The notes beneath the pieces are model-generated. The model ran no database searches, was not told the origin of the DNA, and was given only the letters and a program-made list of their open reading frames with translations. A DNA stretch of 33,422 nt. Origin: Methanomassiliicoccales archaeon. Its GTDB lineage: Archaea; Thermoplasmatota; Thermoplasmata; GCA-020350865. Each line of letters begins with the position of its first letter. The first letter of the stretch is position 1. The stretch is from NCBI GenBank assembly GCA_020347705.1, contig CP070739.1, positions 1,974,155 to 2,007,576 on the forward strand, given 5' to 3'. The translations under genes and the position numbers were made by a program. Below, piece after piece: positions 1 through 33,422 of the stretch.

Positions 1-1
1 C

Positions 2-3000
2 AAGAATACAAACCTGATATACGGCACACTTAGGGATATGGTTTTGTCTGTGATCTCAGAGGTCATAGATGTGGTGTCCAATATCGTGGACTTGGACATC
101 TCTTCCTACAAAATACTCACCCGGCCTGAGAATCTCGATCCAAAAGATGATATCTCATTGCTAGAAGAGATGCGAAACAAGGTGGATGGTGCAATCGATA
201 CCATCGTTACTTATTTCTCAGGTGAGGAGGGCAAGAACAGGTTGAGGAGCTTGATAGCAAAGCTTGTAGACGAGCACGCAGGTGCAATAGGAGAATTACA
301 GAGCTTCATAACCACCCACTTCGATTACCTTGCTGAAAAGGATGTCAACATAGAATTTGCACAGGAGCATTTAGCGCAAGATTTGATAGAAAATTCAGAA
401 ATATCGAAAGTATCACAGTTTGATTCCGGTGATCATCCTGAATGTGCCCCTGACGAGCCTTACTCCGATTCAGAGGTGAAGATACGGTTCGAGAATAATA
501 AAATCGAGGATGTGAAAAACGACATTTCTCTCAACGTGACCCAAGCTTATGAAGATGTTAAAAACGAGGAGCTTTCCGTGGAGAATAACGGTGAAAACAA
601 AAAACCGATGTACATCATAGGGGGATTGCAGAACATTCTCGATGACATCGAAAGCGATATTTTGGATCTTTTAACGTCCACGATACACGGATTTGGATTC
701 ATTCCAATGGGATGCGACCTCGTAAAACTCTTTGTCGATAAGATAATATGCGGCCAAGAGGTGGTCAACACCAAATTCCTGCAGTACACGAAAATGGGAG
801 TGCCGTACGAGTTCTGGGAGGATGACTACGATGTGGCAAAAAAGGAGAAAAAGATCCTCCATGAAACCTTGGTAGTTGACCAAAAACCTGACTATTTATC
901 GACTGGGGAAGATATAAAAATCGATATTTCAAATCCGCAAGGCACGCACTATACGATGATCGCCAGTTCCGATGATGAATACAAGATAAGACCATTTGAA
1001 ACCAATTGGAAGGTGTCGTTAAACGGGGCCGTGGACATAAAAACCAAGACCTCGAAGAAACTGTTTCTTGCCGACGGCACCCATGATTATACTCGCGGAA
1101 ATCAGACGATAACAATAGATATTGCCATTACCGTGACGGTTTATTCGGGATGGGGACTTGAGGATGTCGACTATGAGCTGTCAAACACGCTCCTTGGGGA
1201 CATATGCGCCTTCTTGACCCAGGTATGGGACTACGTCGTCTCCGTGGTTGGAGCCGTGTTCGACGCCTTGTCGAAGCTCCTGGAGTCCTTCATGGATCTT
1301 CTCACCAGGTTGATAGGCTATATCTCGGAACTAGTGAGACTCATAATGGATACGATCCAGTTCCTGGTTGAGCTGTTGAAAGACTTTGTGAATTATATAA
1401 TAGACTCCATAATAAAGGATATAATCGAGGTTATTGCCGACGCCATTGGAGAGGGACTGTGCTTTACCATATTCGGATTCACGTTCATGATAAAAGGAAA
1501 TAAGGAAGTGGCCATGAATCAAAGCCTGGATGGCGATCTACTATCAGTCACCACAAAAGGCAATGTGATCGGGGCCGATATCAACTTTACCGTGCAATTC
1601 GCCAGGTATCATGGATTCGAAGATGGCCTCTCACATTACGATATTCTCCTGGATGGAACCATAATAATAGGAGATTTTAATCTGGAGCTGGCAGTGGATC
1701 CGCTCATGAAAATCAGAAGCTATATCGTGGAGGGGCACGGCAAATCCATTTCAGAGAATAACACTGGATGGGGTATCGACTTCTACGCCCCCTTTATCGA
1801 GGAGTACAAGGAGGTGAAATGGAGCCTGAGCGATTTTATGGGCGGATTGAACTCCATCCCGATACCTTTCTTGGGTCTGAAAGCAACGATAGACTGCGGC
1901 TTTGTGATACAGTACAATGCTCCAAAGGGCTCTGATATCGTCATCAACGAGTTCGAATTGAATCCCAAGGATGTTGCGGATGTGATCAATGGCACAGAAT
2001 GGTTCGAAATATTCAATCCACAAGGTGTGGATACCGGTGATTGGAAGATATACTCTGCTCATGGCGGGGCAATGGGATGGGAGCTTTCGAGCCTGCAATC
2101 CACGAACATCGGGCATTATACCGTCTATAACCTACCCGAAGATTCACTTGAGGACGGAGAGGCCGGGGATCCGCAATCACCTGGTGACGGCCTTATTTTG
2201 AAGGATGGAAATGGAAATGTTAAGGATAGAACACCGATATTCAAGGATCCAGGTGTTGGTAGTGATAAGACATGGCAGCGAAGCTATGACGGCGGTGTGA
2301 TATGGAAGTTCAAAAAGAGTACGAGACTGGTACAAAACGGTCCAAAGAAAATCGATCTAAGGGCCGAGATACTAGATGCCCTGAAGGCGAGCTTCCATGT
2401 AGCATGGGAGGAGTTGAAGGAAAAGGAATTCAATCTGGATGCCGTAATCGAATTCGTACGCTCCTGGATCAAGAATTTCATAGAAATGGTGCTGACCCTA
2501 ATTGCGGATGTGGTGCAGAAGGTATACATATTCTTCGATTTCCTACTAGAGGATGTCACAGGCTCGGGCGGCGGCGGCATAAAGCTGTCCCTGGGAATGG
2601 ATGATGAAGGGCTCGTTGCACTTCTGAGATGGGTGGTGGAAAGCATCGAGACCTTCGTTTATAACATCTGCAATCCCTCGAATCCAAAGGACTACCCTTC
2701 AATTCCGAAAACGGTTCCGGAGCATATGTTCATTCGCTTTGAGCTGTATCTTTGTGTAGGCACACCTAAGATCATCAAAAGGATCGCCCAGGAAGCCCCT
2801 GAAAGATGCAAACTGTCCATAGCAATCCAGGCCAATATCCCAGCACTGGTTGCACTCCTCGGCTGGGACTGGGGTGATTGGGAGGTGGTTTTCGGGGTGT
2901 TTTTATCCCACTTTCCAAGCAAAGCGGTTTCGAAACTGTACGGCACCAGCGAGGATCCAAACAGCTTTGTGGATCTCTGGTTCTTCAAGGCCAGGGTTTA

Positions 3001-3013
3001 CGAAATAAGTTGA
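2..3013 (+). CDS. Large surface protein with lamin-tail-like domain (5' partial)
   Basis: The frame is open to the left edge of the window (codons from base 2 read without a stop), so the ATG at 38 is probably internal and the gene is truncated by the window. Numbering from that ATG (991 residues), three stretches look like long amphipathic or hydrophobic helices: the extreme N-terminus, about 385-490, and about 775-880. Between them lie beta-rich segments. Residues about 634-755 resemble a lamin-tail domain (VINEFELNP, then EWFEIFNP and DWKI), a fold found in many archaeal and bacterial secreted proteins. No C-terminal anchor is visible; the protein ends in YEIS. It is probably extracellular, but the signal peptide would be outside the window. 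Function is not recognised. A small ferritin-like gene follows after 61 bases. Confidence 0.75.
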   Translation, partial: KNTNLIYGTLRDMVLSVISEVIDVVSNIVDLDISSYKILTRPENLDPKDDISLLEEMRNKVDGAIDTIVTYFSGEEGKNRLRSLIAKLVDEHAGAIGELQSFITTHFDYLAEKDVNIEFAQEHLAQDLIENSEISKVSQFDSGDHPECAPDEPYSDSEVKIRFENNKIEDVKNDISLNVTQAYEDVKNEELSVENNGENKKPMYIIGGLQNILDDIESDILDLLTSTIHGFGFIPMGCDLVKLFVDKIICGQEVVNTKFLQYTKMGVPYEFWEDDYDVAKKEKKILHETLVVDQKPDYLSTGEDIKIDISNPQGTHYTMIASSDDEYKIRPFETNWKVSLNGAVDIKTKTSKKLFLADGTHDYTRGNQTITIDIAITVTVYSGWGLEDVDYELSNTLLGDICAFLTQVWDYVVSVVGAVFDALSKLLESFMDLLTRLIGYISELVRLIMDTIQFLVELLKDFVNYIIDSIIKDIIEVIADAIGEGLCFTIFGFTFMIKGNKEVAMNQSLDGDLLSVTTKGNVIGADINFTVQFARYHGFEDGLSHYDILLDGTIIIGDFNLELAVDPLMKIRSYIVEGHGKSISENNTGWGIDFYAPFIEEYKEVKWSLSDFMGGLNSIPIPFLGLKATIDCGFVIQYNAPKGSDIVINEFELNPKDVADVINGTEWFEIFNPQGVDTGDWKIYSAHGGAMGWELSSLQSTNIGHYTVYNLPEDSLEDGEAGDPQSPGDGLILKDGNGNVKDRTPIFKDPGVGSDKTWQRSYDGGVIWKFKKSTRLVQNGPKKIDLRAEILDALKASFHVAWEELKEKEFNLDAVIEFVRSWIKNFIEMVLTLIADVVQKVYIFFDFLLEDVTGSGGGGIKLSLGMDDEGLVALLRWVVESIETFVYNICNPSNPKDYPSIPKTVPEHMFIRFELYLCVGTPKIIKRIAQEAPERCKLSIAIQANIPALVALLGWDWGDWEVVFGVFLSHFPSKAVSKLYGTSEDPNSFVDLWFFKARVYEIS

Positions 3014-3074
3014 CAGCCCATAAAAAAAATCAAATACGGGATGGGCATTATATGTAGACCACCGGAGGGATAAT

Positions 3075-3359
3075 GTGGATTACGACAACCTTAAAATCGA
3101 AGGTGCGTTCGAAAACGATATTCTGATACTCAGGGATGCATTGAAGAGCGAATTGGACGCTTTGAATCTCTACCAAAAAATGTTAGGCGGTCTTAGGATT
3201 GAAAAGGCCAAGGCGTATTTAAAGAAATTCATCGAAGAGGAGAAGCAGCATGTTGCCGCTATCACCAAGTTGATCAACGAGATGGACGAAAACCAGAAGA
3301 AGAAATTCGATGATGACGAATACTGCAACGCCATCTACGACGGGCAATGCGTGATTTGA
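3075..3359 (+). CDS. Small ferritin-like protein, encapsulated-ferritin (EncFtn) type
   Basis: A 94-residue, mostly helical protein. It starts with GTG at 3075, chosen because GGAGGG lies 6-10 bases upstream (3064-3069); the overlapping ATG at 3073 is in another frame. Two helices carry E26, Y33, E56 and H59. The spacings E-30-E-3-H and E-7-Y are those I recall for the di-iron ferroxidase site of encapsulated ferritins, which are half-ferritins of about 95 residues that build the four-helix site by pairing two subunits. The tail contains two cysteines (YCNAIYDGQC). No encapsulin shell gene is visible in the window, so whether it acts in a compartment is unknown. A rubrerythrin-like half-bundle is the alternative. 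It converges with the protease gene, 30 bases away. Confidence 0.6.
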   Translation: MDYDNLKIEGAFENDILILRDALKSELDALNLYQKMLGGLRIEKAKAYLKKFIEEEKQHVAAITKLINEMDENQKKKFDDDEYCNAIYDGQCVI

Positions 3360-3389
3360 AACCACAATAGAAGGTACAATTTTATGCCG

Positions 3390-6300
3390 CTAATCGGGCC
3401 TTTTTCTTTCTTTTTTCTGGGGGATTAATACAGGCTCCTCTTCGAGGACTTCCACCTCTAGAAAAGGAAGCTCCTCATCTTCAGGCACAAACCATACCTT
3501 CTCTTTTGCCGTTTCTCTTTCTGGGGATTCTTCATATCCGTTCCATTCATCGGCCTCAAAATAGATATCGTGTTCCTGCTGATCCTGGACATAAGCACCC
3601 CAGCCCTCCACTCGTTTTTCTCTATTTGATTTCCTTCTAATCAATAATATTATCAAAATTATTGAAACAATGAAAAGTCCAATAACAAACCACAACCACC
3701 ATATATCCTCCACAGTATCTTCCTTTGTTTTGAATTGCCAACTATAGGGCTCACTTAAAGAGTTTCCAGTGGCTTCCTTAGCTTTGGTTCCTAGGGTAAT
3801 TTTATAGGTGGTTGAGCTCTTGAGGTCCTCGTCCCAGGTCAGTGTTAACTGTTGGTTGTCACTACTCCAAAATACCTTTACCCCTTCGATATCTGGAGAA
3901 AAGGATAAAGCCTCCATGACGGAGGTTCTGTTCATGGTCGAGCTGAATCTTATAACGATGGTTGAACTTCTTTCTATATTTTCGGAATTGGGTCCTGGGG
4001 ATGTGTATTCGATCTCGGGGGGGCTCGCATCGATCTTCACTATCAATTTGCCGATGCCCTCGGTGATGCAGGCGATATCTGTGGAAAAGAATTCCACGGT
4101 ATGTGCCTTGTCACCTGATACGATGAAGGGGGATTCATACGTCCGCCATTCACCACCATCGATTCTGAATTTGGTATAGTTAATCCCGCTCCCAGGGGTA
4201 TCCGATCTCGATAATGACACCGTAACATCGGAGTTATACCAGTTATCGTTGCCGGTAATTCCGGAAGATTCAGCAGTTGTTTGGGGAGGGCTTTGATCTA
4301 TTTTTAAGGTAATCCTGTGGATCTCCTCTTTATTTTTCGATTTGTCAACAGAGCGATATTCAAGGGTGTGTCTCCTGTCGTCTATCACCTTGAACGAGTG
4401 GGTGTATTTTTGCCAATTATCTCCGTCTATTCTGTATTCGATATAATCGATACCGCTTCCAATACCGTCCGAGGCCGAAAGTGAAATGGTTACATCTGAA
4501 ATGTACCAGTTGTCATTACCCAATCTGCCATCTATTGAATGTTCAGAAATAGGGGCGATTTCATCCTCTATGAAAATACCCAAAATCCAGTCGCTCCAGC
4601 CAGTGTCGGACGTATCAGCATTTCTGTCATCGTCATTGTCCTCACATTTATACCGCCAATGGATCGTGTTATCGATATGTTGGACCAGCTCAGACCAGAA
4701 TATGGTGACGGTGAGTTTTGAAAATGAAGTGCTTACCGTTGAGTTGGTGAGCTCGTAATTGGTTGACGGTTCATTGGAATAGTAGTATTGGATCTGTAAT
4801 ATCCACCCACTGGGATCTTTAGCATCAACCCATAAAAGATAATCCCAATCTTCCATATCCCCATGGGCCGATGATTCTGGTGGATCGTCATCGTCATCGT
4901 ATATTGTACCTGCGGTATAAGTCGGGGAGTACTTCGTTTTTTCATCACCAGTGCGATCGTTATCGCTGTCCGTTGCGTACGATTCGAAGTGAATCGTTTT
5001 TCCGACATTTGTAATCCACTGTGTTCTTGGAATATCCAAGTAATATTCATCGTTTACATGCCCTGAATAATCGAGCCAATTGGTAAATGCTTCATCATCG
5101 TATTTATATCTGATTTTCACGGTGGAAATACCGCTGTAATCGGTCCAATTGACCTTAATCCTAAAGTCATCGGTTTCGGAATCGTAAATGGTGCCGGTAT
5201 CGATGTTAGAAGACAATGGAGCGTCGGGATCATCATCTCGGATCTCACCACCAACTATCCAACTTCCCCACCCAGAACCCTGTCCGTCACCTGATCTATC
5301 ATCGTCTTCATCGATGCAGTTGTATCTCCAGTAGAGGGTTTCATCCATATGGGCCATCCATTCGGTTCTTGGTATGGTCACCGTCAAGGTGACCGTTAAA
5401 GAAGCTGTTGTGACCACATATCTATTATATATCACTGATGGCTCGTTTAAATAATAATATTCGATGGACAGGTTCCAACCGCTTGTATCGCTTGCGGTAA
5501 CGGACAGACTGTAATCCGTGAGATTTGAATCGAAAATGTTTCCGTAGTCCGTAAAGTCCGTCACTTCCGGATAATCGGTATCATCATCCGATATTAATCC
5601 ACCTAATTGCTCGGGGCAAGTGGAGGATGCCTGATCGTCTGCCCTGTCGTTGTCGTTATCCAATGAATATACCTGCCAGTAAATCGACTCCCCCACATGA
5701 TCCACCCATATCGCTCGAGGGATATAATACCAGAATGTGGTGTCAGAGCTTCCCGAGCTGTCGTACCAGTCAGACCACATACCAGAACCGAACTTGTACC
5801 TGAATTGAACGGAAGTCAACCCGCTGTAATCAGAAATGGAGGCCTGGATGAAGTAATCTGTGGGATCGGAGTCGTTGACATTCTGATTGCTTGCAAAGAA
5901 TCCAATGGACGGTCCATCGGGGTCATCATCCACGATGTCTGGTCCATTAAGTGTGATGGTATAGGAGGTCATATCCACTTCGTTGGTTCCATACGATTCC
6001 CAGTACAAGGTGGTCCCGAAATAATCTATCCAGATGCTTCTTGGTATGTCATACCAATAAGTGTTTCCTGAATAGCCGCTTGGTGATGCCCAATTGGACC
6101 ATGTATCGGAGTCGAACTTATATCGGAACCCAGCTTCGATAATTCCACTCACAGAATCGGTCCAATCGATCTGCAGGACTAAGTTCCCTTGGTTTGCATC
6201 GTCAAATGTACCTTCGACAGGCATTTCATTTGAATAGGTGGGGGAAGTGGTGTCGATCAGAAATGGGCCTACCGAGTAATACTCACCATTCCAATTCCCT

Positions 6301-8732
6301 GCAACATCAACGGTTCTGATGTTCAGATACCATGAGCCGTCTGAAAGTGAAGCGCTTGTGTGGTAGTTGTTCGTGGTATTGACATCCTCCGTTGGTAAAC
6401 CCAATGAGGTGCTCCACAACAACCCGTATCCATACACTCCGCTTAGGTCATCCGAGGCCCCGTACCATTCCACGTAAATCGTGGTATCGGTGGACACTTC
6501 ATCAACGATGTGACTTGACGAATATGAATCGGGATTATCCGGGGGATTTGTGTCCTTGTTTATCCCGTGCTCCCAATAATTCTCCCACATAGGGTGGGAA
6601 TACCCGTATCCGTATGCAAACCAGCCGTTCCAAAAATCGTGTATCGTAAAATAGATGTCGCCATTATTGTAATTGTCAAATACATTCCATATCTCCTCAA
6701 ATTGCTCATGAATCGTGTCCCCTATACCGTCGCCGTTCTGGTCGTCGGCAGGTGAATCGTATATATCCCAGAGAATTCCGGCAATAGTTGACTCTGCATC
6801 GTCCCAAGGCCCTTGCGCAGGATCGTGCCAAGTGGTTTCAAGGCTGACTGCCCAGTAGGACTCCTCATATAAATGTGGATTCGAATACCCCCAATAGTCC
6901 TTTGCAGCAGATTGAAAGAAATCTGCCCATCCCTCCGACCAGGCCAATTCCGGCGAATAATGGCCATCCCAGGTATGATAACCCCCCGGTGCTGAGTAGG
7001 GCGTGTATTCATCAAAAATGAAGTGTCCGTATTCATGAAGGATCACGCTGACATCCCATTCATCAGGATCAGAAGGGCCGCCGTTTATGGTAATCTCCTT
7101 GGTGGCGGGAGAATAGTAGGAGCCGCCTGCATCGTAGTTTTCCTCCCAATGGATCACGACCTTGGGGGGTGTTGAGGCATACACATCAACGAATTGATTG
7201 CCATCGATGATAACATCATAGATATGAACGGCACCCACAGAGGTTTCGGGCCATCTTGTTCCATAATTGTATGTGCCATCATCCACATCATTAACAGTGG
7301 GAGTTGTCCAATAAAAGATCTCGTTACTGTGGGTTTTTACATCCACCGCAGCGGTCTGGGTGAAAACTACAACATAAATGTCCTGAGTTCCTCCTTCATC
7401 ATCGGAATTGCTCACAGGACCTAAAGAATAATCGCCATTTGCATCGGTTGTAGAGGATGTTAAAAAATCATCGCCTGAGGATGTGTCATTGTCCCACAAC
7501 TGAACAGTGGCCAACCTGAAGGGTTCGTAAGAATTGATGTTATCATTGTAATAGGTGAATTTCCCTTGTACCGTCACATCTCCAGGTGTGGACATAGTGA
7601 CCGAGATATCGTCCAAGTAAGCCCCTTCTCTTACCTGGGATCCGTCGCTGGTGAATCGGAATCTGATCCAAACCGACGAATCTCCAATGTAGGTATTCAA
7701 ATTTCCCGTGTAAAAACCCCAGATCCCGGCCTCTGGGTCTCCCTTGGTACTGTCATAGCCATCGTTGAAAGTTGTTATGGTATCCCAATTGGTATTATCG
7801 GAGGAAGCTTCAAGATATAGAAAATCATAATCTTTCTCCAAATCGAGCCAAAGATAGTATGATATGGTGGCGATGGGATACCCGATGAGGCTGAAGGGGC
7901 CGTAGGTCATATGCGAATTCATATCATCATCGTATGAAGTCCTACCGGTTTCTTCCTCGTCCGCACAATAGGCCGCCCAATCTCCGTTATATGCCTTTCC
8001 TGGGGGGGACTGCCCGGTTCCTCTATCATCCCAATAATCATAGCCAGAATTGCTGTTTAAATCCCCAACACTCCAAAGTCCTTCTGGGAATACCCCGTCC
8101 TCAAAGTCCTCTGTGAATACTTCGGAGGTATCCATGGGCTGGGGCCCTCCTCCACCGAGGGCAGTCGATCCTCCCGAATCCGGCCCTGTGTCCATGCCAT
8201 CTGGAAAAAGAGCAGGGCTTTGGGCTTGGGGATTGGTTTTTAACTTATCTTCATCAGAACCAACCACGCTAATTACCAAAATCGCTTTATCCCCAAACCA
8301 GAGATAACCTGCTTCCCCTGTTCCCTGTGTTTTGGCACACGCAATGATGTCCCAGCTTCCCAAATCCACACCTGTGAAATCATAATCCAGCTCAAAAACT
8401 GTGTTCTTGGAAATGTCAGCCTGCCATTCAACAGGCCCGAATCGCCTTATGAGACCATCACCACAAGATAGAGTGATTTGGGTGTCAGGCGCATTGAGAG
8501 CTGAGCTTAACGCGAGCTTGACTAAAAAATTCTCTCCCTGCACGACCTGGGATGGACCGTTAAGAGAGATGGACATTGGTGAACTGGGATCATGGATTTG
8601 GATTTGACTCCATTTCGGTCGATATTCGGTTTCCTCCCTTAAATGGGCGGCACTCCCATACTCAGGTATCATTACGGCAAGCAGCAGTATGCACGTTGTA
8701 TAGGCAAGTATTTTTTCATTATTGATTACCAA
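3390..8732 (-). CDS. Giant membrane-anchored extracellular zinc metalloprotease with Ig-like repeats
   Basis: 1780 residues. It starts with TTG, supported by AGGAGGGGG just upstream (8739-8747); no ATG precedes the signal peptide (about residues 1-28). Domains in order: beta domain (60-160); MAM/jelly-roll-like domain (205-382); carboxypeptidase-regulatory-like domain (385-480); protease with HEYGH at 566-570 and EGWAD from E600, a gluzincin layout like fungalysin (M36); fibronectin-like domain (725-830); five repeats of about 113 residues (830-1393) sharing IPRxxW and DNDR signatures and acidic DDD linkers that may bind calcium; two OmpL47-like repeats with GNDNWY (1400-1565); a Big_5-like domain; one membrane helix at about 1674-1697; and a charged cytoplasmic tail of about 80 residues. 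It probably digests external protein or matures surface proteins. Peptidase family placement is inferred from motifs only. Confidence 0.85.
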   Translation of the reverse strand: MVINNEKILAYTTCILLLAVMIPEYGSAAHLREETEYRPKWSQIQIHDPSSPMSISLNGPSQVVQGENFLVKLALSSALNAPDTQITLSCGDGLIRRFGPVEWQADISKNTVFELDYDFTGVDLGSWDIIACAKTQGTGEAGYLWFGDKAILVISVVGSDEDKLKTNPQAQSPALFPDGMDTGPDSGGSTALGGGGPQPMDTSEVFTEDFEDGVFPEGLWSVGDLNSNSGYDYWDDRGTGQSPPGKAYNGDWAAYCADEEETGRTSYDDDMNSHMTYGPFSLIGYPIATISYYLWLDLEKDYDFLYLEASSDNTNWDTITTFNDGYDSTKGDPEAGIWGFYTGNLNTYIGDSSVWIRFRFTSDGSQVREGAYLDDISVTMSTPGDVTVQGKFTYYNDNINSYEPFRLATVQLWDNDTSSGDDFLTSSTTDANGDYSLGPVSNSDDEGGTQDIYVVVFTQTAAVDVKTHSNEIFYWTTPTVNDVDDGTYNYGTRWPETSVGAVHIYDVIIDGNQFVDVYASTPPKVVIHWEENYDAGGSYYSPATKEITINGGPSDPDEWDVSVILHEYGHFIFDEYTPYSAPGGYHTWDGHYSPELAWSEGWADFFQSAAKDYWGYSNPHLYEESYWAVSLETTWHDPAQGPWDDAESTIAGILWDIYDSPADDQNGDGIGDTIHEQFEEIWNVFDNYNNGDIYFTIHDFWNGWFAYGYGYSHPMWENYWEHGINKDTNPPDNPDSYSSSHIVDEVSTDTTIYVEWYGASDDLSGVYGYGLLWSTSLGLPTEDVNTTNNYHTSASLSDGSWYLNIRTVDVAGNWNGEYYSVGPFLIDTTSPTYSNEMPVEGTFDDANQGNLVLQIDWTDSVSGIIEAGFRYKFDSDTWSNWASPSGYSGNTYWYDIPRSIWIDYFGTTLYWESYGTNEVDMTSYTITLNGPDIVDDDPDGPSIGFFASNQNVNDSDPTDYFIQASISDYSGLTSVQFRYKFGSGMWSDWYDSSGSSDTTFWYYIPRAIWVDHVGESIYWQVYSLDNDNDRADDQASSTCPEQLGGLISDDDTDYPEVTDFTDYGNIFDSNLTDYSLSVTASDTSGWNLSIEYYYLNEPSVIYNRYVVTTASLTVTLTVTIPRTEWMAHMDETLYWRYNCIDEDDDRSGDGQGSGWGSWIVGGEIRDDDPDAPLSSNIDTGTIYDSETDDFRIKVNWTDYSGISTVKIRYKYDDEAFTNWLDYSGHVNDEYYLDIPRTQWITNVGKTIHFESYATDSDNDRTGDEKTKYSPTYTAGTIYDDDDDPPESSAHGDMEDWDYLLWVDAKDPSGWILQIQYYYSNEPSTNYELTNSTVSTSFSKLTVTIFWSELVQHIDNTIHWRYKCEDNDDDRNADTSDTGWSDWILGIFIEDEIAPISEHSIDGRLGNDNWYISDVTISLSASDGIGSGIDYIEYRIDGDNWQKYTHSFKVIDDRRHTLEYRSVDKSKNKEEIHRITLKIDQSPPQTTAESSGITGNDNWYNSDVTVSLSRSDTPGSGINYTKFRIDGGEWRTYESPFIVSGDKAHTVEFFSTDIACITEGIGKLIVKIDASPPEIEYTSPGPNSENIERSSTIVIRFSSTMNRTSVMEALSFSPDIEGVKVFWSSDNQQLTLTWDEDLKSSTTYKITLGTKAKEATGNSLSEPYSWQFKTKEDTVEDIWWLWFVIGLFIVSIILIILLIRRKSNREKRVEGWGAYVQDQQEHDIYFEADEWNGYEESPERETAKEKVWFVPEDEELPFLEVEVLEEEPVLIPQKKERKRPD

Positions 8733-8738
8733 TTTTTT

Positions 8739-8747
8739 CCCCCTCCT
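8739..8747 (-). promoter_or_regulatory. Ribosome binding site deciding the TTG start of the giant protease
   Basis: Read on the minus strand, AGGAGGGGG lies 6 bases upstream of the TTG at 8732. It is the reason to accept TTG as the start rather than the next in-frame ATG, which lies inside the signal peptide. Confidence 0.7.
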
Positions 8748-8932
8748 GCCTGCCAGGAAAGAATTCTTTTTTAGGTCTCATTATTTTCATCTGGAATGTA
8801 CCAATATATTTCTTTCAATATAAAAGTATAACGGGATGATAAAAACCTTTAATATTTGCGTTTTTAATAGCAGTAATAACTAAAATCTTATTATAAATTA
8901 GAATAAGAAATGCAAAATCCATTGAGAAGACC

Positions 8933-9124
8933 TTAACTGTAGGAGATGACTTCCTCTATCAGGTCGGCATGGGCGATGATCATCTTTCTGCAGCAATAGC
9001 GTTCGATACCTATTGAATCGAGAACCTCATCGGGTTTTTCACCCATCTCCAACCTCTGGACATATGTTTCGTATGAATCGCCGATGATCTTACCACATGT
9101 AAAGCATCTTACTGGGATTATCAT
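8933..9124 (-). CDS. rpoN: DNA-directed RNA polymerase subunit N (Rpo10)
   Basis: 63 residues, the usual length. This small subunit helps assemble the Rpo3/Rpo11 platform of archaeal RNA polymerase. It carries the zinc-bundle signature: C7-F-T-C10-G near the N-terminus and C44-C45-R after GIERY. It is the last gene of the L18e-L13-S9-RpoN operon, 19 bases after S9, the order conserved in many archaea. The usual next genes (rpoK, enolase, S2) do not follow; instead there is about 200 bases of AT-rich spacer and the start of the giant protease gene, so the operon has been cut here. The family call is certain. Confidence 0.97.
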   Translation of the reverse strand: MIIPVRCFTCGKIIGDSYETYVQRLEMGEKPDEVLDSIGIERYCCRKMIIAHADLIEEVISYS

Positions 9125-9143
9125 CCTAAATCACTTCCTGTTT

Positions 9144-9551
9144 CTACCTATACGATTTCTGCCTTTTCTTTCTTGCCCCTCTCCCTAAAGGATGCTTTGT
9201 TTCCTTTCTTCTGGGATCGTTTACAAGAAGACTTCTATCGTACCTCTTGTATAGCTCCTTGAGCTCCTCGTCGTCGAAAAACTCCACCAAGCCACGAGCA
9301 ATGGCGGTTCTTGTAGCTTCGGCTTGGCCCATGATCCCACCGCCTTTTACATTCACAGTAATGTCCACCTTTTTAACTTTATCCCCCGCCAAAGTCAGAG
9401 GCTCCATGATTTTATCTCTAGCCAGTTCTGGAGTGTGCAACTCCACGGGTATTTTATTGATTCTCACCCTGCCTTTACCGCTTTTTACGGATGCCCTTGC
9501 CACCGCTGTCTTTCTCTTCCCACTGGTATTTACGACCTTTTTATCCTTCAT
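9144..9551 (-). CDS. rps9: 30S ribosomal protein S9 (uS9)
   Basis: 135 residues, typical for archaea. Family hallmarks are visible: [13 protein letters not shown] at the N-terminus, the [19 protein letters not shown] segment, and the basic C-terminal tail [19 protein letters not shown] ending in KKRQKSYR, which in ribosomes reaches the P-site tRNA. The ATG start follows the L13 stop by 10 bases, consistent with a single transcript. Nothing is unusual. Confidence 0.98.
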
Positions 9552-9561
9552 TTTAAATCCC

Positions 9562-9975
9562 CTAGAATTTGGCCCCTAACCCTCTTGACACCTCACCTAA
9601 CTGTATGAACTTGATCTTACCTGTGGCACTTGCCCCTTTGATGGTGCTCAGTGGTTCATCCTGTAGGTCTTTTGGTATTCCTATGTAAACCTTGAGCCTT
9701 TTCAAGGCTTCTTTTCCTGAAGGTTTTTTATAGGGCATCATTCCTCTAATGGTTCTTTTCAAGATTCTGTCCGGCATTCTTGGATAGTAAGGACCTTTTC
9801 GTGCAGTGCCTACATTGCGCTTTTGATAGTAATCCTCGATTATGCGCTTTTTTGAGCCGCTTATGATGGCCTTTTCGGCATTGACGATAATGACCTCGGA
9901 TCCGTTTAGAAGCAGCTTTGCCACATTGCTTGCAAGCCTTCCCATAATCAGGTTTTCAGCATCTATCACAACCAT
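9562..9975 (-). CDS. rpl13: 50S ribosomal protein L13 (uL13)
   Basis: 137 residues. The N-terminal [21 protein letters not shown], the [10 protein letters not shown] segment and the basic [20 protein letters not shown] / [14 protein letters not shown] region identify archaeal uL13, a large-subunit assembly protein. It starts 14 bases after the L18e stop and 10 bases before S9. The length and motifs are normal. Confidence 0.98.
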
Positions 9976-9989
9976 TACTTCATCACTCT

Positions 9990-10352
9990 CTAACCGATTA
10001 TTCGTATACCTGTTCCCTTTGGATTCCTTCTAATGAGCTCCGGAATGGAGATACTGTGACCACCTGAGCTGCGGATTTTATCTCTGGCCGATTCCGAGAA
10101 TGAATACGCTGCCACCGTTACTGGCACTAATAGCTCCCCGGATCCAAGAAGTTTACCTGGGACAAGGACCGTATCCCCTTTCTTTGTGTACTTCGCCACC
10201 CTTCTGATGTTCACTTCTGCCCAGCTTTGTTGTGGCTTCTCCAATCGCTTGGCCACGTCTTTCCAAATCGGGGCTTTGTTTTCGTGAGACTTCTTTTTCA
10301 GATATACTATAAGCTTGATAAGCCTTTCATTGCTCTTTTTTTGGATAGACAA
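9990..10352 (-). CDS. rpl18e: 50S ribosomal protein L18e
   Basis: 120 residues; the archaeal/eukaryotic L18e family, related in fold to bacterial L15. Recognisable segments are WKDVAKRLEKPQQSWAEVN, GDTVLVPGKLLGSGEL and the ending NPKGTGIRIIG. The start is TTG at 10352, supported by GGAGG at 10361-10365 with an 8-base spacer and by the expected N-terminus for the family. It is the first gene of the ribosomal operon, with a TATA box about 45 bases upstream. Confidence 0.95.
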   Translation of the reverse strand: MSIQKKSNERLIKLIVYLKKKSHENKAPIWKDVAKRLEKPQQSWAEVNIRRVAKYTKKGDTVLVPGKLLGSGELLVPVTVAAYSFSESARDKIRSSGGHSISIPELIRRNPKGTGIRIIG

Positions 10353-10360
10353 CTTAAAGT

Positions 10361-10405
10361 CCTCCGTAATCGGGGTTTTCCTTAATGATACTACAATTTA
10401 TAAAG
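10361..10405 (-). promoter_or_regulatory. Promoter and ribosome binding site of the L18e operon
   Basis: On the minus strand CTTTATAAATT (10395-10405) is a good archaeal TATA box. Transcription would start near 10370-10375, giving a short leader that includes GGAGG at 10361-10365 ahead of the TTG start. A second AT-rich patch (ATATAAATG, near 10411-10420) lies further upstream. Positions are read by eye. Confidence 0.6.
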
Positions 10406-10455
10406 CTTTGCATTTATATGGTAAAAAAAAACTTGCCTTAAGGTATCTGGATATC

Positions 10456-11805
10456 TCATCTCACACGTCGATTCCGCATTCCTAAAAATAGAACGATAAT
10501 AAAGGCCAAAAACAAAAGCAATGGTTCGAATCCCGGTGTGCCGGAACCACCTCCCCCTTCCGTAACATCCACGTTTTTTGTAGCTTCGTTATTATTCTCC
10601 TTCGTCTCTTTGATACTATCGTCCGGATCGATCTTCACAGAAATCACATGCGTTCCCGTGGAATCAGGCTCCCAGAGTACGGTAACTTCGTTGGTCTTTC
10701 CCCGCTTGATCGTGGCTGTAATTGTTTCTATCAGGCTCGAGCCGTCGTAAAACTCAACATCCACCGAATACGAGCTCCATCTCTTTCCCGAGCCAGTGAT
10801 TTTCGCAGTAATCGTGGTATTTTCATCCTTTTTAGGTTCGTTTGAAAACGAGATGTCGGAATCGGAGAGCGAGAAGTCGATTTCTGTGTTGGGTGTGGTT
10901 ATATGCACATCCTCTTCCAATGTCCAGCGGTTTAGGCTCATATCGTAGGCCTTTACGGTTACTGGATAGCTTCCCCCCTCTGAAACAGAATAATCCCAGC
11001 TCCATTCAACTTCCATGGTGGCCTCATCCACCACAGATTCGGAGCTCAGTGAAAATGTGCCGTAATCACTTTTTGCGGTGGCGTAATTGTAGTCCTCGTA
11101 TCCAAAACTGCATTTGATTTGGGCCGTCACCATCATGTTCCCTGTATTGGGATCGTCTTCTCCATCTATCGCAACTACCCGCATTGAATTCGTTGTGATG
11201 GCAACATTTGAGGGGTAATCATAGCCAAGTAAAAGCGTTACATTCTTTCCGCTACTTATGGGATTGATTACCGTTGGATCGGTATGTACCAGTTCCAATC
11301 TGAAACCCACATTGTCGGTGGTGTTGAGTTCAAGGGACTGGGTCAAATTGACGGGATCGCTAATGTACACGGCAGGAGTACTCTCGTTGAGGTTTTGGGT
11401 ATCAGTGGTCATTACACCGGATACATCAACGCCGTTTACGGTAAGATAAGCAGAGAATCTCACCTGCTGCAGGTTTCCCTTGGCGATTAGCACGAACCAA
11501 ACCGATCCCTCGATATTCATGGGGTATTTTACGGGCTCGGTCACCCATTCCCCGATGTAAATGGGGACAGATGGAACGTTCGAGGGGGTAGTAGTCAAAA
11601 CCAGGTGCTCCTCGGTTTCGCCGAAGGAGGTGTTCAAGGTGGCATTGTTAGGATCTCCGTGCAGAAACAGATCCACCTCTCCTAGTTCCGATTTTACTTC
11701 ACCAGCTTTTACACTTTCGAATGTATTGAATGTACAAAGCCAAAATGCGAATAATATCCCTATCACGCAGATAACCCTTATCTTTTGGCCCATGGTCGAT
11801 TCCAT
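10456..11805 (-). CDS. Secreted CARDB-domain protein with PGF-CTERM-type anchor
   Basis: 449 residues. A signal peptide occupies about residues 1-35 (hydrophobic VICVIGILFAFWLC). The middle is beta-rich, with one Ig-like domain at about 200-300 and a CARDB-type domain at about 305-415 (DSIKETKENNNEATKNV is the typical closing strand). After a GGGGSG linker the C-terminus reads TPGFEPLLLFLAFIIVLFL then GMRNRRVR: a PGF motif, a hydrophobic helix and a basic tail, the layout of PGF-CTERM proteins cleaved by archaeosortase A and attached to lipid. Its role on the cell surface is unknown. The first ATG (11805) is used here; a second ATG four codons in is possible. A TATA box places the transcript start at or next to the ATG, so the mRNA is probably leaderless. 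Confidence 0.85.
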   Translation of the reverse strand: MESTMGQKIRVICVIGILFAFWLCTFNTFESVKAGEVKSELGEVDLFLHGDPNNATLNTSFGETEEHLVLTTTPSNVPSVPIYIGEWVTEPVKYPMNIEGSVWFVLIAKGNLQQVRFSAYLTVNGVDVSGVMTTDTQNLNESTPAVYISDPVNLTQSLELNTTDNVGFRLELVHTDPTVINPISSGKNVTLLLGYDYPSNVAITTNSMRVVAIDGEDDPNTGNMMVTAQIKCSFGYEDYNYATAKSDYGTFSLSSESVVDEATMEVEWSWDYSVSEGGSYPVTVKAYDMSLNRWTLEEDVHITTPNTEIDFSLSDSDISFSNEPKKDENTTITAKITGSGKRWSSYSVDVEFYDGSSLIETITATIKRGKTNEVTVLWEPDSTGTHVISVKIDPDDSIKETKENNNEATKNVDVTEGGGGSGTPGFEPLLLFLAFIIVLFLGMRNRRVR

Positions 11806-11825
11806 TTCAATCTAAGATTTAGTCA

Positions 11826-11838
11826 TTAATAAATATTT
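11826..11838 (-). promoter_or_regulatory. TATA box of the PGF-CTERM gene, probable leaderless transcript
   Basis: On the minus strand AAATATTTATTAA ends about 20 bases before the ATG at 11805. With the usual 22-26 base distance from TATA to start site, the mRNA would begin at or just before the start codon. No Shine-Dalgarno site is visible, which agrees with this. Confidence 0.5.
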
Positions 11839-11898
11839 CGCCAAAAAACACAAGATATCTGGATTAAAAAGGTCCAAATTGATAAGTAGGTATGCCAC

Positions 11899-11930
11899 AT
11901 AATATATATCTTTGATATATTATATATGCG
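11899..11930. promoter_or_regulatory. AT-rich imperfect palindrome in the divergent spacer
   Basis: The segment ATAATATATATC-TTT-GATATATTATAT is nearly self-complementary. It sits midway between the PGF-CTERM gene and the VOC gene, which are transcribed away from each other. It could be a protein-binding site or simply AT-rich promoter DNA containing TATA boxes for either side. Confidence 0.3.
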
Positions 11931-11961
11931 GGACAACGGGGCATAATCATCGTTAGCCTTT

Positions 11962-11985
11962 TATACTACTCTTTAATGTAGTATA
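11962..11985. promoter_or_regulatory. Perfect 8-bp inverted repeat, candidate operator of the VOC gene
   Basis: TATACTAC (11962-11969) and GTAGTATA (11978-11985) are exact inverted copies with an 8-base spacer. The centre-to-centre distance is about 16 bases. It overlaps the likely TATA region and ends 32 bases before the VOC start codon. Symmetry and position suit a dimeric repressor site; no regulator gene is adjacent. Confidence 0.5.
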
Positions 11986-12017
11986 GATGATTTAACAATC
12001 TCAGGAGGAAAAGAACC

Positions 12018-12401
12018 ATGATTAAAAGAATATGGGATATATCGCTCACCGTATCAAATCTGAAGAAGGCGGTGGACTTCTATGAAAATGTCCTTGGACT
12101 GCAGAAGAAATATGAATTCGAAGATTATGCCGGATTCGATTGCGGGGGTGTTGAGCTCGGTTTAAAGACATGGGGTGATATGGAAAACCCCAGGAAAGGA
12201 GAGCCAGTAATCGATTTCTTGGTGGAGGATATCGATGAAACCTATCGGACCCTCAGAGAGAAAAAAGTGAAGTTCACAAGGGAGCCTAAGGATACCTTAT
12301 GGGGCGGACGCACAGCTTCATTCTTGGATCCTGATGCAAACAACCTCCAGCTCGTTCAAATCGATTGGGGTAAGTATTTTACCTCCTGCAACTCCCAATA
12401 A
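12018..12401 (+). CDS. VOC (glyoxalase/bleomycin-resistance fold) family protein
   Basis: 127 residues, one VOC unit of two beta-alpha-beta-beta-beta modules: SLTVSNLKKAVDFYENVLGL at the N-terminus and VIDFLVEDIDETYRTLREKKVKF then ASFLDPDANNLQLVQ in the second half. The family includes glyoxalase I, dioxygenases and epimerases that usually hold a metal with His/Glu ligands. Here the usual first histidine is aspartate (D7 in RIWDISLTV) and the usual last glutamate after DPDAN is glutamine, so the metal site looks altered and the activity cannot be named. The ATG at 12018 follows AGGAGG (12003-12008). Monocistronic, with a palindrome in its promoter. Confidence 0.85.
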   Translation: MIKRIWDISLTVSNLKKAVDFYENVLGLQKKYEFEDYAGFDCGGVELGLKTWGDMENPRKGEPVIDFLVEDIDETYRTLREKKVKFTREPKDTLWGGRTASFLDPDANNLQLVQIDWGKYFTSCNSQ

Positions 12402-12430
12402 AACCACCATATGCAGCGATTCCCGCAAAC

Positions 12431-12480
12431 CTTTTTATATGGGCATACCGTTTTCTGAAGGCTCACGGGGAATACCCCGT
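12431..12480 (+). promoter_or_regulatory. L15e promoter and leader hairpin
   Basis: CTTTTTATATGG (12431-12442) is a TATA box; transcription would start near 12465. The predicted leader begins with a strong hairpin, ACGGGG (12465-12470), loop AATA, CCCCGT (12475-12480), about 45 bases before the L15e start codon. Such a leader stem could be a site for autoregulation by a ribosomal protein, but this is inference. Confidence 0.4.
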
Positions 12481-12524
12481 TTGGAGATGTGCTCGTTTGA
12501 GTGAATCCATAAGAGGCGATAGAA

Positions 12525-13319
12525 ATGGCAGAAGATGAGAAAAAAAAGGGGAAACCTTTAGAGGGGAGCAAGAAGAAGGTAGTCAAAGACAAACCAGTGA
12601 AGAAGTCAGCTGGGCCTGCTAAAAAGAAAAAGGTGAAGAAGAGGGAAAAAAAAGAGCCCGAAAAACCACCAAAAACCGAAGTTACATCAGAAGAGATTTT
12701 TGAGGAGGAAGAGGAGGAAAAAAAGAAGACCCCAAAGAATCTCTATCAGTACGTCCAGGATGCCTGGAAGAACCCCTCAGAGTCCTATGTAAAGGAGCTG
12801 CAGCGAACTAGAATGATAGAATGGAGGAGGGGGCCGAGTTTTGCCAGAATCGATAAACCCACCAGAATCGACAGGGCCCGAAACTTAGGCTACAAGGCGA
12901 AACAGGGCTATGTGATGGTGAGAGCCAGAGTTAGGCGTGGGGGGCTTCGGAAAAGGACAATAAAAGGTGGCAGGAGAGCCAAGAGAAAGGGCATGACGAA
13001 GATAACCATGGCAAAGAGCATCAGGCGCATTGCTGAGGAGCGCACTGCCAAAAGGTACCCCAATCTGGAGGTTTTGAACTCATATTGGGTGGGAGATGAC
13101 GGCAGATACAAATATTACGAGGTAATAATGGTGGATCCGCATCACCCCGTTATCAAAAGCGATCCTAAGATCAATTGGATCTGTGAACCCGCACATAAAG
13201 GCAGGGTTCATAGGGGACTGACATCCTCAGGAAAGAAGGGAAGAGGCCATCGGCATAAAGGCAAAGATGCCCAAAAGGTGAGGCCCTCCGTTAAAAGCCA
13301 TCACCGAAAAGGAAAGTGA
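12525..13319 (+). CDS. rpl15e: 50S ribosomal protein L15e with long charged N-terminal extension
   Basis: 264 residues, against about 195 for ordinary archaeal L15e. The core begins at about residue 72 ([12 protein letters not shown]) and carries all family landmarks: [49 protein letters not shown], and the basic C-terminus [10 protein letters not shown]. The first 70 residues are almost only K, E, P, S and V, with a lysine block (residues 6-45) followed by an acidic block [13 protein letters not shown]. The ATG at 12525 has a weak GAGG site about 9 bases upstream; the TATA box and leader lie ahead of this ATG, so the extension is transcribed. The last 29 bases overlap the 3' end of the convergent ThiI-like gene. 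The core call is certain. Confidence 0.95.
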
Positions 13320-14184
13320 TTTCTTCTTCTATTTTCTGACGACTTGAGCCTATCAGGGGATAGAATACTGGGATATCGGCCTTGAGCAGGCCTTTTTTTT
13401 CGATTTCTTCGAAGGTATCGCCCAGTACCAGGGCTTCGGCTCGGATTTTTTTGGCGATGCTCAGCGCATTTAGTAAATCATTATCCTTCTTCTCGTTCAT
13501 AATTGGCTTTGAAATAATATGCCAAGATTGAAGATGCTCGGCAAGCGGCAAAGCATCCTCATCTAAACAAAATAATCTGGTTATACAACCCCTTTTCGCC
13601 ATCAACCAAGCCGCGTACACGGATTTTCTGTCTGAAATCACGGCAAGTACCTTTCCAGAAGTTCCAGCAGGAAAACCGCCCACACCCTTGATCTTTTTAT
13701 TGAAGATGAAGGCCCTCTCATGCCTCACCTCCACAAATATCTCCGCGTCAGGCATGGTAAGGTTCACTGTTACCTTCCTATCCTTGTTTGCCTTGAGAAT
13801 TGCCGAGCCCACCTCTTTTGCCACGTCCTGACTTGAATAATCGTGATTCCCAGTCCTTTTGGCCCGCACTGCAAAAGAACCCTTATTTGGTATGACAGAT
13901 TTCGAATATTCAGCGGCCGTTTTGCATATCTCCTTGAGATTTGAGGTACATTCTGTTACCTTGCTGAAGGAGGTTATCCCAAAGATTCTTCTCAGTATCT
14001 CCTCTGCTTTTTCATCGTTATCAGTATGAAGATAAATCCTGCCCCAATCCATGGAGGTTATGCATTGCGTATTTTCTCTGAGGAAGGCATCTTCTATATT
14101 CTTCTTGAGGGCCTTCTGAAATCTTCTCTTTACATTGGGGCTTTTCAATCCCAGCTCGCCGTATCTTACGAGAAACAGGCTCAT
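13291..14184 (-). CDS. ThiI-like THUMP protein with degenerate PP-loop
   Basis: 297 residues. The N-terminal ferredoxin-like and THUMP region (about 1-165, with [26 protein letters not shown]) and the following [14 protein letters not shown] are as in ThiI, the tRNA 4-thiouridine synthase. ThiI enzymes then have SGGxDS, the PP-loop that binds ATP. Here the equivalent is S184-D-R-K-S188, one residue shorter and without the glycines, followed by the normal [12 protein letters not shown] helix. The C-terminal domain is otherwise intact in length for short archaeal forms. It probably still binds tRNA through THUMP, but adenylation by the usual route is doubtful. The ATG at 14184 is likely leaderless (TATA-like CCTTTTAAACT about 25 bases upstream). 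It is divergent from the MFS gene. Confidence 0.8.
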
Positions 14185-14292
14185 TGCAATCTGATTATGG
14201 TAGGAGTTTAAAAGGTTTTGTTTTGGATGTTCCCAAAATCCCGCAAACCCATAAATACCTATTTAGATATCAGAGCGCAGTCGCTGATATTC

Positions 14293-15501
14293 ATGGATTC
14301 AAAGGGAAAATATCTGTCCTTGGTCTCGTACAATCACGCTCTGACACATGGGGTTGTACTTTCCGTTCCCATCGCTGCCAATTACATCCAGGTCGAATCT
14401 GATATGAGCTATACCCCTATATTCATATCCATATCGCTTTTCATATTCGCATACGGTGTCGGCGCCGTTTTCGCAGGTTATCTCATCGATCGCATGGGCG
14501 TGATAAAACCCATGTTCATTGGAATGGTATTGACTACGATCTCAATGTTCGGTCTGAGCCTTTCAAATAATTTTCAATTATTTTCCTTTTGGATTTTAAT
14601 TGCCGGTTGTGGTCTCAGCTTCGCCCATCCATCCGGCCTGACTCTGGTTTCCCAGCTGTTCGTTAAAAATAGAGGAAAAGGCATGGGCACCTTCGGTTTT
14701 ATTGGGCAATTCGGGCAGTTCGTTCCGCCTATAGCGGCCGCTGCCATCGGCAAGTTCTTTTTTTGGAACTACATCTTTTTGGTCTTTCTCTTCCTCTACA
14801 TCTGCGCCCTCATCTTCTGCGGTTTGCTGCTTTCATCCGAGATCAAAGGGGAGGATGTGGAGAAACCAAAGAGAATGGAATACTCCAAAGCACTGGGTGC
14901 TTTGATTTCCGGGATAGTGCTCCTCGTGCTTCTTCTCACGGCCATGAGAGGTAATTATTACAGGGCCATCACATCCGTGCTCACCTACTATTCAAATGAT
15001 GTACTGGAGTTGGATATACTGACAGGCGCGATTTTCCTTTCGGTTATGCTTCTCTTCGGTCTTCCCGGTCACCTTTTGGGAGGACGACTTGCCGATAGAT
15101 ACGGGCCAATAAAACCCCTTGTAGTTTTCAGCGTCCTCGCAGTAATTGGAATACTGCTCTGCCTCAGTCTCAATATCATTCTTTTGGTAACAGGTCTGTG
15201 TATAGTTGGTTTTTCTTTCTTCTCAGCACAGCCTGCAGAGAACGTGTTGACCGCGAATGTGAGCTCTCTTAACGTGCGAGGGACCCTGTACGGACTGAAG
15301 TTCCTCGTGAGTTTCGGCTTCAGTTTTATAGCCCTCATTCTTATCGGAGTGTTCGGGGATATTTACTCTCTGACCATCGCGTTTTTCATCATATTGAGCT
15401 TTGCAGTTGCCACTTTGTTTTCGGTTTTAGTCATTGCCAGGACTTATAAGGGTCCCGAAAAGTCAAAGCCAGAAAAGGATGAAAAATGGGATTTCGAGTA
15501 A
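14293..15501 (+). CDS. Major facilitator superfamily transporter
   Basis: 402 residues from the ATG at 14293. An earlier in-frame ATG exists at 14218, but it would place the start upstream of the likely TATA region (near 14249-14265) and adds 25 residues with no MFS character, so the downstream ATG is preferred. The sequence has about 12 hydrophobic segments and two copies of the MFS motif A: GYLIDRMGVIKP after helix 2 and GGRLADRYGPIKP after helix 8. FAHPSGLTLVSQLF and GKGMGTFGFIGQFGQ resemble the fosmidomycin-resistance/sugar-phosphate branch. The substrate is unknown. A short charged C-terminal tail is cytoplasmic. The inverted-repeat region with tRNA-Leu follows. Confidence 0.85.
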   Translation: MDSKGKYLSLVSYNHALTHGVVLSVPIAANYIQVESDMSYTPIFISISLFIFAYGVGAVFAGYLIDRMGVIKPMFIGMVLTTISMFGLSLSNNFQLFSFWILIAGCGLSFAHPSGLTLVSQLFVKNRGKGMGTFGFIGQFGQFVPPIAAAAIGKFFFWNYIFLVFLFLYICALIFCGLLLSSEIKGEDVEKPKRMEYSKALGALISGIVLLVLLLTAMRGNYYRAITSVLTYYSNDVLELDILTGAIFLSVMLLFGLPGHLLGGRLADRYGPIKPLVVFSVLAVIGILLCLSLNIILLVTGLCIVGFSFFSAQPAENVLTANVSSLNVRGTLYGLKFLVSFGFSFIALILIGVFGDIYSLTIAFFIILSFAVATLFSVLVIARTYKGPEKSKPEKDEKWDFE

Positions 15502-15520
15502 AAATTTTTAATACGAGGGA

Positions 15521-15584
15521 TGGGTGGCCGAGCTTAAGAAATAATTGATTTCCAAGTTTAACTCGGACACGAATCCCTCGCACT
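15521..15584 (+). pseudogene. tRNA-Leu-like hairpin remnant
   Basis: The plus strand reads CGAGGGAT (15521-15528) and ATCCCTCG (15573-15580), an 8-bp acceptor-like helix. Inside it GTGGCCGAG looks like a Leu/Ser tRNA D-arm, and CCGAG/CTCGG form a second stem. There is no proper anticodon arm or T stem and the length is about 60 bases, so it is not a working tRNA. Its 3' end (15573-15584) is an exact inverted copy of the 3' end of the real tRNA-Leu, including the discriminator base and two trailer bases (15608-15619). A TTTTTAATA box at about 15506-15514 could drive transcription. It could alternatively act as a hairpin terminator for the transporter gene. Confidence 0.45.
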
Positions 15585-15609
15585 GATAAAATTAATATAA
15601 AATCAAAAG

Positions 15610-15694
15610 TGCGAGGGATGGGATTCGAACCCAAGAACTCCTTCGAGACAGGACCCTGAATCCTGCGCCGTTGACCAGGCTTGGCTACCCTCGC
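15610..15694 (-). tRNA. tRNA-Leu (anticodon CAG)
   Basis: On the minus strand an 84-base cloverleaf plus discriminator A: acceptor GCGAGGG / CCCTCGC, D-arm GCC...GGC with CTGGTC in the loop, anticodon stem CAGGA / TCCTG with loop TTCAGGG (anticodon CAG), a long class II variable arm with a CTC/GAG stem, and T-loop TTCGAAT in a GGG/CCC stem. The outermost T-stem position is a T-T mismatch. There is no intron and CCA is not encoded. It reads CUG leucine codons. No convincing TATA box is seen upstream; the upstream DNA is instead made of elements that repeat the tRNA's own first 13 bases. Confidence 0.93.
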
Positions 15695-15824
15695 ATTCAG
15701 GCGAATGGAAGTTGAGAGGATACCAACATTTTCGAAAGCCTGGCAGGCCAGGCTCCGAAGACAAATCATTGGTTTGTCGAGGCTAAGAGGTGACCAGAGG
15801 TCGCCTCGATGTGGCTACCCTCGC
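15695..15824 (-). repeat. tRNA-Leu-end repeat unit 1 (three-hairpin element)
   Basis: The unit ends (plus strand) with TGGCTACCCTCGC at 15812-15824, identical to the last 13 bases of the tRNA gene at 15682-15694; on the minus strand each is GCGAGGGTAGCCA. Inside the unit are three strong hairpins: AGCCTGG/CCAGGCT (15737-15754), GACAAATC/GGTTTGTC (15760-15778, one G-U pair) and GAGGTGACC/GGTCGCCTC (15787-15807, one G-U pair). A 12-base outer helix, GAGGATACCAAC (15716-15727) with GTGGCTACCCTC (15811-15822), matches at 9 of 12. This gives a closed multi-branch fold. Whether it is transcribed is unknown. Confidence 0.6.
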
Positions 15825-15952
15825 ATTACGACATATGATATCTAAGAGGGTGGCCAAGCTTGCTCCCGTAGGAAACCGATTCCTTTTGCATAGTGTGAAG
15901 GTTTCCGAGGGTCAGTGCCATCCGAAGGATGACATCAGATGGCTACCCTCGC
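15825..15952 (-). repeat. tRNA-Leu-end repeat unit 2 (hairpin element)
   Basis: The third copy of TGGCTACCCTCGC lies at 15940-15952, 128 bases from the second, which is itself 130 bases from the first. The unit has an outer helix GAGGGTGGCCA (15846-15856) with TGGCTACCCTC (15940-15950), 10 of 11 matched, and inner stems GGAAACC/GGTTTCC (15871-15877 with 15900-15906) and CATCC-GAA-GGATG (15919-15931). The internal sequence differs from unit 1 although the architecture is alike. Its outer end supplies the stop codon of the TPR gene. Confidence 0.55.
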
Positions 15953-17223
15953 GTGAGTGCCTTTTCCTTTTCGAAACTTGCACCTGTATGCTCGGGCTTC
16001 CTTTTAAGGACTTCGTCAAAGGACTCTAATGCCTCACTGCTTCTGTTGACCTTCATAAGGGCCTTTCCTTTCTCAAACCATAAAGTGATATTCTCAGGAT
16101 CGAGCTGTAAACCGAGGTCAAAGCATCTCAAGGCCTCCTCGAACCTGCCTTCGGCCGCCATCAATCTACCTCTCTCGTACAAGGCATTGATGTCTTCGGG
16201 TTTTAGCTCTAGTATCTTATCAAAGCATTCAATGGCTTTTGCTGTATCACCATTTTTTCCGAGCAATAAGCCCTTTTTATACCAGGCCATCCTGTAGCTT
16301 GGCTTGATCCTTGCTGCTTGTTCGTAACATTCCAGAGCAGAACCGTTAACATCCTTCTTCTCGAATAAAATACCTTTAGCACACAGCACTTCCACATAAT
16401 TTGGGTCGATCTCCAAAGCTGTCTCGAAGCATTCCAGTGCTGCATCAAGCCTGCCTAGGCTCATCAGGGCCATACCTTTTCCATGCCAAAAAAGGTTGTT
16501 TTCTGGGACCAAATCCAGGGCTTTATCGTAGCACTTGATCGCTATCCTAGGCATCTTCATCTTTAAAAGGGTATATCCCTTCACATACCATGATCTGCTG
16601 TCATTGCGCTCCATTGAAAGGGCCTCGTTGATACTGTTTAGGCTCTCCTGGAACATGTTCATTTTTAGGAGGGTGATAGCTTTGTTGTAACACGCAACAT
16701 GACTCTTTCTTAATTCCATGGCCTTATCATAGCATTCAATGGCCTTTTGAAAGTCCTTTTTTTGTGCAAGTGCCATTCCCTTGCAGTTCCAGGCATACGC
16801 ACTGTTGTCTTTGACCTTCAAGGCCCTGTCGTACCAACTTATCGCATCCTCGTATTTTTGTTTATCGAACGCTGATTTACCCTTTTCAATGAGGGAGAAG
16901 AAATCCTTGCTCTCCAAGAACTCCTCTGAGGTGTACTCCCTTCCACATATGGAGCATTTTCCAACCCTTTTCGCGCAGCTTTCATGAGATATATGGCCGC
17001 ATTCGCATTCAAAATACTCGCCTTCATCCTTTATGAAGCCCAGACAGATATAACATCTCTCTTCAACACCAGTTGATGAAGCTGGTACGATGGAGGGTAC
17101 TTGCCCTTTGGACGATGGTTTTTCATCTAAATTCTTGTACTCCCTGCAGACCTTGCAGTACCAACTCGTGTATTTCTCGATGTATTTTAGCTCTGATCCG
17201 CACTGAGAACATCTGTCATTCAC
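15943..17223 (-). CDS. Zinc-ribbon, RING-H2-like and TPR-repeat protein
   Basis: 426 residues from a GTG start, supported by GGGGGAG about 10 bases upstream. N-terminus: a zinc ribbon with C5/C8 and C23/C26. A second metal site follows: C57-x2-C60-x12-C73-x3-H77-x2-H80-x2-C83-x6-C90-x2-C93, which fits the RING-H2 consensus ligand for ligand. RING-H2 domains in eukaryotes recruit E2 enzymes; in archaea such a domain may only be a protein-binding zinc finger. From about residue 105 to the end there are about nine TPR units of 34 residues (for example AIECYDKAMEL, ALECFETALEIDPN), a protein-interaction superhelix. No membrane segment is seen, so it is cytoplasmic. The last codons and stop (ACG CGA GGG TAG) lie in the tRNA-end repeat, so the native C-terminus may have differed. 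Confidence 0.85.
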   Translation of the reverse strand: MNDRCSQCGSELKYIEKYTSWYCKVCREYKNLDEKPSSKGQVPSIVPASSTGVEERCYICLGFIKDEGEYFECECGHISHESCAKRVGKCSICGREYTSEEFLESKDFFSLIEKGKSAFDKQKYEDAISWYDRALKVKDNSAYAWNCKGMALAQKKDFQKAIECYDKAMELRKSHVACYNKAITLLKMNMFQESLNSINEALSMERNDSRSWYVKGYTLLKMKMPRIAIKCYDKALDLVPENNLFWHGKGMALMSLGRLDAALECFETALEIDPNYVEVLCAKGILFEKKDVNGSALECYEQAARIKPSYRMAWYKKGLLLGKNGDTAKAIECFDKILELKPEDINALYERGRLMAAEGRFEEALRCFDLGLQLDPENITLWFEKGKALMKVNRSSEALESFDEVLKRKPEHTGASFEKEKALTRG

Positions 17224-17319
17224 AGAATCAGCTCCCCCTTTTTTTCCTTTCGCGGTATGATTTTGAGCGTATTTAATTGTTTATCTTTGGCCTATGGATT
17301 CTTTACGAGATTCGAGGTT

Positions 17320-17793
17320 TTAATATCCGATACTGTGAAGGAAATATTCTGCTGAGTATTTGCCGATATGTCGAAAACGATTTGTTATCTCGTCAATCGC
17401 GGTGTCGTAATCGCCTTTTTTCAAGGTGTTCAAATAATTTGAAAACGAGGAATATTCCTTCTTGATTTTCTGAAACTCCCTTGCATTGGCGATAATGGAT
17501 TCGGTTTTCTTTCTATTTCTAATCATTCCGGGATTTTTAAGATGTTCATCGACCTCGGAATCTGCCAATCTATCAATATCGAAATTTAAAAATGCGGCCT
17601 TGGTTTTTCTCCAGTTCTTTCTCACAGACCCCCATCCAAGTCCTGCTTGCAGCACACATAAGGACAGGATTTCAAAGTATTCCTCGTCGGACTTGGGAAT
17701 CTTACCTGGATTGCATATGCCTTCTTCTTCTTTAGTAAAGGTGCATTCCCAAGGTGCCGTATGTTCCTTCCCTGAATTTGCTTGTCCCTTCAT
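17320..17793 (-). CDS. DNA-3-methyladenine glycosylase I (Tag)-like protein
   Basis: 157 residues. The segment FEILSLCVLQAGLGWGSV aligns with FEMICLEGQQAGLSW of Tag, and FDIDRLADSEVDEHLKNPGMIRNRKKTESIIANARE with the family's IIRNRxKI...NA helix. Tag removes 3-methyladenine from DNA. Two features differ: the family glutamate before GQQAGLSW is cysteine here (C46), and the protein stops at FLHSIGY, before the C-terminal His/Cys zinc ligands of classical Tag. It may have a different base specificity or be a non-catalytic binder. It begins 8 bases after the GXGXG glutamate synthase gene and is probably the last gene of that transcript, though not metabolically related. Confidence 0.75.
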   Translation of the reverse strand: MKGQANSGKEHTAPWECTFTKEEEGICNPGKIPKSDEEYFEILSLCVLQAGLGWGSVRKNWRKTKAAFLNFDIDRLADSEVDEHLKNPGMIRNRKKTESIIANAREFQKIKKEYSSFSNYLNTLKKGDYDTAIDEITNRFRHIGKYSAEYFLHSIGY

Positions 17794-17801
17794 TTTCTAT
17801 C

Positions 17802-18605
17802 TCACACCGTTCTCGGATTGTAGTAGGAGCCATAGGGCCTGGAAGAGGAAGGGGCGATCTTTTTAATCTCTCTTTCCCAGATTTTTTCAATAGGTATATC
17901 AAAATATTCGCAGAACTCTTCGAGAATTGGAGTAAGCAGACTCAGATCATCCTCTGTGAAGGAACAAAGCGTAGCGCTCACACCGAGAGCATGCTCTGGA
18001 ACCTCACCCCTTATGTAAATCGTACCGCCGTGTATTCCGCTGCCGATGCTTCCCCTAACAACTTCCTTGGCGGAGACATCCTCAACGCTCCCGTTTCTTA
18101 TCCTCAAACCCAGGGCAACCAGTATCCCGCCGGCCATGTACTCCCCGAAGAACTCCTTCACCTGGCCTCCGTAAACGATTATGGGTTTTTGCTCCAAATA
18201 CTCCTTCATGTGGATTCCTATTCTGTACCCTCCATCCCCCCTAACGAATATCTTGCCGTTTCTCGCGGCCAAACCTGTGACGTCCCATGCATTTCCATGA
18301 ACTATAATGGTCCCTGCGTTCATGGTGTTGCCTGTTTGGTCCTCGCAACTGCCGAAAACCTCGATTGTGGGTCCGCTTAAAAACACGCCCAAGTCATTGC
18401 CTGGGGTTCCATGAATATCGATCTTCACATCGGAATGCTCCATGCAGTCCGCAATGAACCTCTGGCCGAGAACATCTTTTACAATGATATGTTTTGCACC
18501 AGAATCAGCGGCATCATGAATCTTCTCGTTGAGCACCCAGTAGCGCAGCGGATTGCCATCCTTATCCAATGCATCTATTGTTATCTCATGTTCGGCCATA
18601 TTCAT
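17802..18605 (-). CDS. gltB3: Glutamate synthase GXGXG-domain subunit (archaeal split type)
   Basis: 267 residues. A right-handed beta-helix with repeated glycine turns: AGTIIVHGNAWDVTGLAARNG, RGDGGYRIGIHMKE, GGQVKEFFGEYMAGG and GGTIYIRGE. This corresponds to the C-terminal domain of bacterial GltB, which packs against the FMN domain and helps shape the ammonia channel. In this organism it is a separate protein. The stop codon of the FMN subunit abuts its start (18605/18606), so translation is probably coupled. The C-terminal 40 residues (IEKIWEREIKKIAP...) are an extension beyond the helix. The gene name is by domain equivalence. Confidence 0.92.
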   Translation of the reverse strand: MNMAEHEITIDALDKDGNPLRYWVLNEKIHDAADSGAKHIIVKDVLGQRFIADCMEHSDVKIDIHGTPGNDLGVFLSGPTIEVFGSCEDQTGNTMNAGTIIVHGNAWDVTGLAARNGKIFVRGDGGYRIGIHMKEYLEQKPIIVYGGQVKEFFGEYMAGGILVALGLRIRNGSVEDVSAKEVVRGSIGSGIHGGTIYIRGEVPEHALGVSATLCSFTEDDLSLLTPILEEFCEYFDIPIEKIWEREIKKIAPSSSRPYGSYYNPRTV

Positions 18606-20141
18606 TCACCCCCATGCCTCGCCGGCATGCTTCACATCCAGTATGTCCGCGATCCTTGGATTGGGGCCCACATATCTCAGCCTGTCGCGGTTGCCCACGA
18701 AGCTTTCCACTGAATCGATGCCCATGGCACCGCATATCTCCCGCAGCTCCTCTGTCCATGCGTGAAATAGATTCGATATTCTCGTGGCCGCCACTTCTAT
18801 GTTCAGCCTTTGGGTATAGGCTGGATTCTGCGTGGCGATACCCCAGGGGCACAGACCCCGATGGCACTGTTGACACACTCTGCAGCCCATGGCTATCAAC
18901 ACGGGCGTGCATATCATGGCCACATCCGCTCCCAAGGCCAGGGCCTTAACGAGATCGGCAGAGTACCTTATACTCCCTCCGGCACAGAGAGTGGTCTTGT
19001 GTCTGATACCCTCCTCTCTCAGTCTTTGGTCAACCGTGGCTATGGCAAGCTCTATGGGAATGCCTGCATGGTCCCTGATGATCCTCGGCGTGGCCCCTGT
19101 TCCTCCGCGAAAACCGTCCAATGTGATGAAGTCAGCTCCGGCCCTCACCATCCCCGAAGCAATTGCGGCACTGTTGTGAACCGCTGCTATCTTCACCCCT
19201 ACTGGGACCCTGTACCTCGTGGCCTCCTTCAAGGCGAATATAAGCTGTTGCAGATCCTCGATGCTGTAAATATCGTGATGGGGATAGGGTGAAAGAGCAT
19301 CGGTGCCTTTGGGTATCATCCTCGTTATGGAAATAAGCTGAGAGGTCTTTTCGCCGGGGAGATGACCGCCGTGACCAGGTTTTGCACCTTGACCGATCTT
19401 AATCTCCAGAGCGGCCACCTTTTTGAGGTAGTTTGCATCCACGCCGAACCTGCCGCTGGCCACCTCACTGTTGATTATGTCGCCGTATTTGTAAAAATCT
19501 GGATGCAGGCCGCCTTCGCCTGTACCCACCAGGGTGCCCACCTTTTGCGCGGCCTTGAACAGAGCGATTTGTGCATTGTAGCTGATGCTGCCAAGGGACA
19601 TCTGGCCCACCATGATGGGGGTTGCGAGTTCGAGGTTGGGGGGGAGTTTCGTTCTGAATATTATATCGTCACCTTTTTCCTCAAATTCTAATTTCTTTGG
19701 TTTTGAGCCCAGGAAGCACTTGGTTTCGATGGGCTCTCTTAGCGGATCGATTGCAGGATTGGTCACCTGTGCCGCATCCAAAACCAGATCATCGAATATA
19801 CTTCTGTAGGGCAGGTCGTTTCCGCATGAGGCGAGCATCACCCCACCTGTGGATGCCTGCTCCCATCCTATTCTCCTGATTCTATCGGTGTATGCAAAAT
19901 GAACTGGATAGGCCATATCGTTGGCCCTGATCGTTATAGCCTCCTGAGGGCATTTTGCGGTGCACCTTTGACATGCCACACAGTTATCGTGATTTGTGAC
20001 GATCCTGTCACCGTTGAATGACAGTGCATCGAATGTGCAGTTCACGGTACATCGTTTGCAGATCTTGCATCTCTCTCTGTCTATTTCTATCTTGAACCTT
20101 GGCGGTATCTCGATTCTTATGCCTTCCATTTTTGCAGGCAT
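18606..20141 (-). CDS. gltB2: Glutamate synthase FMN subunit with N-terminal 2[4Fe-4S] ferredoxin
   Basis: 511 residues. The start is taken as ATG at 20141 rather than the GTG at 20147, because GGAGGT (20148-20153) directly abuts the GTG but sits 6 bases from the ATG. Two ferredoxin motifs, C25-x2-C28-x2-C31-x3-C35 and C54-x2-C57-x2-C60-x3-C64-P, precede the (beta/alpha)8 FMN synthase domain: GQGAKPGHGGHLPGEK, PHHDIYSIEDLQQLI, GVKIAAVHNSAAIASGMVRAGAD, DGFRGGTGATP and the cluster-binding CxxC(x2)C...CPWGIATQNP. It makes glutamate from 2-oxoglutarate and ammonia passed from the glutaminase subunit, with electrons entering through the ferredoxin domain. No NADPH-binding (GltD) gene is present in the window. 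Confidence 0.95.
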   Translation of the reverse strand: MPAKMEGIRIEIPPRFKIEIDRERCKICKRCTVNCTFDALSFNGDRIVTNHDNCVACQRCTAKCPQEAITIRANDMAYPVHFAYTDRIRRIGWEQASTGGVMLASCGNDLPYRSIFDDLVLDAAQVTNPAIDPLREPIETKCFLGSKPKKLEFEEKGDDIIFRTKLPPNLELATPIMVGQMSLGSISYNAQIALFKAAQKVGTLVGTGEGGLHPDFYKYGDIINSEVASGRFGVDANYLKKVAALEIKIGQGAKPGHGGHLPGEKTSQLISITRMIPKGTDALSPYPHHDIYSIEDLQQLIFALKEATRYRVPVGVKIAAVHNSAAIASGMVRAGADFITLDGFRGGTGATPRIIRDHAGIPIELAIATVDQRLREEGIRHKTTLCAGGSIRYSADLVKALALGADVAMICTPVLIAMGCRVCQQCHRGLCPWGIATQNPAYTQRLNIEVAATRISNLFHAWTEELREICGAMGIDSVESFVGNRDRLRYVGPNPRIADILDVKHAGEAWG

Positions 20142-20143
20142 TC

Positions 20144-21430
20144 TCACACCTCCATTCTCAAATTCTTGCCTTCAAACTGTTTCTCGGTGCCTTTCCACAC
20201 GATACCCTTATAGAGCTGCGCGATCACGGGATTGCCTGTTATCGGTGCCCAGACCTCACCCATATCACCCACCCTGTTCAGAGCACATTCCTCACTGGCC
20301 GCGAATGCGGTATTCCCGTCGTCTGAGATCCCTGCAATCATAGGCCTCAGTTTCTTTCTATCGGTTAAGGCGATCATGGATGGATTCGGCCTGTTCGTGC
20401 CAACAAGAATACTAAAGGGTCCGTTTATCATGGCCCTACCGTAGGTCATTCGGAGGGCCTTGGCCACTTTTTTCTGATCCTCAGTAAGAAGGGATATATC
20501 CTCGAAATAGCGGGGAGCCATGGCCATAGATGCGATCAACTTGGGAAGGCCGTGCTTTCTGCATAGAAGATCCCATATGTACGTGACCACCTCAGAGTCG
20601 GTGAGAAGGGTGCACTTGTATCCCCACATCTCCACATACCTTTTGTTGGTTCCATAGGATGTGATCTCGCCGTTGTGACATAGGGACCAATCCAGGATGT
20701 TGAAGGGATGGGCTCCTCCCCACCATCCTGGTGTATTGGTGGGAAATCTGGAATGCGCAAGCCACATATAGCCCTCGTATCTTTCCCTCAGATCGTAGAA
20801 TTCCGCGATTTCAAAGCTCCATCCGTTGCCTTTGAAGACGGCCATGTTCCTGCCTGATGACATGCAGAACGCTCCGTTGATCCTGACGTTGATGTGCATG
20901 ATAACGTCCACCATGTAATCGTCCTCGCTTTCGATGTGGGGACTTCCTTGGACGAGGCTGGGCGGGATTTCCATAAAAAAGCGCCATATCAGCGGATAAG
21001 GTCCGTGCATACCCTTGACCGGGGTCGTAAAAACTTCCTCATCCTTGACTATGTTTCCCACTTTTTTAAGGTATTCTTCAACCTTTTCTTTGGCCACCTC
21101 ATCATCCAAAAGAAGCTGGATGCAGTAAAAGTCGGCCATGTCAGGAAAGAGTCCGTAGCAGGCAAAACCAGCTCCCAGGCCATTTTCTCTGTCCGTCATG
21201 GTGGTTATCATGTCAACAGCTCGGCTTCCGTTCTCTCGTTTACCGTTGATATTTATGAGACCAGCGATGCCGCAGGCCTCAATATCCTTGATAAATCCGT
21301 TCGGAGGGATCGTAACGCCTATTCTCCCTTTTTTTCCCCTGGATTCCCCTATGGTTCCTACTCTGCCCAGGCGCCCCCAAAAGGAGGTGCTCGGGCGCGA
21401 ATCCGGATGTTTTATAATATCTCTACGCAT
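20144..21430 (-). CDS. gltB1: Glutamate synthase glutaminase subunit (class II amidotransferase)
   Basis: 428 residues from the ATG at 21430, chosen because AAGGTGAT lies about 5 bases upstream; in-frame ATGs at 21445 and 21475 lack this. The class II amidotransferase core starts at ACGIAGLIN, whose Cys (C53) is the expected N-terminal nucleophile. The preceding 52 residues must therefore be removed, or be a conserved leader of this archaeal subgroup. Other marks: WLAHSRFPTNTPGWWGGAHPF, LCHNGEITSYGTNKRYVE and LTDSEVVTYIWD. It frees ammonia from glutamine for the FMN subunit. Its start overlaps the stop of the HdrBC gene, and its stop is two bases before the next ATG: tight translational coupling. 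Confidence 0.92.
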   Translation of the reverse strand: MRRDIIKHPDSRPSTSFWGRLGRVGTIGESRGKKGRIGVTIPPNGFIKDIEACGIAGLININGKRENGSRAVDMITTMTDRENGLGAGFACYGLFPDMADFYCIQLLLDDEVAKEKVEEYLKKVGNIVKDEEVFTTPVKGMHGPYPLIWRFFMEIPPSLVQGSPHIESEDDYMVDVIMHINVRINGAFCMSSGRNMAVFKGNGWSFEIAEFYDLRERYEGYMWLAHSRFPTNTPGWWGGAHPFNILDWSLCHNGEITSYGTNKRYVEMWGYKCTLLTDSEVVTYIWDLLCRKHGLPKLIASMAMAPRYFEDISLLTEDQKKVAKALRMTYGRAMINGPFSILVGTNRPNPSMIALTDRKKLRPMIAGISDDGNTAFAASEECALNRVGDMGEVWAPITGNPVIAQLYKGIVWKGTEKQFEGKNLRMEV

Positions 21431-22808
21431 CGGTATCACCTTCATTTTCTGATTTCTCGCAGGCGGCCTTTTCAAGGAGCTTCCTCAACTCCTTAATGTC
21501 AGGTGGTGAAATCCTCATAAGGCCGATTTCCTCTCTCAGTTTTGTATCGGGTGCAAACGAGTAACCTGTCTCGTGAAGCTCCGAGATTCTATGGCCCACA
21601 ACCTCAGGATAGATACCTTTTGCCGCCGCCATATTCTTCAACCTGACAATCAGCTTCACCATACCGAAGTCTTGCGGACAGGCCTCAACACATTCATGAC
21701 AGTTCATGCAGAACCAGATATCGTCCCTTTTTATGGCCTCGTCCACCTTATTCTCCAAAACGAGTTTCAGTATCTCTTCGGGATGATAATCAGATGTCGT
21801 CATGGCTGTGGGACAGTCATCAGTGCAGGCCAAACATTTTTCGCATATTTCCAGCTGAGGTCTCGTAACATCCTCGGTAAAAACAGATTCATCGGCCCTT
21901 TCACCGAGAATCCGCATCACAAGCTCTCTCTCATTCCCTACGCTGTTTTCGTAGTGCATCCACAATCCCAGCTCATCCGGGGTGAAGCCCAGGGCCAGAC
22001 CCATAAGCTGGGTGATATAAAATACTGGTAATCGCAACTTTTCCGAGTAGATCTCATAAATCTCCCTTTCGCTCCGATAGAACTGGGCAAAACAGAAAGG
22101 GCAGTTGACGACTATGGCCTCTGCCTGGGCCTCTTTAACAGAGCAAAGCACCCTTCGAGCGGCCGGAACCACATCATCCTTCCTGGCGATGGAAAGTCCT
22201 CCACCGCAGCACGAATATTGCTCCGCGTAAAATACGACATCCCCTCCGATCACCTCTATGAGATCCGCGAGATAGAATGGCTCATCGGGACTGTCAAAAC
22301 CCATGGAATCCGAGGGTCTTTTTGCATGGCAACCTTCGAATGGAGCGCATTTTATGCCTTTAAGGGGATTTACAACCGCTTTTTCGATGGCGCCCACTCC
22401 GACATCATCATGTAATACCTGAACCAGATGTTTCACCTCTATTTCACCGCGAAACTCAAGTCCGAAACTTTCTAGCAATTCGTTGATCTCTGCCCTGAAT
22501 CCATCGTCGCTTTTCAGCTTGGTGTTCACGGTTTTGAGGGTGTCGTAGCAGCCGTTGCATAATGATAGGATATCATATCCTTTCTCTTCGGCCAGGCAGA
22601 GATTCCTTGCGGCAAGAGCGTACCAAAGATGCATATCAGAACTCTGGATGGCCATCTGGTTGGGACAGCAGCTAGCTGCCTCAATAAAGTGAAGTTCCAG
22701 ACCAAGTGATTCGAGAACCTTTTTCGAGGCATTCTCGATGAAGGGGAACTTACTTGGAATCAAACATCCCGTAAACAGCGAATATGTTCTCGCATCTTGT
22801 TTAGTCAT
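21423..22808 (-). CDS. HdrB-HdrC fusion protein (heterodisulfide-reductase-like electron carrier)
   Basis: 461 residues from ATG 22808 (GAGGG about 6 bases upstream; a TTG at 22832 is less likely). Two complete CCG domains, as in HdrB: C15-x31-CC(47,48)-x35-C84-x2-C87, and a second with GC, SCCGG and NCPFC, each able to hold a noncubane [4Fe-4S] cluster. The C-terminal third has two [4Fe-4S] ferredoxin motifs as in HdrC (CEKCLACTDDCP and CMNCHECVEACP). The order is B then C, the reverse of HdrD. No membrane helix is visible. Lying between the regulator and the glutamate synthase subunits, with overlapping start and stop codons, it is a good candidate electron donor for the synthase. True heterodisulfide reduction is not supported by any neighbour. 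Confidence 0.88.
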   Translation of the reverse strand: MTKQDARTYSLFTGCLIPSKFPFIENASKKVLESLGLELHFIEAASCCPNQMAIQSSDMHLWYALAARNLCLAEEKGYDILSLCNGCYDTLKTVNTKLKSDDGFRAEINELLESFGLEFRGEIEVKHLVQVLHDDVGVGAIEKAVVNPLKGIKCAPFEGCHAKRPSDSMGFDSPDEPFYLADLIEVIGGDVVFYAEQYSCCGGGLSIARKDDVVPAARRVLCSVKEAQAEAIVVNCPFCFAQFYRSEREIYEIYSEKLRLPVFYITQLMGLALGFTPDELGLWMHYENSVGNERELVMRILGERADESVFTEDVTRPQLEICEKCLACTDDCPTAMTTSDYHPEEILKLVLENKVDEAIKRDDIWFCMNCHECVEACPQDFGMVKLIVRLKNMAAAKGIYPEVVGHRISELHETGYSFAPDTKLREEIGLMRISPPDIKELRKLLEKAACEKSENEGDTDA

Positions 22809-22850
22809 ATCATCCCTCTGTATCCATATCAATCGGTTGAAGTCTTCACC

Positions 22851-23300
22851 CTATATCTTTGGTACGAAGCCTTCTTTTATCACGTTCAATATCAATTTTG
22901 TGTGGGTCCGAAGCACATACCTTTGTCCAGCCAGTTCTTTTACGAATGTGTTGAGGGCCTCGGTGTTCTTGAATTTGGTAATGAAGGTGGTGTCATAGTC
23001 TCCGGTTATGTCGTAGATGGAGCATACATTCTCATATTTCGAGCATCTCTTCTGTAACTCCTCGAGATGACCGCCTTTTATCCTCACATCTATCATGGCG
23101 CAGATACCGAAACCCAGTTTTTCCGCATCTAATTCCGGTATGATCCGGATTATTATCTTCTCCTCTTTCATGCGCTTAATCCTGTTATGCACGGTTCCAA
23201 CTGATGTGTCTACTTCCTTTGCTATGGTCTCGTAGTTGACGGAGGCATCTTTAAGCAGCATTCTCAAAATATCCTGATCCAGCTCGTCAATGCTTTTCAT
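22851..23300 (-). CDS. Lrp/AsnC family transcriptional regulator
   Basis: 149 residues: N-terminal helix-turn-helix (LDQDILRMLLKDASVNYETIAKEVDTSVGTVHNRIKRM) and a C-terminal RAM domain (GFGICAMIDVRIKGG, then YDITGDYDTTFITKF), the ligand-binding octamer-forming fold that senses amino acids or related metabolites. It is the first gene of the cluster with HdrBC and glutamate synthase, 42 bases ahead of HdrBC, so it probably senses glutamate, glutamine or another amino acid and controls this operon, and itself. The upstream spacer is very AT-rich with repeated TATTTTCA motifs that could be its sites. Confidence 0.93.
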   Translation of the reverse strand: MKSIDELDQDILRMLLKDASVNYETIAKEVDTSVGTVHNRIKRMKEEKIIIRIIPELDAEKLGFGICAMIDVRIKGGHLEELQKRCSKYENVCSIYDITGDYDTTFITKFKNTEALNTFVKELAGQRYVLRTHTKLILNVIKEGFVPKI

Positions 23301-23329
23301 TTCGATGTACCTTACTTCCTGTATATGGC

Positions 23330-23425
23330 ATTAATGTAATTTAAAGCTTTTCATTATATTTTCAATTTTTATAAGATATTTTCATAATTATTGTAATTTT
23401 TTAAAATATTTTGATGGACGGATAA
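23330..23425. promoter_or_regulatory. AT-rich divergent promoter region with TATTTTCA repeats
   Basis: Between the Lrp-like gene and pcc1 the sequence contains several related AT-rich words, including TTTTCATTATA, TATTTTCAA, GATATTTTCATAA and AAATATTTTG, spaced roughly 10-25 bases apart. Lrp/AsnC proteins commonly wrap such phased AT-rich sites next to their own gene. No exact palindrome stands out. Confidence 0.35.
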
Positions 23426-23493
23426 ATAATCTGAATATCTTAAAATACGAAAAATAGCGGTTTTTTGGGCATTTTGCATTCAACTTGCAACAA

Positions 23494-23504
23494 TCTTTTA
23501 ATAA
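23494..23504 (+). promoter_or_regulatory. TATA box of pcc1, leaderless start
   Basis: TCTTTTAATAA is a TATA box; the expected start site 22-26 bases on falls at about 23525, exactly the GTG start codon of Pcc1. No Shine-Dalgarno site is present. This is the main reason for rejecting the longer reading from 23465. Confidence 0.55.
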
Positions 23505-23524
23505 CCACACGCCATTTAGGGCCC

Positions 23525-23773
23525 GTGAAAAAGGCCAAGATAACCCTAAAAAAATCCGGTAGGATCGCAGATGTGGTGGCCAAGTCGCTCTTGCCTGAGA
23601 CAGAAAGAAACATACCAAGAACGCATGTGGATGTTCAGGAAGACGAAGACACTATCTATATCGAGATTCGCGCAAATGATGTCAGTGCATTAAGAGCGGC
23701 GATCAACTCGTATCTAAGATGGATGAAGGTTTCGGTTGATACCTACAACGAGGCCTGCCGTATAACCGAATAG
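23525..23773 (+). CDS. pcc1: KEOPS complex subunit Pcc1
   Basis: 82 residues from a GTG at 23525. The longer in-frame reading from 23465 would start upstream of the TATA box. The protein shows the small Pcc1 alpha/beta fold: KAKITLKKSGRIADVVAKSLLPE, a middle TYIEIRANDVSALRAAINSYLRWM-like segment and a C-terminal helix. Pcc1 is the dimerisation platform of KEOPS, which with Kae1 makes the universal t6A base of ANN-decoding tRNAs. It is followed by prefoldin beta after 30 bases, a conserved archaeal neighbour pair. Confidence 0.85.
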   Translation: MKKAKITLKKSGRIADVVAKSLLPETERNIPRTHVDVQEDEDTIYIEIRANDVSALRAAINSYLRWMKVSVDTYNEACRITE

Positions 23774-23803
23774 GAGTATAAATTATCCTAAAGACGTGAT
23801 AAT

Positions 23804-24175
23804 ATGGAAAAAGAAATGTCAGCTCAATTACAGAATAAAATCGCTCAGTTCCAGCATATACAGCAGCAAATTCAGGTACTTTCCTCTCAGAAATTTCAGC
23901 TGGAGGCCCAGCTGAGGGAAACGGAGAGGGCCCTTTCTGAATTGGATAAGATTTCAGAGGACACCCCTGTATATAAAAGCGTGGGCAGCCTTCTTGTAAA
24001 GGCAGAGGACAAGGAAGGAGTGGAGAAGGAGCTTAACGAAAAGAAAGAGACCATCGATATCCGCATAAAGGCATTGGACAGGCAGGAGAAGCATCTTGTG
24101 GAGAAGTATCAAGCCTTGCAGCAGGAACTGTCCGCAGCACTTACCGCGAACAAACAGGCCCAAGATGGCTCGTGA
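23804..24175 (+). CDS. pfdB: Prefoldin beta subunit
   Basis: 123 residues, the family's usual length. Two long coiled-coil helices (about 5-48 and 75-118) flank the short beta hairpin TPVYKSVGSLLVKAED, the classic beta-prefoldin layout. Four beta and two alpha subunits form the hexameric jellyfish-shaped chaperone that hands unfolded proteins to the thermosome. The ATG is preceded by GTGAT at about 10 bases. It is co-directional with pcc1 and ends 4 bases before the convergent zinc-ribbon gene. Confidence 0.95.
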   Translation: MEKEMSAQLQNKIAQFQHIQQQIQVLSSQKFQLEAQLRETERALSELDKISEDTPVYKSVGSLLVKAEDKEGVEKELNEKKETIDIRIKALDRQEKHLVEKYQALQQELSAALTANKQAQDGS

Positions 24176-24178
24176 GGA

Positions 24179-24769
24179 TTAATCGAAGGCAAAATGCCGC
24201 GGGATATATTTGAGTAGCTTTTTTGGCATGACATCGTCGATATTATTGATGTCATCATTATAGAGCGATATCAGTCTCTTTGAATGACGCTCGTACAGGC
24301 GCATCTTTTCCTTCTTCCGTTCTTTATAGACCTCTTCCTCCAATCCCCAGTATTCTATATAACATTGGCCTATAGGGATATAAAAATCGCAGTACAGTTC
24401 CTCCTCTATGGGCACCCTTCGTTCGTAGGCATGAACGATTCCCTGATGATATAACCAATTATCTATGATAACCTCTCCTCTGGACCGTACCCTGTGCCCG
24501 TCCTCGGTTACGAGGATACTGCGAAATCGCTTTCTATACTCTTTCGAGGCCATGGGATATTTTGAAGGAGGGCCTTTGGTGGAAGTGGCCAAAGAGGCTT
24601 TTTGCGTTTTAATTCGACAATCATAACATTGGGTGTGTTCTTTATCCTCCTTTCTAAACCATATACCACAGTTATTACATTTCACTACGATCTCTTTGTC
24701 TCGGAGCGTAAAACAATCTCCGCAGAGGGGATAAAAACCAGATTTTTTTCCGCAGACTTGACAGGGCAT
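24179..24769 (-). CDS. Zinc-ribbon protein with PD-(D/E)XK nuclease-like core
   Basis: 196 residues. The first 60 carry CxxC pairs: CQVC, CGDC, CNNC, CYDC, i.e. two zinc ribbons. The C-terminal part (about 90-175) has VRSRGEVIIDNWL, YERRVPIEE, YCDFYIP and CYIEYWG followed by YKERKKEKMRLYERH. This is the layout of small restriction-fold nucleases: a glutamate in the first helix, an aspartate before a strand, then ExW in place of ExK, and a basic helix. The missing lysine may be replaced by a residue in the next helix. Possible roles are DNA repair or RNA cleavage; none is established. It has its own promoter and converges on pfdB. Confidence 0.6.
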   Translation of the reverse strand: MPCQVCGKKSGFYPLCGDCFTLRDKEIVVKCNNCGIWFRKEDKEHTQCYDCRIKTQKASLATSTKGPPSKYPMASKEYRKRFRSILVTEDGHRVRSRGEVIIDNWLYHQGIVHAYERRVPIEEELYCDFYIPIGQCYIEYWGLEEEVYKERKKEKMRLYERHSKRLISLYNDDINNIDDVMPKKLLKYIPRHFAFD

Positions 24770-24863
24770 TCAAGGACCGAAAGACGAATACCTTGGTGTC
24801 TTAAAACTTTTTTGACTGAGCCTGTAATACCTGTGAATCAATGCCAATGGAGCAGAACCCTAA

Positions 24864-24873
24864 ACTTTTATAC
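24864..24873 (+). promoter_or_regulatory. TATA box of signal peptidase gene
   Basis: ACTTTTATAC lies 33 bases before the ATG at 24907, placing the transcript start at about 24897 with a leader of about 10 bases. An upstream in-frame ATG at 24841 lies ahead of this box and is therefore unlikely to be the start. Confidence 0.5.
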
Positions 24874-24906
24874 CCAAAACCTAATACACCACGCTATCGT
24901 GAGCCG

Positions 24907-26196
24907 ATGTCGTCAAAGATATGGAAGAAAGAGGGGGAAAAAAAGAAATCTGTCGAGGAGGACGAGGTAGATAGAGAACTAGATGACGAAATCGATAAAG
25001 AAAAAGTAGATGATGAGGAGGATGAGGAAGGGGAAGAAGAAGGTGAAGAGGAGAAGGAAGAAGAAGACAAAAAACCGTTTCGATCAGCGTTGTGGGATGT
25101 GATAAAGGATGTGGCCATCGCTTTTATTATCGTATTGATCATCATAGGTAGTATCTATATTTACACCGGCAATTGGCCCCCTGTGGTGGTTGTGGAATCT
25201 GACAGCATGCAGCACAGCGATGACGAGAGTTTTCTGGGTGTGATCGATACCGGTGATTTGGTGCTGGTAAAAAGTATCGAGAGCGAGGACGATGTCGTCT
25301 CTTACATGAAGGGAAAGAGAATAGGACATGAGACCTACAGCGAGTACGGTGATGTGCTGATCTATCGAAAAAACGGATATACCGACATCACGCCTGTAAT
25401 CCACCGAGCCTTGATTTGGGTGGAGTACAATGAAACCGGTGGCAGCTTCGATATTCCGGAGCTGCAATATCACGATGCACCGGAGGAGTGGTATGTTGTC
25501 TCCGGAGAAAATAGATGGTACGACCTCTCAGGTACCATCGTCTTGAGGAATATAGGTTACGAACCCAGAGATGTCAGCATAAATCTGAGAAACATTCTCA
25601 ACAACTTCCCCCCGGACACAGGACCGCACAGCGGATTCATCACCCTTGGGGACCACAATCGAGGCAATTACGATCAAAACATGCTGCCTGACGGGCACGG
25701 CGGCCGAGTACGGCCTGTTACCCCGGAATGGACCGTGGGCAAAGCCAGAGGTGAACTACCTTGGTTCGGACTGATAAAATTGTACTTCCAAGATAACTCC
25801 ATCACGGAGCGGGCTCCTTCCAACAGTTGGAACTTGCTCATCATTTGTCTTGTGCTCATCTTCGCGATACCGATTTCCCTGGATATAGTCTTGATATTAC
25901 TTGAAAGGAGGAGAGCTAAGAGGGAAGGGGAGGAAGAGGAAAAAGAAGAAGAGGGGGATGAGGAGGAAGAAGAAGAGGATGAGGAAGAGGGGGAAGATGA
26001 GAAAGAGGCCGAAGAGAAGGAGGAACCGCCCCCACCTGACGGTGAACTAGAAGAAGAACCACCGCCGCCGGATGACGAACTCGAAAGTGAAGATGATCTA
26101 CCTCCACCTGATGATTGGGAGGAGGAAGGGTCGCTGTCCGAAAAGAAAGATGAAGAAGCCAAGAAGATTAAATTTAAACGTCAAAAAAAAGGTTGA
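24907..26196 (+). CDS. Signal peptidase I, archaeal Ser-His-Asp type, with long charged tails
   Basis: 429 residues from the ATG at 24907, placed behind a TATA box. The core has the signal peptidase boxes: VVESDSMQHS with catalytic Ser100, VIHRA with His166 (the archaeal/ER pattern, where bacteria have lysine) and TLGDHN with Asp249. Helix 1 is at about 66-88 and a second helix at about 307-333, so the catalytic part faces outside. The first 60 residues are a K/E/D-rich cytoplasmic tail, and the last 95 are strongly acidic with PPPPD repeats, then basic. The core is larger than in Sec11 because of an insert between His166 and Asp249. It removes signal peptides from the many secreted proteins encoded here. 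Confidence 0.92.
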   Translation: MSSKIWKKEGEKKKSVEEDEVDRELDDEIDKEKVDDEEDEEGEEEGEEEKEEEDKKPFRSALWDVIKDVAIAFIIVLIIIGSIYIYTGNWPPVVVVESDSMQHSDDESFLGVIDTGDLVLVKSIESEDDVVSYMKGKRIGHETYSEYGDVLIYRKNGYTDITPVIHRALIWVEYNETGGSFDIPELQYHDAPEEWYVVSGENRWYDLSGTIVLRNIGYEPRDVSINLRNILNNFPPDTGPHSGFITLGDHNRGNYDQNMLPDGHGGRVRPVTPEWTVGKARGELPWFGLIKLYFQDNSITERAPSNSWNLLIICLVLIFAIPISLDIVLILLERRRAKREGEEEEKEEEGDEEEEEEDEEEGEDEKEAEEKEEPPPPDGELEEEPPPPDDELESEDDLPPPDDWEEEGSLSEKKDEEAKKIKFKRQKKG

Positions 26197-26245
26197 TGAT
26201 AAAGGATATAAGTGCATTGAAGAAAGTACAAGAAAGCGGGTAATG

Positions 26246-27496
26246 TCAAGTCCTTTGTGTGAAATCCAGGGTTGCCTGGATCTTTATTTTATGACCGTAC
26301 AGTTCCTTTATTATCTCATCTTCTTCTAGAACCTTTCTTGCTTCCACAATAGGTACGGAAAGCTGTATTTCCCTGGTTCTGCCGTATCTTCCCTTTGAGA
26401 TGACTCTCGCATGAATTATTCCCAGCATGTCCAGCTCTGAAAGTAGGTCAGTAATTCTTCTTTGTGTTAGAACGCTCACATCGATCTTCTTGCACAGCTC
26501 CTTGTATGTGCTGTAGACATCGCCGGTGTTTAGTTTCTCTGTGCCGCTCTCCTGGTTGAGTATCATCCCGAAAAGAAGGAGCTTGGACTGGGTGGGAAGC
26601 GTTCTGATAACCTCTGCAACGCAGTCCAGTTCGATCTTGTTTTTTGCCTTGTACACGTATGTTTCGGTGACCATTTTTTCCTTGTTCCGTTCGGCCAGCT
26701 CTCCAGCCACTCTAAGGAGTTCCAAGGCCCTTCTGGCATCGCCGTGCTCTTGGGCAGCCAGGGCCGCACAGATCGCTATCACGCTGGGCTCCACAACCCC
26801 TTCCCTGAAGGCCAACTCCGCTCGCTGCATCAGTATGTCCCGAAGCTGTTGAGCGTTGTAAGGAGGGAACACCATCTTCTCCTCACCAAGTCTGCTCTTA
26901 ATCCTTGGATCTAAAAATTCCGTGAACTTCAAATCGTTGGAGATACCGATTATGGAGACCTTGGCCTGCTTCAAATCATCGTTTATCTTCGAAAGATGAT
27001 AGAGCACGTCATCACCGCTTTTGTAGACCAGTTTATCTATCTCGTCCAAAATGATAACCGTCACTCTCGGTTCGAGGTCCATCTTTTCCTTTAGCCGGTT
27101 GTATACCTTTTCAGTAGGCCAACCGGTGAACGGGATATGTTCCTCCCAATCTTTTATGAACCTGTTCCCTATGTTGGCCAAGATTCCGTACTGTGTGTCC
27201 ACCACTTCGCAATTGATGTAAATATATTGAATGTTTTCCATATCCCCAGTGGATTTTTTGATCTCGTTTCCGAGGAATTTTACCACCGCGGTTTTACCTG
27301 TGCCTGTTTTTCCGAAGATGAGGACATTGGAGGGGCGATCACCCCTTAATGCTGTTGCCAAGATTGATGCCAATTGATCTATTTGATAATCCCTATGCGG
27401 AAGATTTTCAGGAATGTAAGATGGCCTTAATATATCCCTGTTCTTTTTGAACAACGTATCAGATTTTAAATAGGTCTGGAAGACAGTTTCTTCCAT
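26246..27496 (-). CDS. cdc6: Orc1/Cdc6 replication initiator
   Basis: 416 residues from ATG 27496, preceded by GGAGGATT at a 6-base spacing; an in-frame start at 27538 adds 14 residues without support. AAA+ motifs: Walker A GKTGTGKT (62-69), Walker B VIILDEID (D151, E152), sensor 1 at GISNDL, and the arginine-containing DPRIKSRLGEE. HGDARRALELLR is the sensor 2 helix. A winged-helix domain follows from about 300 (TQRRITDLLSELDMLGII). It binds origin DNA and loads MCM. It is followed by no other replication gene, and the 140 bases upstream contain inverted repeats. Length and motifs are those of an active paralogue. Confidence 0.96.
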   Translation of the reverse strand: MEETVFQTYLKSDTLFKKNRDILRPSYIPENLPHRDYQIDQLASILATALRGDRPSNVLIFGKTGTGKTAVVKFLGNEIKKSTGDMENIQYIYINCEVVDTQYGILANIGNRFIKDWEEHIPFTGWPTEKVYNRLKEKMDLEPRVTVIILDEIDKLVYKSGDDVLYHLSKINDDLKQAKVSIIGISNDLKFTEFLDPRIKSRLGEEKMVFPPYNAQQLRDILMQRAELAFREGVVEPSVIAICAALAAQEHGDARRALELLRVAGELAERNKEKMVTETYVYKAKNKIELDCVAEVIRTLPTQSKLLLFGMILNQESGTEKLNTGDVYSTYKELCKKIDVSVLTQRRITDLLSELDMLGIIHARVISKGRYGRTREIQLSVPIVEARKVLEEDEIIKELYGHKIKIQATLDFTQRT

Positions 27497-27535
27497 GTGA
27501 ATCCTCCCCCCAAAACCAATGCATTCATTAGAGCC

Positions 27536-27619
27536 CACCTAACGAGGAGTGCATCAAGGTTTAGGTGTGAAAAGGTGTATCGTAAAATGAGTACTAAAAT
27601 CTTTCTTTTGAGTTTTACG
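27536..27619. other. Two inverted repeats upstream of cdc6, possible origin or autoregulatory site
   Basis: CACCTAA (27536-27542) pairs with TTAGGTG (27561-27567), and CGTAAAA (27581-27587) pairs with TTTTACG (27613-27619); both are exact 7-bp inverted repeats. Just beyond lie TTGTTTAAC and TTGTTAACC (27620-27640). Archaeal origins often sit beside cdc6, but no classical origin recognition box is recognised here, so this is only a candidate. Confidence 0.3.
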
Positions 27620-27634
27620 ATTGTTTAACTTTTG

Positions 27635-28222
27635 TTAACCGGATTCAACCTCGAACAAGTCGTCATGACCTGGTATGATAACGTCTGCGATATCAACGAT
27701 CTTTTTCATACTTGAGAGTGCAATTTGTGGGTTGAAATTGATTCCAGGTGGAACCCATTTTATGTAGTTGTCCTTAATCGGCAGGGCATCTCCAGCGATA
27801 ACGTACACTCTCGATTTTTCAGGTGAATCCACCACCACAGATATACTGCCATAGGTGTGACACGGTGTCTCGATTATTTTGATATTTGTACTCAACTCGA
27901 AGTCTCCTTCTATTACATGAACCTCTTTGAGTCTTGGAGGAAATTCTTTGGCGTGAGCTAAGAATTTTGCCTTTCGAAATAAAGCGTTGTTCCCCATGTG
28001 ATCCTGATGAAGATGCGTGTTGATAACGATGTCGATATCATCCTGAGAAAGACCGTGCTTTGACAATCCCTTCAAAATCTTATCACGTTCACCGGGAATG
28101 CCAGAATCGACGATAATATTGCGCTTATCATCCCTCACCAAGGTCACTGTGGAGCTTGCCCGCAATATCATACCAAGGCTGTTTCTTACAAGAAAACCAG
28201 GTTTGATTACACTTATCATCAT
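27635..28222 (-). CDS. MBL-fold metallo-hydrolase
   Basis: 195 residues. The metallo-beta-lactamase motif H70-x-H72-x-D74-H75 (NTHLHQDHMGN) is intact, with further ligands in ETPCHTYGSISV (His), IAGDALP (Asp) and IIPGHDD (His), enough for a two-metal site. The small size and IIVDSGIPGERDKIL start resemble glyoxalase II/lactonase-like members. The substrate cannot be told. ATG codons at residues 1 and 2 are both possible. Monocistronic, between the cdc6 upstream region and the divergent secreted protein. Confidence 0.88.
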   Translation of the reverse strand: MMISVIKPGFLVRNSLGMILRASSTVTLVRDDKRNIIVDSGIPGERDKILKGLSKHGLSQDDIDIVINTHLHQDHMGNNALFRKAKFLAHAKEFPPRLKEVHVIEGDFELSTNIKIIETPCHTYGSISVVVDSPEKSRVYVIAGDALPIKDNYIKWVPPGINFNPQIALSSMKKIVDIADVIIPGHDDLFEVESG

Positions 28223-28418
28223 CGAAACACCGAATATTGAAATACGATTAAAGAAGTATATGACAAAAAGGTTTTTGTATGTAACGGATGCTGAAAGACT
28301 CCTATGTGGTACCCATGTAGGGCAAAATTTATTATACTGTAAGTAACATTATAGCAAATAGTCCAAGTATACAATGCCAGTTGAAATAGAAACTCATTAT
28401 TCAAGTTGAGGTGCTAGT

Positions 28419-30218
28419 ATGGAGAAAATCCTTGTTGTTGTCCTAAGTGTTATGGCTTTAAGTGTGACAGCTGTTGACGGTTACGTTGAATACACGGGTG
28501 TGGAGCTTCCAGGATTCACATCTCAGGAAGAGGAGACGGAGGAGATCCAATGGAGCACCATCGAATCCGTGAAAATGCCTGAAAACAAGCTGAGAGAAAT
28601 CGTGCACTACGACCATATCATACGCATCGAGTTGTATTTTTTAAATAAAACAAGCGGCAACTGGACCTATTGGGCTTTAGATGTGAGCGGCCAGGAATTG
28701 ATAAAAATACCGGGTATAGATGCAAAACCCGACGGTTTCGGTGAGGGTCATTCTGCCATGTTTCTGAGAAGAGAGCTCTCTGCCCAGTTCACCGTGTTTT
28801 TAGACGACAGTGATGGAGAGTCCATCACCTCTGATGGAGAATATGATATACAAAGAAATGAATACACGGACCTTGCCGAGCAGAAATTGATTCGTTTCGA
28901 CACGAACGCGAATATATCTGTAGATGAACTACCGAGCACCAATATTCCGCTTTCGTTCAGCGGATTCATGAGGAGCTATCTTGATCCCCATGCACCAAAA
29001 CTCGAAACATTAGAGGATTCGGTTTACGGTACAGGACAGACCATCACACTGGGTGATACCGGCGAATGGGTGGATGAGGCAACCTGGACCGACCTTACAT
29101 ATGAATGGGTGGCCGAAAGGGGAGAAGTTATTGCGGATTACGAGACTATACTCATCAACGTATCCATGGACTTAGGCGACGAGGACTTCTCAATTCCCTT
29201 CATGGAGAGGATATGGATATCAAATGAGGTATCTGTTCCTGTGAAGCAGTTCATTCATTCAAACACCAGCTGGGACACCGAGGATGATTTTGGTTATATC
29301 CTCCTTCAAAACACGTTCGTTTTGCGGGATGGTGGCTTTACCGAGGGCAATCAACCCATACCATGGGACGACTGTACTGGGTATCATTGGCTTGATACTC
29401 ATCCTTTGGCCAAAACAGAGGAATGGGACAAGAACTACATGCCGAAATCAGGCTCCGGATTCGAGGATTCTAGCTTCAATTGGAAGCCGGAGGATGCCAT
29501 AGATTTTCTCAAGGTGACAGAGCCTTCCGAAGAACTTAAAGAATTCTTGAGCGAGAACCGCGATGCCATTGTAACCAGCGCCACCTACAACGCGAGCAAG
29601 GATGATACGGATCCAACTGGTAAGGCAGGCCAATACTGGTGGAACCTGACATTTGGGGAAAAGGTTGAAGGTGGCGGCTGGGGTAGTAGACATGAGAAGA
29701 GGTATCGGGTGCTGTTGTACAATGAAACCACCTTCTATATAGACCCGCTGGAACCGGACCCAGAAAAACGGGTTAAGCATGAAAGCGAAGTTCGATTGGA
29801 TGCCGATTACGGGGTGCTCGGCGGTACTTCACCCCTTACACCAGAGGATATATCCACTGAAACCGTGACAATGGCATCCAGTGAGGAGATCTTTAAAACC
29901 GACGATAAGGTGATCCAGAATTTTTATACAACCCCTGCAGGTCTACCCCTTGAAGAATTGGATTGGGGAGATGGAGACGGAGCAGGGTATTCATTGGGTA
30001 CAAGTAGTGGTGAGCAAGGCGGGGGTATGGACCTGATAGCCACTCTTACAGGCATCCAAACCCAAGTATGGGGAAAATATACCTGGTCCGTATCAGAGGA
30101 GGATTTGATGCAGGGCGGCACAATGGCAAGTGCCAGCCTTGACGCCGAGACAGGACGCATAATAAGCATCATGGAGATAAAAGGCACCGCCTTACAAAAT
30201 GCTTTCAAATTCGGGTGA
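28419..30218 (+). CDS. Secreted protein of unknown function
   Basis: 599 residues with a clear signal peptide (ILVVVLSVMALSVTAVDG, cleavage near 21) and no later membrane helix or PGF-type anchor. The mature protein is acidic, rich in W, T, D and E, with several N-glycosylation sequons (NKTSGNWT, NVSM, NASK, NLT, NETT), as expected for an archaeal exoprotein. A glycine-rich, acidic loop GDGDGAGYSLGTSSGEQGGG occurs near 525-545. No domain is recognised. The ATG follows GAGGTG at about 8 bases. It has its own promoter and converges on the zinc-ribbon membrane protein gene. Confidence 0.75.
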   Translation: MEKILVVVLSVMALSVTAVDGYVEYTGVELPGFTSQEEETEEIQWSTIESVKMPENKLREIVHYDHIIRIELYFLNKTSGNWTYWALDVSGQELIKIPGIDAKPDGFGEGHSAMFLRRELSAQFTVFLDDSDGESITSDGEYDIQRNEYTDLAEQKLIRFDTNANISVDELPSTNIPLSFSGFMRSYLDPHAPKLETLEDSVYGTGQTITLGDTGEWVDEATWTDLTYEWVAERGEVIADYETILINVSMDLGDEDFSIPFMERIWISNEVSVPVKQFIHSNTSWDTEDDFGYILLQNTFVLRDGGFTEGNQPIPWDDCTGYHWLDTHPLAKTEEWDKNYMPKSGSGFEDSSFNWKPEDAIDFLKVTEPSEELKEFLSENRDAIVTSATYNASKDDTDPTGKAGQYWWNLTFGEKVEGGGWGSRHEKRYRVLLYNETTFYIDPLEPDPEKRVKHESEVRLDADYGVLGGTSPLTPEDISTETVTMASSEEIFKTDDKVIQNFYTTPAGLPLEELDWGDGDGAGYSLGTSSGEQGGGMDLIATLTGIQTQVWGKYTWSVSEEDLMQGGTMASASLDAETGRIISIMEIKGTALQNAFKFG

Positions 30219-30326
30219 AGGTCGGATATTGGTTCCAACTTCTACGGTTCATTATTTTCCAATGTAATTTATAGTATCTACCTATTTTTAAAAAGAACAA
30301 GCGTAAGTGATTGAAAAAAAATCTAT

Positions 30327-31001
30327 CTATCCGATTCTGCCTTCCACCCCGCAATGTGGGCACTTCATCTTCTGGCCAAGCATGGCCATATTGATCTGCA
30401 TGTTGCCCTGGCATTTCGGGCATTTGATAACCACTATCTTCGGTTTTGGCTGGGTGGTTGGAGAAGGTTGTGCTGCTACTACCTGCGGTTGGGTTTGGAC
30501 GGTTTGTGTTGCGACGACCGTAGGTTGTACAACCACCTGTTCTGGTCTAGCCTGAACTGCTTGGGTTGTGGTAACTGCAGGCTTTTGTGCCGCCACCTGG
30601 GGTTGGGCCTGCACCTGCTGAACAGTCGGCTGAGCTGGAGTTGGGCCCTCTGCCGCAACCTCTGTTACCATTGTTTCGGCTTCTATCGGGACACCAGCAC
30701 TTTCCATGGAGGCCATATACCTGGACTTTTTAATGTTCACGCTGATCAAGGTGATGCCGATGACCAAAAAAAAGGCCATTTTCAGTAGATTCACCATTTT
30801 CTGATACTCATCATCAACAGAATATAGTAAGATAAGCAGGACCCCCGCGAATATTGCCAAGCCTCCTGCGACATAGATTAATTTCTTGCCTGATTTGTAT
30901 CTGGCCGTCTCGTTGTTCTCGATCTGGGTCTTGGAAGGAAGGAACAAAGCCGCTACAAGGGAAATTGCACCCACGATTATGGCAAGAACAATATCTATCA
31001 A
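30327..31001 (-). CDS. Three-helix membrane protein with C-terminal zinc ribbon
   Basis: 224 residues. Three hydrophobic helices at about 2-22, 40-61 and 72-91 form an N-terminal membrane part. A low-complexity linker of about 90 residues made of Q, V, P, T and A (for example VQAQPQVAAQKPAVTTTQ) follows. The C-terminus is a zinc ribbon with C194/C197 and C214/C217 (CPKC...CPHCG), presumably in the cytoplasm. This is a membrane-tethered zinc ribbon of unknown partner. It is divergent from another membrane protein that also has a zinc ribbon, across a 192-base AT-rich spacer with repeated motifs. No catalytic motif is seen. Confidence 0.75.
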   Translation of the reverse strand: MIDIVLAIIVGAISLVAALFLPSKTQIENNETARYKSGKKLIYVAGGLAIFAGVLLILLYSVDDEYQKMVNLLKMAFFLVIGITLISVNIKKSRYMASMESAGVPIEAETMVTEVAAEGPTPAQPTVQQVQAQPQVAAQKPAVTTTQAVQARPEQVVVQPTVVATQTVQTQPQVVAAQPSPTTQPKPKIVVIKCPKCQGNMQINMAMLGQKMKCPHCGVEGRIG

Positions 31002-31066
31002 ATATTCAGCCTCATGCGCCCATTTTAATTATAAATTTCATATGTTTGTGGATATCCATATAGATG

Positions 31067-31158
31067 ATAATCTATATATAATATTTTGCTAATTTATAAC
31101 CATGTAATTATTTATCTATATATCAGATTTATGAATAAAAAGTAATAATCTATTTATA
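31067..31158. repeat. Three copies of an AT-rich 14-mer in a divergent promoter
   Basis: ATAATCTATATATA (31067-31080), TTTATCTATATATC (31111-31124) and ATAATCTATTTATA (31145-31158) are closely related and share the strand. The last overlaps the TATA box (TTTATAAGG) of the gene at 31194. They could be tandem regulator sites or duplicated TATA elements serving both directions. Confidence 0.35.
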
Positions 31159-31193
31159 AGGATTAAGTTATCACCTGGCTTGAGGCTTGAGGT

Positions 31194-32720
31194 ATGAGCT
31201 CCTTTCTCGCAAAAAAACATAAGCACCTCTCCATGATTCTGTGCATCCTAAGTCTCCTTCTCATAATTCTGTCTCAGACTGTTTCATGGTTCGTGCTGGA
31301 TGCGGATAAGAATATAGCTGGGCTCGCAGATATCAACCTCGAAGCCGATTTCTACCAGTCCGGCGTCTCCTTCACGGCCACGGCCAGTGTAGAGGCAGGG
31401 GGCATTGGAGGCATGATCGGTGGAATAGCCGACTTAGGCAGCGTGGCCGGAGACGGCAACATCACGATCTCCGATGAAGTCTATTATTATGAAGGATTGT
31501 ACAGATTGCAGGGCGTGGTAGGCGTTCTGTACGACACCACCAAGAATGCGGATTACACTGTGAACATTCAGACTTGGAACTCCACGAACACTTGGGTTTG
31601 GGTGAACACGCACACAGATCTCATTCCATGGTGGCCTGAAGGTCTTGGACAGGAAATTACGATCACTATCAAACTAAATCAGACTGACAACGTGAAAAAT
31701 GTGCAGATCAACAAGGTTTGGATCGATATTTATACGGATTGGGACGAGGCCGAAAGGAAATATCAGAAGTTGATGGAGAAAGCCTGGGAGATCTCACCAG
31801 GGGATTTTCTTTATAAGGAAGGAGACGAGAAGATATACAAGCAACCAATAGCAGTTGAGAAGGAATGGGGCGACAAGATCGGTATTATCGCCATGGTGGA
31901 CCTGACGTTGACAGACAACGATAATGAAAAAGATATCGTTCAAGTCAGGCCCTTTCCCTCGAACACCCATCCCCAGAAGATAGTGAATGTCAGACCCGTT
32001 CCCCAGGCGCAGTTCATATCGATCATACTCATGTTTCTCTCCTTTCCCATGAGCATTATCGCCGCTATTCTCGTCATCTTGGGAATCCTGTTCATTTACC
32101 TTGAAAAAAGAAGAGCAAAACATATTCTGTTCTCTGCGGCTCTTTTGGAGATACTTGCGGTGATATTCTTTGTGAACGGAGCCAATACACTCCTTAATCT
32201 CATCGATTTTTTAACGGAAGAGGATTACACATGGAACACCCTTGGACTTTTAATCCCGCTTCTCGCGGGAATTCTTCTTTTCATCGCGTTTTTGCTAGAG
32301 ACAATATACAGGCCAAAAGAGGAACCCGAAAAGGAGATCAAGTTCGATATATCAGGGGCCATTTCAGAGGAAGAAGAGATTTCGGAGGAGGAATTCGAAT
32401 GCCCAGCATGCGGCAAGATGTTCACTGAGATGGTATCGTCCTGCCCTGAGTGCGGGGCAGAGTTCGAGGGCGTCGAAGAGGATGAGGAAGAGGATGAGGA
32501 GGGGGAAGAGAAGGAAGAGGATGAGGAAGAGAAGCCCCGCAAAATCGAGAAAGAAGTTCCTGAGAAGGAAGCAAAGGGTAAAGATAAAATCCAAGAAAAA
32601 GAAGCGGATTCGAAGGTGATTGAAGAGGAAGTTTCAAAGGATGCACATGAGGAGAAGGAGCAAAAGAAGCCAAAGAAAAGACCCAAAAAAAGACGCAAGA
32701 GGAGTAAAAAATCGGTTTGA
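31194..32720 (+). CDS. Four-helix membrane protein with extracellular domain, zinc ribbon and charged tail
   Basis: 508 residues. Helix 1 is at about 13-33, followed by an extracellular beta-rich domain of about 230 residues with N-glycosylation sites (NITISD, NSTN, NQTD). Helices 2-4 lie at about 277-303, 311-330 and 348-366. The cytoplasmic C-terminus starts with a zinc ribbon, C403/C406 and C417/C420 (CPACG...CPECG), then runs into a long E/D/K-rich stretch and ends in a basic tail (KKRPKKRRKRSKK). GAGGT sits immediately upstream of the ATG and GAGGCT about 8 bases upstream. The membrane-plus-zinc-ribbon design is shared with the divergent neighbour, and the charged tail with the signal peptidase. 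Function is unknown. Confidence 0.78.
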   Translation: MSSFLAKKHKHLSMILCILSLLLIILSQTVSWFVLDADKNIAGLADINLEADFYQSGVSFTATASVEAGGIGGMIGGIADLGSVAGDGNITISDEVYYYEGLYRLQGVVGVLYDTTKNADYTVNIQTWNSTNTWVWVNTHTDLIPWWPEGLGQEITITIKLNQTDNVKNVQINKVWIDIYTDWDEAERKYQKLMEKAWEISPGDFLYKEGDEKIYKQPIAVEKEWGDKIGIIAMVDLTLTDNDNEKDIVQVRPFPSNTHPQKIVNVRPVPQAQFISIILMFLSFPMSIIAAILVILGILFIYLEKRRAKHILFSAALLEILAVIFFVNGANTLLNLIDFLTEEDYTWNTLGLLIPLLAGILLFIAFLLETIYRPKEEPEKEIKFDISGAISEEEEISEEEFECPACGKMFTEMVSSCPECGAEFEGVEEDEEEDEEGEEKEEDEEEKPRKIEKEVPEKEAKGKDKIQEKEADSKVIEEEVSKDAHEEKEQKKPKKRPKKRRKRSKKSV

Positions 32721-32829
32721 AGGCAAATATATAATGAGTCAGAATATGGTATTTGAGTTAAATATATATATACAACTGTACATATAAAGAAACTATAATC
32801 GATGGATATGATAAACTGGGGCTGAACTT

Positions 32830-33422
32830 ATGAAGTCCAAAACGTTATTTATTGCGGCTGTAGTTATAGCGAGCTTATTTGCGATTGCGATGGCACCGGT
32901 GGAGGCAGCTTTGGATGCAGAGGATTACAACATCACCAAGTACGACCCCATGGATGATGTGATGAGGGTCAGAACAGGAGGAGATTTCAAGTTCTCCCCC
33001 CACAACAACGTGGAGATCAAGGAGATCAATTCCGCCTACGTCGAAGCAGTAATTCCTAAAATCGAATTGACAATGAAAGTAGAAGGTACGATCAAAAACC
33101 ATGATGATTACAAGTACGCATTCACTGTGATAGCCGACATCAATGAATATATCTTCGCGGCCTTCCAAAACGGAATAGGAATAGGTTTTCAAATGGGTTC
33201 CGATGATCTGATACTAGGTGTGACAGCGGAGGGCGAGAATACGGACACACTAAAGAACACCTTTCCTCTCTCTGAAATCGGCCCACCGAACAACAATTAC
33301 GACGTCTTCGGAGCCGCGATCTAATCGGTTGAGGACTCCGAAAGATACCTTGATATGGCTCCAGACAAGCTCATACTCATCACAGAGCCATCGGACGGCT
33401 CCACAGTCTACGGTACCATTAC
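32830..33422 (+). CDS. Secreted surface protein, 3' partial, interrupted by an in-frame TAA
   Basis: The first part is 164 residues: signal peptide (TLFIAAVVIASLFAIAMAPVEA, about 1-27) then a beta-rich domain, ending at TAA 33322-33324 after NYDVFGAAI. The same frame stays open from the next codon to the window edge and reads SVEDSERYLDMAPDKLILI then TEPSDGSTVYGTI, a typical start of an Ig-like surface domain. So either a nonsense mutation splits one longer gene, or a second gene begins in the same frame (ATG at 33355, without a clear ribosome site). An AT-rich promoter with TATA-like TAAATATATATA lies upstream. Function is unknown. Confidence 0.6.

Follow-up and report, generated by a model that had tools for sequence, protein, structure and literature searches.

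Hairpin cassettes built from direct and inverted copies of tRNA ends flank tRNA genes in Thermoplasmata

The ends of tRNA genes in Thermoplasmata carry a widespread class of fold-back cassettes, recognizable by their anatomy, by the match of their arms to the adjacent tRNA and by their recurrence from gene to gene. The cassettes are described here starting from the tRNA-Leu(CAG) locus in a 33.4-kb stretch of a Methanomassiliicoccales archaeon (G000:C1:1974155-2007576; hereafter the window), which belongs to a 3.2 Mb genome assembled as a single contig (G000). As an overall explanation we propose duplication by fold-back template switching, combined with transcription of the flanking hairpins, and we see about an even chance that this account is right.

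The sequence TGGCTACCCTCGC occurs exactly at 15682-15694, 15812-15824 and 15940-15952, with spacings of 130 and 128 bases, in agreement with an original prediction of three copies about 129 bases apart. The window contains no further match with up to two mismatches permitted (0.34 expected), and three matches were reached in none of 100 dinucleotide shuffles of the window. The copy at 15682-15694 is the 5' end of tRNA-Leu(CAG), which is encoded on the minus strand; in tRNA sense, the 13-mer reads GCGAGGGTAGCCA and corresponds to tRNA nt 1-13. When the 300 nt upstream of this gene were shuffled (dinucleotides preserved), an exact copy of the 13-mer appeared in 0 of 5000 trials, as did the 13/14 antisense match that is also present there.

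The two extra copies had been predicted to close elements of their own through an outer helix, the interiors differing while the architecture is kept. Two additional elements closed by tRNA ends are indeed present in the window (leader units 2 and 3; Table 1), and on each strand both are more stably folded than dinucleotide-shuffled sequence (z of -4.6 and -4.7 for unit 2, -3.4 and -2.8 for unit 3). Absent from the prediction were the orientation in tRNA sense, in which the 13-mer copy is the 5' arm and antisense segments at 15714-15727 and 15844-15859 are the 3' arms, as well as the mirror-image trailer (15512-15584) and the recurrence at other tRNA genes.

In tRNA sense, a leader consists of the direct copy of nt 1-13 (M), hairpins, an arm antisense to nt 3-16 (A) and a linker, followed by the tRNA. 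Two leaders stand in tandem in the window: unit 3 (from 15952 to 15844, with two hairpin regions between M and the inverted arm), a linker, unit 2 (from 15824 to 15714), and a second linker leading to the tRNA gene. Given its complementarity to tRNA nt 3-16, arm A is able to pair with M or with the tRNA itself. The trailer, read from 15584 to 15512, starts with the inverted 3' end AGTGCGAGGGAT and closes with a direct copy of the 3' end. An Rfam search of positions 15400-16100 returned nothing above the curated threshold except the tRNA (RF00005). The upstream TPR gene terminates at the TAG of GCGAGGGTAG, inside the outermost 13-mer, and a relative, G001, has the same junction (window 15940-15972). 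The tRNA probably once overlapped the end of the TPR gene, before cassette insertion.

Table 1. Features of the tRNA-Leu(CAG) locus, in window coordinates.
Feature	Position	Strand	Evidence
tRNA-Leu(CAG) gene	15610..15694 (ARAGORN: 15609-15694)	-	ARAGORN; Rfam RF00005, 45.1 bits
tRNA nt 1-13, GCGAGGGTAGCCA	15682..15694	-	sequence
Linker from leader unit 2 to tRNA, ends ..CGCCTGAAT	15695..15713	-	sequence
Leader unit 2: direct copy, hairpins, inverted arm	15714..15824	-	R2 48.5 bits; fold z -4.7 on minus strand
Unit 2 5' arm, direct copy of tRNA nt 1-13	15812..15824	-	exact match
Unit 2 degenerate inverted arm GTTGGTATCCTCTC	15714..15727	-	folds with 5' arm
Leader unit 3: direct copy, hairpins, inverted arm	15844..15952	-	R2 105.3 bits (R2 training sequence); fold z -2.8 (other strand -3.4)
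Unit 3 5' arm, direct copy of tRNA nt 1-13	15940..15952	-	exact match; contains stop (TAG) of TPR gene
Unit 3 inverted arm GCTTGGCCACCCTCTT	15844..15859	-	antisense to tRNA nt 3-16, one mismatch
Trailer	15512..15584	-	R1 76.9 bits (R1 training sequence); inverted repeat; trailer alignment
Trailer inverted 3' arm	15573..15584	-
Trailer core GTTAAACT..TCTTAAGC		-
Trailer direct copy of tRNA 3' end	15512..15524	-
Upstream TPR-repeat gene, stop codon within outermost 13-mer	15943..17223	-	same junction in G001

The architecture is not the local peculiarity of tRNA-Leu(CAG) that the prediction implied; roughly half of all tRNA genes in the genus carry it. Working from a list of all tRNAs, we compared flanks gene by gene in G000 and its congener G001 (63 tRNA genes), with swapped tRNAs as the control. 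Upstream copies of the 5' end exceeded every swapped-tRNA control at 28 of the 63 genes, and downstream copies of the 3' end did so at 30 of 63. For antisense arms, the control was beaten at 12 genes (5' arms) and 13 genes (3' arms). In an internal control, an atypical cluster of tRNAs in G001, each of the four arm types scored 0 of 17. This dense cluster of 17 atypical tRNA genes (L058, G001:C1:4640571-4643566) lacks flanking cassettes and is perhaps viral, plasmid or contaminating DNA.

Further tRNA-Leu genes in both genomes bear the same leader as tRNA-Leu(CAG). M and A track the 5' sequence of each gene (e.g., GCGGGGG for GCGAGGG, and GTAGCT for GTAGCC), and in most Leu leaders arm A, complementary to tRNA nt 3-16, exceeds the 13-nt copy M. 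The gene for tRNA-Leu(GAG) has a leader in G001 and none in G000. Since its promoter region is conserved in both genomes, the cassette is positioned between promoter and tRNA. A tRNA-Leu gene of G001 (L028, G001:C1:4239743-4239855) has about 30 nt of extra sequence around the D loop relative to the G000 tRNA at 2121088; this may be an intron in an unusual place.

Units are about 65-185 bp in length. Within the tRNA, leader copies break off at nt 11-13 or 18-22 (D arm); for trailer copies, most breakpoints lie 11-22 nt from the 3' end (T arm). When flanks were included in the search, the copies were mostly found to continue into the flank, as duplication of flank plus tRNA end would produce. 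An apparent start of the copies exactly at mature nt 1 was an artefact of using the tRNA alone as the query, and we withdrew templating by the mature tRNA end because most copies run into the flank. Antisense arms covered the last 10 nt in 12 of 22 detected cases. A fresh direct duplication of 64 bp, its copies separated by a 46-bp insert with a hairpin, is seen at the tRNA-Phe gene of G001. At this locus (L071, G001:C1:3438780-3438996), the duplicated segment comprises 44 nt of flank and 20 nt of tRNA-Phe, and the insert hairpin is CGTGGCGC..GCGCCACT.

The trailers form a family. Twenty-five aligned examples share an outer arm helix, a 3x3 internal loop, an 11-bp inner stem and the apical motif GTTA..T....TCTTAA. 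In the stem, 87% of cells are paired (at most 45% when slid), and the covariation score is 0.584 versus 0.193 for shuffled data, with changes almost all from one Watson-Crick pair to another. A model built from this alignment (R1) identifies about 35 copies in G000, 63 in G001 and zero in G002, a genome of the same order; almost every copy in the first two genomes sits at a tRNA 3' end. Among the best 60 hits, placed relative to tRNA positions of which 15 were read by eye, 56 lie within 700 nt 3' of a tRNA and none 5'; the orientation is sense for 52 and opposite for 4. Tandem arrays reach about six copies. Several arrays have the inverted end at the first unit only and the direct end at the last only, and at several loci the core is flipped. 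A search of 2.9 million viral contigs for the core pattern found no match, and the search of GTDB r220 genomes, which may omit the window genome's own records, returned the specific pattern in CP070751.1 only. Elsewhere, five weak R1 matches with near-identical scores (G041, contigs C2, C15, C35, C38 and C58) are probably a dispersed repeat of another kind; weak hits were also seen in G032.

Conservation and covariation in relatives, which the original prediction had proposed to look for, were both found. A Leu leader lies directly upstream of tRNA-Leu in the two congeneric genomes and in one genome of another family, G002. In the seven Leu leaders of G000, G001 and G002, compensatory changes accompany a shared outer M:A helix and a pair of shared inner helices (covariation 0.257 versus 0.169 shuffled). 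In addition to this leader of the same fold, G002 has cassettes of this layout at 9 of its 17 tRNA genes, their cores being unrelated. A model of the Leu leader (R2, with unit 3 of the window among the training sequences) detects leaders in 3 of 150 genomes of the class, namely these three alone, and at tRNA-Leu genes. In other families of the phylum the layout is sporadic and occurs at single tRNA genes, in some cases as near-identical tandem copies. It is present at 1 of 21 tRNA genes in G014 and at 0 of 16 in the class-mates G026 and G033. Upstream of a tRNA-Leu gene in G013 (L184), an antisense arm, TGGCTACCCTGC, occurs in a near-identical tandem repeat of about 70-80 nt, in which no direct copy was detected.

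Several features bear on whether the signal is at the level of RNA or DNA. Leaders and trailers lack the sense-strand folding advantage of tRNAs (sense:antisense 16:28 for leaders and 12:13 for trailers versus 67:15 for tRNAs). The inner stems of trailers contain one G-U in 225 cells, compared with about 9% G-U pairs in tRNAs. Isolated G-U versus A-C mismatches number 11:14 in leaders, 0:5 in trailers and 13:8 in tRNAs, counts too small to settle the strand. Substitutions between orthologues affect 10/88 in the inner stem versus 22/100 in the loop (p 0.08, suggestive only). Joint folds of leader and tRNA, predicted for unmodified RNA at the level of secondary structure, differ by 0-7 kcal/mol from the native tRNA plus a separately folded leader, and A pairs with the tRNA in about as many of them as it pairs with M. 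We favour fold-back duplication at the DNA level as the origin because sense bias is lacking, G-U pairs are nearly absent from trailers, cores are flipped and tandem copies are identical. Flipped trailer cores, recent tandem copies and the tRNA-Phe duplication of G001 show that a DNA-level process is active. Some cassettes, such as the Leu leader and the trailer hairpin, seem to be maintained for their structure, since the trailer core is side-specific and the Leu leader is conserved.

Template switching is a documented route to the creation and maintenance of hairpins, and the mechanism makes inverted copies of nearby sequence (PMC8794818). In the pathway that we envisage, replication through a tRNA gene would halt in the D arm when approaching from the 5' side, or in the T arm when approaching from the 3' side. 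The nascent strand could then fold back and copy itself, giving the inverted arm, and on returning to the original template would recopy the linker and the tRNA end, giving the direct copy. One fold-back switch with return would generate X - loop - X' - linker - X, a leader, and its mirror image would be a trailer. Outward from either tRNA end, the observed order is the end, a short linker, the inverted copy, the hairpin core and the direct copy, sometimes in tandem. Tandem duplication between direct copies would build arrays, and recombination between direct copies would delete the cassette. The direct copy may divert the antisense arm from the tRNA itself, so that the gene would stay functional.

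Fold-back is supported by the arms, which match the host tRNA (at 28 of 63 genes on the 5' side and 30 of 63 on the 3' side, versus 0 of 17 in the control cluster). Against its simple form, the cores of 25-100 nt exceed a simple turn-around loop, and we saw no intermediate that revealed a source for the inverted arm. A single fold-back switch alone explains neither cores of this length nor how one trailer core came to be present at tens of tRNA genes. The occurrence of that core (GTTAT..TCTTAA) on the 3' side only and mostly in sense is more order than pure mutation predicts, and the compensatory changes by which the Leu leader fold is kept between families point to selection on structure. The cassettes are probably transcribed as hairpins flanking the pre-tRNA, because they are sited between the promoter or upstream gene and the tRNA, or just behind the tRNA. 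For leaders, transcription is probable from the sequence context, and it is plausible that cassettes are retained as transcribed pre-tRNA hairpins. The chain of tRNA-ended RNAs that the original prediction foresaw is possible for the window.

It is possible, if somewhat unlikely in our estimation, that the cassettes are selected RNA elements, i.e., leader and trailer hairpins that control folding or processing of the pre-tRNA. In this reading A can pair with either the direct copy or the tRNA end, and the leader would serve as a switch between two states or as a helix that acts as a decoy for RNase P and RNase Z. The location of leaders downstream of a promoter or of the TPR gene is consistent with this, as are the length of A (nt 3-16) relative to the 13-nt M in most Leu leaders and the predicted gap of 0-7 kcal/mol between A-on-tRNA and A-on-M states. 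Conservation of the Leu leader fold over two families, covariation in the trailers and the 3'-side specificity of the trailer core also argue for it. However, there is no bias in stability towards the sense strand and almost no G-U in trailer stems, flipped cores are tolerated, and the orthologous tRNA-Leu(GAG) of G000 has no leader; moreover, cores are unrelated between families and many members of the class have no elements. Still broader, and in our view unlikely, is a general cis-regulatory architecture of tRNA genes in Thermoplasmata, in which every pre-tRNA would bear, at either or both of its ends, sense and antisense copies of that terminus as a two-state switch for the folding of the tRNA end and its cutting by RNase P/RNase Z, and the cores would be interchangeable sensor or timing domains. 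Loss of RNase P was considered separately as a reason for special leaders and was rejected, as RNase P RNA is present.

The original prediction had offered either selected RNA structures or repeated insertion at a tRNA end. Insertion came nearest, but plain insertion leaves unexplained an inverted arm that matches the tRNA. Mobile palindromic elements that duplicate tRNA ends as target sites, possibly by way of Y1 (HUH) transposases or tRNA-targeting integrases, would account for the inserts between direct copies, for a trailer core present in about 35 (G000) and 63 (G001) copies nearly all at tRNA 3' ends, and for presence versus absence at an orthologous locus; five matches to Y1 (HUH) transposases were found in each of the two genomes. 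However, the terminus of such an element would be constant, whereas the inverted arm varies by locus and matches the local tRNA. Several unrelated cores share one layout, none of the listed trailer hits adjoins a Y1 gene, and the core pattern is absent from the 2.9 million viral contigs. We consider this origin quite unlikely. Very improbable is the decay of tandem tRNA duplicates, the arms representing the two acceptor strands of pseudo-tRNAs. The repetition of tRNA ends beside the tRNA and an outer helix resembling an acceptor stem are compatible with it, but it is contradicted by the coordinates of the arms (in leaders the inverted arm is complementary to nt 3-16 or 8-22, past the acceptor stem) and by the tRNA-Val trailer, whose inverted arm GGACCGGAC complements the 3' end exactly and does not copy the 5' strand GGGCCGG. 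The interiors also lack tRNA arms. Fold-back duplication is preferred over plain insertion because the inverted arm matches each tRNA.

Within the literature searched, we found no paper describing repeats of this layout at 5' ends, at many tRNA genes and in archaea. REP sequences and IS200/IS605-associated palindromes are short dispersed hairpins in genomes that encode Y1 transposases. Unlike REP or MITE palindromes, the cassettes have arms derived from the adjacent tRNA, have no constant termini and are confined to tRNA flanks. Also unlike REP and IS200/IS605 systems, they showed no link to a transposase gene (Y1 genes occur in G000 and G001, none next to the listed trailer hits). Regulatory tRNA leaders and trailers such as 3'ETS-leuZ are transcribed flanks of pre-tRNAs that could become separate small RNAs, and flanks of this type are not known to be built from copies of tRNA ends. 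Like hairpins made by template switching, the cassettes have inverted copies of nearby sequence that give perfect stems, and show multi-base Watson-Crick compensations; unlike those described, which are changes within RNA genes, they are whole cassettes beside tRNA genes with a second, direct copy of the tRNA end (PMC8794818). Cassettes of mutational origin would amount to a dense natural record of how template switching by fold-back acts on tRNA genes, in dozens of cases with defined breakpoints, and would help to explain how perfect RNA hairpins originate. Functional cassettes would add a new layer of control on tRNA supply that is based on each tRNA's own sequence.

The original prediction knew of no described family with such a layout, which needs correction, as the distal repeats of E. 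coli tyrT have the trailer version. Behind tyrV of E. coli MG1655, the final 19 nt of tRNA-Tyr are repeated at +159, +337 and +515, in 178-bp units that also hold an inverted arm, GGGGAAGGAT; the tyrT/tyrV repeats (rtT) are annotated as RttR and tpr. The order of tRNA end, linker, inverted end, core and direct end, in tandem, is that of our trailers. Direct copies of the 3' end are matched at 30 of the 63 tRNA genes of the genus (in the window at 15512-15524), and the inverted 3' end of each unit is matched in the window at 15573-15584. Not matched is the restriction to 3' units of about 178 bp, as leaders here hold 5'-end copies and units span about 65-185 bp. In E. coli, as far as examined, the repeats are limited to one operon and to the 3' side, whereas here both ends and many genes are involved, with short cores, other sequences and an archaeal host. 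Processing of the E. coli tRNA liberates the tyrT unit as a small RNA. With the window and its relatives, the tyrT pattern comes to include 5' ends, many tRNA genes and archaea. Whether the cassettes are mutational or functional, the flanks of tRNA genes in these archaea are more than neutral spacers, and the E. coli tyrT repeats are an instance of a wider pattern.
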